Part shown: in pieces, positions 1-64,000 of the stretch
Position numbering within the stretch: the stretch's first letter is position 1
Layout of the letters: the number at the start of each line of letters is the position of its first letter
From: Paludisphaera mucosa
GTDB taxonomy: Bacteria; Planctomycetota; Planctomycetia; Isosphaerales; Isosphaeraceae
Assembly (NCBI RefSeq): GCF_029589435.1
Contig: NZ_JARRAG010000002.1
Coordinates: 3,968,001 to 4,032,000 of the forward strand
Length of the DNA stretch: 64,000 nt
Direction: 5' to 3'
Program-made: the position numbers and the translations under genes
The notes under the pieces: model-generated
What the model was told of the DNA's origin: nothing
What the model saw: the letters and a program-made list of their open reading frames with translations, nothing else
Databases searched by the model: none

Positions 1-291
1 CGGGCCTTGCTCGCGCGCCAGATCGACGGCCCTCACGACCACCTCGTAGGCCGGGTACTCCCGCCGCATCATGCCGACCCAGGCCTCGACGGCCGGCGTG
101 AAATCGCCTTTGCGGACGTCGTAGACCTGGTACTGGAAGGTGGCGATCGGCTGATCGCGTCGGAACCAGGCGACGACCTGGAAGTCCGCCCGCCTCGCCT
201 CGGCCGCCGCCGGCGGCTGGCCGGCGAGGGCGAGCGGAGTCGCGATCGCCGCCAGGACGATCCAGCCGCAAGCTCGGGTCGCGCGTCGCAT
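1..291 (-). CDS. Exported hypothetical protein, N-terminal part only
   Basis: The reading frame runs off the left edge of the window, so only the first 97 residues are visible. It starts with ATG at 291. The N-terminus has Arg residues, a hydrophobic stretch (about residues 9-22) and an Ala-Gly-Gln cleavage-like site, so it looks like a signal peptide (inference). After that comes a folded-looking segment with no motif I recognise. The next gene ends at 334, in the same direction and 42 bases upstream of this start. Third codon positions are strongly G/C, which supports coding. Function unknown. Confidence 0.65.
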   Translation of the reverse strand, partial: MRRATRACGWIVLAAIATPLALAGQPPAAAEARRADFQVVAWFRRDQPIATFQYQVYDVRKGDFTPAVEAWVGMMRREYPAYEVVVRAVDLAREQGP

Positions 292-333
292 GAACGGGCC
301 CTCCCCCGAGGACCATCTTACGACGGCGGGACC

Positions 334-717
334 TCAGTAGCGCGCCGGATTCTCGCCGACGTCGATGATGCTGCACGCCTGGATCACGTCGAGGCCCAGC
401 TCCTCGGCCCGCTCGAGCAGCGCGGGGGATTCGGCGCCGGGATTGATCCAGACCTCGTCGGCCGGCCGGCCGGCGAGCTGGTCGAGGATGCGGATCCCGA
501 CCGCGGGAGGTACGTAGAAGGAGACCCGGTCCAGGGGACCCTCCGGGATCGACGCCAGGTCGGGATAGGCGGGCAGGCCCTCGATCTCGTCGAGCGTCGG
601 GTTGACCGGGAAGACCTCCCAACCCTGCGCGACGAAGGCGCGGACGGCCTTGTTGCCGAACTTCGAGCGGTCCTGGCTGGCGCCGACGATGGCGATCCTC
701 GGTCGTGGTGCGGTCAT
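334..717 (-). CDS. CoA-binding domain protein (YccU-like)
   Basis: This 127-residue protein is almost entirely one CoA-binding Rossmann domain. The N-terminal strand IAIVGASQ is followed by a Ser/Lys-rich loop (residues 15-23), then VFPVNP and a conserved NPGAES-type segment near residue 92. Single-domain relatives of succinyl-CoA synthetase alpha and acyl-CoA ligases have this size and are cytoplasmic; their role in most bacteria is unknown. The frame stays open about 110 codons further upstream, but that extension is Arg-rich and uncharacteristic. I therefore start at the ATG directly before the first beta strand. It is followed by the exported hypothetical at 1-291, probably a separate unit. 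Confidence 0.85.
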   Translation of the reverse strand: MTAPRPRIAIVGASQDRSKFGNKAVRAFVAQGWEVFPVNPTLDEIEGLPAYPDLASIPEGPLDRVSFYVPPAVGIRILDQLAGRPADEVWINPGAESPALLERAEELGLDVIQACSIIDVGENPARY

Positions 718-916
718 GGCGGGGGCTCCGGCCGGCGAGGGGCCTTTCCTGGGTCGACGAACGAGACGCGGCGCGTCGACGCCGCGCCGCGATGGTCCTC
801 GCATGAGGACATTGTACGGACGTCTGCGAAGCGTGCGCCGAAACGCATGAAGGGATCGACGAAGCCGGGACCTCGCGACCCGCTCGGCGTCGCGCCGGGA
901 TCGGTCGGACCAAATC

Positions 917-1363
917 TCACCACGATCTCTCATACCGGACCGGGGTATGACCGGTCCCGTCGCCGATCGAGATTCGCCACCAGCGTCGCGAGACGGGGAA
1001 ACGGCAGACGACCCTGGCGACCCGATCCCTCGCGACGCCGCCGGGGAGGCCATAGTCGTGCAGGACGATCCCCTCGCCCTCGAACGCCCAGCGCGAGGCC
1101 AACACGCTCATCCGCCCATCCTTCGAGATGACTTCCTGGAAATACGTCCCGTCCGCGGTCAGGGTCATGCGATCCGCCTCGGGCGCCTCGGCCACGTAGA
1201 CGCCCGGCAGCTCGGCCTGCTCCACGGCCGCGAAGGCCGACGTCAACACGGCCAGGCCGGCGAAGTAGCACGCGACCGAGATCGCGACCAGGGTGAGCAG
1301 CCGGACGGCCTGGCGATGCGCAGGCCGCGACGGGACCCGCGGTCCTGGCGGCGAATCGGCCAT
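917..1363 (-). CDS. Membrane-anchored hypothetical protein
   Basis: A 148-residue protein with a basic N-terminus (about residues 1-20), one transmembrane helix (about 21-45) and an outer domain. The outer domain begins LPGVYVAE and continues with short beta strands such as MTLTADGTYFQEV. That pattern, a gain-of-value or lipocalin-like beta sheet after an anchor, recurs in small planctomycete exported proteins, but I cannot name a family. A longer ORF (930-1499) overlaps it in another frame; its Arg/Gly-rich composition is that of a shadow. It is divergent from the HEAT-repeat gene at 1538, and the 174-base space between probably holds both promoters. Function unknown. Confidence 0.6.
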   Translation of the reverse strand: MADSPPGPRVPSRPAHRQAVRLLTLVAISVACYFAGLAVLTSAFAAVEQAELPGVYVAEAPEADRMTLTADGTYFQEVISKDGRMSVLASRWAFEGEGIVLHDYGLPGGVARDRVARVVCRFPVSRRWWRISIGDGTGHTPVRYERSW

Positions 1364-1537
1364 GACGCCCCACCTCTCGCTTCTCGACGCGCTCCGTCGC
1401 CCGCGACGGGGCGAAAATCGACGCTGACGTGATTTCGAGGAGTTTGCATAATTGGGGTCGATGGATCAAGTCCTCGCTGCGCGGGGCCGCTCGACGCACC
1501 GCGAGCGACGCCGAGACGGCCGGCCGGAGGAGTCACC

Positions 1538-2770
1538 ATGCTCGAAGACCTGGACCGGGTCGATTGGGCCCGGCTGACGCACGCGTACGGCCCGGCGGGA
1601 GATCTCCCGGCGAAGATCCGAGGACTGGCCTCGCCCGACCCGAAGGCTCGCGAGTCGAGTCGCAACGGGTTGTTCGCCACCATCTTCCACCAGGGGACGC
1701 GCTATCGGGCCAGCGCCCCGGCGGTCCCGTTCCTGTTCGAGGTCCTGGAGGCCCCCGAGACGCCGGAGCGGGACCAGCTCATCGACCTTCTCGTGCACCT
1801 GGCGGTCGGCTATCCGGAGGGCCACCTCCCCGCGGGCTTCGACCCGTCCCGGGCGTTCCCGGAGATCGACGAGCTAGGGGCCGAGGACGACCTCGACGCC
1901 GTCCGGTCCGCCGAGCCGAGCGAGGAGGACGAGTACGAGGCCGGCCGCGGGGCGCTTTGGGCGCGGGACGCCTACCGGGCGGTGCTGGCCCGGCTCGACG
2001 TCTTCCGACGAGTCGCGGACGATGACGATGAGAAGGTCCGGAAAGCCGCGGTGAGGGCCCTGGCCTGGTTCCCCGAAGCCGCCGCGGAATCCGCCGCGCT
2101 CGTCCGCCGGATCGCCCGCGACCGGCCCGAGCCCGGGGAGACGGCCGACGCCGTCTCTTGCCTGGGGATCCTGGATCGCTCGCTCTCCGACCGCTCCGAC
2201 GTCCCCTGGCTCCAGGACCGATTGGCGCCCGAAACCCCCTTCGTCGTCCGGGTCGCGGCGGCCCACTCGCTGGCCCTGATCCTGGGGAAGGCGCTCCCTC
2301 CCGAGGCGCTCGACGTGCTGCTCGACGCGATCACGGATCCGCGCGGCGGCGAGGCCGAGGGACGCGACGCGGCGTGGCACATGGCGGGGCTCGTCGCCCA
2401 GATCTGCGGCGTGATCGACCTCCTCGACCTGGAGCCGACCGAGCCCGTGGTGGCCGCGCTCTGCAAGGCGACGGAGGCCGCGACCATGTGGCCGTCGATG
2501 AGCCTCTGGGACACGCTCTTGAATCGCGTCTTCCCGGACGGACAGATGGTCCGGTTCGTCCCCGACCCCAGCGTGGCGGCCGGCCAGCGCCCGGCCTTCC
2601 GCGATCCCAGGGAATTCACCGCCGTCCAGCGGCGGGCCGTCGAGGCCGTCATCCGCAGCCCCTACTGGACTCCCACGCCGAACGGCTTCGGCGCCCTGGA
2701 AGAGATCCTCTGGGGCCACGCCCTGCCGAACTCGCGGGAGAAGCTGCAGGCCCTGCTCGACGAGGCCTGA
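1538..2770 (+). CDS. HEAT-repeat protein
   Basis: A 410-residue soluble protein of alternating amphipathic helices. Segments such as DDDEKVRKAAVRALAWFPE (about residues 165-184) are typical HEAT/PBS-lyase-type repeat units: a charged turn, then two helices with small residues at the interface. There is no signal peptide and no enzyme motif. HEAT solenoids generally serve as protein-interaction scaffolds, and the partner cannot be read from the sequence. A GGAGGAG Shine-Dalgarno sequence lies about 7 bases before the ATG and fixes the start. It stands alone, divergent from 917-1363, and its downstream neighbour is on the other strand. Confidence 0.8.
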   Translation: MLEDLDRVDWARLTHAYGPAGDLPAKIRGLASPDPKARESSRNGLFATIFHQGTRYRASAPAVPFLFEVLEAPETPERDQLIDLLVHLAVGYPEGHLPAGFDPSRAFPEIDELGAEDDLDAVRSAEPSEEDEYEAGRGALWARDAYRAVLARLDVFRRVADDDDEKVRKAAVRALAWFPEAAAESAALVRRIARDRPEPGETADAVSCLGILDRSLSDRSDVPWLQDRLAPETPFVVRVAAAHSLALILGKALPPEALDVLLDAITDPRGGEAEGRDAAWHMAGLVAQICGVIDLLDLEPTEPVVAALCKATEAATMWPSMSLWDTLLNRVFPDGQMVRFVPDPSVAAGQRPAFRDPREFTAVQRRAVEAVIRSPYWTPTPNGFGALEEILWGHALPNSREKLQALLDEA

Positions 2771-2826
2771 CGAGTGAGCCCCGGCGGTCGGCTTCGATGG
2801 AGTCGGGGCCTCGTCGCAAGCGTGAA

Positions 2827-3201
2827 TCAGACGGCTTTCGGCTGGGCCCGCAGCCACAGGCAGTAACCGAGCGTCACCGCGACTCCCGTCAAGACCGCGC
2901 CGCACCCGACCGCCACGGCCACTGGGATCGGGGCGAACATGAACACTCCGGCGTAAACGAGCCCGCTCAGCACCATGGCCCACCCGCCCACCCGCGTGGC
3001 CTGGCGGACGTAGGCGCTCGGGACCACGGCCTTGGGCATCCGGTTGCCGTACCAGGCGATCATCAGCCCGTTGATGCCGACGACCAACCGCGTGACCGTG
3101 TCGCCGTCTAGATAGCCCAGCTGGCGTGCCAGGGTCGCCCCCAACGCCAGAGCGAGAATGCCGCCGGCCCAGGCAAGGCCGGCCATCGGTTCCTTGATCA
3201 T
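2827..3201 (-). CDS. Small four-helix membrane protein, partner of ArsR-type regulator
   Basis: A 124-residue integral membrane protein with four hydrophobic segments (about residues 8-24, 38-50, 70-90 and 94-115) and a positively charged loop containing YGNRMPKAVVPS. Its ATG overlaps the TGA of the upstream ArsR-family gene in an ATGA junction, so the two are probably translationally coupled. In B. subtilis the SdpR repressor is encoded next to a membrane protein, SdpI, that controls it. The arrangement here is similar, but sequence similarity to SdpI is not obvious, so that parallel is inference. Transport or immunity roles are possible. Confidence 0.75.
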   Translation of the reverse strand: MIKEPMAGLAWAGGILALALGATLARQLGYLDGDTVTRLVVGINGLMIAWYGNRMPKAVVPSAYVRQATRVGGWAMVLSGLVYAGVFMFAPIPVAVAVGCGAVLTGVAVTLGYCLWLRAQPKAV

Positions 3202-3494
3202 CGTGTCGTCTCCTTCTTAAGCTCCGGCGCCTCCGCGCCCAGGCCGAACGAATGGACGAAACCCAGCAACACCTCTTCGAGCACCGAGAGCTTCAGGTGA
3301 TAGATGACGGACTTGCCGACCTTCTCGGCGTGCACCAGGTCGGCCTCCTTCAGCACCGCAAAGTGCGCCGACATCGTCGGCTTGGAGAAGCCGAACTGGT
3401 CGCTGAGCTCGCCCGCGCTCATCGGCCCCTTACGCAGGAGCTGCAGCACGCGGCGACGCGTCGGATCGGAGAGGGCTTTGAAGACCTGGCTCAT
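3198..3494 (-). CDS. ArsR/SmtB-family transcriptional repressor (SdpR-like)
   Basis: A 98-residue winged-helix regulator. The N-terminus MSQVFKALSDPTRRRVLQLL is the classic ArsR opening, and residues 26-50 form the helix-turn-helix with recognition helix KPTMSAHFAVLKEADLV. No CxC metal site is seen, and the family member it most resembles is the SdpR autorepressor type (recalled, not searched). An in-frame extension to 3557 is possible, but the chosen start is the canonical one and lies directly under a good promoter. The gene is coupled by a 4-base overlap to the membrane protein downstream, so it probably regulates that pair. Confidence 0.9.
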   Translation of the reverse strand: MSQVFKALSDPTRRRVLQLLRKGPMSAGELSDQFGFSKPTMSAHFAVLKEADLVHAEKVGKSVIYHLKLSVLEEVLLGFVHSFGLGAEAPELKKETTR

Positions 3495-3500
3495 GATTCG

Positions 3501-3529
3501 ATAATGAGCTAATCGACGAAACGTGTCAA
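3501..3529 (-). promoter_or_regulatory. Promoter of the ArsR/membrane-protein pair, possibly leaderless
   Basis: On the minus strand there is TTGACA (3524-3529), a 17-base spacer and CATTAT (3501-3506). The -10 box ends 6 bases before the A of the ArsR start codon at 3494. Transcription would therefore begin at or next to the ATG, with no Shine-Dalgarno sequence. The -10 region also lies in a partial inverted repeat (GATT...AATC, 3495-3514), a plausible autorepressor site. Confidence 0.6.
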
Positions 3530-3825
3530 GGGCGGGGGCGTTCGATTTTGGTGGCAACGGCGCAGGGTGAAGCCCTGAAGCGGGATTTCCGCATTCGTCG
3601 ATCGCGGCCCATGGTCTCTATGGGGATTCGGAATCGGAGGGGGCGGGGGGGCGACCTGGAGAACGCGACGAGGCCATGGATTTCGAGAAAAAAACGAGCG
3701 AACGGAGCCGATCCCGGAGGCGGTTTTTGGGATGTTAAAACCTGTTTACCGAAAGCCTTGCGTCCGATGGGTTCGTTGAACGGCCGCCGCGAACGGAGCC
3801 AGAGCGAACCCAGGTCGCGGCGTCG
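3530..3825. other. Intergenic, no gene seen
   Basis: Between the ArsR promoter and the end of the STAS gene I see no reading frame with coding-like third positions, no tRNA and no clear hairpin terminator. It has a few A-rich tracts that are unusual for this GC-rich genome. Confidence 0.5.
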
Positions 3826-4179
3826 TCATTCCGGGTCGTGGCGGTGATAGAACGCCTTGGCCTCGTCGACGGTGTCGAAGACGTCCCAGAAGTCGTCCAT
3901 CTGCATCTCGTCGACGAGGCGGCGGATGGCCGGGCTGGGGCGGGCGAGGACGACGTCGCCGCCGCGCTTGCGGATGGTTCGGGTGATGGTCATCAGCAGC
4001 CCGAGGAAGGCCGCGCCCGTCTCGTGGACGCTGTTCATCTCCATGATGAACGCGCGCTCGCCCAGGTCGAGCCGGTCCTGGACGTCGAGGGCCGCGTCGA
4101 CGTGCTTGGGGTCGTTCATGAGCCGGCCGAAGTTGCTCAGGATCGTCACGTCGTCGTCGAGCCGGATGTTGAGGGCCAT
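3826..4179 (-). CDS. STAS-domain protein (anti-sigma-factor antagonist-like)
   Basis: A 117-residue single-domain protein. The core ERAFIMEMNSVHETGAAFLG (about residues 41-60) has the beta strand, loop and helix of STAS domains. The position usually taken by the phosphorylated Ser (D-S-S/T-G) reads as His-Glu-Thr-Gly, so phospho-regulation by an RsbW-type kinase is uncertain. The C-terminal part, DDFWDVFDTVDEAKAFY, is the usual last helix. No partner kinase or sigma factor lies next to it. Cytoplasmic; role inferred from the family only. The ATG at 4179 is the natural start; the longer frame to 5361 is a shadow of the next gene. Confidence 0.75.
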   Translation of the reverse strand: MALNIRLDDDVTILSNFGRLMNDPKHVDAALDVQDRLDLGERAFIMEMNSVHETGAAFLGLLMTITRTIRKRGGDVVLARPSPAIRRLVDEMQMDDFWDVFDTVDEAKAFYHRHDPE

Positions 4180-4211
4180 GGGCGCGAGCCTCCTCCGAGT
4201 CGGTCCGGCGA

Positions 4212-5303
4212 TCACCGCCGCTGCTTGAAGACGTAGCCATAGGCGACGGGCCAGGGGACCTCGCGGCCGGCCTCGGTCGCCGCCTTCAGCGCCCAGTATG
4301 GCTCGCGCAGCAGCTCGCGGCCAAGCAGGACGAGGTCGGCCTCGCCGTTGTCGACGATCATCTCGGCCTGGCCGCGGTCGATGATCAGGCCGACGGCCCC
4401 CGTGGCGATCTTCGCGTCCTCGCGGATCCGGCGGGCGAAGGGGACCTGGTAGCCCGGCCCGAGCGGGATCTTCACGTGGGGGACGAGCGCGCCCGACGAG
4501 CAGTCGATCAGGTCCACGCCCAGCGACTTCAGGCGCTTCGCCAGCTCGACCGACTGGTCGACGTCCCAGCCCCCCTCGGCCCAGTCGGTGGCGGAGATCC
4601 GCGTGAAGAGAGGCATCGAGTCGGGGATCACCTTCCGCAGGCGCTCGGCGACGCGGGCGAGGAACCGCATGCGGTTCTCCAGCGGGCCGCCGTAGCGGTC
4701 GGTCCGCTTGTTGCTCAGGGGCGAGAGGAACTCGTGCAGCAGGTAGCCGTGGGCGGCGTGGATCTCGATCATCTGGAAGCCGGCGGCGAGCGAGCGGCGG
4801 GCGGCGGCCTCGAAGGCGTCGACCACGCCGTCGATCTCGGCCTCGGTCAGCTCGTGCGGGACCGGGCTGCCGACGTCGAAGGCGATCGGGCTGGGGCCGA
4901 CCACGGGCCAGCCCCCCTTCGCCGGTTCGAGGATCGCCGCGCCGCCCCGCCAGGGGACGTCGCAGCTGGCCTTGCGGCCGGCGTGGGCGAGCTGGATCCC
5001 CGGCGCGGCCCCCTGCGAGGCCACGAAGCGGGCGATCCGCGCCAGGGGCTCGACGTGGCGGTCGTCCCAGATCCCCATATCGCCGGGGCTGATCCGGCCC
5101 TCCGCAACCACCGCCGTCGCCTCGACGATCACCAGGCCGACGCCGCCCGCGGCGCGGCTGCCCAGGTGGACGAGGTGCCAGTCGGTCGCCATCCCGTCCT
5201 CGGACGAGTACTGGCACATCGGCGACATCGCGATCCGGTTGCGGAGCGTCAGGCCCCGAATCGTGTAGGGGTCGTACAGGGGGGCGGGATGCGGGGTCGT
5301 CAC
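4212..5303 (-). CDS. Old Yellow Enzyme family NADH:flavin oxidoreductase (YqjM/XenA-like)
   Basis: A 363-residue FMN-dependent ene-reductase of the YqjM/XenA class, which reduces activated C=C bonds using NAD(P)H in the cytoplasm. The thermophilic-like subclass marker Cys in MSPMCQYSS is residue 30. The substrate-binding His pair in IHAAHGYLL falls at about residues 182 and 185, and the following NKRTDRYGG segment is conserved. The C-terminal GLIIDRGQAEMIV and LGRELLREP segments belong to the FMN phosphate region. I choose the GTG at 5303, which has GAGGAA about 6 bases upstream and leaves a normal family length; an ATG at 5381 would add 26 unlikely residues. Physiological substrate unknown. 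Confidence 0.9.
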   Translation of the reverse strand: MTTPHPAPLYDPYTIRGLTLRNRIAMSPMCQYSSEDGMATDWHLVHLGSRAAGGVGLVIVEATAVVAEGRISPGDMGIWDDRHVEPLARIARFVASQGAAPGIQLAHAGRKASCDVPWRGGAAILEPAKGGWPVVGPSPIAFDVGSPVPHELTEAEIDGVVDAFEAAARRSLAAGFQMIEIHAAHGYLLHEFLSPLSNKRTDRYGGPLENRMRFLARVAERLRKVIPDSMPLFTRISATDWAEGGWDVDQSVELAKRLKSLGVDLIDCSSGALVPHVKIPLGPGYQVPFARRIREDAKIATGAVGLIIDRGQAEMIVDNGEADLVLLGRELLREPYWALKAATEAGREVPWPVAYGYVFKQRR

Positions 5304-5483
5304 GTTCGGGTTCCTCGACGAATGCGATCCGGGCCGGACGGCGGCCCGGGGTCTCGCCCATTGTAGGGGGGCGAGCAACACCCGGCGGCCGAGCCTTGCC
5401 GCGGGGGCGGTCCGTTCCTACAAATGATGAGGGCCGGGGCGCGGCCCGAACCTCTTCGAGCCACGAATGAAGGGACCGACGAG

Positions 5484-5954
5484 ATGGCGACGGCGACTTT
5501 CGGGGCGGGGTGTTTCTGGGGCGTCGAGGAGACTTTCCGGCGTCTCCCCGGGGTCCTCGAAGCGACCTCCGGCTACATGGGGGGTTCGGTCGAAAACCCC
5601 ACCTACCAGCAGGTTTGCACCGGCCGCACGGGCCACGCCGAGGTCGTCGAGGTCCAGTACGATCCCTCCCAGACCACCTACGCCCGGCTTCTGGAGGCCT
5701 TCTTCCAGCTCCACGACCCGACGACGCCCAACCGCCAGGGGCCGGACGTCGGCAGCCAGTACCGCTCGGCCGTCTTCACGTACGACGACGACCAGGCCCG
5801 CGAGGCGGCCGAGTTCAAGCGCCGGCTCGACGAGGCGGGGTCGTTTCGCCGCCCGATCGTGACCGAGATCGCCCCGGCGGGCCCCTTCTGGCGCGCCGAG
5901 GAGTACCACCAGCGGTACGTCCAGAAGCATGGGGGCGCGAGCTGCCACATCTGA
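5484..5954 (+). CDS. msrA: Peptide methionine sulfoxide reductase MsrA
   Basis: A 156-residue MsrA, which reduces methionine-S-sulfoxide in proteins. The catalytic motif GCFWG is at residues 9-13 with nucleophile Cys10, and the family segments YMGG and [14 protein letters not shown] follow. A further Cys in the tail GASCHI is placed as a recycling cysteine. There is no signal peptide, so it is probably cytoplasmic. The start is set at the ATG just before the catalytic motif; an in-frame ATG at 5424 would add 20 residues without family support. It is divergent from the Old Yellow Enzyme gene and has no MsrB partner in the window. Confidence 0.93.
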
Positions 5955-6073
5955 CCCCCCCGCGACGCGTCGCCCGGCGGCCGATGCGAAGGCCCCGCGT
6001 TTCGACCCCGAACCGGCTGTCCGACCACGCCCGGTCCGAGTACCATGACGTGGCCTGACAGGGAGGGCGCGCC

Positions 6074-9000
6074 GTGGACTTCAGAAACTCGAGCCGACGG
6101 ATCGCCGGTCGCCACCTGATCGCCCCCGCGGCCGTCGCCATCGCGGCCGTCCTCACGGCCGCGACCTGGCCGCTGTGCGCCCCCACGCCCTGGGCCTTCT
6201 TCTTCGCGGCGGTGACGACGGCGGCCTGGATCGGCGGGATCGGCCCGTGCGTCGTGGCCACCGGCCTCTCGGCGGTCGTCGGCGTCTACTCCTTCCTGCC
6301 CCCGTACGGGTCGTTCGCCCTCGGCCCGAGCGAGGCGGGGGCGGTCGCCGTCTTCCTGCTCGTCTCGGCGTTCATCGGCTTCATCGCCGCGGCGCGAAGG
6401 GCCTACGAGGGCGAGGAGCGAGGCCTGGGCCGCTTCCAGGGGGTCGTGCGGAGCATCGCCGACGCGGTCGTCGCGACCGACGGGGACGGTCGGGTCGCGT
6501 TCCTCAACGTCGCCGCGGAGCGGCTCACGGGCTGGAGCCGCGACCAGGCGGAGGGGAAGCCGATCCGCGAGGTCTTCGCCCTGGAGCCCGTCGCCGACGC
6601 CTCGTCGGCCGCGTCCGGCTCGAACGAGGTCCGCGGCGTGGTGACCGCCCGCGACGGCGTCCGGCGGTCCGTCGAAGGAAGCTTCGCGCCGATCCTCGAC
6701 GAATCGGGGAAGCCCGGCGGGACCGTTTGGACCCTCCGCGACGTCGGCGAGCGGCTCGCGGCCGAGACGGCCCTGCATCGCAGCGAGGAACTGCACCGCA
6801 GGCTGATCGACGACGGCGTCGACTGCCTGAAAGTGCTCTCGCTCGACGGCCGGGTCCTCTCGATGAACGAGGTCGGCCTCTGCATGATGGAAATCGACGA
6901 CTTCGAGGCGATCCGCGACCGATCCTGGGCGGAACTGTGGCCCGAGGACTCCCGGGAACGACTTCGCGAGGCGCTGCGGCAGGCGGCGGCCGGCCGGCCG
7001 GCGCAGTTCGAAGGCCGGTGCCCGACCGCCCGGGGGACCGTCAAGGAGTGGGACGTCCGCCTGACCCCCATCCTCGGGCCCGACGGCGCGACCGACCGGA
7101 TCTACGCCATCTCGCGCGACGTCACCGCCAGGCGGCGGGCCGAGTCCGAGCTGCTCGCCAGCGAGGAACGCTACCGCACCCTGTTCGGCTCGATCGACGA
7201 GGGGTTCTGCGTCATCGAGATGATCTACGACGAGGCCGGCAAGGCCGTCGATTACCTCGTGCTGGAGGCGAACCCGGCGTTCGCGACCCAGACGGGCATC
7301 CCCGACATCGTCGGCAAGCGAATGCGCGACCTGATCCCGAACCACGACGACCACTGGTTCGAGACCTACGGCCAGGTCGCGGCCACGGGCGAGCCGGTCC
7401 GGTTCGTCAACCAGGCCCAGCAGATGGGGGGCGTCTGGTTCGACGTCTACGCCTTCCCGGTGGAGGGCCGCGAGAGCCACAAGGTCGCCGTCCTGTTCAA
7501 GAACATCACCGAGGCCGTCCTGGCCGAGCAGGAGCGGGAGCGGCTGCTGCTGAGCCTCAAGAACGAGCGGGCCAAGCTCGCGGCCGTGATCCAGAACGCG
7601 CCCGCGTTCATCTGCACCCTGCGCGGGCCGGACCACGTCTTCGAACTTGCGAACCGGCTGTACTACGAGATGGTGGGGGACCGCGAGCTGATCGGCAAGA
7701 CGGTGCGCGAGGCGTTCCCCGAGGTTGAGGGCCAGGGCTTCTTCGAGCTGCTCGACCAGGTCCATCGCTCGGGCGACCCCTTCGTCGGCAAGGAGATGCC
7801 GATCATGCTCCGCCGCCGCGACACCGGCGCGACCGAGAAGCGGATGCTCAACTTCGTGTACCAGCCGACGTACGAGGCCGACGGCGAGATCTCGGGCCTC
7901 TTCGTCCACGGCGTCGACGTCACCGACATGGTCAACGCCCGCGAGGCCGTCCGCGACAGCGAGGCCCGCTTCCGCCAGCTCGCCGACGCCATGCCCCAGG
8001 CCGTCTGGGCCGCCAAGGCCGACGGCACGATCGACTATTTCAACCGCAAGTGGCGCGAGTACGGCAGCTATCCCGAGGGCGTCCTGGGCGACGCCCGCTG
8101 GGCCCGGATCATCCACCCCGACGACCTGGAGCGGACCCGCGCCGCCTGGCAGGAGTCGGTGCGGACCGGCCGGCCCTTCGAGATCGAATACCGCCTGCGG
8201 CGCTCGGCCGACGGCCGCCATCGCTGGCACCTGGGCCGCGCCCTGCCGATCGAGGACTCCCGGGGGCGGATCGTACGCTGGTTCGGCACCAACACCGACG
8301 TCGACGACGTCAAGCGGCTCTCCGAGGCGCTCAAGCAGGCCGACCGCCGCAAGGACGAGTTCCTGGCCACCCTGGCCCACGAGCTGCGCAACCCCCTGGC
8401 CCCGATCCGCAACGGCCTGCAGATCCTGGGGTTCAAGCCGCCGGAGGACCTGGCGGCCGGGACGATCGACATGATGACGCGGCAGCTCGGCCACATGGTC
8501 CACCTGATCGACGACCTGATGGACGTCGCCCGCGTCGGCAGCGGCAAGATCACGCTCCGCAGGACGCGCGTGACGCTCCAATCCGTCGCCGCCGGCGCGA
8601 TCGAGGCCAGCCGGCAGATCATCGACGCCTCGGGCCACACGCTGACGGCCGCGATCCCGCCCGAGCCGATCCCCCTCGACGCCGACCCGACCCGGCTGAC
8701 CCAGGTGATCGCCAACCTGCTGAACAACGCCGCCAAGTACACCGAGCACGGCGGCCGGATCGAGCTGACGGTGCGCCGGGAGGGGGGCGAGGCCGTCGTG
8801 AGCGTCCGCGACACGGGCGTCGGGATCGACCCCGAGATGCTCCCCCGAGTCTTCGACATGTTCACCCAGGTCGACGGCTCGCTCGGCCGCTCGCAGGGGG
8901 GGCTGGGCATCGGCCTGACGATCGTCAAGCGCCTGGTCGAGATGCACGGCGGCCGGATCGAGGCCCGCAGCGACGGGGCGGGCCGCGGCAGCGAGTTCGT

Positions 9001-9505
9001 CGTCCACCTCCCCCTGGCGGCCGGCGCCGTCGAGGCCGTCGCCGCCGACGGGCCCGGCGACGGGCGACCCGACCGCGAGGGCCGCGGCGCGCCGGGCGCG
9101 ATCCGCGTGCTCGTCGTGGACGACAACCGCGACTCGGCGAACTCGCTCTCGCGGCTGCTCTCGCTCGACCGCCACGACGTGCACACGGCCTACGACGGCG
9201 CCCAGGCCCTCGCCGAGGCGTCGGCCTTCCCGCCCGACCTCATCCTGCTCGACCTGGGGCTGCCCGACAGGAACGGGTACGAGGTCGCCGCCGAACTCCG
9301 GGCCAACCCCGACTTCCGCGAGACCATGATCATCGCCCTGACCGGCTGGGGCCAGCCCGAGGACCGTCGCCGCACCCGCGAGGCGGGCTTCGACCACCAC
9401 CTCGTCAAGCCCGTCGACGTCGAGATCCTCCGCTCCATCCTCGCCAACGTCGCCGAGGCCGCCCGCCGCCGCCGCGAGAACGCCGTGGCCGTCCGCCAGG
9501 GCTGA
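6074..9505 (+). CDS. Membrane hybrid sensor histidine kinase with five PAS domains and receiver
   Basis: 1143 residues. The N-terminus (about 15-110) is a KdpD-like DUF4118 block of membrane helices. Then come about five PAS/PAC units (roughly 120-235, 240-355, 360-475, 490-615, 630-745), a HisKA domain with LATLAHELRNPLAP (His769), and an ATPase domain with N-box LLNNAAKY (about 883), DTGVGID and GGLGIGLTIVKRL. A C-terminal receiver (about 1013-1135) has VDDN, phosphoacceptor Asp1060 in LILLDLGLPD, and a Lys near the end. The starting GTG has AGGGAGG upstream. Its signal and output partner are unknown. As an internal receiver is present but no HPt domain, a separate phosphotransfer protein may exist elsewhere. 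Convergent with the next gene, 12 bases apart. Confidence 0.92.
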   Translation: MDFRNSSRRIAGRHLIAPAAVAIAAVLTAATWPLCAPTPWAFFFAAVTTAAWIGGIGPCVVATGLSAVVGVYSFLPPYGSFALGPSEAGAVAVFLLVSAFIGFIAAARRAYEGEERGLGRFQGVVRSIADAVVATDGDGRVAFLNVAAERLTGWSRDQAEGKPIREVFALEPVADASSAASGSNEVRGVVTARDGVRRSVEGSFAPILDESGKPGGTVWTLRDVGERLAAETALHRSEELHRRLIDDGVDCLKVLSLDGRVLSMNEVGLCMMEIDDFEAIRDRSWAELWPEDSRERLREALRQAAAGRPAQFEGRCPTARGTVKEWDVRLTPILGPDGATDRIYAISRDVTARRRAESELLASEERYRTLFGSIDEGFCVIEMIYDEAGKAVDYLVLEANPAFATQTGIPDIVGKRMRDLIPNHDDHWFETYGQVAATGEPVRFVNQAQQMGGVWFDVYAFPVEGRESHKVAVLFKNITEAVLAEQERERLLLSLKNERAKLAAVIQNAPAFICTLRGPDHVFELANRLYYEMVGDRELIGKTVREAFPEVEGQGFFELLDQVHRSGDPFVGKEMPIMLRRRDTGATEKRMLNFVYQPTYEADGEISGLFVHGVDVTDMVNAREAVRDSEARFRQLADAMPQAVWAAKADGTIDYFNRKWREYGSYPEGVLGDARWARIIHPDDLERTRAAWQESVRTGRPFEIEYRLRRSADGRHRWHLGRALPIEDSRGRIVRWFGTNTDVDDVKRLSEALKQADRRKDEFLATLAHELRNPLAPIRNGLQILGFKPPEDLAAGTIDMMTRQLGHMVHLIDDLMDVARVGSGKITLRRTRVTLQSVAAGAIEASRQIIDASGHTLTAAIPPEPIPLDADPTRLTQVIANLLNNAAKYTEHGGRIELTVRREGGEAVVSVRDTGVGIDPEMLPRVFDMFTQVDGSLGRSQGGLGIGLTIVKRLVEMHGGRIEARSDGAGRGSEFVVHLPLAAGAVEAVAADGPGDGRPDREGRGAPGAIRVLVVDDNRDSANSLSRLLSLDRHDVHTAYDGAQALAEASAFPPDLILLDLGLPDRNGYEVAAELRANPDFRETMIIALTGWGQPEDRRRTREAGFDHHLVKPVDVEILRSILANVAEAARRRRENAVAVRQG

Positions 9506-9517
9506 GCGGCCGCCCGC

Positions 9518-11080
9518 TCAGGTGTTGACGAGCCGCGACTCGCCCCGCGCCATCTGTCCCGTCAGGGTCGCGAAGTGGACGTGCACGGCGCACTTCATGG
9601 CGAACTGGAAGAGGTAGCGGGGCGGCCGCCGCGCGGCGATGAGCTTCCAGAGGTGCCGTCGGTAGACGGGGCGGTACGGCCGGGTGCGCCGGTCGCCCCA
9701 GACGCGGGCGAGCAGCCAGACCCCGGCGAACGTCGTCAGCGCCTGGATCTTGAGGTACGACAGCGGACGGTTCCTGCGGAGCCAGTTCATCCGGGCGCTG
9801 CCGAGCTGCAGGCGGCCCTCGATGAAGAGGGCGTCGAACCGCTCGAAGTAGTTCTCGGCGTCGTAGAGCCGGGCCATCAGGTCGAGCCAGCCGTCGCGCA
9901 TCTGCTCGACCGACATGAGCAGGGGGACGACGTTGGTGGCGACCTGCGGGTCGTCGGCCGCCGCGTCGTCGAGCCGGCCCTCGGCCGCCAGCCGGGCGTA
10001 GAGCGGGGTCTTGGGGATCGCCGAGAGCATCCCGGCCATCGCGAACAGGATCCGGTTGTCCTTCAAGAACCGGAACTGGCGTTCGAAGATCGACGGGTCG
10101 TCGTGATCGAAGCCGACGATCATCCCGGCGTAGACCTCGAGCCCCGCGTCCTGGACCTTGCGCACCCGCTCGGCCATGCCGCCGCGGACGTTCTGATACT
10201 TCTTCGTCTCGCGCAGGGCCTCCTCGTCGGGGCTCTCGATCCCGATGAACACGGCGATCAGGCCGGCCTCGGTCATCAGCCGCATCAGCTCGTCGTCCTC
10301 GGCCAGGTCGAGCGAGGCCTCGGTGTAGAGGGCGACCGGATAGCCGTTCGCGCGCTGCCAGGCGATGATCGCGCGGAGGATCGTCTTGGCCGCCTTCTTG
10401 TTGCCGATGAAGTTGTCGTCGACCAGGAAGATGAGGCGGACGCCCAGGCGGTGCTGCGCCTCGATCTCGGCGACGACCATCTCGGGCGTCTTGATCCGGG
10501 GCTTGCGGCCGAAGATGACGATGATGTCGCAGAACTCGCACTGGAACGGGCAGCCGCGCGACGTCTGGACGCAGCCGGTGGCGTATTCGCGGAACTTGAC
10601 CAGGTCGTACCGCGGCATGGGGACCCGGCTCATGTCGGTCTTGTCGGCCTGCTCGTAGCGGGCCCGGTGCTCGCCCCGGGACCAGTCGTCGAGGAAACGC
10701 GGCCAGGTCTCCTCGGCCTCGCCGACGAAGACGACGTCGACCAGGCCGGCGAAGGCGTCCTCCACCACGCTGACCCAGGGCCCGCCGACGACCGTGAAGA
10801 TCCCCCGTTCGTGCAGCTCCTCCAGGATCGCGCGCATCCGGTCGCGCTGGACGGTCATGCCGGTCAGGCCGACGATGTCGAACGCGGCCAGGGCGTCGAA
10901 GTCGATCTCCTCGACGTTCTCGTCGACCAGGACGACCTCGTGCCCGGCCGGCGTCAGCCCGGCGAGCACCGGGAGCGCCAGGACCGGCATGTTGGACTTC
11001 TTGCCGATCAGGGGCATCGCGTGGTTGAGCCCCCAGAACGAGGTCTGGAAGCGGGGGTTGATCAGGCAGATCTGGGCCAT
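9518..11080 (-). CDS. B12-binding radical SAM protein (DUF4070-type, HpnP-like)
   Basis: 520 residues. Residues 1-135 form a cobalamin-binding Rossmann domain (VLVDEN, VGLTGMTV, VVGGPWVS, GEAEETW). The radical SAM core follows with CxxxCxxC at Cys177, Cys181 and Cys184 (RGCPFQCEFCD). The C-terminal 130 residues resemble the DUF4070 tail found in hopanoid C-2 methylase HpnP and relatives. It probably methylates, or otherwise modifies an unactivated carbon of, a lipid or isoprenoid; the substrate is inference. It lies in tandem after a glycosyltransferase and a TIM-barrel gene but has a 167-base upstream space and probably its own promoter. No other hopanoid genes are in the window. Confidence 0.85.
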   Translation of the reverse strand: MAQICLINPRFQTSFWGLNHAMPLIGKKSNMPVLALPVLAGLTPAGHEVVLVDENVEEIDFDALAAFDIVGLTGMTVQRDRMRAILEELHERGIFTVVGGPWVSVVEDAFAGLVDVVFVGEAEETWPRFLDDWSRGEHRARYEQADKTDMSRVPMPRYDLVKFREYATGCVQTSRGCPFQCEFCDIIVIFGRKPRIKTPEMVVAEIEAQHRLGVRLIFLVDDNFIGNKKAAKTILRAIIAWQRANGYPVALYTEASLDLAEDDELMRLMTEAGLIAVFIGIESPDEEALRETKKYQNVRGGMAERVRKVQDAGLEVYAGMIVGFDHDDPSIFERQFRFLKDNRILFAMAGMLSAIPKTPLYARLAAEGRLDDAAADDPQVATNVVPLLMSVEQMRDGWLDLMARLYDAENYFERFDALFIEGRLQLGSARMNWLRRNRPLSYLKIQALTTFAGVWLLARVWGDRRTRPYRPVYRRHLWKLIAARRPPRYLFQFAMKCAVHVHFATLTGQMARGESRLVNT

Positions 11081-11247
11081 GAGGGCTTCCGAAGAGGAGA
11101 GGGCCGGGCCGGGCTCGATGGGGCTCTCGCCCTATGGGGATAGGAGAGTATGCCACATCCCGACGCGCCGTTGGGACCTTTCCCCTATAAACGGAGTCAC
11201 ATCGCTTCACCGCTTTGAAACGGGACCGGGACCGGCCGGCCCCCGCG

Positions 11248-12309
11248 TCAGTCGGGCGGGCCGGCCGGAGCCTGCGGCCGCTGGCGGACCTCGCGCAGCA
11301 GGTAGGTCGTCTTGTCCTGCGACTCGTAGTAGGTCCGCATGATCAGCTCGGACTGGATGCCCAGCAGGATGCTCATGCCGCCGGCCAGGAAGAGCATGAC
11401 GGTCACGGAGGGGAGGGGGGTCTCGACGAACGGCTTGGGCCGGCCGTCGGGCGACCAGAGGATCGCGGGCCAGGGGAAGACGTACTTGAAGTAGAGCATC
11501 GCGAAGAAGCAGGCGAAGCCGCCGGCGAACGCCCAGAGGCCGAACCGGCCGTAGAAGTGGATCGGCCGCTGGGCGTACCGCTGGAGGAACCGGATCAGGA
11601 TCAGGTCGAGGACCACGTTGAACGTCCGGCCCAGCCCGTATTTCGTCTTGCCGGCGGTCCGGGCGCGGTGGTTGACGACCTGCTCGGTGACCTTCGCCCC
11701 CTGCCAGGCGGCGAAGATGGGGATGAACCGGTGCATCTCGCCGTAGAGCCGCACCCCGGCCAGCACGCGGCGACGGTATGCCTTCAGGGTGCAGCCGTAG
11801 TCGTGCAGCGGGATGCCCGACAGCCGCGCCACCAGGCGGTTGGCGATCTTCGAAGGGATCTTGCGGCTGAGCAGGGCGTCCTGCCGATTTTTGCGCCAGC
11901 CCGAGACGACGTCGAAGCCCCTGTTCAGCGTTTCCAGCAGTTTGGGGATGTCGGCCGGGTCGTTCTGGCGGTCGCCGTCCATGGGGACCAGGACGTCGCC
12001 GCGGGCCAGGTCGAGCGCCGCCGAGAGCGCGGCGGTCTGGCCGCAGTTGCGCCAGAGGAAGGCCGCGCGGACGTGCTCGGGGTCGCGCGCCTGGATCGCT
12101 TCGAGCCGGGCCGTCGTGCCGTCGGTCGAGCCGTCGTCGACGAAGATCAGCTCGTAGCGCCAGGGGGACGGCCGGAGGACGGCGTCGAGTTCCTCGTAGA
12201 GCGGGCCGACGTTGTCGACCTCGTTGTAGACCGGGATCAGGACGGAGAGGTCGACCGGGGCGGCGGCCTCGGGGGACGCGGTCGTCGGGTTGGCCTGCGG
12301 GGTCGTCAT
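11248..12309 (-). CDS. Family 2 glycosyltransferase, polyprenyl-phosphate sugar type
   Basis: 353 residues. The GT-A domain (about 20-240) has [20 protein letters not shown] and the metal-binding segment PMDGDRQND near residue 110. Two C-terminal transmembrane segments (about 255-280 and 300-322) follow, as in GtrB, ArnC and dolichol-phosphate-mannose-type enzymes. These transfer a sugar from a nucleotide donor to a membrane polyprenyl phosphate on the cytoplasmic face. The sugar cannot be read from the sequence. Its ATG overlaps the stop of the TIM-barrel gene in an ATGA junction, so the two are translationally coupled. Confidence 0.88.
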
Positions 12310-13250
12310 GATCCGGATCCGACGCCCCCGCGCTGGCCGACGACGAACTGCTCGAGGTAGCGCCGGCTGATGACGAGCGAGTCTTTCCGGGCCTGCAGCG
12401 AGCCCTCGAAGGCCCGGTCCTCGACCTCGACGGCGAGGTGGCCGTCGTACCCCGCGTCGGCGAGCGCGCCGAGGAAGGCGCCCCAGCGGACGTCCCCCTG
12501 GCCGGGGAGCTTGGGCGAATGCCACGAGTTGGGGTACGCGAAGACGCCGAGCTGGTCGAGCTTCGCCCGGTCGATCCGGACGTCCTTGGCGTGGGCGTGG
12601 AAGATCCGGCCCTTGAACTCGGCCAGGGGCGCGATGTAGTCCATGTGCTGCAGGACGAAGTGCGAGGGGTCGAAGTTGAGCCCGAAGTTGGGGCTGGGGA
12701 TGTCGGCGAACATCCGCCGCCAGACCGCCGGCGAGACGGCGAGGTTCTTGCCGCCCGGCCACTCGTCCTTGCCGAACGACATCGGGCAGTTCTCGATCCC
12801 GACCTTGACCCCCTTGGCGTCGGCGTGGTCGAGGATCGGCCGCCAGACCTCCAGGAACCGCGGCCAGTTGTCGTCGATCGACTTCGTGTGGTCGCGCCCC
12901 ACGAACGTGTTCATCCGCCCGACCCCCAGCGCCGCCGCCAGGTCGATCACCCGGCGGATGTGCGCCTGCGCCGTCTCGGCCTCCTCGAGATTGGGCGAGA
13001 GGGCGTTGGGGTAATAGCCGACGCCCGAGATCGCGACGCCGTACTTCGCGACCAGGTCGTGCGTCGCCTTGATCGCGCCCGCCGAGAGGTCGGTGGCGTC
13101 GAGGTGGGTGACGCCCGCGTACCGCCGCTCGGCCTTGCCGGGCGGCCAGCACATCAGCTCGACGCTCGCGAACCCCGCGTCCCGGGCGAAGCTCAGCACC
13201 TGCTCCAGCGAGAACTCCGGGAAGATGGCGGACACGAATCCCAGTTGCAT
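12306..13250 (-). CDS. Sugar phosphate isomerase/epimerase-like TIM barrel
   Basis: 314 residues of the AP-endonuclease-2-like TIM barrel family. The opening [12 protein letters not shown] and the metal-site strands are visible: [11 protein letters not shown] (Glu, about residue 174), GLNFDPSHF (Asp and His), IFHAHAKDV and LAVEVED. These give the His/Glu/Asp metal ligands typical of xylose isomerase-like and inosose/hydroxypyruvate isomerase families. Reaction not assignable. An in-frame ATG 75 bases upstream is possible, but the chosen Met begins the first strand. The stop overlaps the glycosyltransferase start by 4 bases, so the enzyme may make or process a sugar for that transferase (inference). 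Confidence 0.85.
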
Positions 13251-13504
13251 GATCGGACGCCTCGACAGGACCGACGGACCGTGGATCGACGAATCCAGCG
13301 TAACGCGCCCCGACGGCCGAATCACCAGGGGTCAGGCCGGCCTCGGAGGACGGGCCTTGAGGCCCACGACCCTCGGACGTTGCATCGAAGCCACATGAAA
13401 GCATGCGGCCGTTGAAAATTCACATGATCGGTTCGCGCTTCGGCGGTCCGCGTCGATGATCGTCGCAGCACTTTCCCGAACTTCGACGAAGCGGAGCCAT
13501 CGCC

Positions 13505-14074
13505 ATGCACAGGACGTTGTTCGCCCTCGCCGCCCTGGGACTCCTCGCCTCCGCACCCGCCGAAGCGGGCTTCCTCGGGGCCGAAATGTCGGCCTCCTAC
13601 CGATATCCGGACGTCTCCACGGTCTATGGGAGCGCCGCGTTCACGCCCGCGACGTTCACGGTGACGGACGGCCCCGGCGTCGAGACGACCGGGCTCGTGG
13701 AAAACGTCACGTCGCTGCCGGTGCAGTTCACCGACTCGACGCTCACGATCACGTTGAATACCACGCTGACAAACCCGACATGGACCGCCACGGATTTCAA
13801 CGGCATCCTGTTCGCGCTGACCGGCCCCGGCTCGCTGGGGATCGTCGCCGCGACCGTCGACCCCTCGACGACCCTGGCGGGCTTCGGCGACTCCCGGGTC
13901 ACGTTCACCGATTCGACGATCGGGATCAACTGGCAGGGCCTGACTTATCACGACGGAGAGCAGGTGGTCGTCCGCTTCACCTTCGCCGTCCCCGAGCCGA
14001 CGAGCATCGTGACGCTCGGCGTGGGCTGCGTCGGGCTGATCGCGGCCGGCCTTCGCCGCCGCCTCAACTCCTGA
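13505..14074 (+). CDS. PEP-CTERM sorted extracellular protein
   Basis: A 189-residue exported protein. Residues 1-21 are a signal peptide ending Ala-Glu-Ala. The middle is Thr/Ser-rich beta structure. The last 30 residues are a PEP-CTERM tail: VPEPTSI, a hydrophobic helix and a terminal RRR cluster. Such proteins are cleaved and anchored or released by an exosortase (EpsH/XrtA type), which is not in this window. The function of the mature domain is unknown. It is divergent from the TIM-barrel gene with a 254-base space that I see as promoter region only. Confidence 0.88.
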   Translation: MHRTLFALAALGLLASAPAEAGFLGAEMSASYRYPDVSTVYGSAAFTPATFTVTDGPGVETTGLVENVTSLPVQFTDSTLTITLNTTLTNPTWTATDFNGILFALTGPGSLGIVAATVDPSTTLAGFGDSRVTFTDSTIGINWQGLTYHDGEQVVVRFTFAVPEPTSIVTLGVGCVGLIAAGLRRRLNS

Positions 14075-14107
14075 GATTTGGCCTCCCAGCCCTTCGATGC
14101 GGCAGGG

Positions 14108-15022
14108 CTAGAATCTCAGCATCCCCATCGCCATCCCCACGGCCAGGCCGGCGAGGTGGGCGGCGTTGGCGACGTTGCCGACGGCCCCGGTCATGCAGAG
14201 CACGAGCCAGCCCAGCATGATGACGGTGTTGTTGGAATCGATCCGGATGCCCTCCTCGGGATGGTTCTCGCCCATCATCCAGACGTAGCCGAAGAGGGCG
14301 TAGTTGACGCCCGAGAGCCCGCCGAAGGTGTAGAACTTGCCGCCGAGGGGGTTCTCATGGAGCCGCTCCATGTACTCGTACTCGGCGAAGTTCGACAGGA
14401 TCGCCGAGCCGATGATCATCGCCAGGAGCTTCCACGAACCGCGGCGCGTCTCGATGCCCGTGCCCAGGATCATCGTCCAGTAGCAGTTGAAGAAGACGTG
14501 CAGCGGCGAGAAGTGCAGGAAGATGGGCGTGACCAGGCGCCAGACCTGGCCGTTCCAGATGTCGGTGAGGCCCAGCTGGGGCCGGACGTCCGGCGGCCCG
14601 TTCCGCCAGTCGAAATAGCCCAGCGACAGCACCGTCTCGACCGCGTGCGAGGAATGCTGGAGCACGAACACGACGGCCGCGATCGCGACGACGATCACCG
14701 TCACCGGCCGGCGGCGGAACGTGGGCGCGGCCCAGAGGTTGCTGGCGTATCGGTAATTCTTCTGGAACTCGCGGTCGAGCCGGGCCTGCTTCTTGCGGAC
14801 CTCGCGGGCGGTGGGCGCCGTCGCGCGGAACTTCGGGTCGTCGGGGGCCGCGAGGTACGCCTCCAGCTCCTTGCGCGCGCGGTCGACGTGGTCCTCGTCG
14901 ATGATCCAGACGGCCCAGCCGTCGGGCCGGCGGTCGATCCGCGACTTCATGCCGAGGCCCAGCAGGTGGTCTTCCAGAACCCGGGGGTCCGCATCCTTGG
15001 GGAGTTCGCCGATCTGGCGCAA
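14108..15022 (-). CDS. Rhomboid family intramembrane serine protease
   Basis: 304 residues. The first 95 are a soluble domain resembling the GlpG N-terminal cytoplasmic fold (about residues 10-60) plus a charged linker. The six-helix rhomboid core follows. The active serine is in FGGLSGVNYA (Ser237) and the active histidine in NAAHLAGLAVG (His289). The oxyanion/loop residues of the HVFFN pattern lie at 175-179. It cleaves transmembrane helices within the inner membrane; substrates unknown. The start is a TTG at 15022 with GAAGGA about 10 bases upstream; the next ATG is at codon 25 and would cut into the cytoplasmic domain. Convergent with the PEP-CTERM gene. Confidence 0.9.
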   Translation of the reverse strand: MRQIGELPKDADPRVLEDHLLGLGMKSRIDRRPDGWAVWIIDEDHVDRARKELEAYLAAPDDPKFRATAPTAREVRKKQARLDREFQKNYRYASNLWAAPTFRRRPVTVIVVAIAAVVFVLQHSSHAVETVLSLGYFDWRNGPPDVRPQLGLTDIWNGQVWRLVTPIFLHFSPLHVFFNCYWTMILGTGIETRRGSWKLLAMIIGSAILSNFAEYEYMERLHENPLGGKFYTFGGLSGVNYALFGYVWMMGENHPEEGIRIDSNNTVIMLGWLVLCMTGAVGNVANAAHLAGLAVGMAMGMLRF

Positions 15023-15196
15023 GGCCGTGTCCTTCCGTCGTCGATCGTGTCTGGGGAGGCCGGGGCGAGAGGGCCGATATTATCCCACGGCCGCGGCGGC
15101 CGTCCCAGACCCTGGCGAGGCCGTTGGCGAGGTCGCCCGGCGCGCGTTACGATCGGGGGCGCGCAACCGGGCCTCTCGTCGCCGCGGAGATCGACC

Positions 15197-16045
15197 ATGT
15201 CCAAAGCCCCGACGCAGTACCGCCTGGTGATCTTCGACGCGATCGACGACCCGAAGGAGTTGCGCGAGCTGATCTGCAAGGCCACCGGGGCCCACCCCAC
15301 CGACGCCGTCCAGTGGCTCGCGCGGACGCCCGGCACCTGGCCCTGGCCGCTCGAAGAGGAGACGGCCAGGACGCTGCTGGACGGCCTTTACGACTTCGGC
15401 GTCGCCGCCGAGGCCCGCCGGACCGACCAGATGCCCGACCTCAGCCCGCCCCGCACGATCCACCGCGCCGCCTGCCTGGACGACGGCCTCCGCATCGAGG
15501 GCCTGCGCGGCGAGCCGACCCACTGGGTCCCCTGGGACCGCATCGAGCTGATCTGCGCGGGGCGGACCGGCGGCGACGAGCCCGGCTCCGCCCCCCAGCC
15601 GCGATGGCCGTCGGCCGTGGTGGCCGGCGTCCGGGCCCTGGCCCTGCGCAAGCCCCGGCCGCTGAACCTGCGCACCCCGCGACCGGCCCGCGAGCCGGTC
15701 GCCGAGGTCCTGGTCGTCCGCAAGGATCCGCGGATCGCTTTCCGGTTCGTCGAGAACCAGATGAACTACGCCTACCTGGGGGACCGGCTCAAGGGCTCGG
15801 CCGCCGAGAACTTCCCGATCTTCCTGGGCGACCTCTGCCGACGGGCGAAGTCGGCCTACCTGAGCGAGTCGACGACCTCGCTGCTGGAGGCCCGCGACCC
15901 CGGCGACCACGACTTCGCCAGCTCCCAGGCGATCGTGGAGCACGCGACGCTCCAGCTCCTCTGGAGCTGGTATCGGCGGGACCGCCGGGCCTGGAACGAG
16001 CGGATCCTGGACGGCGAGGACACGGCCGAGCGGGACGCGCCCTGA
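15197..16045 (+). CDS. Conserved hypothetical protein
   Basis: A 282-residue soluble protein with no signal peptide or membrane segment. The N-terminal 75 residues (YRLVIFDAIDDPKELRELI...) look like a ribosomal-L7/L12-like or ferredoxin-like alpha/beta domain that handles neighbouring-position helices; the middle is Pro/Arg-rich. The C-terminal part (about 180-255) is helical. I recognise no family. The open frame extends to 14078, but codon usage and composition upstream of the chosen ATG are those of the antisense rhomboid gene. Divergent from rhomboid, with 174 bases between. Confidence 0.7.
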   Translation: MSKAPTQYRLVIFDAIDDPKELRELICKATGAHPTDAVQWLARTPGTWPWPLEEETARTLLDGLYDFGVAAEARRTDQMPDLSPPRTIHRAACLDDGLRIEGLRGEPTHWVPWDRIELICAGRTGGDEPGSAPQPRWPSAVVAGVRALALRKPRPLNLRTPRPAREPVAEVLVVRKDPRIAFRFVENQMNYAYLGDRLKGSAAENFPIFLGDLCRRAKSAYLSESTTSLLEARDPGDHDFASSQAIVEHATLQLLWSWYRRDRRAWNERILDGEDTAERDAP

Positions 16046-16303
16046 GGCGGGGACGCCACACGCCGCTTCCGATGCTTCCCAAAGCCGGCCGGCGTTGCTA
16101 GACTCGTATCTCGGCCATGGCCATCGGCTCGCGCGTCTGAGTCCCGCCGGCGCCCGCCTCGCCGCCCGCCTCGAGGTGGGCCGGCTCGACCGGCTCGGGA
16201 GGCGTTCGCGACGTATCCCTACGAGTCCGACATCCGGGGTCCTTCCGGCCTTCGAGCCGGCCGCGACGGCGCCCCGATCCGAATGGGCAGGAGACGACCG
16301 AAC

Positions 16304-17500
16304 GTGTCACAGAAAGACCGCTATCTGTTCACCAGCGAGTCCGTGTCGATGGGCCATCCCGACAAGATGGCCGACCAGATTTCCGACGGCATCCTCGACG
16401 CCATCCTGGAGAAAGACCCCTTCGCCCGGGTCGCCTGCGAATCGCTGCTGACGACCGGGCTGGTGGTCCTGGCGGGCGAGATCACCACGACCGCGCTCGT
16501 CGACTACCCGTCGATCGTCCGCCAGGTCGTCCGCGACATCGGCTACACCTCCAGCGACCAGGGCTTCGACGGCACCACCTGCGCGGTCATGGTGGCGCTC
16601 GGCAAGCAGTCGCCCGACATCGCGATGGGCGTCAACGAGGACGCCGACAAGGGCAAGGACGTCGGCGCCGGCGACCAGGGCATGATGTTCGGCTTCGCCT
16701 GCAACGAGACGCCCGAGCTGATGCCCCTGCCGATCGCCCTGGCCCACCGGATCATCAACAAGATCACCGAGGTCCGCCAGAACGGCACCATCCCCTGGCT
16801 CCGCCCCGACGCCAAGAGCCAGGTCTCGGTCGAGTACGAGGGCTACAAGCCGATCCGGATCGACACCGTGGTCCTCTCGACCCAGCACGACCCGGGCGTC
16901 ACGCACGCCGAGATCTGCAAGCGGGTGCAGGCCGAGGTCATCGACCCGGTCATCCCGACCGAGCTGATCTCGGGCAAGGTCACGTACCACATCAACCCGA
17001 CCGGCAACTTCGTCATCGGCGGCCCGCACGGCGACTCGGGCGTGACCGGGCGGAAGATCATCGTCGACACCTACGGCGGCATGGGCCGCCACGGCGGCGG
17101 CGCCTTCAGCGGCAAGGATCCCACAAAGGTCGACCGCTCGGCCGCCTACATGGCCCGCTACGTGGCCAAGAACATCGTCGCCGCCGGCCTGGCCGAGCGC
17201 TGCGAGATCCAGCTCGCCTACGCCATCGGCGTCTCCGAGCCGGTCAGCATCCACGTGGACACCTTCGGGACCGGCTCGATCGCCGACTCGAAGATCGCCG
17301 AGCTGGTGCGGAAGGCCTTCCCGCTCACCCCGGCCGGCATCATCAAGCACCTGGACCTCCGCAAGCCGATCTACCGGAAGACCGCCAGCGGCGGCCACTT
17401 CGGCCGGACCGACGTCGAGTTCTCGTGGGAGAAGACCGACAAGGCCGCCGCGCTCCGCGACGCCGCCGCCAAGCTGGAACCCGTCGCCGCCGGCGTCTGA
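16304..17500 (+). CDS. metK: S-adenosylmethionine synthetase
   Basis: 398 residues. MetK makes S-adenosylmethionine from methionine and ATP in the cytoplasm. Family motifs are clear: [14 protein letters not shown] at the N-terminus, [12 protein letters not shown] in the middle, the P-loop-like [18 protein letters not shown], and GTG...DSKI near the end. The chosen start is GTG at 16304, because AGGAGA lies about 9 bases before it and the length then fits the family. An ATG at 16283 lies inside that upstream region. The upstream 258 bases contain no SAM riboswitch that I can recognise. Followed by the GHMP kinase gene 119 bases downstream. Confidence 0.95.
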
Positions 17501-17619
17501 TCGGCGATTCGATCGATTCGCCTTCTCGACGGCGATCGGGACCGGGCCGCATCGATGCGGCCCTCCCGATCGCCGCCCCGTCGTCCCGCCCCACTCCGGG
17601 AAAGTCAGGATCCGATACG

Positions 17620-18849
17620 ATGACCCCCGCTGAACTGGAAGACGCCGCCGCGAGGGCCTTCGCGGCGGAATTCGGCGCGCGCGCGGAAGTCGCCGCCCGC
17701 GCGCCCGGCCGCGTCGAGCTGCTGGGCAACCACACCGACTACAACGGCGGCCTCGTCATGGCCGCCGCCGTCGACCGCTACACGTCGGTCGTCGGCCGGG
17801 CCCGCCCCGACCGCGACGGCCGCGTCTACGCCGCCAACTTCGACGGCTCCGACCACTTCCCCCTCGCGCAGATCGCCCGCGGCGCGGTCGGCACCTGGCC
17901 CAACTACGTCAAAGGGGTCGTCTGGGCCCTTCAAGAGGCCCTCGGGGCCGAACTCACGAGCGGCTTCGAGATGGCCGTCGCCGGCGAGGTCCCGCTCGGC
18001 GCGGGGCTCTCCTCGTCGGCCAGCCTCCAGGCCGCCGTCGCCTTCTTCCTGCTCCAGGCCGGCGTCACGCCCGGCAAGGCGGTCGAGCAGTACGCGGGCG
18101 ACCATTCCGACGCCGCCCGCATGGACCTGGCCATGGTCCTCCGGCGCTCCGAGAACGCCTTCGTCGGCGTCTCGTCGGGCCTGCTCGACCAGTTCTCCAG
18201 CCTCTTCGGCCGCGAGGACCACGCGCTCTTCCTCGACTGCCAATCGCTGGAATACGCCCGCGTCCCCCTGGGCTCGCCCGCCCCGACGATCGTGGTCTGC
18301 GACTCCAAGACCTCGCGACGCCTGGCCGACGGCATGTACAACCGCCGCTTCGCCGAGTGCAACACCGTCGTCGACTACTTCAAGCGGAAGAAGGGGGACG
18401 ACGCCGTCAGGCTGCTCCGCGACGTCTCCCTCGCCGACCTGGAGGCGAGCTGGGACGACCTCGACCCCGTCTGCCGCAAGCGGGCCCGGCACGTGCTCAC
18501 CGAGAACGAGCGGGTCCGGCAAGGCGTCGCGGCCCTCCGCGCCGGCGACCTGACGGGCTTCGGCAAGCTGATTTCGGCGTCGCACGCCTCCAGCCGCGAC
18601 GACTTCGAGAACAGCTCGCCCGCGCTCGACGCCCTGGTGGAGGTCGCCGAGACCGCCCCCGGCTTCCTCGGCGGCAAGCTCTCGGGCGCCGGCTGGGCGG
18701 GCTGCACGGTCAACCTGGTCGAGGCCGACAAGGCCGACGAGTTCGCCGAGGCCGTCCGCCACGGCTACTTCGCGCGCCAGAAGCTCGCCCCCGACGTCCA
18801 CGTCTGCCGCGCCGCCGACGGCGCGTCGAGCCGACTGCTCGAAGGCTGA
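17620..18849 (+). CDS. galK: Galactokinase-like GHMP kinase
   Basis: 409 residues. All three GHMP landmarks of galactokinase are present: GRVELLGNHTDYNGG (30-44), the ATP loop PLGAGLSSSAS (125-135), and GKLSGAGWAGC near the C-terminus. The catalytic Asp is probably Asp190 in SGLLDQFSS. The sugar-binding motif reads Gly-Asn-His rather than the usual Gly-Glu-His, so the Glu that contacts galactose O-groups in characterised galactokinases is Asn37. The substrate may be galactose or a related sugar. An AGGA sequence precedes the ATG. No other Leloir-pathway gene is adjacent. The symbol is tentative because of the substitution. Confidence 0.85.
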   Translation: MTPAELEDAAARAFAAEFGARAEVAARAPGRVELLGNHTDYNGGLVMAAAVDRYTSVVGRARPDRDGRVYAANFDGSDHFPLAQIARGAVGTWPNYVKGVVWALQEALGAELTSGFEMAVAGEVPLGAGLSSSASLQAAVAFFLLQAGVTPGKAVEQYAGDHSDAARMDLAMVLRRSENAFVGVSSGLLDQFSSLFGREDHALFLDCQSLEYARVPLGSPAPTIVVCDSKTSRRLADGMYNRRFAECNTVVDYFKRKKGDDAVRLLRDVSLADLEASWDDLDPVCRKRARHVLTENERVRQGVAALRAGDLTGFGKLISASHASSRDDFENSSPALDALVEVAETAPGFLGGKLSGAGWAGCTVNLVEADKADEFAEAVRHGYFARQKLAPDVHVCRAADGASSRLLEG

Positions 18850-18898
18850 GGGATCGCGTCGGATCGGGCGGATGGCCTCATCGGCCAAGGAGTTCCGC

Positions 18899-19342
18899 AT
18901 GGACCTGCTCCTCCTCGCGAACCTGTCCAAAGATCCCTGGCCCGGCCAGTTGATCTTCCTCGCGAACCTGATCGCCGTGGTGCACTTCGCCTGGGTGGCG
19001 TTCCTGCTGCTCGGCCTCGTGGCGATCCTGCTGGGGATCGCCTTCCGCTGGCGGTGGGTCCGCAACCGATGGTTCCGGGTGATCCACCTGGCGATGATCG
19101 CGATCGTCGTCGGCGAGTCGCTGGCGGGCGTCCCATGCCCGTTGACGGTCTGGGAGCACCGCCTCCGCGTCGACGCCGGACAGACCGCGTTCGACGGCGA
19201 CTTCATCGCCCACTGGGTCCACCGCCTGATGTTCTTCCAGGCCGAGCCCTGGGTGTTCACGGTCGGCTACGTGACCTTCGGCCTGGCGGTCCTGGGCGTC
19301 TGGATCTTCGCCCCGCCGCGGTGGCGGCCCGCCGATGCGTAG
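18899..19342 (+). CDS. DUF2784 membrane protein
   Basis: A 147-residue membrane protein with three or four helices (about 20-48, 58-75, 115-140). The pattern VHFAWVAFLL, then VIHLAMIAIVV, then CPLTVWEHRLR is typical of DUF2784 proteins, which are small, widespread and of unknown function. The paired Cys-Pro and Glu residues in the CPLTVWE motif are family-conserved. AAGGAG lies 7 bases before the chosen ATG; an earlier ATG at 18872 lacks a ribosome binding site. The next gene overlaps it by 8 bases, so the two are co-transcribed. Confidence 0.88.
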   Translation: MDLLLLANLSKDPWPGQLIFLANLIAVVHFAWVAFLLLGLVAILLGIAFRWRWVRNRWFRVIHLAMIAIVVGESLAGVPCPLTVWEHRLRVDAGQTAFDGDFIAHWVHRLMFFQAEPWVFTVGYVTFGLAVLGVWIFAPPRWRPADA

Positions 19343-20078
19343 GTCCGCGGCGCTCTTTGCGACCTCCTGGTTCCCGCCGGTCGCGCAATCCGCGACGGCC
19401 GGCCTGATCCTGGGGCTGATCGCGATCGCGTCGGGCCGGCTCTGGTACAATTGGCATTTGTGGATTCTGGCCCACTTGACCGTCGGGGCCGTGCTCGGGG
19501 CCTGGAACGCGGGCCGGGCCTGGCTCTGCTGGCTCCCTCTGGGAGTCGGACTCTTCCTGATCGATTTCGAGGCCGTCAGCCATGGCTGGGGCCCGCGCTA
19601 TCTTTCGCCCTGGTCGGCCGCCAAGGGGAACCTCGTGATGTTGGCCCCCGCGGCGGCGGGCCTGGCGTTCGGCACGATCGTGAGGGCGGCGTGCGATGGG
19701 TGCGGCTGGTTTCGCGATCCCCTCCCCGGCGGCCTTCGGATTCTGCCGAGGTCCCTGTGCGGATTGCTCGGGGGGGTCGCCGGCCTGGCGGTCGCGTTTT
19801 CGATCCTCCGTTGGGCGGTCGTCGATTCGGGGACGATCTATGCGGCGGGATTCGACGAGACGAAGTTCCGATGCGTCCCGATTGGGGCGTCGGAAGCGGA
19901 GGTCGTCAGGCTCCTCGGCCCCCCCTGCGAGGAGACGACGCTGGGCTGTTTCAGCTTCATCTACCTCTTCGAGTACACGGAGCCGGCCTTCTGCGATCGG
20001 AAGCACTGGATCCGGCGCATCGTCCTCGATGAAGACAAGAAAGTCGTACGCACCGACGACGGTTACGACTGTCGCTGA
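19335..20078 (+). CDS. Membrane protein with SmpA/OmlA-like C-terminal segment
   Basis: 247 residues. Four hydrophobic segments (about 20-38, 42-60, 66-80, 100-115) and a fifth near 145-165 make the first two-thirds membrane-embedded. The last 70 residues form a small soluble domain. Its FRCVPIGASEAEVVRLLGPPCEET segment resembles the SmpA/OmlA/BLIP-type motif, in which a helix is followed by LGxP. Several Cys residues suggest disulfides if it faces outward. It overlaps the DUF2784 gene by 8 bases. Function unknown. Confidence 0.7.
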   Translation: MRRSAALFATSWFPPVAQSATAGLILGLIAIASGRLWYNWHLWILAHLTVGAVLGAWNAGRAWLCWLPLGVGLFLIDFEAVSHGWGPRYLSPWSAAKGNLVMLAPAAAGLAFGTIVRAACDGCGWFRDPLPGGLRILPRSLCGLLGGVAGLAVAFSILRWAVVDSGTIYAAGFDETKFRCVPIGASEAEVVRLLGPPCEETTLGCFSFIYLFEYTEPAFCDRKHWIRRIVLDEDKKVVRTDDGYDCR

Positions 20079-20099
20079 CCCGATCCGCGAGCACACATT

Positions 20100-20534
20100 G
20101 TGAGCGACGCGACACGTCCCTTCTTCACGATCGGCTACGGCGGCAGGCCGCCGGAGGAGTTCGTCGGCCTGTTGAAGGCGCACGGCGTCAAGACGGTCGC
20201 CGACGTCCGGCTCCGTCCCGACCGGGCGAGCATGGGGGCCTACACGAAGGCGAAGGCGGCGGACAAGGGGATCGAGAAGCTGCTGGCGGACGCCGGGATC
20301 GGCTATCGCTCGCTGCCGGAGCTGGGGAACGTCTTCCTCTATTTGGACGACTGGACGGCCCCCTACGGCGAGCTGATCGACCGGTCCGGCGACCTGCTGA
20401 CCCGTCGGCTCGTCACGCTGCCGGGGCCGTTCTGCCTGCTCTGCGCCGAGAAGCGCGTCGCCGAGTGCCACCGGGGGGTCATCGCCACGCACCTCGTCGG
20501 CCGAGGCGCGTGGCGGGTCGAGCACATCGAGTGA
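20100..20534 (+). CDS. DUF488 family protein
   Basis: A 144-residue soluble protein. The opening FFTIGYGGRPPEEFVGLL and the later VADVRLRP and FCLLCAEKRVAECHRGVIA are the hallmarks of DUF488, whose paired Cys and Cys-His suggest metal or redox chemistry. Some DUF488 proteins are linked to DNA or toxin systems, but the function is not established. It starts at GTG 20100, 22 bases after the preceding gene, with only a weak Shine-Dalgarno sequence. It may be in one unit with the two membrane genes upstream. Confidence 0.85.
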   Translation: MSDATRPFFTIGYGGRPPEEFVGLLKAHGVKTVADVRLRPDRASMGAYTKAKAADKGIEKLLADAGIGYRSLPELGNVFLYLDDWTAPYGELIDRSGDLLTRRLVTLPGPFCLLCAEKRVAECHRGVIATHLVGRGAWRVEHIE

Positions 20535-20556
20535 AGCCCTCGCGACGGTGAGGATC

Positions 20557-21510
20557 TCAGGCGCGTGCGGTCGGGACTTCGGCAGATGAGGCCCGGCGGG
20601 CCCGGCCAGCCCGAAGGAGCCTGGGCGCGACGAGGCCGGCGGCGAGGGCGGCCAGCACGATCGCGGAGGGTTCGGGGACGGCGGCGGGCGCGATGGCCAG
20701 CCCCTGGATCGTGCCGAATCCGCCGGGAAGGTCGCCGACGAGCGAGGCCGTCGCGGTGCTCAGGTCGATGGTGTACAGCGAGGAGGTGTTGCCCACGTTG
20801 AGGAGGGCGTAGGCGATGTTGACGCCCCCGGGTCCGCTGAAGACGTCGAACCCCGCGTCGGGCCCGAAATCGAGGAAGGCGCCGTTGTAGGTGACCCGGC
20901 CGACCGTCGTAAGCGTCCCGAGGTTGTTGGCCAGGATCGCCAGCGTATCGAGGCCGGCGTCGAGCACGTACTGGGTCGTCGTCGCGGCCCCGGCCGCGCT
21001 GTTGGTGTAGGCGTTGGCCACGACCTGCGGCGTCGCCCCCGCGTTGGCGTCGCCGGCACCGTAGAAGAGGCCGGTCGCCACGGTGGTCCCGCCGGTCAGC
21101 GGGTTGTACACGATGTTCTCGCCGAGTTCGGAGACCGTACGGAGCCGGTCGATGACCGGGTTGAAGTCGATCCCGAGCTTGTCGGAGTTCGTCGCCGCCA
21201 CCCCGGGCCCGCTGGCCGCGGTCAAAATTCCGGTAGCCACGTCGACCGTGAAATAAGCGTCGCGGACGTCGTTGTAGCCGTAAAGTCGTCCGGTGAGCGG
21301 GCGGAAGTCGATGTCGTCCAGGCTCGCCCCCACGCCTCCGAAGGTCAGCTGGATCGCGGCCGCCCCGCCGGGTGAGGCGACGTCGAAGGTATGAAGGGTC
21401 GTGCCGCCGTTGCCGAGCACGTAGCCCGTCGGGCCCGCCTGGACGGCTCCGGTGACGGTCGAAAAGCAGGCGGCGGCCAGGGCCGCGGCGATCGCGTGGC
21501 GCATGCGCAT
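20557..21510 (-). CDS. DUF4394 PEP-CTERM protein
   Basis: 317 residues. A signal peptide (1-25) is followed by a DUF4394 domain (about 28-280), recognised by repeats such as LHTFDVASP, LTFGG, IDFRPLTGRLYGY, IDFNPVIDRLRTV and VNIAYALLNVGNTSSLYTIDL. These form a beta-propeller-like fold. The C-terminus is a PEP-CTERM tail (VPEPSAIVLAALAAGLVAPRL then Arg-rich). It would be exported and processed by an exosortase located elsewhere. Divergent from the region upstream of PhoU and convergent with the DUF488 gene. Confidence 0.9.
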   Translation of the reverse strand: MRMRHAIAAALAAACFSTVTGAVQAGPTGYVLGNGGTTLHTFDVASPGGAAAIQLTFGGVGASLDDIDFRPLTGRLYGYNDVRDAYFTVDVATGILTAASGPGVAATNSDKLGIDFNPVIDRLRTVSELGENIVYNPLTGGTTVATGLFYGAGDANAGATPQVVANAYTNSAAGAATTTQYVLDAGLDTLAILANNLGTLTTVGRVTYNGAFLDFGPDAGFDVFSGPGGVNIAYALLNVGNTSSLYTIDLSTATASLVGDLPGGFGTIQGLAIAPAAVPEPSAIVLAALAAGLVAPRLLRAGRARRASSAEVPTARA

Positions 21511-21653
21511 GGGAATCCTCCTCGGGGTGGTGCGGCGGTTCGGGCGGTCCTACGCCTTCGAACTGCCCCGGGACCCCCGGAGAGGTTCACATTAATAAAA
21601 ATGTACCATCGCGTACGCGGCGAAGCGGGGGGCGCGCCAGGATCGGGCGGGCT

Positions 21654-22361
21654 TCACTTGGGATCGGCGTGGCGGATGATCTTGCCTTCCTGGAGGAAGA
21701 CGACGGTCTGGGCGATGCCCGTGGCGTGGTCGGCGATGCGTTCGAGGTTGCGGGCGGAGTTCAGCAGCAGCAGCCAGCCGTCGAGCTGGTCGGCGCGGGC
21801 GGCGAGCTGGTCCTTGAGCTGGCGTCGCACGGCCCGGTAGCTCGCGTCGATCGGCTGGTCGCCGGCGATGACCTCGCGGGCCTTCCGCGAGTCGATCTCG
21901 ACGAGCGCGGCGTGGGCCGACTGGACGTGGCGGAGGACGTCGCGGGCGAGCGTCTTCAGCGAGTCGGGGACGGCGATGTCGGGGAACTTGCGGCCCAGCT
22001 TGCGCACCCGACGGGCGACGCGGAGGGCCAGGTCGGCGATCCGCTCCCAGTCGCGGTTGACCTTCAGGACGGTCGCCATCCGCCGCAGGTCCGAGGCGAC
22101 GGGCTCGAAGAGGGCCAGGATGCGGAGGCACTCCTCCTCGATGTGGACCTCCTTGCGGTCCGACTCCTCCTCTTCCTCCTTCACCTCGGCGATGAGGTCG
22201 ATGCGGCCCTCGCAGACGGCCTTCACGCTCTTCTCGAGGGACCCGACGACCGAATCGCCCATCGCCAGCAGCTCGGCCCAGACCGCGTCCTGCTCCCGGA
22301 ACGCGTGTCGAGGGACGCCGCCCGCCGCGGCCCCCCCCTCCTGAGATCGGCTCGGCGCCAT
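21654..22361 (-). CDS. phoU: PhoU-family phosphate regulator
   Basis: 235 residues forming two three-helix PhoU bundles. The helix motifs EEECLRILALFEPVASDLRRMATVLKVNRDWERIADLALRVA (about residues 72-115) and NSARNLERIADHATGIAQTVVFL near the end, each with the E-R-I-A-D metal-binding segment, are diagnostic. PhoU restrains Pho signalling and phosphate uptake. No pstSCAB or phoR/phoB genes lie nearby, so the partner is elsewhere. An acidic stretch of five Glu (about 61-65) sits in a loop. Confidence 0.92.
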   Translation of the reverse strand: MAPSRSQEGGAAAGGVPRHAFREQDAVWAELLAMGDSVVGSLEKSVKAVCEGRIDLIAEVKEEEEESDRKEVHIEEECLRILALFEPVASDLRRMATVLKVNRDWERIADLALRVARRVRKLGRKFPDIAVPDSLKTLARDVLRHVQSAHAALVEIDSRKAREVIAGDQPIDASYRAVRRQLKDQLAARADQLDGWLLLLNSARNLERIADHATGIAQTVVFLQEGKIIRHADPK

Positions 22362-22518
22362 GGTTCGGCCTCCTGAAGGATGATCGGCAAGGGGACGGGA
22401 CCGAGCCTGGGCGCGGGCGTCGCTTCGCGGCGTTCGACAGCGTCCATTCTTCTCGCGCGGGCGGGTGGATTCAAGACCGATCCGGGGGCCGCGTGGGTCG
22501 CGCGTCGCGGCCGTCGGC

Positions 22519-23832
22519 TCAGCAGAAGGGCTTGAGGGCCCGACGCATGGCCGTGGCGTCGGGGTAGCGTTCCTCGGGGTCGCGGGCGAGGCACTTGCCC
22601 ACCACGGCGGCGAGGCCGGCGGGGATGTCGGGGCGACGTTCCAGGATCGGGATGGGGTGCTCCTCCAGGAGCATCTTGATCAGGTCGCCGCCCCCCTCGG
22701 GCTCGTCGTAGATGTACTTGCCGGTGAGCAGGTAATAGAGCGTGGCGGCGGTCGCGTAGAGGTCGGCCTGGGGGCGGACCGTCTTGAAGTCGGTCATCTG
22801 CTCCGGGGGCATGAACGGGATCGTGCCGCGCATCTCGCCGGAGAAGGTCAGGCCCGAGAGGCCCACGCTGCGGAAGCTCTTGGCCAGGCCGAAGTCGGAG
22901 ATCTTGGCCACCGAGCCCTCGGGCGTCTGGCCGATCAGGACGTTCTCGGGCTTGATGTCGCGATGGACGAACCCGCGGCGATGGGCGTGTTCGAGCCCCT
23001 TGAGGATCTGGCAGGCCAGCCGACAGGCCTGGTCGGTGGGATAGCGGCCGGGGTCGAGCTTGGCCAGGCCCTCCAGGTTCGACCCGGTGATGAACTCCAT
23101 GGCGAACCAGAACTGGCCCCGCGACATCCCCTGCTCGAACCACTCGACGATGTTGGGGTGGCGGAGCTGGCTGATCACCGACATCTCGCGCTGGAATCGG
23201 TCGATGGCCGCGCGGGTGGTGGCGGTCTCGGGCATGATCAGCTTCAGGGCGACCATCCGGCCGCTGGTGTTGTGCCGCGCCTGGTAGACCACCCCCATGG
23301 CGCCGCGGCCCAGCTCGCGGACCGTCGTGTAGTGGGGGACGGGCTGGGGGAGGCTCGACGCCTCGCTCCGGCAGGCCGAGCACCACCACTCGACCGGCTC
23401 GTTCGGCCCGACGCCGACCACGTTGTTGACCGTGAGGTTGAGCGGGGCCGGGGTGCCGCAGCCGGCGCAGAAGATGGGCGATCGGGAAGGGATCGCCAGG
23501 CTCGACGACGGCGGCGGGGCGGCGCCGGACGGCGAGGCCGCCTCCACGACGATCCGGAAGAGGCTCTGGCCCGCCGCGATCAGGTCGCCCGAGGCGAGCC
23601 GCGCCCGATCGATCCGCTCGTTGTTGACGAAGGTGCCGTTGGTGCTGTCGAGGTCGCGCAGCTCGCAGCGGGGCGGGCTGATCTCGATCAGGAAATGGTC
23701 GCGCGAGAGGGCCGCGTCGTTGATCGGGCAATGGACGAACTGCGAGCGGCCCACGATGAACGTGTCGTGGCGGTCGAACACGAAGGACCGGCCCTCGCGA
23801 GGGCCCTTGATGACTTCCAGGATCACGCGCAT
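22519..23832 (-). CDS. FHA / zinc-ribbon / Ser-Thr protein kinase
   Basis: 437 residues. FHA domain at 1-97 (VGRSQF, LSRDHF, DLDSTNGTFVNN). Zinc-ribbon-like Cys pairs at 122/125 and 151/154. Protein kinase domain at about 168-437 with Gly loop GRGAMGVVYQA, ATP Lys197, HRDIKPEN (Asp292), DFGLA (Asp313) and MPPEQM. No transmembrane helix, so cytoplasmic. FHA binds phosphothreonine, so the kinase may bind phosphorylated partners or itself; targets unknown. Such fusions are common in planctomycetes. The chosen Met is at the first FHA strand, though an ATG 33 bases upstream is in frame. No neighbours suggest a substrate. Confidence 0.92.
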   Translation of the reverse strand: MRVILEVIKGPREGRSFVFDRHDTFIVGRSQFVHCPINDAALSRDHFLIEISPPRCELRDLDSTNGTFVNNERIDRARLASGDLIAAGQSLFRIVVEAASPSGAAPPPSSSLAIPSRSPIFCAGCGTPAPLNLTVNNVVGVGPNEPVEWWCSACRSEASSLPQPVPHYTTVRELGRGAMGVVYQARHNTSGRMVALKLIMPETATTRAAIDRFQREMSVISQLRHPNIVEWFEQGMSRGQFWFAMEFITGSNLEGLAKLDPGRYPTDQACRLACQILKGLEHAHRRGFVHRDIKPENVLIGQTPEGSVAKISDFGLAKSFRSVGLSGLTFSGEMRGTIPFMPPEQMTDFKTVRPQADLYATAATLYYLLTGKYIYDEPEGGGDLIKMLLEEHPIPILERRPDIPAGLAAVVGKCLARDPEERYPDATAMRRALKPFC

Positions 23833-24236
23833 CGCGGGTTCCCGTGGGATCGTCGACGACCTCATTCATCCACCCGGATCGACCTCGCCGACGTCCCGGG
23901 AGCCGGCCTCCGGAGGAGTCGGCGATCCCGTGCGGCCCGGATCGATCCATTCTTGAGAGCGAAGGGAGTCGCGCTCGGCCCGGAATCCGTACGCCGCCCG
24001 TCCCGGGCGGGGACGGCGATCGCGGCCGATTCCCGGCGACGCGCCCGCCGCACCACTCGATGCAGGGCCGGGGCGGTCGCCGTCCGAACGTCGTCCGGAC
24101 GGCCCGTCCCACCTTCATAGTATGCCGGCGTCATCTCTTCGCGCTCGAACTCAGGGATTTTCTCAACTCAGGCAAGCATTCATCGTTACGGCGAGCCTGC
24201 GCGCCCGGTCGCGATCCGGGGCGCCGCCGAGCGACT
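23833..24236. other. Intergenic, promoter region of the kinase gene
   Basis: No coding-like frame, tRNA or clear terminator. It should hold the promoter of the kinase gene at 22519-23832, and the 3' end of the exported-protein gene at 24237 adjoins it. One less GC-rich stretch is visible near 24130-24190. Confidence 0.4.
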
Positions 24237-25958
24237 TCAGGGGGCGGGAGGGGCCGGGGCCGGCTCGCCGGCGGCCGGCTCGGCGGCGCGGGGCGCCGGC
24301 CCTTCGGAAGGGCCGAAGGTGAAGCTCTTGATGAGGTTCTCGGCCTGTTCGCGGAAGGGGACGTGAGGATCGCGCGTGGTCATCGCCGTGACGATCAGGG
24401 TCTCGTTGCGCGTGAACTGGACGATGTAGCGGTCCAGGTAGATCCGGTTGCCACGGACCGCCGGGGCGTCGTCGGCCGGCTTGAGCGCGGCCTCGATGCG
24501 GTAGACCTTGCGGTTCAGGGGCTTCCAGACCTCGTCCTTCAGCCACCCGGAGTCGCCCATGAGGACCTCCTGGCCCTGGGCCCGCCACTGCTCGACGAGG
24601 GTCTTCCGCTGGGCCGCAGGGTCGGCGGACAGGCGGTCGCGCGAGGCGTCCCCGGTCTTGGCCGCGAGGGCGACCGACATCACGTCCTGGCCGTCGTAGC
24701 GGCGATCGACGAGGTCGACGCCCCCCTCGGGATACGCCCGGGCGATCCGCAGACCCTGGGGGTGCGCGAGGTGGAACCGGCCTTCGGGGTCGTCGTAGGT
24801 CACCCAGGTGTGCGCCTCGTCCTCGGGGGGGGCCTCGGGTGCGACGAGCGGCAGGGCGGCCTCGGCCCCCAGCTCCGACGCCCGGACTCGCCGGGCGACG
24901 ACCAGCTCGCGGGTCTGGGTCTGGTTCAGCCGCCCGGTCTCGTCGTCGGGCAGGGGGGTGGTGATGACCTGGGCCATCCGGATCTCGGCGATCCAGCCCT
25001 CGGCCTCGACGACGCCCGCCTTCGCCTTGGCCTCGGGGGTGGGGGTCGCTCCGGCGGCGGCCGGCGCGGGCTGGCCCGGAGGCTTGGCCTCGAAGGCGAA
25101 GTGGACGCGGACGTTGAGGGCGACCGGGCCTTCCATCAGCGCGAGCTGCCCCGTGATCCCGATGACGGCCGTCATCGCCGACGAGCCCGGCGCGGCGGCC
25201 CGGACCTCGATCAGCTCGGCCTCGACCGCGTAGTCCTCCTGCAGCGGCGGCTCGCCGAGGAGCACGGTCAGGGTCCCGCGGGGGACCGGCCAGGGGTCGC
25301 CGACGCGGCGTGGGGTCGTCGGCAGCAGGGTCGCGATCTGGGGGAGGAACGGATTCTGGATGATCCGGTCGAACTCGACCTGGCGGAGCACGCGGCCGTC
25401 GGTGACGTTGTAAAGCTCGACCGGCTTGCCGGGCTTGAGGCGATACCAGAGGCTCAACTGCTCCAGGAACTTCGGGTTCTGGAACTGGCGACGCATCGGC
25501 AAGGTCGTGGCGAGCTGGGCCTTCTCGTAGCGGCGGACCACGTCGGACGCCGCCCGGTTCGGATAGGTCTTCACGGCCCGTTCCGTGTAGATCGTCTGGA
25601 GCGTGGTCTCGGCGCGGTCGGGGGTCCCCTTGGCCTTCTCGCGCACCACCTTGATCTTCTCGCGGACGCCGACCTGGTACTGCGTCAGCCATTCCGGATG
25701 GGCGGGATCGGCGGCGTCGGCGTATTTCTCGGAGAAGTGGTACCGCAGGCTGAGCGGCTGGGGCTCGCCCTTCGGGTCGGCCTCGACGGCGGGATCCTGG
25801 GGCGGCGTCGGCTCGCCCGAGGGGGCCGGGGCGGGCGTCGGGGTCGGCGCCTGCCCGTGCGCTCGACCGCCCGCGAGGCCGGCGACGAGCGCCCCCAGCA
25901 GGAAGATCGGCCGGAGATCCGGCCGGCGCATCGGCCCTCGGCTTCGCGTCTCACCCAT
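24237..25958 (-). CDS. Exported hypothetical protein A (possible pair with downstream-oriented neighbour)
   Basis: 573 residues. A signal peptide (about 10-35, cleavage near HGQ-A) is followed by a Pro-rich stretch. A middle beta-rich domain (about 160-330) describes a quantity read-out fold with KPGKPVELYNVTDG and later WPVPRGTLTVLLGEPP. A C-terminal domain (about 395-555) begins EGRFHLAHPQGLRIARAY and includes segments like VMSVALAAKTGD and FTRNETLIVTAM. No catalytic motif. The overall plan is close to the next upstream gene on the same strand, which ends 122 bases away. Function unknown. The proline-rich ends suggest a cell-envelope location (inference). Confidence 0.7.
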   Translation of the reverse strand: MGETRSRGPMRRPDLRPIFLLGALVAGLAGGRAHGQAPTPTPAPAPSGEPTPPQDPAVEADPKGEPQPLSLRYHFSEKYADAADPAHPEWLTQYQVGVREKIKVVREKAKGTPDRAETTLQTIYTERAVKTYPNRAASDVVRRYEKAQLATTLPMRRQFQNPKFLEQLSLWYRLKPGKPVELYNVTDGRVLRQVEFDRIIQNPFLPQIATLLPTTPRRVGDPWPVPRGTLTVLLGEPPLQEDYAVEAELIEVRAAAPGSSAMTAVIGITGQLALMEGPVALNVRVHFAFEAKPPGQPAPAAAGATPTPEAKAKAGVVEAEGWIAEIRMAQVITTPLPDDETGRLNQTQTRELVVARRVRASELGAEAALPLVAPEAPPEDEAHTWVTYDDPEGRFHLAHPQGLRIARAYPEGGVDLVDRRYDGQDVMSVALAAKTGDASRDRLSADPAAQRKTLVEQWRAQGQEVLMGDSGWLKDEVWKPLNRKVYRIEAALKPADDAPAVRGNRIYLDRYIVQFTRNETLIVTAMTTRDPHVPFREQAENLIKSFTFGPSEGPAPRAAEPAAGEPAPAPPAP

Positions 25959-26080
25959 GACGGCGCACCTTCATGTTGAAAAACCCGGTGTGGTCGGGAC
26001 CGCTTCCCCCGGTCCACGATAGCTTTCGGCCCGGGGTCGGGAAACCCTCCGCCCCGCATTTTCGAGCCCGGGGCCGACGC

Positions 26081-27481
26081 TCAGGGGCCAACGGCCAGCG
26101 GGGGGTCGTTCCACTGGAGCGAGCCGATGACCGTCTCGTCCGCCTGGCCGAACGCCGCGGCGTCCGAGTCGGCGAGGGTGAACGTCGCCAGCAGCTGGTC
26201 GCCGCCAGGGCTGGCGATCAGGTAGTAGTACCAGAGCAGCCCCAGGTCGCCCTGCCGGCCCTGGACGCCCAGCTTGTATCGGAAGCCTCCGCGCGGGTCG
26301 CCGTCGACCTCGCCGTTGCCCAGGAACTGGCCGAACCGGTCCTTGAGGCCCCGCTGCACGTCCTCGCGGAAGGCCTGGACGTCCTGATGCTTGCCCTTGC
26401 CCGCGGGCGGCCCGTAGATCAGGTTGCACTGGGCCTTCACGCGGCCGGCGTCGTACTTCTTGAGCACGACCAGCTTCCGATCGTCCCAGTAGGTGTGCCA
26501 GCTGCGGTCGTGCAGCAGGTCGTAGCGGCCGTCGGGCGCGATGAGCTGCAGCAGCAGCCGCGCCGGGGTCTGCTCCGGGGAGAGCGCGGCCAGGGTCGCG
26601 TCGGACAGTTCCGAGGGCGGCTCCAGGCCGGCGCGACGGACGATCGTCAGCGTGCTCTTGAGATCCAGCCCCGCCTCGACCTCGCCCCCCTGCCGGGTCT
26701 CGCTCCGATTCAGCTCCAGGCCGTCGATCAGCCCGGCCTTGCGGTCGAAGGAGAGCTTGCCCTCGCACGTCATGGTCCCTTCGGCGCCGAGCACGGAGCC
26801 CTTGACCTCGCCCTTGAGCGCGATCCGGACCCGGTCGTCGACGACCGATTCGATCACGCCCGCGAGGGTCGTCGAGGTGATCGCGTCATATCCGGTGATC
26901 GCCCACAGGGCCGTCTTCCGCACCGGCCAGGGCTCGCCCTTCGACGCCGGCCCCTCGGGCAGCAGATCTTTGAGGCAGAGCGTGTCGCCCAGGCCTTCCA
27001 CCAGCTCCAGCTCGCCCCGCGTGAGCGAGCCGGAGGGGCTGACGACCGAGACCGAGCCGTCGGCCTCGCGCCGCTCGGCGAGCAGGAGCGAAAGTTCCGA
27101 GCGCAGCTCCCGGGCGGTCGGGCGGATCTCGCCGTTGATGGCCGACGCCGCCTGCTTCACCAGCCGCACGGCCCGCCGCCTCGGCCCCTTGAGCAGCCGC
27201 TCGCGATAGACGATGCGGGTCTGGATGTCGACGTCCAGCGGCTTGGGCATCTTCGCGTCGGGCGTCATCGCGTCGGGAGGGAGCGACGGCCGGTACAGGC
27301 CGCTCGCCTTCAGCTCGATCCGGGCCGCGGTCACCGCGTCGGGGGCGACCGTCTCCTCGAGCCTCATCGCGCCGTCGTCGGCGACGGCCCCCGACGATCC
27401 TACGACCGCCCCCAGGAAGGCGGCCAGGAGCCGCCCTCCCGCCCGCCGAGGTCCGGCCCCCACGCGTCGGCTCAGGTCCAT
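26081..27481 (-). CDS. Exported hypothetical protein B
   Basis: 466 residues. Signal peptide at about 1-34. The mature part begins with a region rich in charged residues. At about 290-330 it has a beta domain with LKSTLTIVRRAG. A C-terminal domain runs from about 335 and begins DGRYDLLHDRSWHTYWDD; its strand pattern and position match the C-terminal domain of the adjacent exported protein (EGRFHLAHPQGL...). I regard the two as likely distant paralogs (inference from pattern). GGGGTGG lies before the chosen ATG, which is 48 bases inside a longer frame. Function unknown. Confidence 0.7.
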   Translation of the reverse strand: MDLSRRVGAGPRRAGGRLLAAFLGAVVGSSGAVADDGAMRLEETVAPDAVTAARIELKASGLYRPSLPPDAMTPDAKMPKPLDVDIQTRIVYRERLLKGPRRRAVRLVKQAASAINGEIRPTARELRSELSLLLAERREADGSVSVVSPSGSLTRGELELVEGLGDTLCLKDLLPEGPASKGEPWPVRKTALWAITGYDAITSTTLAGVIESVVDDRVRIALKGEVKGSVLGAEGTMTCEGKLSFDRKAGLIDGLELNRSETRQGGEVEAGLDLKSTLTIVRRAGLEPPSELSDATLAALSPEQTPARLLLQLIAPDGRYDLLHDRSWHTYWDDRKLVVLKKYDAGRVKAQCNLIYGPPAGKGKHQDVQAFREDVQRGLKDRFGQFLGNGEVDGDPRGGFRYKLGVQGRQGDLGLLWYYYLIASPGGDQLLATFTLADSDAAAFGQADETVIGSLQWNDPPLAVGP

Positions 27482-28177
27482 CTTCCACCCCCCGGCGGTC
27501 CGTCCCTGGAAAAATCCCGGCCCCGCCATGAAGGGGTCGGCCCTCGAAATCCGCGGCCATTATGGAGATCGCCGCGGGACTGTCAATTTCGGGTCGACGC
27601 CCAGGATTTCGGCAGCCTTCATGCGACATCCCTCAAGCAGGATTGCGGGCCTGCGAGGGGTTTTCGGCTTTCCGACATAAATCGCCGCATCCTGCGTCTC
27701 AAATCATGCACTCGGCCGTTTATCCTCGATAATGGAGCGGGACGTGGAGTCGTCTGAGGAAAAAGTGGCAACACGACGTCCCATTCTCACATCGTCCGCC
27801 ACGTGTTGACCCCCGCAGCCCTCGCAAGACATCGCGAGAGCATGGGCCGGTATGAATTTTGCTGATCAAACCGCCATGGCCCCATCCGGAGCCCCGGCGA
27901 ACCAGACTCTCGCGGAAGCCGTCCAAAGATTTCCGAGAGATCGACAAGCCCGACCGCCGCGGAATCTTTGATCTTTATCCAATCCTCGAACGTATTACTC
28001 GAAAGAACGGGATGGAGATCGAGGGCGGCGACCGGAAACCGATCGTGCCACAGGGTGGGAAGCCTGACCCGTCGAAGTCGCCCGGAACGACCCGGCTTCG
28101 ACAAGATTGGGCGTGAACCGCCGAAGTGCTGATGAGGCGGGCTGCGACCTGACGAGATTGCTTGATCGGAGGGGAGG
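27482..28177. other. Long intergenic region, less GC-rich than surroundings
   Basis: About 700 bases between divergent genes. Short frames exist (for example 27787-28218 minus) but they lack the strong G/C third-position bias of real genes here. Several small inverted repeats are seen, for example TTATC-CTC-GATAA near 27720 and a CTCGC/GCGAG pair near 27830. This is where promoters for the sigma factor and for exported protein B should be; no clear -35/-10 pair stands out. Confidence 0.45.
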
Positions 28178-29857
28178 ATGGGAAAAACGTACTGCCACCC
28201 CGCGATGAAGCAGCTCAAGGACCAGCAGACGCGCTACGCTCCCAAAGAGCGGCGGCTCGAGCAGGTCGAGCGGGCCGAGCAGCTCCTGGGCGAGATCGAT
28301 CGGACGAAACGCTACCCGTACGACTATCTCTGCTTCCGGATCACCGGGTTCCGGCCCGACAACTGGTCGGCCCTGATGATCGAGGGGGACGAGGCCAGGC
28401 GGGATCTCAGGCAGTTCGTGGAAGACCTGTCGGCCACGGTCCGACAGCCGGTCGAGCAGGCGACCGAGCCGGTGCTCACGGTGGACGAGGTGAGCAAGAA
28501 ATACAACGTCTCCACGCGGACGGTGACGCGGTGGCGGCGGCAGGGCCTGGTGGCGCGTCGGTTCGTGATCGACGGGCGGGCCAAAGTCGGTTTTCTGGAG
28601 TCCAGCCTGCAACGGTTCGTGGCCGAGCATCGCGGCCAGGTGGAACGGGGCTCGAGGTTTCGCCAACTGACCGACGCGGAGAAGGATGAGATCATCCGCC
28701 GCGCCCGTCGCATGTCGCAATTTCGCTCAGGCGAGGTCGGCCTGATCGAGATCGCGCGGAGGATTGCTAGGAAAATGGCACGCTCGACCGAGACGGTGAG
28801 GCTGACCCTCAAGGCGTACGATCGCGAACACCCGGACCGGGCGATCTTCGGCCCCTCCACGACCCCGCTCGACGACGATGCGAAGGCCCAGATTTATCTG
28901 CGTCACCGCATGGGCGTCTCCGCCGAGAACCTGGCGGTCGAATACGGCCGCACCCGTTCCAGCGTCTATCGGATCATCAACGAGGTCCGCGCCCAGCGGA
29001 TCCTCGAGACGAAGCTGGAATTCATCGGCAACGAGTCGTTCGACGACTCCAAGGCCAAATCCGTCATCATGGCCCCGCTCCCCGCGCCGGCCGACGGCAA
29101 GGCCCCGCGCCGGCCCAAGGCCCCGAAGGGCCTGCCGCCCTATCTGGCCAGCCTCTACGAGGTCCCGCTCCTCGACCGCGAGCAGGAGGCGCACCTGTTC
29201 CGGCAGATGAACTACCTCAAGTCCGAGGCCGTCAAGCTCCGCGAGAAGCTCGACCCCGCGAAGGCCAAGACCGCCGCGCTCGACAAGATCGACGAGCTGC
29301 AGGAGCAGGCCCTGGCCGTCAAGAACCAGATCATCCGCGCCAACCTGCGGCTGGTCGTCTCGATCGCCAAGCGCCACGTCGGGCCCATGAACAACTTCTT
29401 CGAACTGGTCTCCGACGGCAACATGAGCCTCATCCGCGCCGTGGAGAAGTTCGACTACGCCCGCGGCAACAAGTTCAGCACGTACGCCTCCTGGGCGATC
29501 ATGAAAAACTACGCCCGGACGATCCCCGAAGAGAATTATCGCCGCGACCGTTTCGTCACCGGCCACGAAGAGATGTTCGAGGCCGCCGCCGACAACCGGA
29601 TCGACGAGCACGAGTACGAGAGCGCCCTCAAGCGGATGCAGGAAGCCATCCGGGGGATGCTCGACCGCCTGGACGACCGCGAGAAGATGATCATCACCAG
29701 CCGGTTCGGCCTGGGGGGGGCCTCCGAGCGGACCCTGGAACAGCTCGGCCGCGAGCTGGGTATCACCAAGGAACGCGTCCGCCAGATCGAATCCCGGGGC
29801 GTCGACAAGCTCCGCCGCATCGCCGGCGAGCAGAAGCTCGACCTGCCGATGCTTTGA
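28178..29857 (+). CDS. Sigma-70 family factor with N-terminal helix-turn-helix array
   Basis: 559 residues. Region 2 is at 380-450 (ANLRLVVSIAKRHVG, SDGNMSLIRAVEKFD, FSTYASWAIMKNYAR). Region 4 is at about 486-552 (LGRELGITKERVRQIESRG). Region 3 is reduced to a short linker. The first 300 residues are not a normal region 1: they hold a MerR/excisionase-like helix-turn-helix (about 100-150, VDEVSKKYNVSTRTVTRWRRQG), a second helical pair (about 185-215, IARRIARKMARSTETVRLTL) and a third (about 235-275, MGVSAENLAVEYGRTRSSVYRI). It would direct RNA polymerase, perhaps binding extra DNA upstream. GGAGGGGAGG abuts the ATG. Regulon unknown. It ends before a strong terminator. Confidence 0.9.
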   Translation: MGKTYCHPAMKQLKDQQTRYAPKERRLEQVERAEQLLGEIDRTKRYPYDYLCFRITGFRPDNWSALMIEGDEARRDLRQFVEDLSATVRQPVEQATEPVLTVDEVSKKYNVSTRTVTRWRRQGLVARRFVIDGRAKVGFLESSLQRFVAEHRGQVERGSRFRQLTDAEKDEIIRRARRMSQFRSGEVGLIEIARRIARKMARSTETVRLTLKAYDREHPDRAIFGPSTTPLDDDAKAQIYLRHRMGVSAENLAVEYGRTRSSVYRIINEVRAQRILETKLEFIGNESFDDSKAKSVIMAPLPAPADGKAPRRPKAPKGLPPYLASLYEVPLLDREQEAHLFRQMNYLKSEAVKLREKLDPAKAKTAALDKIDELQEQALAVKNQIIRANLRLVVSIAKRHVGPMNNFFELVSDGNMSLIRAVEKFDYARGNKFSTYASWAIMKNYARTIPEENYRRDRFVTGHEEMFEAAADNRIDEHEYESALKRMQEAIRGMLDRLDDREKMIITSRFGLGGASERTLEQLGRELGITKERVRQIESRGVDKLRRIAGEQKLDLPML

Positions 29858-29875
29858 GTCGATCTCACGTTCGAG

Positions 29876-29923
29876 ACGCCCCCGCTCGACCCTCACACGG
29901 TCGCGCGGGGGCGTTCTCGTTCT
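29876..29923 (+). terminator. Intrinsic terminator after the sigma factor gene
   Basis: A 10-bp stem (29876-29885 with 29905-29914) encloses a second 5-bp stem, CGACC/GGTCG. The 3' side is followed by TCTCGTTCT, a T-rich but imperfect tail. The gene stop is 19 bases upstream. Good rho-independent form. Confidence 0.7.
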
Positions 29924-29962
29924 AGAGTCCCTCGATCCCGTCTCCCCGCGTGGAGGCCGACG

Positions 29963-30976
29963 ATGGCGATCTGGTTCTCGTCGAAAAGCCCGGATTTCGG
30001 CTGGCTGTCCAACTTCTCGGCGCACGCCTTCTCGCTCGACGATCGACTCTGGCCGACTGTGGAGCATTATTTCCAGGCCCGCAAGTTCGCCGATCGGGAG
30101 ATTCAGGAACACATCCGCGCCGCGAAAACGCCCCAACAGGCCCGCAAGATGGGCCGCGACCGCTCGTTGCCGATCCGGCCCGATTGGGAAGAGGTCAAGG
30201 TCGACGTCATGACGCGCGTCCTGCGTGCGAAGTTCTCGCAACACCCTCGACTCAAGGCGGCCCTCTTGGCGACCGGCGACGCGCCGCTGCTTCACGAGTC
30301 GACTCGCGATCACTTCTGGGGGTGCAACCGGGCGGGGAAGGGGGGAAACCGCCTGGGTCGCATCCTGATGGACCTCCGCGAGTCGTTCGGGCGTCCGGGC
30401 CGGGACAGGCGACCGCCCACGTCCGACGCCGAATGGCTCGCCCACGAGCGGTCGTACGAGCTTCTGGAGTTCCTCGGGCCTCAGGTCGGCGAGCGTGAGC
30501 TTCGGGCCGTCGCCGCGGCCTGCTGCCGCCGCATCTGGCCCCACCTCGAAGAACGGAGTCGCCAGGGCGTTGAAGCGGTCGAGGACTGGCTCGACGGCCG
30601 GGTCCCCGAAGAGCGTCGCCGGGAGGCGGCCCGATCCGCCGCGCAGGCTTTCGCGGACGCGGCGCGAGCCCTCGACGTCGGCAAAAAGAACGGCCACCTG
30701 TTCCACGCCGCCCGAGCGGCGGCGGCCTGCTGCTGGCACCCCGAGGTCGCGATCGAAGCGGCGGCCGGCATCGAGCCGGTCCCGATCGACGGCCCCTTCG
30801 ACGCCGCCATGACGGCTCTCGTCGAGGCCGCGACCGCCCAGGCGGTCGGGGCGGTGCAGGAGGTCGGGCCCGTCGCGACGATGCACGACCGGCTCCACGA
30901 GGAGATGGACTTTGAGTACGCCGAGCAGGCCGCGATCGTCCGGCGGATCCTCGCGAATCCGTTCCGGCCGCGATGA
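29963..30976 (+). CDS. NADAR-domain protein fused to a planctomycete-type helical domain
   Basis: 337 residues. Residues 1-145 are a NADAR (YbiA-like, DUF1768) domain: WFSSKSPDFGWLSNFSAHAF, WPTVEHYFQARKF and LLHESTRDHFWGCNRAGKGGN cover its ligand-binding core. YbiA was described as an N-glycosidase acting on riboflavin intermediates, and other NADAR proteins act on ADP-ribosyl linkages. The rest (about 150-337) begins DAEWLAHERSYELLEFLG and continues AVAAACCRRIWPHLEERSRQGVEAVEDW, a paralog-rich domain I associate with Gemmata/Isosphaera genomes (recalled). Cytoplasmic. GGAGG lies before the ATG. The fused part may target the enzyme (inference). Confidence 0.8.
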   Translation: MAIWFSSKSPDFGWLSNFSAHAFSLDDRLWPTVEHYFQARKFADREIQEHIRAAKTPQQARKMGRDRSLPIRPDWEEVKVDVMTRVLRAKFSQHPRLKAALLATGDAPLLHESTRDHFWGCNRAGKGGNRLGRILMDLRESFGRPGRDRRPPTSDAEWLAHERSYELLEFLGPQVGERELRAVAAACCRRIWPHLEERSRQGVEAVEDWLDGRVPEERRREAARSAAQAFADAARALDVGKKNGHLFHAARAAAACCWHPEVAIEAAAGIEPVPIDGPFDAAMTALVEAATAQAVGAVQEVGPVATMHDRLHEEMDFEYAEQAAIVRRILANPFRPR

Positions 30977-31106
30977 CGCGATCCGTCGTCGCGAGCCCGC
31001 TGGAGGCCGGATTTTCCGGCGGCGCGCTCTTGCCGAGGGGGAGGGCGAGTCGCTACATTGATCGAACGCGCCGATCGTGGTTCGCCCGGGTCGGTAGAGA
31101 AGTGGC

Positions 31107-31134
31107 TTGAATCCGGTCGGCCGCCCGATATACT
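31107..31134 (+). promoter_or_regulatory. Promoter of the tRNA-tuf cluster
   Basis: TTGAAT (31107-31112), a 16-base spacer and TATACT (31129-31134) lie 24 bases before the first tRNA. The predicted start is about 31141. It is one of the best sigma-70-type matches in the window. Confidence 0.7.
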
Positions 31135-31158
31135 TGGGACTTTCACGGCCTGAACGCC

Positions 31159-31231
31159 GCTGGCGTAGCTCAACCGGCAGAGCAACGGTTTTGTAAACCG
31201 TAGGTTGTGAGTTCGACTCTCACCGCCAGCT
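31159..31231 (+). tRNA. tRNA-Thr (anticodon TGT)
   Basis: 73-base cloverleaf. The acceptor stem GCTGGCG pairs with CGCCAGC, the anticodon loop is TTTGTAA within ACGGT/ACCGT, and the T loop contains TTCGACTC. The CCA end is not encoded. First tRNA of the cluster ahead of tuf. Confidence 0.93.
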
Positions 31232-31324
31232 CTCCCGCACGACGCTTCGCCCGGGGCTGAACCTCCCGGCTTCGCCGTCCCTCTGCCTTTGCCTGGATCG
31301 GACGTCGGGGACTTGAAGCAAGAC

Positions 31325-31406
31325 GGGTGGATGCCCGAGTGGTTAAAGGGGCCAGACTGTAAATCTGGTGGCTCTGCCTTCGCAGGTTCGAATCCTGCTC
31401 CACCCA
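31325..31406 (+). tRNA. tRNA-Tyr (anticodon GTA)
   Basis: 82-base class II tRNA with a long variable arm. The acceptor stem GGGTGGA pairs with TCCACCC, and the anticodon loop CTGTAAA sits within CCAGA/TCTGG. The T arm GCAGGTTCGAATCCTGC is intact. Confidence 0.95.
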
Positions 31407-31485
31407 CTCGTCGGGATGCTAGGAAACGAGACAGGGAGGTTGGCGAGGGGGACGATCGAGACGGACGCCGGGATGGGGGACGCAC

Positions 31486-31556
31486 GCGGGTGTAGCTCAA
31501 TGGTAGAGTCCCTGCCTTCCAAGCAGGTCGTGTGGGTTCGATTCCCATCACCCGCT
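31486..31556 (+). tRNA. tRNA-Gly (anticodon TCC)
   Basis: 71 bases. The acceptor stem GCGGGTG pairs with CACCCGC, the anticodon loop CTTCCAA is within CCTGC/GCAGG, and the T loop reads GGGTTCGATTCCC. Confidence 0.94.
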
Positions 31557-31650
31557 CTGGCCCGGCGGATCGAGCCGCCCCCCGCGAGGCGGTGCGGTTT
31601 CCAGGATCGGTCGACCCGCCTCGGGCCCGCGAGACGTTCAACGCGAATAC

Positions 31651-31723
<73 letters not shown>

Positions 31724-31885
31724 TTCGGGTCGGTCGCCCGTGATCGGGCGTTGAGGAGTTTGCCCCGCGACCAGCCCCGGTCGTCGGGGAGGCCGTCCGA
31801 AGCGGACCTGGCCGGCGGGTGGGGCTTGGTGACGGATCCCCGCCGAAAGACTTGACTACGAGAATGCCGAAAAGGCGCTGAGCAC

Positions 31886-33097
<1,212 letters not shown>

Positions 33098-33104
33098 CCC
33101 GGCC

Positions 33105-33128
33105 CGGGGGGTGGATCGCCGCCCCCCG
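33105..33128 (+). other. Hairpin after tuf
   Basis: A 7-bp stem, CGGGGGG with CCCCCCG, sits 8 bases after the tuf stop. There is no T tract, so it may be an RNA-stability or pausing element and not a terminator; rpmG continues downstream. Confidence 0.4.
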
Positions 33129-33347
33129 CACACCGCCCGTCGCCCGACTTCCGACGGCCCTTCCCGGTCGGGGTTCCACCCGGATCGGGGGGGCCGCCGT
33201 GACGTTCACCCGCCGTAGAATTTGACGTCCGTTCCAGGTGCGGTCGCCCGCCCCCCCGGGGATCCGGGGCGTCGGGCCCGCGCCGCGAGTCTTCCAGGGG
33301 TGGTCCGGCGGAGTCCGAGGCGACGGCCGGAACCGGGGTTCATTACG

Positions 33348-33500
33348 ATGCGTGAATACGTCTGGCTCGAGTGCACCGGCTGCGGCGAGAGGAACTACCG
33401 CGTCCAGAAGGAGACCCGCGGGGCCAACCGTCTGGAGCTGAAGAAGTACTGCAGCCGCGAGCGGAAGCACATGCCGCACAAGGAATCGCGTAAGAAGTGA
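33348..33500 (+). CDS. rpmG: Ribosomal protein L33
   Basis: 50 residues; L33 of the large subunit. MREYVWLECTGCGERNY and NRLELKKYCSRERKHMPHKE are typical. It has Cys9, Cys12 and Cys35, but the fourth zinc ligand expected three residues later is Glu38. The ribbon therefore has three Cys only and may bind zinc weakly or not at all. The long open frame upstream (from 33222) lacks family support, so the ATG at 33348 is used. Confidence 0.93.
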   Translation: MREYVWLECTGCGERNYRVQKETRGANRLELKKYCSRERKHMPHKESRKK

Positions 33501-33636
33501 GCGGCCGCCGGGGCCGGGCGGGGTCCGATCCCCGAGCCCGGCCGACCGACGCGAGATCCTCCGCCCCGCCGGTCCTATTCCAGGCGACGGGGCGGCTGCC
33601 GGGCGGCCCCCTTCGGGGCGGTCGCCTCGAAACCAC

Positions 33637-33709
33637 ACGAGCGTAGCTCAATTGGCAGAGCACCGGTTTCCAAAACCGGCGGTTGGGGGTTCGATTCCCT
33701 CCGCTCGTG
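33637..33709 (+). tRNA. tRNA-Trp (anticodon CCA)
   Basis: 73 bases. The acceptor stem ACGAGCG pairs with CGCTCGT, the anticodon loop TTCCAAA is within CCGGT/ACCGG, and the T arm is GGGGTTCGATTCCC. It lies between rpmG and secE, a placement seen in several bacteria. Confidence 0.95.
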
Positions 33710-33869
33710 CTTCGACCGCCGCCCGGGAGTCGTGCGGCGGTCTCCCCGAGGGCGAGGCGGGTCGCCCGTCCGAGCGAGGCGCGACCCGTCTAGCGCGTCG
33801 CCCTCGTCCGCTTCGGTCCCCCTCCCCGACGGAGCATGCGGTTTCCCCATTCCGAATGGAACGGTCGAC

Positions 33870-34394
33870 ATGGGCAAAGTGAAAGACGAAGTCTCGGGGC
33901 AGAAGCCGACCAAGCCACCCAAAGGGAAACCGAGCGGGGGGACGCTGGGCGCGTTCGCCCTGTTCCTGGCGAATTTCTTCTCGCTCAAGCAGTACAAGCC
34001 CATGCAGGGCTGGCACGCCCGGATCTACACGGCGCTCGGCCTGGGCCTGATCGCCGGGGCCGGCGTCTACCAGGCCTATCAGTCCGCGATGGAGTATTCG
34101 CCGGCCTGGCGGCTGGGGATCCCGGCCCTGCTCGCGGCGATCCTGGCCTGGGTGATCTACCGGATCGTCCACTATCCGCAGTTCGCCGAATTCCTCATCG
34201 CCACCGAAGCCGAGATGAACAAGGTCTCCTGGACCACCAAGGAAGACCTCTACAGGTCGACGCTGGTGGTCCTGGCCACCGTCCTCTTCCTGGCCGTCTA
34301 CCTCTTCGTGGTCGACTGGTTCTGGCTCCTGCTCCTGCGGATCATCGGCGTGCTCCAGTTCAGCGGCGGCGGCGGGTTCGGCTCGACGTCTTGA
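33870..34394 (+). CDS. secE: Preprotein translocase subunit SecE
   Basis: 174 residues. The C-terminal SecE signature is present: an amphipathic helix with EMNKVSWTTKEDLYRSTLVVLAT, followed by one membrane helix (about 134-160). Ahead of it are two further hydrophobic segments (about 55-72 and 80-97), so this is a three-helix SecE as in E. coli, not the minimal one-helix type. It belongs to the SecYEG channel in the inner membrane. An open frame starts at 33732, but the Met at 33870 begins the Lys-rich cytoplasmic N-terminus and fits the gene order tRNA-Trp, secE, nusG. Confidence 0.92.
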   Translation: MGKVKDEVSGQKPTKPPKGKPSGGTLGAFALFLANFFSLKQYKPMQGWHARIYTALGLGLIAGAGVYQAYQSAMEYSPAWRLGIPALLAAILAWVIYRIVHYPQFAEFLIATEAEMNKVSWTTKEDLYRSTLVVLATVLFLAVYLFVVDWFWLLLLRIIGVLQFSGGGGFGSTS

Positions 34395-34599
34395 CGCCGG
34401 TTCGAGGGACTGGACTTCCTTCCCGGTCCCCGTTCGGCTATCCTAGTGGATTCCCCGCCGCCCGCCTCGCGACTTTCGCCGGTCGCACGCCGGCGGCGAG
34501 CCTTGACCGACGATCGGGATCCGACCCTCGCGAGAGCGACTCCCTCGGCCCCCGACCCCCCCTCGTCCCCGTACACCGAGACGCGCCGTACAACGTTTT

Positions 34600-35418
34600 A
34601 TGAGCCACCCGACGCACGAGTTCGACGAATCGGCCCCGCACTCCGAGATCACTCCTCCGGACGACTCCCCGTCGGCCGAACCGGCCGTCGAGGTCGAGGA
34701 GGAGACTCCGGACGGCGGCGTCGCGCGCGGCCGCTCGGCGCGCCCCGCCGCCAAGGCCCCCGCCCGTCCCCCCGCGGCGGTGGAGGAGGTCGAGGAGACG
34801 GCCGAAGAGCCCCCCGACGAGCCTCCCGCCGTCGAGGAGGACGAGGACGCCGACCCGCCGCCCGACCTGGTCTGGTACGTCCTCAAGGTCCAGAGCTCGC
34901 GCGAGGACACCATCGCCGAGGCGCTCCAGCGCCGGGTCAAGATCCAGGGCCTGGAGCGGTTCTTCGGCGTGACGCCCGAGGGCAAGCCGCGGATCGTCGT
35001 GCCGACCGAGAAGATCACCGAGATCCGCAACAACAAGAAGCGGATCGTCGAGCGCAAGACGTACCCCGGCTACATCATGGTCCAGATGGAGCTGAACGAG
35101 AAGACCTGGTTCCTGGTCCGGGAGACTCCGGGCGTGGGCGACTTCGTGGGGGCCCACGGCACGCCCACGAAGATGACCGAGGCCGAGGTCAACCAGATGC
35201 TCAACCAGCAGGAAGAGCAGACCACCGCCAAGTCGCCGACCGTCCGCATCGACGTCGAACGCGGCGATCGCGTGAAGATCAAGGACGGACCGTTCGAGAA
35301 TTTCGAGGGGACCGTCGAGGAAGTCATCGAGGGCCGCGGCCTGGTCAAGGTGATGCTCATCATCTTCAACCGCCCGACCCCCGTCGACCTGGAATACTGG
35401 CAGCTCGAGCGGATCTGA
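34600..35418 (+). CDS. nusG: Transcription termination/antitermination factor NusG
   Basis: 272 residues, longer than the usual 175-200. Residues 1-88 are a disordered Pro/Glu/Ala-rich acidic extension with an Arg patch (about 44-50). The NGN domain starts with LVWYVLKVQSSRED (about 89) and the KOW domain near 223 with GDRVKIKDGPFENFEG. A loop of about 25 residues between strands (about 120-140) is also enlarged. NusG tunes RNA polymerase elongation and links it to ribosomes and Rho. It lies 205 bases after secE and 106 before rplK. The extension could be a lineage feature. Confidence 0.95.
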   Translation: MSHPTHEFDESAPHSEITPPDDSPSAEPAVEVEEETPDGGVARGRSARPAAKAPARPPAAVEEVEETAEEPPDEPPAVEEDEDADPPPDLVWYVLKVQSSREDTIAEALQRRVKIQGLERFFGVTPEGKPRIVVPTEKITEIRNNKKRIVERKTYPGYIMVQMELNEKTWFLVRETPGVGDFVGAHGTPTKMTEAEVNQMLNQQEEQTTAKSPTVRIDVERGDRVKIKDGPFENFEGTVEEVIEGRGLVKVMLIIFNRPTPVDLEYWQLERI

Positions 35419-35524
35419 CCGGCCTCCGACGAGGGCGCGGGCCGACCGATCCGCCGCGTGACGACCCGAAGCGAAGACGAAGAATCCCGAAGCACAGGGA
35501 TCCCCAGGGGAGCGAGAATCCGCG

Positions 35525-35950
35525 ATGGCCAAGGTGATGACGGCGAAGGTCAAGCTGCAATGTCCGGGGGGACAGGCGACCCCCGCGCCCCCGGTCGGGC
35601 CCGCGCTCGGTCAGCATGGCGTGAACATCGGTCAGTTCGTGATGCAGTTCAACGAGCGGACCAAGGAAATGAAGGGGACGACGATCCCCGTCGAGATCAC
35701 GATCTACTCGGACCGGACGTTCGAGTTCATCACCAAGAGCCCGCCGGCCGCCGTGCTCCTGAAGCAGGCCGCGGGGATCGCCGCGGGGTCGGCGGTGCCC
35801 AACAAGACCAAGGTCGGCACGGTGACCGCGGAGCAGGTCCGCAAGATCGCCGAGACCAAGTTCCAGGACCTGAACGCCCGCGACCTCGACCACGCCTGCC
35901 GCGTCATCGCCGGCACGGCCCGCAGCATGGGCGTCGAGGTGAAGGGCTGA
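35525..35950 (+). CDS. rplK: Ribosomal protein L11
   Basis: 141 residues, the normal L11 length. [26 protein letters not shown] and the C-terminal RNA-binding motif [12 protein letters not shown]...[13 protein letters not shown] are typical. L11 binds the GTPase-associated region of 23S rRNA and is needed for RelA-type signalling. First gene of the ribosomal quartet; rplA follows after 229 bases. Confidence 0.97.
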
Positions 35951-36179
35951 GCGTGCAAGCGGCTTGAATACGAGGTCGTCGCGAAGGGGGATTCCCCGCC
36001 GCGGCGACCGTCGGCATGGGGGAGGGGCGGGGCCGTGGGGCCGCCGCCCGCCTCCGCGTCGCGGCCCTCGCCGCGACGTCGACCGGCCCGTCCCGGCGCG
36101 ACCGCCCGCCGACGGCCGGAGAGTCTCCAGACGAATCAGGCGGCAGCCCTTCCAGGTGGGGGGCGAAAGGGGTGACGAC

Positions 36180-36860
36180 TTGGCATACCGTTCCAAACGC
36201 TATCGCGCGCTGACGGCGAAGGTCAAAGCGCCCGCCGCGGTGGCGCTTCCCGACGCGGTGAAGCTCCTCAAGGGGTTCAACACCACGAAATTCAACCAGA
36301 CCGTCGAGGTCTCGACCCACCTGGGGATCGACCCCAGGCAGAGCGACCAGAACGTCCGCGGCTCGGTGGCCCTGCCGCACGGCATCGGCAAGAACGTCCG
36401 GGTGGCGGTGTTCGCCCAGGGCGAGAACGCCGAGAAGGCCCGCGCGGCGGGGGCCGACATCGTCGGCGCCGACGACCTGGCCCAGCAGATCAAGGGGGGG
36501 GTGATGGACTTCGACGTCGCCCTGGCCACGCCCGACATGATGGGCGTCGTCGGCCCCCTGGGCCGCGTGCTGGGCCCCCGCGGCCTGATGCCGTCGCCCC
36601 GCTCGGGCACCGTGACGACCGACATCGCCTCGGCGGTGCGGGAGTTCAAGGCCGGCAAGATCGAGTTCCGCAACGACAAGGGGGGGAACGTGGCGGTCCC
36701 GGTCGGGAAGATCAACTTCTCGGAGGATCAGCTCGTCGAGAACGTCAACGCCTTCCTGAACTACCTGCGGACGCTCAAGCCGGCGGCCTCGAAGGGGACG
36801 TACATCCAGACGATCACCCTCTCGGCCACCATGAGCCCCGGCATCCGGGTTTCCGCGTGA
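36180..36860 (+). CDS. rplA: Ribosomal protein L1
   Basis: 226 residues. [21 protein letters not shown] and [19 protein letters not shown] are the diagnostic L1 segments. It binds 23S rRNA at the L1 stalk and is often an autogenous translational repressor of its operon. The start is TTG at 36180, with AAAGGGGTG about 6 bases before it; no in-frame ATG or GTG lies near the family start. The open frame to 35964 has a shadow-like Arg-rich composition. Confidence 0.95.
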
Positions 36861-36933
36861 CCGGGCCGACGCCCGATCGCCCGAGGGGACGAAACCAACC
36901 GCATACGCCGAGACGGAAACCACGGTCCCAGTC

Positions 36934-37494
36934 ATGAGCAAATACGTCAAAGAAATGATGATGGATCAGCTCCGCGCCGACCTGGCCGACAGCCGGTCGA
37001 TGCTGATCCTCGACTTCAAGGGGCTGGACGCGGTCCGCGAGCACCAGTTCCGGATGGACCTGCGCAAGAAGTCGATCAAGGTGCGGACGCTGAAGAACAC
37101 CCTGGCGCGACGGGTCCTCGAAGAGGCGGGCGTGGCGGGGCTGGCGAAGTACCTGGAGGGGCCTTCGGTCCTCGTCTGGGGCGGCGCGGGCCCGGCCGAG
37201 CTGGCGAAGGAGATCTCCGCCCAGCTCAAGAAGCTCAAGAAGCCCGAGATCAAGGGGGGCGCCGTCGACGGCGTGGTGATCGGCCCCGAGCAGGTCGAGG
37301 ACATCACCAAGCTCCCCAGCCGCGAGGAGCTGATCGGTCGCGTGGCCGCCCTGGCGCTGGCCCCGCTCCATCGCGTCCTCTCGCTGGCCAACGCCCCGAT
37401 CAGCAGCCTGGCGAGCCAGCTCCAGACGATCGTCGAGGGGGCCCCGGCCGCCGAAGACGAGGCCGCCCCCGAGACCGCGCCGGAAGGCGCCTGA
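36934..37494 (+). CDS. rplJ: Ribosomal protein L10
   Basis: 186 residues. MDQLRADLADSRSMLILDFKGLDAVREHQFR, the KVRTLKNTLARRVLEEAG segment and a long C-terminal helix region are typical of L10, which anchors L7/L12 dimers to the stalk. The terminal 20 residues are acidic and Ala-rich. 73 bases after rplA; the leader is short and no L10 leader structure is obvious. Confidence 0.96.
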   Translation: MSKYVKEMMMDQLRADLADSRSMLILDFKGLDAVREHQFRMDLRKKSIKVRTLKNTLARRVLEEAGVAGLAKYLEGPSVLVWGGAGPAELAKEISAQLKKLKKPEIKGGAVDGVVIGPEQVEDITKLPSREELIGRVAALALAPLHRVLSLANAPISSLASQLQTIVEGAPAAEDEAAPETAPEGA

Positions 37495-37683
37495 CCCGAC
37501 CCCACGGGCCCCTCCGCCCGGCGGGCGGGCCCTTCGACTCATCGTGCTCGGGCGAGGGCCCCGGAGACCCCGGCGCCGCCCGCCCGGCAGGACCGACTTT
37601 CGTTTCCCGCGGGTGCGTCCGACGACGTACGCCGCACGATCCGCCCCGATCTCTCGATCGAGCAAGAAAGGACCGCTCTCGCC

Positions 37684-38088
37684 ATGGCCACCGCCGAAGC
37701 CCCTTCGTTCGCCGACAACATCAAGACCCTGGGCGACACCATCGTCCACCTGACCGTCCTCGAGGCCAAGGCCCTGGGCGACTACCTGGAAGTGGTGCAC
37801 GGCATCAAGCCGGCCGCCGCCGCGGTCGCCGCGGCCGCCCCGGCCGCCGCCGCCCCGGCCGAGGCCGTCGCCCCGAAGACCGAGTTCGACGTCAGCCTGG
37901 AGGCCGTCGGCCCCAACAAGATCAACGTCATCAAGATCGTCCGGGCCGCGACCGCGCTGGGCCTCAAGGAGGCCAAGGACCTGGTCGAGGCCGCCCCCAA
38001 GGACATCAAGACGGGCCTGTCGAAGGACGACGCCGAGAAGCTCAAGAAGGAGCTCGAGGAAGCCGGCGCCACCATCAAGCTCAAGTGA
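37684..38088 (+). CDS. rplL: Ribosomal protein L7/L12
   Basis: 134 residues. An N-terminal dimerisation segment (about 1-38), an Ala/Pro-rich hinge (about 40-62) and the globular domain [23 protein letters not shown]...[17 protein letters not shown] with the usual C-terminal GATIKLK. It forms the flexible stalk that recruits translation GTPases. 189 bases after rplJ; followed by an unusual 514-base spacer before rpoB. Confidence 0.97.
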
Positions 38089-38093
38089 CCGCC

Positions 38094-38163
38094 GCGGGGC
38101 GGCCCGGCCGCCCCGCCGCATCGTCCGCGATCGCCCGGGCCCTCGCACGCGAGCGGCCCGGGC
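38094..38163 (+). other. Two strong hairpins in the rplL-rpoB spacer
   Basis: Hairpin 1: GCGGGGCGG with CCGCCCCGC (38094-38116, 5-base loop), 5 bases after the rplL stop. Hairpin 2: GCCCGGGCC with GGCCCGGGC (38133-38163), containing a further CTCG/CGAG stem. Neither has a T tract. In E. coli this spacer holds an attenuator and an RNase III site, so a similar role here is possible (inference). Confidence 0.55.
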
Positions 38164-38602
38164 CGCCTCCCGGCACGATCGCCCGACACGAGGGGCGCGG
38201 GCGACGGCGTGACGCCGCCGGCCCGACCGCCCCCGTCGCCGTCTCTCGAAAGCCATGCTTCGCTCGGCCCGCGCCCGGTTCCCGGACGCGGCGGCCCTCG
38301 GCCCGGATGACGATGCACCACCGACGACCAGGACAGGCCGACGCCATCCCGGGGAGTTCCCGGACCGACCGCATTCCCGAACCCGCATCACCGGCCTCGT
38401 CGTTCCCGTTCGACTACCTCAAGACCCTCGACCGTCGCCACCCGGAGACGCCCGCGGACCCCCGCGGGCCGCTGCCGTTTGGGACGACCGACGACCGCCG
38501 CGAAGGGCCCGCCCGGACGGACGCGGGCGCCCGACCGGCGAGGCCGACGACGACCGCGACCCCGGCCCGTGCCCCTTTCCCTACTCGAGGAGCGCGACCT
38601 TA
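38164..38602. other. Remaining rplL-rpoB spacer
   Basis: About 440 bases with no convincing gene, tRNA or T-tract terminator. Frames here are open in several phases only because the sequence is GC-rich. GAGGAG appears just before rpoB as its Shine-Dalgarno sequence. Confidence 0.45.
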
Positions 38603-42322
<3,720 letters not shown>

Positions 42323-42466
42323 CGTCCCACGCCGGGGTCCCCGGCGGCCCCCGCGAACCCCGACCCGACCGCCCCTCGCGGGGCCTCGGGTCGGAGGGTT
42401 CGAGGGCCCGCCGCGAGGGCCCAAGTCGCGGCTCGTTCAGGCCTTGAGTTTATTTCGAGAATTCGC

Positions 42467-42495
42467 TTGGAATTGGCCCTCGGATTGCTTAGGAT
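42467..42495 (+). promoter_or_regulatory. Promoter-like element inside the rpoB-rpoC spacer
   Basis: TTGGAA (42467-42472), exactly 17 bases, TAGGAT (42490-42495). Each box matches 4 of 6 consensus bases, and the region is A/T-richer than its surroundings. The predicted start is about 42502, 205 bases before a terminator-like hairpin. Confidence 0.5.
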
Positions 42496-42501
42496 CAGAG
42501 G

Positions 42502-42706
42502 ATGCGACATTGTCGCGGAACGCGCTTCCGCGCCTAGCGAACGCCCACGCGCGGGGGAAGCGAGGGCCGGAGCGTCGCGGGGACGACGGGATCCGGCGGA
42601 TCCCGGTCAGGGAGGAGCCCAACTTGGCGACCCGGGTCTCAGGACGACCTTCATAAGAACCGCGGGGCCGCCCCGACGCCATCGGGGGCCCGTCCGCGGG
42701 TTTTTT
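42502..42706 (+). ncRNA. Candidate structured small RNA between rpoB and rpoC
   Basis: Bounded by the promoter-like pair upstream and a terminator-like hairpin at its 3' end. Internal hairpins: GCGACATTGTCGC (42504-42516), then CGCGGAA/TTCCGCG (42514-42532), which shares three bases with the first so the two are alternative. A third is GGGATCC-GGC-GGATCCC (42588-42604). No coding-like frame is seen. I recognise no SRP, RNase P or tmRNA consensus. Could instead be only a leader or attenuator for rpoC. Confidence 0.4.
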
Positions 42707-42707
42707 A
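42658..42707 (+). terminator. Intrinsic-terminator-like hairpin in the rpoB-rpoC spacer
   Basis: CCGCGG (42660-42665) pairs with CCGCGG (42694-42699); inside, CCCCGA (42671-42676) pairs with TCGGGG (42682-42687). It is followed by G then six T (42701-42706). It would cut transcription between rpoB and rpoC unless read through. Confidence 0.7.
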
Positions 42708-42899
42708 TTGTGCGGAGCGACGAGAGACGGGACGCGGCGCCCCGGCCCCGCCCCGATCGCACTCCCTGACGTGATCATGGTCTTGGTCTGAACTCGTCCG
42801 AGGGGTCCGACGCGGCGAAGAGGCGACGAAGGCGACCGTCGCCCCGCCCGCCGCATCGCCCGCCCTCGGATTCGCCGGAACCGCGGAGGAGAGTGTCTC

Positions 42900-47162
<4,263 letters not shown>

Positions 47163-47193
47163 CCCCGGCCCCGACCGCCATCTCGTAAACCCC

Positions 47194-47237
47194 GACGGCC
47201 CGCCTCCCGATCGACCTCGATCCGGACGCGGGCCGTC
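47194..47237 (+). terminator. Terminator-like hairpin after rpoC
   Basis: A 10-bp stem (GACGGCCCGC, 47194-47203, with GCGGGCCGTC, 47228-47237) encloses an inner GATCG/CGATC stem. The tail is only CGCATTTCC, so termination may be weak or Rho-aided. Same nested design as after the sigma factor gene. Confidence 0.6.
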
Positions 47238-47313
47238 CGCATTTCCCGAACGGTCGAAACGCCGATATAATGACCCCGCAGGCCGACCCCTCGGAGCCCC
47301 CAGGAGAGCCGCC

Positions 47314-48006
47314 ATGGCGACCGCGACCAAGCCCACCGCAGCGCCGACGGTCCCGACCCTCGAGAACGGCGACCACCTCTCCCGCGCCGAGTTCGAACGC
47401 CGCTACGACGCCATGCCCGGCCTGAAGGGCGCGGAGCTGATCGAAGGGATCGTCTACATGCCTTCGCCCGTCCGCTTTGCCCGTCACGGCGAGCCGCACG
47501 CCGCTCTGCTCGGATGGCTTTTCAACTACAAGCTCGCGACGCCCGGCCTTCGGTGCGCCGACAACGCCAGCGTGCGCCTCGATCTGGACAACGAGCCCCA
47601 GCCCGACGTCTTCCTGCTCATCGATCCGAAGCACGGGGGCCAGGCGGAGATCTCCGAGGACGACTACGTCGAGGGGGCTCCGGAGCTGGTCGCCGAGGTC
47701 GCCTCCAGCAGCGTGAGCATCGACCTGGGCCCCAAGCTGGACGCCTACCGCCGCAACGGCGTCCGCGAGTACCTCGTCTGGCGCGCCCTCGACGGCGCGT
47801 TCGACTGGCTCGTGCTCCGCGAATCTCGCTACGAGCCCCTCGCGCCGGACGCCGACGGCGTGCTGAAGAGCACGGTGTTCCCCGGGCTCTGGCTCGAGGC
47901 CGAGTCGCTCCTGGCCGGCGATCTGCCCAAGGTCATGGCGACGCTGAATCGGGGCCTCGCCACGCCCGAGCACGCGGCGTTCGTCGAGCGGCTGAAGGAC
48001 GCATGA
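47314..48006 (+). CDS. Uma2-family (PD-(D/E)XK-like) nuclease, copy 1
   Basis: 230 residues. Uma2/DUF820 restriction-endonuclease-like fold. Markers are LSRAEFERRYD, AELIEGIVYMPSPV (Glu), EPQPDVFLLI (catalytic Asp), APELVAEVASSSVSIDLGPKLDAY (catalytic Glu and Lys) and GVREYLVW. Such genes are greatly expanded in planctomycetes and cyanobacteria; whether they cut DNA is not established. The next gene is a paralog starting at its stop codon, and part of the two is identical in DNA. Confidence 0.88.
   Translation: MATATKPTAAPTVPTLENGDHLSRAEFERRYDAMPGLKGAELIEGIVYMPSPVRFARHGEPHAALLGWLFNYKLATPGLRCADNASVRLDLDNEPQPDVFLLIDPKHGGQAEISEDDYVEGAPELVAEVASSSVSIDLGPKLDAYRRNGVREYLVWRALDGAFDWLVLRESRYEPLAPDADGVLKSTVFPGLWLEAESLLAGDLPKVMATLNRGLATPEHAAFVERLKDA
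47656..47799 (+). repeat. 144-base segment identical to 48354-48497 (copy 1)
   Basis: This part of Uma2 copy 1 matches copy 2 base for base over 144 bases by eye, while flanking codons differ. It spans the catalytic Glu and Lys region. The 3' ends of the two genes also share a long near-identical stretch. Confidence 0.85.
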
Positions 48007-48014
48007 GGACTGGC

Positions 48015-48710
48015 ATGTCGACCGCGACCAGACCGACCCCAGCGCCGACGATCCCGCCCCTCGAGAACGGCGACCGGCTCTCCCGCGCCGAGTTCGAACG
48101 CCGCTACGACGCCATGGCCGGCGTGAAAGCCGAGTTGATCGAAGGGTTCGTCCACATGCCGTCGCCCGTCCGCCACAGTCGGCACAGCCGTCCCAACGCC
48201 CTCGTCGTCGCGTGGCTCCTGGTGTACGAGGCGGCGACGCCGGGGGTCGAGGCGGGCGACAACGGCAGCGTTCGGCTCGACCTCGAGAACGAGCCCCAGC
48301 CCGACGCCTACCTGATGATCCATCCCGGCCGTGGAGGTCAGGCGAGGATTTCGGAGGACGACTACGTCGAGGGGGCTCCGGAGCTGGTCGCCGAGGTCGC
48401 CTCCAGCAGCGTGAGCATCGACCTGGGCCCCAAGCTGGACGCCTACCGCCGCAACGGCGTCCGCGAGTACCTCGTCTGGCGCGCCCTCGACGGCGCGCTC
48501 GACTGGCTCGTGTTGAGGGAGGAGCGTTTCGAGCCGCTTGCCCCCGACGCCGACGGGTTGTGGAAGAGCACCACCTTCCCCGGACTGTGGCTCGACGGCC
48601 GGGCGCTCCTTTCGCTCGATTCGGCGAATATGCTCGCCGCGCTGAACCGGGGCCTCGCCACGCCCGAGCACGCGGCGTTCGTCGAGCGGCTGAAGGACGC
48701 CTCGGCATGA
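48015..48710 (+). CDS. Uma2-family nuclease, copy 2
   Basis: 231 residues, same fold as copy 1. The Asp of EPQPDAYLMI and the Glu and Lys of LVAEVASSS...GPKLDAY are retained. The Met is set by matching copy 1; another ATG at 48003 overlaps the copy 1 stop (ATGA) and would add four residues. GAGGA lies about 8 bases before the chosen start. The stop overlaps the uracil-DNA glycosylase start, so the three genes are probably one operon. Confidence 0.88.
   Translation: MSTATRPTPAPTIPPLENGDRLSRAEFERRYDAMAGVKAELIEGFVHMPSPVRHSRHSRPNALVVAWLLVYEAATPGVEAGDNGSVRLDLENEPQPDAYLMIHPGRGGQARISEDDYVEGAPELVAEVASSSVSIDLGPKLDAYRRNGVREYLVWRALDGALDWLVLREERFEPLAPDADGLWKSTTFPGLWLDGRALLSLDSANMLAALNRGLATPEHAAFVERLKDASA
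48354..48497 (+). repeat. 144-base segment identical to 47656-47799 (copy 2)
   Basis: Partner of the segment in Uma2 copy 1. Identity this long next to clearly diverged codons suggests gene conversion or recent unequal exchange (inference). Confidence 0.85.
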
Positions 48711-49369
48711 GGGCGGACGCCACGGTTCGCGCCTCCGAGCGGGCTCGTCGACGGCTGATCACGCTCAACGCCGAGATCCGGGGTTGCCGGCTTTGCCACG
48801 CGGCCGGCTTCCTCGACGAGGCCGAGTCGGTGCCGATCGCCCGCGACCCCGAGCCCGATGCGCCGACCCCGCGCATCCTGCTGGTCGGCCAGGCCCCGGG
48901 TCTGCGTGCGACGATCACCGATCGACCGTTCGCGGGGGCCGCGGGGAACAAGCTCCGCGACTGGTTCGAGCAGGGGGGGATCCCCCGCGAGGACTTCTGG
49001 CGCAAGATCCACTTCTCGGCCGTCACCCGTTGCTATCCCGGTCGGCTGCCGGGCGCGAAGGGCGACCGCGTCCCGTCGCCACAGGAACAGGCGCTCTGCC
49101 GGCCGTGGCTCGACGGCCTCGTCGACGTCGTCAAACCGCGCATCGTCCTTTTGGTCGGCCTGCTCGCCGTGCGGACCTTCCACGGCCCCGTCAAGTCGCT
49201 GGCCGCCGTCGTCGGCGAGGCGACCGTCCGCGACGGCATACTTTACATCCCCCTCCCGCACCCGTCCGGCGTCAGCCGGTGGCTCAACGAGCCCGCCAAC
49301 GTCGCCGCCGTCGCGCGAGCCATGCGGATCCTGCGCGAGGCCGTGGACGACCTCGATCGCGTCCGGTGA
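48707..49369 (+). CDS. Fe-S uracil-DNA glycosylase (family 4-like)
   Basis: 220 residues. Motif A GQAPG (61-65) and motif HPSG (185-188) of the uracil-DNA glycosylase superfamily are present. Four Cys (27, 30, 109, 131) match the spacing of the Fe-S cluster of family 4 enzymes. It removes uracil from DNA to start base-excision repair. Its ATG overlaps the stop of Uma2 copy 2 (ATGA). Family 5 is possible; no experiment-like evidence distinguishes them here. Confidence 0.88.
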   Translation: MRADATVRASERARRRLITLNAEIRGCRLCHAAGFLDEAESVPIARDPEPDAPTPRILLVGQAPGLRATITDRPFAGAAGNKLRDWFEQGGIPREDFWRKIHFSAVTRCYPGRLPGAKGDRVPSPQEQALCRPWLDGLVDVVKPRIVLLVGLLAVRTFHGPVKSLAAVVGEATVRDGILYIPLPHPSGVSRWLNEPANVAAVARAMRILREAVDDLDRVR

Positions 49370-49446
49370 AATCAGGTCGCCCTACTCGCCTTGCGCCGGG
49401 GCAGAGAACTCGGCACGCGTGTGGGGGGCGGCGAGGGGTTTGCTCG

Positions 49447-49629
49447 ATGCCCGAGTAGCTCGCCAGCGTACCTCGCGGCGTCGGCCGCAAGGCCACCGAG
49501 AACCTGGTCGCCGACTCGGCCGACGATGCCGTACGGCTCCTGCGCCACAGGGGCTGCGACGAGATCGTGCTGCACAACGACCACGTCATGGACGTCTTCA
49601 CCCGCCGGCGGGAGTTCGAAGCGAGCTGA
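49447..49629 (+). pseudogene. Small ORF interrupted by an amber codon at position 4
   Basis: Starting with an ATG preceded by GAGGGG, the frame reads Met-Pro-Glu-stop (TAG at 49456-49458). It then continues open for 56 codons to TGA at 49627. The rest has nearly complete G/C third positions and a protein-like composition (for example ADSADDAVRLLRHRGCDE), so it looks like a real coding sequence of about 60 residues that has lost one codon. I do not recognise the family. A sequencing error at one base would also explain it. It lies between the glycosylase gene and the GntR operon promoter. Confidence 0.5.
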
Positions 49630-49705
49630 TCGACCGCTGCGATCGGGCGATCGCCCTGTCGCCGGCATGAGAAATCGTCGCCGGAGCGAAATCCGACGTC
49701 ACCTC

Positions 49706-49734
49706 TTGACGTCTGTCGGACCCTCGCCGATACT
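49706..49734 (+). promoter_or_regulatory. Promoter of the GntR/ABC operon
   Basis: TTGACG (49706-49711), 17 bases, GATACT (49729-49734). Predicted start about 49741. GGAGG lies shortly before the GntR ATG. Confidence 0.7.
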
Positions 49735-49757
49735 GTACTAGTTCAATAACACACTAG
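49734..49757 (+). promoter_or_regulatory. Possible GntR (YtrA-type) operator
   Basis: An A/T-rich block covers the predicted start site. It has two similar half-sites, TGTACTAG (49734-49741) and ACACTAG (49751-49757), spaced about one turn apart. In a genome this GC-rich, the composition alone is notable. Repressor binding here would block initiation. Inference from position only. Confidence 0.45.
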
Positions 49758-49769
49758 GAGGCCGTGGCG

Positions 49770-50180
49770 ATGCTGATCGATCTGAGCGAGTCGGACGGCC
49801 GGCCGATTTACGGGCGGATCGCCGACAGGATCAAGTTCGCGATCGCGGGCGAGGTCTTGCGTCCTGGGGAGCTGGCCCCGTCGGTGCGCGAGCTGTCGAA
49901 GCAGTTGGTGGTGAACCCCAACACCGTCGCGCGGGCGTATCGCGACCTTCAGAGCGAGGGGCTGCTGGAGCCGGTGCGGGGGACGGGGCTGCAGGTCGCC
50001 ACGGGCGCGACCGAGCGGTGCCGGCTGGCGCGGGTGGAGTTCGTCCGCGGCCGGCTCCGCGCGGCGATCGAGGAGGCGCGGGAGACCGGCCTCGCGGCGG
50101 ACGACATCGGCGCGATCCTCCGCGAGGAGTGGTCGCGGGGCGAGGGGACGGGCGACCGGACGAACGGGAGGGGCGCGTGA
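49770..50180 (+). CDS. GntR-family (YtrA subfamily) transcriptional regulator
   Basis: 136 residues: winged helix-turn-helix only, with PIYGRIADRIKFAIAGEVLRPGELAPSVRELSKQLVVNPNTVARAYRDLQSEGLL at about 12-66. A short helical dimer segment follows and there is no large effector domain, as in YtrA. Such regulators usually control a neighbouring ABC transporter, and the ATPase gene overlaps its stop here. GGAGG lies 8 bases before the ATG; a GTG 6 bases upstream is too close to it. Its own promoter contains a candidate operator, so autorepression is likely (inference). Confidence 0.92.
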   Translation: MLIDLSESDGRPIYGRIADRIKFAIAGEVLRPGELAPSVRELSKQLVVNPNTVARAYRDLQSEGLLEPVRGTGLQVATGATERCRLARVEFVRGRLRAAIEEARETGLAADDIGAILREEWSRGEGTGDRTNGRGA

Positions 50181-51145
50181 TGGACGGCGAATCGAACGTC
50201 GCGATCTCGATCGAGAACGTGAGCAAATCCTACCGCGACCAGGTCGCGCTCGACGGGCTCACCCTGCGGGTGCCCGAGGGCGCGGTGTTCGGCCTGCTCG
50301 GCGAGAACGGCGCGGGCAAGACGACGACGATCCAGGTGCTGCTGGGCATGATCCGGGCCGACTCGGGCCGGGCGCGGGTGCTGGGCGTCGACCCGGCCCG
50401 CGACGGCCTGGATGTCCGCCGCCGCGTGGGCTACGTGCCCGAGGTCCCGGCGCTTTACGACTGGATGACGGTGGCCGAGATCGGCTGGTTCGCCGCCGGC
50501 TTCCACCCCGAGCCGGTCGTCGGCGCCGCCGGCTTCCTCTCGCGCTACGGCGAGTCGACCAAGGGCTTCGGCCTGCCGCCCGACCGCAAGATCAAGGCGC
50601 TCTCCAAGGGGATGCGGGCCAAGGTCTCGCTCTCGCTGGCGCTGGCCTCGAATCCGTCGCTGTTGATCCTCGACGAGCCGACGTCGGGCCTCGACGCGCT
50701 GGTCCGGCGCGAGTTCCTCGAGAGCATGGTCGACCTGGCGGCGAACGGCCGGACGGTCTTCCTGTCGAGCCACCAGCTCGGCGAGGTCGAGCGTGTGGCG
50801 AGCCACGTCGCGCTCCTGCACCAGGGGAAGCTGATCCTGGCCGAGCCGCTCGACGAGCTGCGGGCGCGGACGTTCCTGCTGGCGGTGAACTTCCACAGCC
50901 GCGACCACGAGCCGGCTCCGCCGGCCTCCCTGCCGATCGAGCTGATCGACGCGTCCGACGCCCCGCGCCAGGCCCACTGGCTGGTCCGCGCCCGCGACCG
51001 CGCGGCGTGCGAGGCGGTCCGCAACCTGCCGGGCGTCGAATCGCTCCGGATCGAGACGCCCAGCCTGGAAGACGTCTACATCGGCTACATGCGAGGCCGA
51101 CGGCCGTCGCCCCCGCCGTCGCCCAGCACGGCCCACGTCGCCTGA
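50180..51145 (+). CDS. ABC transporter ATP-binding protein
   Basis: 321 residues. Walker A GENGAGKTT (about 43-51), Q-loop region near YVPEVPAL, signature LSKGMRAK (about 143), Walker B LLILDEPTSGLD and H-loop SSHQ. The C-terminal 100 residues form the regulatory extension common in ABC-2-type exporters. It starts inside the GntR stop (TGATG overlap), so expression is coupled. It pairs with the permease 38 bases downstream. The transported substrate is unknown. Confidence 0.95.
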   Translation: MDGESNVAISIENVSKSYRDQVALDGLTLRVPEGAVFGLLGENGAGKTTTIQVLLGMIRADSGRARVLGVDPARDGLDVRRRVGYVPEVPALYDWMTVAEIGWFAAGFHPEPVVGAAGFLSRYGESTKGFGLPPDRKIKALSKGMRAKVSLSLALASNPSLLILDEPTSGLDALVRREFLESMVDLAANGRTVFLSSHQLGEVERVASHVALLHQGKLILAEPLDELRARTFLLAVNFHSRDHEPAPPASLPIELIDASDAPRQAHWLVRARDRAACEAVRNLPGVESLRIETPSLEDVYIGYMRGRRPSPPPSPSTAHVA

Positions 51146-51183
51146 ACCGCTTCTCGATCCATCGATACCAGAAGGAGGATGCC

Positions 51184-53880
51184 ATGTTCGCGCGACTGTG
51201 GTGGAAGGAAGCGCGGCAGGTCTGGCCGGTGTGGGCGTTCCTGGCCGTACTGGGCCTGTCGGGGCAGGCGAAAATCCGTTGGTTCTTCGGCCCGGGCGGC
51301 GAGCCGCTCGCCGGCACGGCCATGCTCGTGACGGTCGTCTACCTGTTCCTGATCGCGGCGTCGGCGTTCGCCGGCGAGCGCGAGAACCGCACGCTCACGA
51401 TGCTCGACGCCCTCCCCGTGGAGCGTTGGCGGCTCTGGCTCGCCAAGTCGACGTTCGCCCTGGCGACGACCCTCGGGCTGGGATTGATCCTGCTCGTCGG
51501 CACCCTGTCGATGGGGGACATGGGCTTCGGGGCGATCGCGCGAGGTCTCGCCCGCGGCGGCCCGTGGCTGCTGAGCGCGCTGGGCTGGGGGCTGCTCTGG
51601 TCGACGGTCCTGGGCAACGCCCTGTTCGCCGCGGTCCTGGCGATCGTCTCCATGTGGCCGACGCTCGCGATCTTGAACGTGAGCGACGTCGGCGATTCCG
51701 GCGTCGCCACGCAGTTCGGCCGGGCCGACGCGTGGCACCTGCTGCTCGCCCTGGCGACGACGGCGGCCTCGGCCCTGATCTTCCACCTGAGCGGCCCGCC
51801 CGCATGGTCGCCGATCCGGCGTACGACGCCGCGACGGCCCGCTCCCGCCGTCACTTCCGAGCCCGTCGTCGCGACGACGACGCGCGAGCCCCGAGTCTGG
51901 CCCTCCGCGACGTGGCGGCTCGCCTGGCAGACGCTGCGGGAGGTGCGGTCCGCCGCGTGGATCCTGCTGGCGATCGGCGCGATTGCTCCCTTGCTGATCA
52001 CCATGGGAAGTCTGACCGGGGGCGGGTCGGAGATCTGGAACGTCTCGTCGGTGGTGGTCGCATTCCTCACGGGCGTGAGCGCGTTCAACGCCGAGAGCCG
52101 CGGGCGGATGCAACGATTCCTACTCCAGCACGGGGCGCGGCCGGGGGTGGTCTGGGTCGTCAAGGCGGCCCTCTGGCTGGCGGTCGCGACGCCGTTCGCC
52201 TGGTTCGCAAGCTGGGTCGTCCAGCATGACCGGTCGCCCACGTCGCGAGGTTTCGGCGAGGTGGATCTGACGACCCTGGTCGGGATCAACGCGCTCACCG
52301 CGTTCGCGACGGCGGCCCTCTGCGGGATGGTCTTCCGACGCGGGATCACGGCCGCGGCCCTGGCCTTCGTGATCTGGCTCCTGATGGCGATCCCCGGCGG
52401 GGCCCTGACGGCCGCGGGCCTGGTCGACGCGTCCCAACTGTTCTGGGTGCCGGTCGCCCTGCTCGCGATCGGCTGGGCCTGGAGCGGGCCTTGGATGTAC
52501 GACCGCCCCGGCGCGCGGAAGTGGGTGACGCTCGGCCTCATGGCGGTCGCGACGACGGCGGGCCTCGGCGGCGCCTACCTCGCGAGCCGCGCCTGGAGCC
52601 TGCCGGCCCTCGAACCGGCCGAGGCCGAACGGATCTTCCAATACTCGCGCGTGGCCGCCAGTTCGGTCCCTGCCGAAGAGAACGCCGCCGAGATGTATCG
52701 CAAGGCGTGGGAGGGGCGGAGAGAAGACGGTGGTGACCTGGCCCTGGTCCGAAAGGCGACGGAGCTGCCGTCGTGGCGGTGGGGGGAACTCTCCCGGGCC
52801 ACGATCTTCACCGACCCGGGGATGTCCCTCATGTGGACCGCCCTCTCGCGATCGGCGCTCCTCAAGGCGAGCCGCGACGCCAGGATCGAGCGGGGCGACC
52901 TGCCGGCCGCCTGGAGCGACATCCTGGCGACGTTCCGCCTGGCGCGGCAGATCTCGGGCTTCGCGGAGGGGATCGAGGCGTTCGAGGGCGTCCGGGCCGA
53001 GGCCGACGCGATCGGCCAGGCGATGGAGTGGGCGGTGGACGCCAGGCAGACGGCCGCGTCGCTCGAAGCCGCCCGCAAGGCGTACCGGGCCCTGCCGCCG
53101 ATGCCCCGGGCGGCCGACGCCGCCCGAGCCCAGGCCCTGATCCTCCGCAACACGCTCGACATGCCTCGCGACGAGTTGATCGACGCGGCGAGTCGGCATT
53201 TCCTCGACGCCAACTCCCAGCCCTCCCAGCATTTCCTCGTCCGGGTCATGACGACTCCCTGGGAAGTGGCGCGCACGCGGCGAGGGGCCCAGCTCCTCCT
53301 CGCCGCGATGGTCCAGGATGCGGAGCAGCCCGCCTATCTGGTGCACGGCGGCCTGAACGGGCTGGAAATCCGCCAGAACGGGGAGAGGGTGGTGATCCCG
53401 CCGGCGGAACTGTTTTCGATCGAGATCAGGAACCCGGTCCTCAACACCGTGACGACGCACCTTGGCGCCTTCATCCTGGAATGGAACCGTTGCGAGGCCG
53501 CCCGCCGGGCCCTCGACCTGATCTTCCGCCTGCGGATCTGGCAGGCCGGGCACGACGGCCGATTGCCGGACACGCTCAACGCCCTCGTGAGCCCGGAAGA
53601 TCCGGCCTTGCCGATCGACCCGTTCTCGCCCACCGGCGCGACCTTCGGTTACATCCCCGACCATGGCCGCTGGAGGCGCTCCGGCATGTACGGCTCGACC
53701 CTCACGAGCAACCACGAAAGCGACACGCCCTCGTTTGAGGGCGAATGGCTGCTCTACAGCGTCGGTCCCAAACAGTTAGACATCCGACAGCAGAGCTACA
53801 TCCCAACCTCGGTCGACGCCAACGACCTCATATTCCCCTTGAAGGACCACGTCAAACCGCCCGATCCCGCCACTCCGTGA
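51184..53880 (+). CDS. Very large ABC-2 type permease with C-terminal soluble domain
   Basis: 898 residues. The first half (about 1-470) has about twelve hydrophobic helices, beginning MFARLWWKEARQVWPVWAFL, in two ABC-2-like blocks divided by a Pro-rich linker (about 215-240). From about 475 the protein is soluble: helical segments follow (VPAEENAAEMYRKAWEGR) and a tail with GRLPDTLNALVSPEDPALPIDPFSP and GEWLLYSVGPKQLD. Such a tail resembles the C-terminal part of planctomycete pseudopilin-like proteins (recalled). Ordinary ABC-2 permeases are about 250-550 residues, so this is a fusion. AGGAGG lies before the ATG. The tail may be outside and sense or bind cargo (inference). Confidence 0.8.
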   Translation: MFARLWWKEARQVWPVWAFLAVLGLSGQAKIRWFFGPGGEPLAGTAMLVTVVYLFLIAASAFAGERENRTLTMLDALPVERWRLWLAKSTFALATTLGLGLILLVGTLSMGDMGFGAIARGLARGGPWLLSALGWGLLWSTVLGNALFAAVLAIVSMWPTLAILNVSDVGDSGVATQFGRADAWHLLLALATTAASALIFHLSGPPAWSPIRRTTPRRPAPAVTSEPVVATTTREPRVWPSATWRLAWQTLREVRSAAWILLAIGAIAPLLITMGSLTGGGSEIWNVSSVVVAFLTGVSAFNAESRGRMQRFLLQHGARPGVVWVVKAALWLAVATPFAWFASWVVQHDRSPTSRGFGEVDLTTLVGINALTAFATAALCGMVFRRGITAAALAFVIWLLMAIPGGALTAAGLVDASQLFWVPVALLAIGWAWSGPWMYDRPGARKWVTLGLMAVATTAGLGGAYLASRAWSLPALEPAEAERIFQYSRVAASSVPAEENAAEMYRKAWEGRREDGGDLALVRKATELPSWRWGELSRATIFTDPGMSLMWTALSRSALLKASRDARIERGDLPAAWSDILATFRLARQISGFAEGIEAFEGVRAEADAIGQAMEWAVDARQTAASLEAARKAYRALPPMPRAADAARAQALILRNTLDMPRDELIDAASRHFLDANSQPSQHFLVRVMTTPWEVARTRRGAQLLLAAMVQDAEQPAYLVHGGLNGLEIRQNGERVVIPPAELFSIEIRNPVLNTVTTHLGAFILEWNRCEAARRALDLIFRLRIWQAGHDGRLPDTLNALVSPEDPALPIDPFSPTGATFGYIPDHGRWRRSGMYGSTLTSNHESDTPSFEGEWLLYSVGPKQLDIRQQSYIPTSVDANDLIFPLKDHVKPPDPATP

Positions 53881-54141
53881 GCCCGTCATCGGGAGCCGGG
53901 ACGCCCTTTTCGGCCAACTTGCACCATCCATGACTCCTACAAAAACCAATTGGCCGTCAGGGAGGTGCCAAGAGGTCAGAATTCCAAACATCCTTGCAAG
54001 GATCCTCTCGTGGAGCCGTATAGGCCGAGTGCCCCTGAGGTATGAGGGCCGTCGATCCCCTCGGGGTGGCCTTCAAATGTCACCCCTTCCGGGTTTCCGG
54101 GCTCACCTTGTGGTGCGGGTTTCCACGCAGGAGGGGATGTC

Positions 54142-54813
54142 ATGCACCGGCTGCCATGGGGAAGGGGCGTCCTGCAAGCGGCGACGGGTCGGGGCCCGGG
54201 GGCGTTCGGGTTCGCCTGCCTGGCGGCGGGGCTCATCCTGGGCCCCTGCTACCTGACCGCGACGTTGGAACCCGAGAGGACGGATCAGGCCTCGTCGGTC
54301 GATCCCAGCGGAGGTCGGTCGATCCTCCGGGCGGAGTTGCTCGAATGCTGGGCGTCCGAGGAGTGCGACGGACTCGCCCGGGCCGTCGAGGAGACCCCGG
54401 GGCCGCCGACGGTGGAGATGGTGCGCCGGCTGATGGAAGACCACGGCTGCACGGGGCTCCGTTACGTCCTGCGCGTCCGATGGCTGCTGAGCGACGGCGG
54501 CTTCGACGAGATCACCTACGTCCGTCGGCCGTATCAGGAGCCGTGGTGTTTCCAAGAGTTCCTCAAATTCCTGCGCCAGAGGATCGAGACGGCGAAGGGC
54601 AGCCACGGCGACGTCCCTCTCCGCGTCGTCGACCTGGCGTCCATCCCGGAGGACCACGCCTCGGACTCGATCCTGGAACGGCTGCTGACTCCGACCGCGA
54701 AGGATGAGCCGGCCCGTCGTCTTCCGGGCGACGGCGAGTCGGCCCCCGTCGTCGGCGCCGGCCGGTTCAAGCCGGTGCCGGCGCCGCGCCGGCCGTCGCC
54801 GGCCAACCATTGA
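54142..54813 (+). CDS. Triplicated single-pass membrane protein, copy 1
   Basis: 223 residues. A short basic N-terminus, one membrane helix (about 20-40, GAFGFACLAAGLILGP), then an outer or soluble domain (about 55-185) with LRAELLECWASEECDGLA, RRLMEDHGCTGLRYVLRVRWLL and EITYVRRPYQEP-CFQEFLKFLR. It ends in a Pro-rich tail. Two further genes downstream share this plan. AGGAGGGG lies 6 bases before the ATG. A weak promoter may lie at 53994-54024. No known family. Confidence 0.7.
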   Translation: MHRLPWGRGVLQAATGRGPGAFGFACLAAGLILGPCYLTATLEPERTDQASSVDPSGGRSILRAELLECWASEECDGLARAVEETPGPPTVEMVRRLMEDHGCTGLRYVLRVRWLLSDGGFDEITYVRRPYQEPWCFQEFLKFLRQRIETAKGSHGDVPLRVVDLASIPEDHASDSILERLLTPTAKDEPARRLPGDGESAPVVGAGRFKPVPAPRRPSPANH

Positions 54814-54838
54814 CATTTGTAGGATAACGGCGATAGTA
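54810..54838 (+). promoter_or_regulatory. Promoter for membrane paralog 2
   Basis: TTGACA (54810-54815), 17 bases, ATAGTA (54833-54838). The -35 overlaps the stop of copy 1, so copy 2 has its own promoter. Start predicted near 54845. Confidence 0.65.
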
Positions 54839-54923
54839 GAACGACGGCCGTCTCTTACAAGTGTCCCTTTGATATCCTCTCTCGTCGTCTCGTCCCCGTG
54901 GAACTCCGCGTAAGGGGGTTGTC

Positions 54924-55481
54924 ATGAGTCGGAGCGGCAGGGTTCGACTAATCTTCGGCGTCCTCGGCCGCCGGTTGGGTGCGGCCGGTTTCGCTTGCCT
55001 GACGGCGTCGCTGCTGCTGGCGCCGTCCTTAGTCACCTCGAAATGGCAACCCGGCGCGATGGGTGAAGGAGGTCGGGAGCCGACGTCCGACAGCCGCTCC
55101 GTCGTCGGGGTGGAGGTCGTGGACGCCCGGTGCTCGGACGACTTCGGGGACCTGGCGGCGTTCGTCGCCGGCTGCCCGACGCCGCCGACCTGGGATGCCG
55201 TGCGGAGCCTCCTCGAAGCCCGCGCCGCGCGGGACGTCTGGTTTTCCTACCGGCTCCGCTGGCGGTTGGACGACGGCCAACCCGCGGAGGTGACCTACGT
55301 CCGCCAGCCTTATCACAGCAACCCTCACTTCCAGGAGTTCCTGCAGCTGGTGCGAAGCGACGTGGGACGTGGGCCGGCCGACGACGCGTCGCCGCTCCCG
55401 CCCCCGGGCCTCGAACTCCAGCCTCCCCTCCTGGACGTCGTCCGGGAGCACCTCGCGAAGGACCAGACGCGGCCGGAATGA
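54924..55481 (+). CDS. Triplicated single-pass membrane protein, copy 2
   Basis: 185 residues. The same layout as copy 1: membrane helix at about 18-37 (AAGFACLTASLLLAPS), then VEVVDARCSDDFGDLAAFVAG, RSLLEARAARDVWFSYRLRWRL and EVTYVRQPYHSNPHFQEFLQLVR. The shared blocks FACL..., DD-or-EC-LA, RWRL/RWLL and TYVRxPY show common descent. AAGGGGG precedes the ATG. Function unknown; the Arg-Tyr motif block may be a binding surface. Confidence 0.72.
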   Translation: MSRSGRVRLIFGVLGRRLGAAGFACLTASLLLAPSLVTSKWQPGAMGEGGREPTSDSRSVVGVEVVDARCSDDFGDLAAFVAGCPTPPTWDAVRSLLEARAARDVWFSYRLRWRLDDGQPAEVTYVRQPYHSNPHFQEFLQLVRSDVGRGPADDASPLPPPGLELQPPLLDVVREHLAKDQTRPE

Positions 55482-55543
55482 CCGAGGCCCCGCCTCGAAC
55501 CTCGGCTCGCCGCGAGGCGTTCGTCTCGATTCCGTTTTCATCC

Positions 55544-55572
55544 TTGACATGGCTCGGAGTCGGTGGATATAA
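55544..55572 (+). promoter_or_regulatory. Promoter for membrane paralog 3
   Basis: TTGACA (55544-55549), 17 bases, ATATAA (55567-55572): a near-consensus pair with the same spacing as the promoter of copy 2. Predicted start about 55579, leaving a 5' leader of about 195 bases that contains the palindrome at 55586. Confidence 0.75.
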
Positions 55573-55585
55573 GGGCGGACAGAGA

Positions 55586-55604
55586 CCAAGACAATTTGTC
55601 TTGG
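55586..55604 (+). promoter_or_regulatory. Perfect palindrome downstream of the paralog 3 promoter
   Basis: CCAAGACAATTTGTCTTGG: two 9-base arms, exact inverted repeats, around one central T. It begins 14 bases after the -10 box, at about +7. Its A/T-rich centre and position suit a repressor operator. It could also form a short RNA hairpin, but a one-base loop makes that unlikely. Confidence 0.7.
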
Positions 55605-55774
55605 GAATAACCGTCGCCCCGAAACGAAGACCATCGTAGAGGTCCGCGCCGGCCTCCGGCGTCGGCCGATGGGAGAAGGAACGCCCCGGGGCTTCGGGTT
55701 GCGAGACGAGCTCGCTGCGCGTCGTCGCCTTCCATCGACCGTTCGAATCGCGGCATATCCGCGCGGGGGCCCCT

Positions 55775-56341
55775 ATGCGCCGAGACGGGATGATCCGCTT
55801 CATGTCCGACCTTTTGCGGCGTTGGCTGGCGTCCTCCGGCTTCGCCTGCCTGTCGGCCTGCCTTGTCCTGGCCCCGATCTTCCTGGCCTGGCAGTGGCGT
55901 TCGGGGACGATCGGGGCGGCTTTCCAGGAGCCCGCGGCCTCGGCCCGCACCGCCGTCGGGGCGGAAGTCCTGGAAACGCGGTCGTCCGACGATCTCCCGG
56001 ACGTAGCCCGCATCGTCGCGAGCCCGGCCGAGCCGCCGAGCTGGGAATCCGTGCGTCGCCTGCTGGAGGCTCGGGGGGCGACGAACCTCTGGTACTGCGT
56101 CCGGGTCCAGTGGCGGATGGACGACGGCGCGATCGAGGAAACGACCTTCGTCCGACATCCGTATCACGACGTGGCCCATTTCCGCGAGTTCCTGAGGCTC
56201 GTGCGCGAGGTCGACCCGGAAGCCGGCCCGGGGTGGTCGGCGTCGCTGGGAAAGGTCCGGAACCCGGGCGCCGAGAATCAGGATCCCTTGCCCGACGTCC
56301 TCCTCGCGTACTTGCGGAAGGTCCGCCCCTGGGAGCGTTGA
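55775..56341 (+). CDS. Triplicated single-pass membrane protein, copy 3
   Basis: 188 residues, closest to copy 2. Membrane helix about 18-38 (SSGFACLSACLVLAPI); then AEVLETRSSDDLPDVARIVAS, RRLLEARGATNLWYCVRVQWRM and ETTFVRHPYHDVAHFREFLRLVR. With the start at 55775 the FACL block falls at exactly the same residue number as in copy 2. Other ATGs at 55790 and 55802 are possible. It ends 12 bases from the convergent lipase gene. Function unknown. Confidence 0.72.
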   Translation: MRRDGMIRFMSDLLRRWLASSGFACLSACLVLAPIFLAWQWRSGTIGAAFQEPAASARTAVGAEVLETRSSDDLPDVARIVASPAEPPSWESVRRLLEARGATNLWYCVRVQWRMDDGAIEETTFVRHPYHDVAHFREFLRLVREVDPEAGPGWSASLGKVRNPGAENQDPLPDVLLAYLRKVRPWER

Positions 56342-56353
56342 GCGGCCGGGCGG

Positions 56354-58057
56354 TCAGCGCGAGACGGTCGCGGCGTGACGTTTCAGGATGCGCTCGACCT
56401 CGACGAAGGTGTACTCGCTGGAGTTGATCGTCGTGTGATACTCGGGCACGAGGGTCTCGCTCTCGGCGCCCTCCTGGCGGGCGCTGGCGATCGGCACGGC
56501 GCCGTCGCCGTGGGCGATCGCGACGGGGACGCGGGCGGTGCCGGCGATCGTGTGATGCCGGATTCGGGGGTCGATCGGCAGGCACCGCATCACCTGGTGG
56601 ATCGGCTCGCGGCGTCGGAGCATGCCGATGCTGTTGGGCAGGTCGTGCATGTAGGGCCGCACCGCGCCCGGGTTGTCGCGGTCGAGCCGCGCGGCGAGGT
56701 CGCGAAGGTCCTCGGGACGCCGCGTGAGGCGCTCGTTGAGGACGCCGATCGGCTGCGTCGTCGCCCCCAGGCCGTCGTGAGGGGTCGCCAGGAAGAGGGC
56801 CCGTCGGACGATCGGGACCGGTTCGAAGAAGAAGAGGCTCGCCAGAAACGCCCGCTCCGGCTCCGTCGCCGCCAGCGTCTCCAGGGGCCGGGTCGCGACC
56901 AGCTCCCAGAGCGCCGGGCCGCTGGAGACGACCTGCAGCTTGAGCATCAGGCCGCCCATGCTGTGGCCGATCAGCACGGTGTTCTGGACGCCGGGATCGG
57001 TGCGTGCAGGGTCGAGCGCGGCCTCGAAACGGTGTAGGTCGCGGCGGAACAGGGCCGCCGAATGCAGGAAGGTCAGGCCGGTCGCGTAGCGGTAGCCGGC
57101 GATCTGGAAGCGATCCAGAAAACCCGGCCGCGACCGCAGGCCGTTCATCATGTCGGTGAAGGTGTACGGCGTGTCGTACAGGCCGTGGACGAAGACGACG
57201 GGGATCTTGCCCGGCTGGAAGGGCTCCAGCAGTCCGAGGAACGCCCGATCGACGTCCTGGCTGGGGTTCACCAGCCCGGCCCAGCCCGACTGGAGCCCCC
57301 CCGTGCCCTCTTCCAGGTAAGCGATCGGGGCGTCGAGATCCGCCGCCAGCGGCCGGCGCGCGCCGGCGAGTGCGACGCCGCCGACCCGCAGCGGGTCATA
57401 GAACTCCAGCACGTCGCCAGGCCCCCCGCCGCCCCCCAGCCAGGCGTCCAGGTCGGGTCGGAGCACGGCCGTCGCGGGGATGAACATGGGATCGGGGATG
57501 ACCGCGTCGTCGACCGTCGCATGCGGATTCGGCCGGACGAGGACCTGAGAGGCCCCGACGCCCGAACGGGTGTGATCCCGCGTATTCGAGGGGTTCCGGG
57601 GCGCGGCGGCGGGGTCGAGCAGGCGGGTGAATTCCGCCGGCGACCACACGAACCCCTGGTGGACGATCGGCACCTGAATGACGCCGCGCGGGGTCTGGAC
57701 GACCAGTCGCGACCGTACGTCGATCGCCCCGTGCCGCGTCGCCGCCCGCAGGCAGTCGGCGAGGTTCTCGTTGTAAAGCGCGAGCGCCTTGCGGGCGCGC
57801 TTGTCGTCGAGGGCCGGACAGGCCGCCATCGCGGCGTAGGCGAAGACGGCCCCCTCGTAATAGCGATCGATGCACTCGCGCGAGCCGCCGTGCTCGACGA
57901 GGATCGCCCGCCTCCGCGCCGAGGCCGCCCGCTGCAGCGCCGCGTCGCGATCCAGGCCGGCCGCCCGGACCATCCCAGGGGCCGCCATCGTCATCGCCGC
58001 GCCGCAGAGGAAGCTCCGGCGCGCACACGGAACGCCGGCTCGCCGAGTATCTTGCAT
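56354..58057 (-). CDS. Tat-exported alpha/beta hydrolase (lipase/esterase-like)
   Basis: 567 residues. The N-terminus has a twin-arginine signal (ARRSFLCGAAMTMAAPGM, about 13-30). The hydrolase core follows, with VVFVHGLYDTPYTFT (oxyanion loop) near 300 and the nucleophile elbow GHSMGG near 375. Catalytic His and Asp lie later, probably HGDGAVP and EYHTTINS near the end. It likely works outside the cytoplasmic membrane on esters or lipids; substrate unknown. The Met at 58057 has GCGAGGGG upstream; an in-frame ATG 27 bases earlier is less favoured. Divergence from htpG is tandem, 143 bases apart. Confidence 0.85.
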   Translation of the reverse strand: MQDTRRAGVPCARRSFLCGAAMTMAAPGMVRAAGLDRDAALQRAASARRRAILVEHGGSRECIDRYYEGAVFAYAAMAACPALDDKRARKALALYNENLADCLRAATRHGAIDVRSRLVVQTPRGVIQVPIVHQGFVWSPAEFTRLLDPAAAPRNPSNTRDHTRSGVGASQVLVRPNPHATVDDAVIPDPMFIPATAVLRPDLDAWLGGGGGPGDVLEFYDPLRVGGVALAGARRPLAADLDAPIAYLEEGTGGLQSGWAGLVNPSQDVDRAFLGLLEPFQPGKIPVVFVHGLYDTPYTFTDMMNGLRSRPGFLDRFQIAGYRYATGLTFLHSAALFRRDLHRFEAALDPARTDPGVQNTVLIGHSMGGLMLKLQVVSSGPALWELVATRPLETLAATEPERAFLASLFFFEPVPIVRRALFLATPHDGLGATTQPIGVLNERLTRRPEDLRDLAARLDRDNPGAVRPYMHDLPNSIGMLRRREPIHQVMRCLPIDPRIRHHTIAGTARVPVAIAHGDGAVPIASARQEGAESETLVPEYHTTINSSEYTFVEVERILKRHAATVSR

Positions 58058-58200
58058 GAACCCCTCGCCGGACAATCCATCCACGCGCCGCGCCGGACGG
58101 CGCCCAATCCTATGCCCATCGGATCGGCCGTCCGGGTCGTGCGGCTTTCACCGAATCTCCCGAGGGCTGCGATTTCCGCCCGTCCGGTCGCGGCCGCTCG

Positions 58201-60120
58201 TCACATTACGATGAGCGGCGAGCGCTTGTCGGCGGCCTCGTCCATGAACCCCTGGATCCGGGCGACCAGTTCCTGGGCGTCGGGGGCGACGCCTTCGAGG
58301 AGCAGGGTGTTGGACCAGAGTTGCAGGCCGCATTGCTTGATGAAGGCGTCGTGCTCGGCGTTGGCGGTCAGGCGGCCGAGACGGCGGATCAGGGGGGCCT
58401 TGGGGTTGATCTCCAGGATCCGCGACATCTCCGGCATCTCCTTGTTGGCCATCTTGAGGATGCGCTGCATCTGCGTGGACAGCGCCCCGTCGGCGTTGAC
58501 CAGGCAGCAGGGGCTGTCGGTCAGGCGATGCGACTCGCGGACGTCGCGGACGCGGCCGCCGATCGCCTCGCGAAAAAGGTCGAGCACGCGGGCGAAGCCG
58601 GGTTCGGCCTTTTCGTCCTCGGGCGTCTCGACCTTCGACTCGGCGTCGCCGGGAGCGTCGGGGAGGTCGAGGTCGTCGGAGTCGATCGAGGTCAGGGGCT
58701 TGCCGCCGTACGAGCCGAGGGCGTTCATGACGAACTCGTCGATCGGCTCGACCAGGTAGAGGACCTCGAGCTTGCGCTTGCGGAAGACCTCCAGGTTGGG
58801 GTTCTTCTCGATCGCGGCGAGGTCGGGGCCGCCCAGGAAGTAGATCCGCTTCTGGCCCTCGGGCATCCGCCCGACGTAGTCGTCGAGCGCGACGTCGAGC
58901 TTGCCGTCGGCCTTGTGGGACGAGGCGAACCGGATCAGCTTCGCCAGCCGGTCGCGCTGGGGGGCGTCGACGATCGCGCCCTCCTTGAGCAGCGTCCCGA
59001 ACTGGTCGGTGAAGGTCTGGAAGGCGTCGGGCTGATCCTTGGCGAGCTGATCGAGGCGGTCGAAGATCGACTTGAGCAGCGACCCCCGGATCCGCCGGAT
59101 GACCGAGTTGTCCTGGAGGGTCTCGCGCGAGACGTTGAGCGGCAAATCCTCGGAGTCGACCAGGCCGAAGAGGAACCGGAGGTAGTCCGGCAGCAGCTCG
59201 CGGCAGTCGTTCTGCACCAGGACGCGCTTGGCGCAAAGGCTGACGCCGTGCTCCATCCGGGGGAAGCCGTACTTCTCCAGGTTCGACGGCGGGGAGTAGA
59301 GGACCGCGTGGAACTGGATCGGCGAATCGACCGAGACGTGCAGGTGCCAGAGCGGCTTCTCGTCGGTGTGGTGGCTCAGGTGCTGGTAGAATCGGTCGTA
59401 CTGCTCCTCGGTCACCTGCCGCTTGGGCTCGACCCAGATGGGCTTCTGGTCGTTGATCACCTCGTCCCCGGGCGCGAGCTTGATCGGGTGGGGGATGAAG
59501 CTGGAATAGCGCCGGACGATCTCCTTGATCCGGTAGGGGATGGCGAAGTCCTTCGCATCCTCCTTGAGATGGAGGATGATCTCGGTGCCCCGGGGCAGGG
59601 GGGCCTCGACGGCCTCGACGGTGAACCGGCCGGTCCCCTCGGACTCCCATTCCCAGCCGCGCTCGTCGCGGTAGCTGCGGGAGCGGACCTGGACCTTGTC
59701 GGCGATCATGAAGGCCGAGTAGAAGCCGACCCCGAACTGGCCGATCAGCGACAGGTCGGCCTTCGCCTTGGCCTCGGTCGACAGGTTTTTCAGGAACTCG
59801 CCCGAGCCGCTGTGCGCGATCGTCCCGAGGTTGGCCACCAGCTCCTCGCGTGTCATGCCGACGCCGGTGTCGCGGATGACCAGGCGTCGCGCGGCCTCGT
59901 CGGGCTCGATCGTGATTTCCAACGGCCCGCTGTCGCGCTGCGCACCATCGGTGAGCGCCACGAAGCGCATCTTGTCGAGCGCGTCGGACGCGTTGGAGAT
60001 CAGCTCGCGGAGGGCGATCTCGCGGCTCTGATACAACGAATGCGAGAGCAGGTGGAGGAGTTGTTTGATCTCCGCCTGGAAGGTGAATTCCTGCCGTTCC
60101 TGCGCATGTTCGGCTGTCAT
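58201..60120 (-). CDS. htpG: Chaperone HtpG (Hsp90 family)
   Basis: 639 residues, typical HtpG length. ATP-binding motifs: LRELISNASDALDKMRF, DTGVGMTREELVANLGTIAHSGS and IGQFGVGFYSAFMIADKV. The middle domain includes SEDLPLNVSRETLQ, and the C-terminal dimer domain lies after about 510. It is a cytoplasmic heat-shock chaperone using ATP. No CIRCE or sigma-32 box is obvious upstream in the 468-base space. Confidence 0.96.
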   Translation of the reverse strand: MTAEHAQERQEFTFQAEIKQLLHLLSHSLYQSREIALRELISNASDALDKMRFVALTDGAQRDSGPLEITIEPDEAARRLVIRDTGVGMTREELVANLGTIAHSGSGEFLKNLSTEAKAKADLSLIGQFGVGFYSAFMIADKVQVRSRSYRDERGWEWESEGTGRFTVEAVEAPLPRGTEIILHLKEDAKDFAIPYRIKEIVRRYSSFIPHPIKLAPGDEVINDQKPIWVEPKRQVTEEQYDRFYQHLSHHTDEKPLWHLHVSVDSPIQFHAVLYSPPSNLEKYGFPRMEHGVSLCAKRVLVQNDCRELLPDYLRFLFGLVDSEDLPLNVSRETLQDNSVIRRIRGSLLKSIFDRLDQLAKDQPDAFQTFTDQFGTLLKEGAIVDAPQRDRLAKLIRFASSHKADGKLDVALDDYVGRMPEGQKRIYFLGGPDLAAIEKNPNLEVFRKRKLEVLYLVEPIDEFVMNALGSYGGKPLTSIDSDDLDLPDAPGDAESKVETPEDEKAEPGFARVLDLFREAIGGRVRDVRESHRLTDSPCCLVNADGALSTQMQRILKMANKEMPEMSRILEINPKAPLIRRLGRLTANAEHDAFIKQCGLQLWSNTLLLEGVAPDAQELVARIQGFMDEAADKRSPLIVM

Positions 60121-60588
60121 GTCGGCGATGACCTCAAGACCGGATCGGGCTTCGGAGTGGAGCGGTCCTCATCCAGCGTACCGTCCTTCGATCGCCTTTA
60201 GCAACCAGCGTGCCACCACAGCAGTCGAAGCGTAAACCCCATTCGCTTCAGGAAGTTCGGGGGGAAGCGGCCTCTCTGGGGAAGCTCGCCGGGCTGTCAA
60301 GTTCGCGCCCTGGCCGACAATCTGGCACGTCGGCCGGCTTGGATCTCGTGGTCGCCTCACCAGGATCCTGGAAAATTCCGCCAGCCGTCACCCTCACGGA
60401 GCCGATGGGAGCCCTGAGCCCGCGCGTCGAAGGGAAGCCGATCGAGGCCGGCCCAAATTACGCAAGCGTTGCGACGCGCGTAAGATATCGAAACAGCCAG
60501 GCCGAATTCCACGAAAGCCAGGCCCGGAAACGTGAGTTAACCTGTCTTCATAGGCAGGCATCTTTCATCGACCCTCGGAGCGTCCCAA
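60121..60588. other. Divergent intergenic region with nested inverted repeats
   Basis: No gene is visible. At 60458-60483 TTACGC and GCGTAA form outer arms, and inside, CGCAA-GCG-TTGCG (60461-60473) forms a second palindrome. Promoters for htpG and the small-protein/ATPase group must lie here, though no strong box pair is evident. Confidence 0.5.
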
Positions 60589-60915
60589 GTGACAGACGAA
60601 ACGGTCGACGCCGTCAGTTCCGACCCGTTGAAGTCGGTCGCCGACGCGTTGGATGCGGCGGTCGAGGCGACGAAGGACGGGGTGGCGCAGGCGACTGCCT
60701 CGGTCGGTAACGCGCTCCCGGCCGTCGGTGGTTTCCTCACCGGTCTCACCTACAAGACCTGCTACGCGGTCTCGTACGGGGTCGTCTTCCCCGCGGCCCT
60801 GGTCGCGCGGGCCGTCCCCAAGGAGAACGCCGCCGTCCACGGGTTCATCGACGGGGCGCGAGCCGCGATGGACCTGGTCGACGAGATGAAGCACAGGTCC
60901 CAGACGGGCGGCTGA
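60589..60915 (+). CDS. Small membrane-associated hypothetical protein, upstream of P-ATPase
   Basis: 108 residues. The first 35 are helical and acidic (DPLKSVADALDAAVEATKDG), followed by a hydrophobic stretch (about 42-78, GNALPAVGGFLTGL...VVFPAALVARAV) and a helical end with DLVDEMKH. It begins with GTG and a weak ribosome site. Same direction as the next two genes. Function unknown; may be part of a metal-transport unit (inference). Confidence 0.6.
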   Translation: MTDETVDAVSSDPLKSVADALDAAVEATKDGVAQATASVGNALPAVGGFLTGLTYKTCYAVSYGVVFPAALVARAVPKENAAVHGFIDGARAAMDLVDEMKHRSQTGG

Positions 60916-61114
60916 CGCGCCGGCGACCCTCTCCGCCGGCCCACCGCGACGATGCGACGCAGCGTCAGGCGCCCCGGTCTCCGCATCGGGCGAAGGATCG
61001 AGCCCCCCGCGCCGCGGCGGAAGGGGCGGGAGTTCAGTTCGGCTCCGCGAGCGGAGCGGCCTCGGGCCGATCGACGAGTTTTTCGGATCGCCACGTTAGC
61101 TCAGGGGGAAGACC

Positions 61115-61393
61115 ATGCCCTTCTCGCGCTCGAACCTGCTGACGTTCGGGGCCGGGCTCGTCGCCGGCGCGGCGGGCTACGCGACGTATCCGAAGTGGAA
61201 GCACAAGGTTGCTCCGCTGGTCTCCGCCGTCGTGGCCGGGGCCTCCGCCGCCTTCCAGGACGCCCAGGCCGCGGCCGCCGAGGTCGCCCCGGACGCGGAC
61301 GCGAACGCCCACGCGGCCCACGAGGCGACGCGAGGTCCCTGGGGAGCGACCGACCGGAACGGGTCCGGCGTGACGACCCCGTCGACCCTCTGA
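61115..61393 (+). CDS. Small single-helix protein, PacL-like by position
   Basis: 92 residues. An N-terminal transmembrane segment (about 6-24, NLLTFGAGLVAGAAGYAT) precedes a Lys-rich loop, an Ala-rich amphipathic helix (about 33-55) and an acidic/His-containing end (DADANAHAAHEA). In mycobacteria, small DUF1490/PacL proteins of this layout precede P1B-ATPases and act with them. The similarity here is in layout and gene order, not proven by sequence. AGGGGGA lies before the ATG, and the ATPase follows after 112 bases. Confidence 0.65.
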   Translation: MPFSRSNLLTFGAGLVAGAAGYATYPKWKHKVAPLVSAVVAGASAAFQDAQAAAAEVAPDADANAHAAHEATRGPWGATDRNGSGVTTPSTL

Positions 61394-61505
61394 CGCGATC
61401 CGAAGCGGACCGGGCCGGCGTCGCGTTCTCGTCGATCCGGGCGTGTCCTACCTTCGATGTGACGCTTGAATCCGCCTTTCGTCGGGTCATCCGAGGCCAC
61501 CACCG

Positions 61506-64000
61506 ATGAGCAGCCTTGATCTCGCCATCTCCTTTCCGGCCCGGGGCGTCATCCGACTCTCCAGCCTCGCCCTCTTCGGCGAAGCCGACGGCGCGACCTG
61601 CCGACGCTTCCTCGAACGGGTCTTCCAGGCGGAGGAGATCTCCGAGGTTACGATCACGACGGGCGACGCGCCCTCGGCGGAACTCCGCTTCTGCCCGAAG
61701 ACCTGGACGCTGCAGGCCGTCGCCAATCGGGTGGCCTCGCTCCTGAGGCACTCCTCCGACACCAACGGTCAGGCACCGCCGAACGGTCATGCCGCGGCCA
61801 ACGGCCACGCCGCAGCGAACGGGCACGGCTCGACCAACGGCCATGCCGCGAAGAACGGGCACGCTTCCACGAACGGGCACGCCCCGCACGCGGCCCAGGA
61901 CAAGCCGGCCCGTTCCTCGAAGCCGTCGCTGTCGGTGACGCGGGGCCGCACGGGAGCCGTCCGCTATGCGCGGCCTGCGGCGGTCGCCTCGGGCTGGCAG
62001 GTGAAGCTCGACCGGCCCGGCCGGCTGCACCTGAAGAACCCGGTCCTCTACCGCAAGAACGACCTCTGCCAGGCGATCGAGCGGGAGCTGATGAGCGTCC
62101 TCGGGGTCGAGAAGTACAAGACCGGCTCGATCACCTGCAAGGTCCAGGTGGACTACGACCCGCGGCAGTTGACGCGGGACCAGGTCGTCGAGATCCTCGA
62201 CGCCGCGCTGGCGGGGGCCGAGCACCCGACGAAGCTCGACAAGCTCGACCTCCACCTGCCGATCTGCACGGCGTCGCTCCCCCTGGCGGCGGTCGCGCAG
62301 TTCGCCTTCCCGCCGCTGCTGCCCGTGGCGGCGGCCGCGTTCGCCTACACGTCGATCCCGACGTTCAAGGAGGCGCGGCAGGTTTTGTTCGTCGAGAAGC
62401 GGCTCGGGGTCGACGTCCTGGACGCGATCGTGGTCGTCGGCTGCCTCGGGACGATGTCGATCTTCCCGGGCGCGGTGCTCTGCTGGTGCCTCGGCTTCGG
62501 CCGCGTGCTGGTCAAGAAGACGCAGGACGATTCCAAGAAGCTGCTGCTCAACGCCTTCGGCAAGCAGCCGCGCTACGTCTGGTTGTACCGCGACGGGATC
62601 GAGGTCCAGGTCTCGCTCGACAAGCTTCAGAAGGGCGACCTGATCGTCGTCAACACGGGCGAGGTGGTGCCGGTCGACGGCCACGTCGTCGAGGGCATGG
62701 CGATGATCGACCAGCACGCCCTGACCGGCGAGTCGACGCCGGCCGAGAAGGGCGTGGGCGACCGCGTCTTCGCCTCCACCGTGATGGTGGCCGGCAAGGT
62801 GTTCGTCTCGGTCGAGACCTCGGGGAGCGACACGGCCTCGGCCAAGATCAGCCAGATCCTCAACGACACGGCCGGCTTCAAGCTCGCCTCGCAGCACAAG
62901 GGCGAGGTGATGGCCGACCGGGCCGTGATCCCGACCCTCGCCATCGGCGCGGTCGGGATGGCCGCGATGGGCCCGGCCGGCGCGGTGGCCGTCCTCAACA
63001 GCGACTTCGGCACGGGCATCCGGATGGCCGCGCCGCTGGCGATGCTCAGCTCGCTGGCCCTGTGCGCCAACAAGGGCATCCTGGTGAAGGACGGCCGGGC
63101 GCTCGAGCTCATGAACGAGGTCGACACCGTCCTGTTCGACAAGACCGGGACCCTGACCCGCGAGCGGCCCGAGGTCGGCCGGGTGATCGCGGGCGAGGGC
63201 TTCGACCCCGACCAGATCCTGGGGTACGCCGCGGCCGCCGAGCGGAAGTTCCACCACCCCATCGCCCTGGCGATCCTTCACAAGGCGAAGGAGCTGGGGC
63301 TGGACCTGCCGGCGACCGACGACACCCAGTACAAGGTCGGCTACGGCATCACGGTGCACATCGACGGCCGCACCGTCCGGGTCGGCAGCAAGCGATTCAT
63401 GGAGATGGAGGGGATCGACCTGCCGCCCGAGATCCGCGAGGCCCTGGACGAGGCGCATCGCGAGGGCTACACGATGGTCATGGTCGGCGTCGACGAGCAG
63501 CTCGGCGGCGCGATCGAGTTGCAGGCGGCGGTGCGGCCGGAGGTCAAGGAGATCATCGCGGGCCTCCGCAAGCGGGGGATCAAGCACATCGCGATCATTT
63601 CGGGCGACCACGAGGCGCCGACGAAGAAGCTGGCCGAGTCGCTCGGCATGGACCGCTACTTCGCCCAGGTGCTGCCGGCCGACAAGGCGGACTACGTCGA
63701 GAAACTTCAGAAGGAAGGCTGCAAGGTCTGCTTCGTGGGCGACGGGATCAACGACTCGATCGCCCTGAAGAAGGCGAACGTCTCGATCTCGCTGCGGGGC
63801 GCGTCGTCGATCGCCACCGACACGGCCCACATCGTGTTCCTCGAAGAAGGGCTGGCCAAGCTCTGCGAATTGCGAGACATCGCCCGCGAGCTGGACCGCA
63901 ACGTCAAGCGAAGCTGGTCGATGATCCTGGCCCCGAACATCGCCTGCATCGCCGGCGTGTTCACCATGGGCTTCGGCATCATGGCCTCGGTCGCCACCAA
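61506..64000 (+). CDS. P1B-type heavy-metal-transporting ATPase (partial, runs off the window)
   Basis: Visible length is 831 residues without a stop. The N-terminus has two HMA-like segments lacking CxxC (the second about 160-235) and an Asn-Gly-His repeat at 87-129. Then come membrane helices, actuator loop TGES (407-410), DKTGT with phosphorylated Asp545, the HHP nucleotide motif, and GDGIND (745-750). Instead of the CPx motif in the membrane helix before DKTGT it reads Ala509-Pro510-Leu511. Metal selectivity is therefore unclear; the His repeat could bind metal. The start ATG has a CGAGG-like site. It exports or imports metal across the membrane. Two small membrane proteins precede it. 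Confidence 0.9.
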   Translation, partial: MSSLDLAISFPARGVIRLSSLALFGEADGATCRRFLERVFQAEEISEVTITTGDAPSAELRFCPKTWTLQAVANRVASLLRHSSDTNGQAPPNGHAAANGHAAANGHGSTNGHAAKNGHASTNGHAPHAAQDKPARSSKPSLSVTRGRTGAVRYARPAAVASGWQVKLDRPGRLHLKNPVLYRKNDLCQAIERELMSVLGVEKYKTGSITCKVQVDYDPRQLTRDQVVEILDAALAGAEHPTKLDKLDLHLPICTASLPLAAVAQFAFPPLLPVAAAAFAYTSIPTFKEARQVLFVEKRLGVDVLDAIVVVGCLGTMSIFPGAVLCWCLGFGRVLVKKTQDDSKKLLLNAFGKQPRYVWLYRDGIEVQVSLDKLQKGDLIVVNTGEVVPVDGHVVEGMAMIDQHALTGESTPAEKGVGDRVFASTVMVAGKVFVSVETSGSDTASAKISQILNDTAGFKLASQHKGEVMADRAVIPTLAIGAVGMAAMGPAGAVAVLNSDFGTGIRMAAPLAMLSSLALCANKGILVKDGRALELMNEVDTVLFDKTGTLTRERPEVGRVIAGEGFDPDQILGYAAAAERKFHHPIALAILHKAKELGLDLPATDDTQYKVGYGITVHIDGRTVRVGSKRFMEMEGIDLPPEIREALDEAHREGYTMVMVGVDEQLGGAIELQAAVRPEVKEIIAGLRKRGIKHIAIISGDHEAPTKKLAESLGMDRYFAQVLPADKADYVEKLQKEGCKVCFVGDGINDSIALKKANVSISLRGASSIATDTAHIVFLEEGLAKLCELRDIARELDRNVKRSWSMILAPNIACIAGVFTMGFGIMASVAT
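61764..61893 (+). repeat. Asn-Gly-His repeat region in the ATPase gene
   Basis: In-frame DNA repeats encode about seven NGx units (NGH-A-A-A, NGH-G-S-T, NGH-A-A-K and variants) in a 43-residue stretch. The units are about 6 residues apart and vary at the codon level, so the repeat is not a fresh slippage product. Six or seven His could form a flexible metal-binding arm. Confidence 0.8.

Follow-up and report, generated by a model that had tools for sequence, protein, structure and literature searches.

A conserved promoter, leader and terminator precede rpoC in the Isosphaeraceae and most likely form an attenuator, with translation of a tiny open reading frame as its likely switch

The window analysed here is a stretch of 64,000 nucleotides from Paludisphaera mucosa, which belongs to the Isosphaeraceae (hereafter the family; 45 family genomes were compared, the own genome being G000). 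rpoB ends at position 42322 of the window and rpoC starts at 42900, so the two genes are 577 nt apart instead of near-adjacent, in agreement with an earlier reading made from the letters alone (the sequence-only reading). The cell requires the β and β′ subunits in equal amounts, and their genes normally lie side by side. Such a spacer is unusual for the class, since the spacer measures 57-322 nt in 32 of 35 genomes of other families, picked from 88 non-family class genomes, and is longer in the other three. Rfam covariance models gave no match to the spacer at E ≤ 1, and the scan of positions 30000-50000 at the same threshold returned five tRNAs and two sub-threshold matches on the strand opposite to tRNA genes. 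A divergent SRP or 6S RNA, suggested by the motif GGTCAGG, was rejected because the own genome has an SRP RNA (64.4 bits) and a 6S candidate elsewhere; the latter (L013; G000:C2:3358311-3358475, minus strand), possibly a divergent 6S RNA, scores 40.8 bits for a cut-off of 46.4 (E 2.5e-6). The features of the spacer are given in Table 1.

Table 1. Predicted features between rpoB and rpoC, and the gene that follows (positions of the window)
Feature	Position	Strand	Basis
Leader promoter: -35 TTGGAA (42467-42472), 17 nt, -10 TAGGAT (42490-42495)	42467..42495	+	family-wide common layout
Putative leader RNA, ~205 nt	42501..42706	+	conservation; transcription start probably near 42500-42503
5' hairpin GCGAC/GTCGC	42504..42516	+	sequence
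Hairpin CGGGATCC/GGATCCCG, just 5' of the Shine-Dalgarno	42587..42605	+	sequence, fold
Shine-Dalgarno GGAGG of the leader ORF, in conserved TCARGGAGG	42611..42615	+	comparison
Leader ORF, TTG start, 10 codons (MATRVSGRPS) and TAA	42624..42656	+	start site conserved, peptide not
Hairpin GGTC/GACC, GGA in the loop	42635..42649	+	sequence, comparison
Intrinsic terminator: CCGCGG...CCGCGG stem (42660-42665/42694-42699), then T6 (42701-42706)	42660..42706	+	sequence
rpoC, gene preceded by the leader	42900..47162	+	gene call, upstream position of the element

The predicted promoter lies exactly where the sequence-only reading had seen a promoter-like pair with 17-base spacing. A strict consensus promoter scan of the window did not have this TTGGAA-17-TAGGAT pair among its results. 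Its layout, searched as the regular expression CTTGG-N18..22-TA..AT, precedes rpoC in 26 of 37 family sequences versus 0.18 expected from base shuffles. A family-wide comparison of the promoters, seven of them placed by eye, showed the same layout. The distance from the -35 element to the motif GATGCGA, which begins at 42501 in the window, is identical in seven sequences (the five congeners, G009 and the own genome). A TGTCAAG box, perhaps a regulator site, recurs immediately 5' of the CTTGG -35 in L042, L044, L050, L056, L060 and G012.

At the other end of the unit, the hairpin with T6 previously reported at 42658-42707 is present. A terminator scan of the window listed two minus-strand sites (0.6 expected) and did not list this hairpin, probably because its stem is bulged. 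Among 27 element sequences, 25 could be parsed for the terminator (G022 and G025 remained unparsed, and G063 was mis-parsed, its values being slightly off). All 25 contain a hairpin of -20 to -30 kcal/mol, with a mean z of -3.3, and at least five T occur in the nine bases after it in 21 of them (22 counting G063). The T-run is degenerate in G006, G021 and G023, which counts against universal termination. The gap from the terminator to the rpoC start is 133-288 nt in the 24 genomes measured, which leaves too little room for a typical gene to have been inserted.

A DNA search of 59 genomes (the own genome and relatives) detected the element in all five congeners and in one other genus (G009); conservation in close relatives, on which the sequence-only reading had made its proposal depend, was thus found. 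Weak DNA matches at L009, L011 and L012 in relatives and at L002 in the own genome were rejected, the element not being visible there by eye. A covariance model of the 3' part (R1; 7 sequences, 126 positions) gave 13 matches beyond its training set at E ≤ 0.1, 12 of them just upstream of rpoC in 12 further family genomes; the thirteenth, L034 (G001, E 0.0095), lay away from rpoC and was dropped. A second model (R2; 22 sequences), which acts mainly by sequence because its bracket string is displaced for two of its three helices, was scanned over 397 genomes of the class. R2 matched 26 of the 45 family genomes at E ≤ 1.8e-5, and a local search of the loci upstream of rpoC added G006 (E 1.6e-4) and G025 (E 9.9e-4), both weak, leading to 28 element genomes. 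Each of the 26 genomes carries one strong copy, located immediately 5' of rpoC wherever the contig could be read; in G009, where one contig breaks off at the element and another begins with rpoC, the arrangement is consistent with adjacency. Two other weak R2 matches in family genomes (a second place in G031, and G029) were assumed to be due to chance.

Outside the family, the R2 scan of the 397 class genomes gave nothing convincing: the matches in nine non-family genomes (E 9.6e-5, the best, to 0.0095; two genomes with two matches) were assumed to be chance. As controls, 80 non-family rpoC loci gave ten matches at E ≤ 1, the best at 0.042 and on the minus strand, and 35 class rpoC loci gave three, the best at 0.033 and also on the minus strand. 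The best 80 rpoC relatives listed reach up to 85% identity, and nearly all are labelled as planctomycetes. Within the family, 13 genomes whose rpoC upstream region is readable had no match in the class scan, among them G006 and G025, which match weakly as described above; no convincing match was found in G007, G010, G013, G016, G017, G024, G027, G030, G064, G065 and G066. On inspection by eye, G013, G030, G065 and G066, which form one genus, retain the promoter and a GACTCCA motif within a longer spacer, G007 and G016 show a similar promoter and a T-rich-ended hairpin but lack the core, and G010, G027 and G064 have a TTGACA promoter instead (unscored). The region upstream of rpoC was unreadable in G008, G026, G034, G036 and G061, and the rpoC match of G029 begins at residue 31.

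The comparison brought out a feature that the sequence-only reading had missed, a Shine-Dalgarno and TTG start (42611-42626) from which a 10-codon ORF runs to within 3 nt of the terminator stem. GGAGG (GAGG in G035) followed 6-9 nt later by ATG, GTG or TTG is found in 25 of 27 elements, counting G015, whose Shine-Dalgarno was set one base off, and with five core positions placed by hand; the two elements without a standard start are G021, with CTG, and G025, with none. Weighted by genus, the Shine-Dalgarno and start reach 11.7 of 13, versus at most 3.8 of 13 for windows of equal width at an offset of 10 or more. Genera differ in the first base of the start (A, G or T), whereas the following TG is constant. 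G012, which belongs to neither model, has GGAGG-6-GTG and, by eye, an ORF stopping at the terminator, together with a recognisable promoter (CTTGGAATT...) whose -10 is less clear. The sequence GGATCACCTCCTTT, the usual 16S 3' end, occurs at three places in the own genome. No conservation is seen in the encoded peptides (MATRVSGRPS in the window, MTPWV in G011, MRFDVSQA in G035, MSRGLGGPA in G020), and the ORF length ranges from 5 to more than 80 codons, exceeding 40 codons in ten elements. The ORF stops 0-16 nt 5' of the terminator stem in 14 of 25 elements and enters or crosses the stem in 11 of 25, a spacing that constitutes weak evidence because the stretch is short. A ribosome on the ORF would sit on or beside the terminator, which would explain why the start site only is conserved. 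We also rejected a leaderless ORF that would begin with the ATG of 42502, since this ATG is not kept (AAG in L028 and L029, absent in others).

Regarding structure, the internal hairpins proposed at 42504-42516 and 42587-42605 are both seen in the sequence. In many other genera, GACTCCA occupies the site of the 5' hairpin and is able to base-pair with a TGGAGTC located 5' of the core, and in many genera the Shine-Dalgarno lies within the loop of a CCGG...CCGG hairpin (both by eye). Compared to shuffles, the whole RNA folds with no unusual energy, the z being 0.13 for the RNA of the window and -1.47 and 1.03 for two further element sequences, so that the evidence for the element is its conservation, not its stability. 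In a pair count on 22 sequences, 82.5% of the cells are paired in the right register versus 25-51% in slid registers. The covariation check suggested for the spacer RNA was not significant: the 22 element sequences covary no more than column shuffles, corrected columns included (the MAFFT alignment shifts hairpin 2 by one column in some rows), and the proposed switch between overlapping hairpins receives no support from covariation. The case rests instead on sequence, position and the start site. Taken with the conservation described above, which supports well the earlier proposal of a discrete unit of ~205 nt with its own promoter and terminator, the spacer almost certainly contains a real conserved transcription unit.

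In this family, the rpoB-rpoC pair has split repeatedly. In G028 and G059, rpoB lies ~39 kb from rpoC on the opposite strand, and the element stays at rpoC. Inserted genes put between 1.1 and 4 kb between the two genes in G002, G011, G012, G023, G035, G060 and G062. In G009, G015, G020 and G022, rpoB is on a different contig, which is weaker evidence than true separation, and no rpoB is present in the 1.4-1.5 kb upstream. Thus, in 13 of the 28 element genomes rpoB lies on another contig, on the opposite strand or more than 1 kb from rpoC; another 13 have it no farther than 0.9 kb off, and in two (G006 and G019) it could not be placed. Counting against the association, rpoB and rpoC are separated in G024, G017 and G016 and no element match is found. 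A quick rpoC tree (900 nt, 37 genomes, 8 of 34 inner branches open, weak matches scored as present) shows at least 8 changes in linkage to rpoB, against 3 in presence of the element. The adjacent upstream gene is divergent in G002 (AlkZ-like, by Pfam), G022 (S9 peptidase, by Pfam), G028 and G059 (in these two, a long ORF with a third-position GC of 0.93-0.95). In such cases rpoC follows no same-strand gene, which makes the element's promoter the obvious promoter of rpoC. The upstream gene is on the same strand in G009 (tatC), G015 (Uma2-like ORF) and G012 (trypsin-like ORF).

Since the unit follows rpoC and not rpoB on separation, including the divergent cases, we favour a leader acting in cis over a free small RNA. 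The sequence-only reading had called it a possible small RNA gene: the unit itself is conserved as proposed, and the name is probably not the best one. As a free-standing trans-acting small RNA, the unit would lie 5' of rpoC by chance and would pair through the G-rich GGAGG loop or bind a protein, which would suit its own promoter and strong terminator, its single strong copy per genome and its conserved G-rich loop. However, the element keeps beside rpoC while the linkage to rpoB changed at least eight times, none of the 26 genomes has a strong copy elsewhere, and it was always at rpoC where readable, not free of one neighbour. Such an RNA would moreover not need a start codon at Shine-Dalgarno spacing, and the T-run is degenerate in some elements. 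We therefore regard this alternative as unlikely. The cis promoter-leader of rpoC, as read from sequence and position, is the probable identity of the unit.

Less probable still is an RNA controlled by CsrA, in which CsrA would bind the GGA hairpins (the CARGGAGG loop and the GGTC/GACC loop) with the RNA serving as a sponge or CsrA regulating the leader ORF. CARGGA resembles the CsrA consensus, GGA is present in hairpin loops of most relatives, including the second loop of many sequences by eye, and every one of the 45 family genomes has CsrA genes (between 4 and 13 matches; the own genome has 9). The presence of CsrA in every genome also means that it cannot be correlated with the element. 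The likeness to CsrA-bound leaders and CsrB-type RNAs lies in GGA being in hairpin loops, one of them overlapping the Shine-Dalgarno. In contrast to these RNAs, the element has few sites, with one or two GGA loops only, whereas CsrB-type sponges carry many GGA sites, and the conserved motif is the full GGAGG plus the start codon. In G035, the core loop (GTGAGG) has lost GGA and keeps GAGG and the start codon, which fits a Shine-Dalgarno function better than CsrA binding. Independently of the element, CsrA is strongly multiplied in the own genome and in the family.

It is also improbable, to a slightly greater degree, that the spacer contains only an rpoB terminator and a spare rpoC promoter that regulate nothing. 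Separate units would need no more than these two signals, but the promoter is located 5' of the terminator, so that it is the transcript of rpoC itself that meets the terminator; the element also persists where rpoB is far away and contains a conserved Shine-Dalgarno and start. No conserved rpoC promoter was noticed in the sequence 3' of 42706. Finally, a messenger for a conserved micro-peptide, which the conserved Shine-Dalgarno and start codon could suggest, is largely refuted and highly improbable, given peptides that differ in sequence and in length from 5 to more than 80 codons.

The unit is best compared with attenuators. The trp, his and pyrBI attenuators consist of a promoter, a short leader ORF and an intrinsic terminator before the structural gene, and the element resembles these leaders by description, with a promoter, a short predicted ORF and an intrinsic terminator before rpoC. 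Sequence and conservation place a promoter upstream of the leader, and the terminator hairpin precedes the structural gene in 25 of 25 parsed elements. Unlike in trp, his and pyrBI, the peptide of the element is not conserved, only its start site; the control codons or stalling peptide of classical attenuators are absent, the peptides not being conserved, so the element does not belong to the trp/his or arrest-peptide subtype. Among known systems, the rplL-rpoB attenuator of the E. coli rplKAJL-rpoBC operon comes closest (PMC4670729, PMC10931766); it decouples ribosomal proteins from the two RNA polymerase subunits (PMC4670729). Both attenuators lie in the same gene cluster and decouple neighbouring genes; the E. 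coli one parts ribosomal proteins from rpoB and rpoC, whereas the planctomycete element sits between rpoB and rpoC. A promoter of its own, a start site within the leader and its staying with rpoC when rpoB leaves further set the element apart, and the two are likened by position and role, not by sequence. A literature search, mostly at the level of abstracts, returned nothing on an rpoC leader element. The conserved promoter-leader-terminator before rpoC is thus undescribed in the literature searched; it is most likely an attenuator, with translation of the tiny ORF as its likely switch.

Comparison of the genomes demonstrates, at the level of sequence, the conserved unit, its association with rpoC, its conserved Shine-Dalgarno and start, and its terminator. 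We propose, with a probability of about 0.65, that the element supplies rpoC with its promoter and an attenuator-type 5' leader and that translation of the tiny ORF is the likely switch. Transcription would start near 42501 and yield the leader of ~205 nt, and the transcript would either end at the terminator or continue into rpoC. GGAGG and TTG would start the very short ORF, which ends right against the terminator stem. A ribosome translating it could cover or unwind the stem in response to some signal, so that rpoC would be transcribed, and the terminator would form when the leader start is left untranslated. That translation gates termination in this way is an almost even call. Where rpoB immediately precedes the element, transcripts of rpoB would stop at this terminator too, and β and β′ would be set separately; the side remark of the sequence-only reading that the terminator would separate their dosage fits best here. 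More tentatively, the element may be a ribosome-gated attenuator throughout the family, in which the start matters and the peptide does not, such that β′, and with it core RNA polymerase, would follow the capacity for translation initiation independently of β; it may have arisen where the rpoB-rpoC pair was coming apart. If the leader ORF gates the terminator, it would provide a direct RNA link from translation to RNA polymerase supply. A family that repeatedly splits rpoB from rpoC while keeping the rpoC promoter-leader also represents a natural experiment on RNA polymerase stoichiometry.

Other observations concern the surroundings of rpoC. A conserved stretch ending in GAGGAGAGTGTCTC lies directly before rpoC, at 42840-42899 in the window and at the corresponding ends of the upstream regions of relatives, and is often preceded by a possible small hairpin. 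rpoB and rpoC are ~15-39 kb apart in G028:C1, G059:C223, G017:C1 and G016:C48, and occupy far-apart places of a single contig in G024:C2. The rpoB-rpoC gap of G012 contains a Uma2 gene (PF05685), and similar ORFs were seen by eye in G011 and G015. In the window, rpoC is followed at 47314-48710 by two similar tandem ORFs that look Uma2-type by eye.

Follow-up and report, generated by a model that had tools for sequence, protein, structure and literature searches.

The window, a 64 kb stretch of a Paludisphaera genome (G000, 8.2 Mb), contains three tandem genes, W1, W2 and W3 (Table 1), whose codon use is of the coding type (GC3 0.85-0.88 versus GC2 0.53-0.54). An SD-like GGAGGGG lies 5' of the W1 ATG, and an internal ATG a few codons in offers a possible alternative start for W3. 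When W2 was searched by tblastn against the whole genome, it recovered W3 (E 2.8e-46, 46% identity) and W1 (E 2e-23, 36% identity) and, besides these and itself, zero matches at E<=10; a profile search likewise yielded no extra family copy, and the three genes are thus the sole copies detected in this genome. Their homology is significant and spans both the helix and the alpha/beta domain, with the shared blocks VRWLLSDGGFDEITYVRRPY / LRWRLDDGQPAEVTYVRQPY / VQWRMDDGAIEETTFVRHPY, and with a paralog core made up of the helix, then R..W..DG..E.TYVR.PY, and further on ...F.EF. The helix of all three includes FACL, which is not conserved among their relatives. The preliminary description had placed three genes here with these shared blocks and had read them as far-diverged but truly homologous membrane proteins with a single helix, and on all of these points the present analysis agrees.

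Table 1. Coordinates of the three paralogs, the candidate regulatory sites between them and the bordering genes
Feature	Coordinates	Strand	Description	Basis
GntR regulator	49764-50180		upstream of the ABC ATPase	Pfam match above cut-off
ABC ATPase	50153-51145		before the permease	Pfam match above cut-off
ABC-2 exporter permease	51181..53880	+	left slot border	Pfam ABC2_membrane E 1e-5, just below cut-off
W1	54142..54813	+	223 aa, predicted single-pass membrane paralog	intact ORF, homology to W2, tree
W2 promoter-like site	54810..54837	+	sigma-70 type	TTGACA-N16-GATAGT
W2	54924..55481	+	185 aa, predicted single-pass membrane paralog	intact ORF, homology
Hairpin and T-rich tail	55513..55538	+	W2-W3 gap, weakly terminator-like	not above chance
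W3 promoter-like site	55544..55573	+	sigma-70 type	TTGACA-N18-TATAAG, also readable as N17-ATATAA
W3	55775..56341	+	188 aa, predicted single-pass membrane paralog	intact ORF, homology
Alpha/beta hydrolase-like	56354..58084	-	right slot border	GHSMG motif; Pfam matches below cut-off
HtpG (Hsp90)	58201..60120	-	outer right slot border	Pfam HSP90 E 8e-107

Every family protein carries one hydrophobic segment whose N-side flank is, with 1 exception, more positive than the C-side flank, and the domain that follows is therefore predicted to lie outside the membrane. W1, W2 and W3 are accordingly predicted to be bitopic inner-membrane proteins: a short, positively charged N-terminus would remain inside, a single helix would cross the membrane, and an alpha/beta domain of ~90 residues would lie beyond it on the outside. 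A lipoprotein reading of FACL was dropped because its Cys sits early in the hydrophobic segment and is not conserved. The AlphaFold2 model comprises a helix at 6-38, a strand-helix-helix-strand-strand-helix arrangement (pLDDT near 85) and a final helix; the structure models rest on four sequences, the window and L023 proteins. With these models the best Foldseek E was 0.3, while the best VIA-align results were Z 2.9 (rmsd 5.2, 81 residues) for the domain alone and Z 3.7 (rmsd 2.4, 42 residues of the helix part) for the full model, so that full and domain-only searches with both programs stayed at background and gave no convincing likeness to a solved structure. Weak structural rows for PX, COMMD, PltB, the enolase N-domain and ThyX were not believed, no fold was assigned, and the modelled fold gives no clue to function. 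The conserved core, together with divergent C-terminal tails, suggests a common scaffold with copy-specific contacts.

Searches of Pfam and NCBIfam with single members and with all 19 produced chance-level matches only, none above the curated cut-off, and the family profile found no match among PDB sequences; a plasmid collection was also free of family matches. The family was found in 12 of 45 Isosphaeraceae genomes, and a sample drawn from across the phylum, with only ten candidates scored per genome, gave no member in its 293 other genomes. Judged by these searches, it appears to be an undescribed family that has so far been found only in Isosphaeraceae, in keeping with its earlier designation as unknown.

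Promoter-like sites of the sigma-70 type precede W2 and W3. The pattern TTGACA-N17-ATANNA, which had been reported before both copies, is present at both and has 5 occurrences in the whole genome, including these 2, against 0 for a reversed-pattern control; better -10 boxes than in the N17 form are GATAGT (N16) for W2 and TATAAG (N18) for W3. The W2 -35 box (54810-54815) includes the W1 stop codon TGA (54811-54813), which confirms the overlap described previously. On the plus strand of the window, TTGACA occurs at 2 sites only, 54810 and 55544, upstream of W2 and W3. By comparing the best sigma-70 score of each intergenic gap with dinucleotide shuffles of the same gap, we obtained 10/12 for the W2 gap (p 0.0055) and 11/12 for the W3 gap (matched by 0 of 2000 shuffles), and no unusual box in the W1 gap (best 8/12, p 0.51). 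Genome-wide, TTGACA-N16-19-TANNNT was found 60 times versus 2 in the reversed control (30-fold), and this promoter class therefore looks real in the organism. As a separate observation, the same counts make a canonical sigma-70 promoter consensus readable from a planctomycete genome.

The regions upstream of W2 and W3 share no alignable similarity, so the promoters were not visibly copied along with the genes, and a joint duplication of promoters and genes was rejected on this basis. Slot copies in relatives have no equally good TTGACA-type boxes upstream, and the independent promoters therefore look specific to this genome, not a trait of the family. The claim of independent promoters thus stands as far as separate candidate sites at W2 and W3 are concerned, but it does not extend to the slot copies of relatives. 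An intrinsic terminator between W2 and W3 was rejected, as 1 candidate was found versus 2.2 expected in shuffles.

The three genes occupy a slot between a GntR/ABC ATPase/ABC-2 permease operon on the left and, on the right, a convergent alpha/beta hydrolase gene followed by htpG. Across six Paludisphaera genomes, this slot holds 3 copies in the window's own genome, 2 in G001, 1 each in G003 and G004, 3 in G005 and 0 in G002, and the tandem copies in relatives that the preliminary description had suggested looking for are those of G001 and G005. An ortholog of the hydrolase (67-74%) is found at the slot in all five genomes with slot copies. In G002 (L080) the permease gene is followed by htpG, with neither a family gene nor the hydrolase, and this empty slot either marks the limits of the insertion or reflects a loss. 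Dispersed family copies exist beside the slot ones in G005, and G002 has dispersed copies too. One dispersed G005 copy (L029:1534-4334) lies after a same-strand gene whose product has a BlaR1-type M56 peptidase domain. Two observations concern the bordering genes themselves. The permease has a long C-terminal part (399 residues tested, 52681-53877), fused to the membrane part, that lacks any Pfam match and recurs in other Isosphaeraceae at about 30-40% identity. The alpha/beta hydrolase at the slot is a member of an expanded family, for which nine matches were counted in the window's genome.

A family tree, rooted at midpoint only, places W1 outside a clade of W2, W3, G3, G1a and G1b (99/99), and a constrained clade of W1, W2 and W3 was rejected (AU p 0.003). 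The array therefore consists of an older paralog and younger ones and is not the product of one triplication; the tandem triplication proposed earlier holds in the sense of three tandem paralogs and fails as a simple triplication event. Judging by this topology, W1 is an older paralog outside the W2/W3 lineage, while W2 and W3, whose grouping is weakly supported (83/79), may represent a lineage duplication. In the same tree, the slot lineage of Paludisphaera and a lineage linked to ECF sigma genes stand apart (99/98 and 98/99).

In six genomes spanning several genera (G002, G014, G028, G031, G035 and G059), a gene of the family and an ECF sigma gene (PF07638) are divergently oriented, and a kinase-WD40 gene follows the latter. 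Of 19 genomes, these six alone have an ortholog of this ECF (70-75% identical), and it always adjoins the family gene; all other ECFs in the 19 genomes are <=57% identical to the query. A motif, GTCYCG-N14-CGCGGTYYA, was identified visually in five upstream regions and is present with 0 mismatches before 7/7 genes of the ECF clade (the six ECF-linked genes and G14a), 5 of these matches being so by construction and those of G59 and G35 coming from regions not used to define it. The dispersed copy G14a carries the motif with no such ECF gene alongside, and the relatives G2a and G18 have neither ECF nor motif. On the ECF-gene side, the motif is exact in L034 and L078, one position differs in L026 and L033, and the ECF-side regions of L035 and L077 contain no clean motif. 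The intergenic motif of these six loci, seen on the ECF side in 4/6, is a candidate autoregulated ECF promoter. Of 24 matches across the six genomes, 9 fall at ECF-linked loci; the 15 elsewhere exceed the reversed control (9) by little, and the motif therefore looks largely local to the gene pair. Taken at the level of sequence, motif and co-location show an association of the ECF sigma with the family gene. The slot copies are without an ECF ortholog and without the motif (3-5 mismatches at best, and 4-5 for the window copies), and the window genes have neither an ECF nor a kinase neighbor. Overall, we regard the array as a cluster of lineage-specific paralogs within an orphan family, ordinary in kind, and the ECF link as the more useful lead.

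The explanation we favor, with a probability of about 0.5, is that the family comprises membrane-anchored, outward-facing envelope-response proteins that were ancestrally an ECF target and that moved to the Paludisphaera slot, diversified there and gained housekeeping-type promoters. We infer that the ECF-linked state is ancestral and that the ancestral gene was a direct target of the divergent ECF sigma, its product being a membrane-anchored effector that would be made when the sigma factor is active and would act on the outward side of the membrane. Serine/threonine kinases are one general way of ECF control (PMC8103513), which makes the neighboring kinase-WD40 protein the natural candidate for the input to this ECF sigma. 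In Paludisphaera, the family would have settled between the ABC exporter permease gene and htpG, where its copies would have multiplied by duplication and loss while ECF control was lost. In the window's genome, W2 and W3 would then have taken up separate housekeeping-type promoters, and their expression could thereby have become independent of W1.

The association with ECF genes could instead mean that the family proteins regulate the sigma factor, as membrane-anchored anti-sigma factors or signal-input partners, with the Paludisphaera copies as repurposed remnants. The divergent adjacency and exclusive co-occurrence in six genomes are compatible with such a role, as is a single-pass topology like that of many anti-sigma factors, but the conserved domain follows the helix, no cytoplasmic anti-sigma domain can be recognized and Pfam returns no anti-sigma match. 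Moreover, the gene is divergent and lies outside the ECF operon, the kinase encoded after the ECF is a likelier regulator, and the genomes with slot copies retain the family without the ECF ortholog. We regard this role as unlikely. A role tied to the slot itself, in which the copies act as accessory subunits of the GntR-regulated ABC-2 exporter or as substrates or partners of the alpha/beta hydrolase, draws on their constant position between those genes in five Paludisphaera genomes and on the hydrolase ortholog that these five likewise carry there. It appears distinctly improbable given that the ABC pair is found next to a slot without a family gene in G002 and in other genera, that family genes reside away from the ABC locus (G005 C1 and C5, G002, G014, G031), and that W2 and W3 have their own promoter-like sites while the hydrolase gene is convergent.

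The copies might also be orphan genes that drift for the most part neutrally and persist by chance in an intergenic slot that tolerates them, with promoter boxes that are incidental. Strong divergence (30-47% identity), high turnover in copy number and the empty G002 slot speak for such drift, yet the core R..W..DG..E.T.VR.PY...F.EF is kept across paralogs, the slot copies show coding-type GC3, the window copies are free of stops and 2 of the genome's 5 exact promoter boxes sit here, which makes neutrality very unlikely. A bolder reading, in which the family is the membrane-side signalling part of an ECF/kinase-WD40 switch of Isosphaeraceae not described before, and in which Paludisphaera released the family from that switch and diversified it into a variable set of outward-facing proteins under their own promoters, is speculative and, in our estimate, a long shot; were it true, a sigma-factor partner would have turned into an independent, expanding family.

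Few targets are known for the numerous ECF sigma factors and kinase-WD40 proteins of planctomycetes. A small membrane-protein gene that location, exclusive co-occurrence and a common promoter motif all link to one ECF presents a testable target, and the Paludisphaera paralogs may illustrate how such a gene exits a regulon and multiplies at one fixed location under new promoters.

Compared with ABC-2 exporter operons that have a GntR regulator, to which the Paludisphaera slot is directly downstream, the family differs in being absent from that position in G002 and in the other genera examined and in having separate promoter-like sites. Class I anti-sigma factors resemble it in being small single-pass proteins, with a gene beside an ECF in part of the family; in the present proteins, however, the domain follows the helix and is predicted outside, only a short stretch without conservation precedes the helix, no cytoplasmic anti-sigma domain is recognizable, the gene is divergent and not co-transcribed, and there is no Pfam match. 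A further comparison is with the ECF/serine-threonine kinase-WD40 loci of Planctomycetota (PF07638, PF00069, PF00400): relatives in six Isosphaeraceae genomes adjoin these loci divergently and have a promoter-like motif in common with them, but neither an ECF nor a kinase gene neighbors the three genes of the window, which also lack the motif, and the family protein has no described role in such loci.
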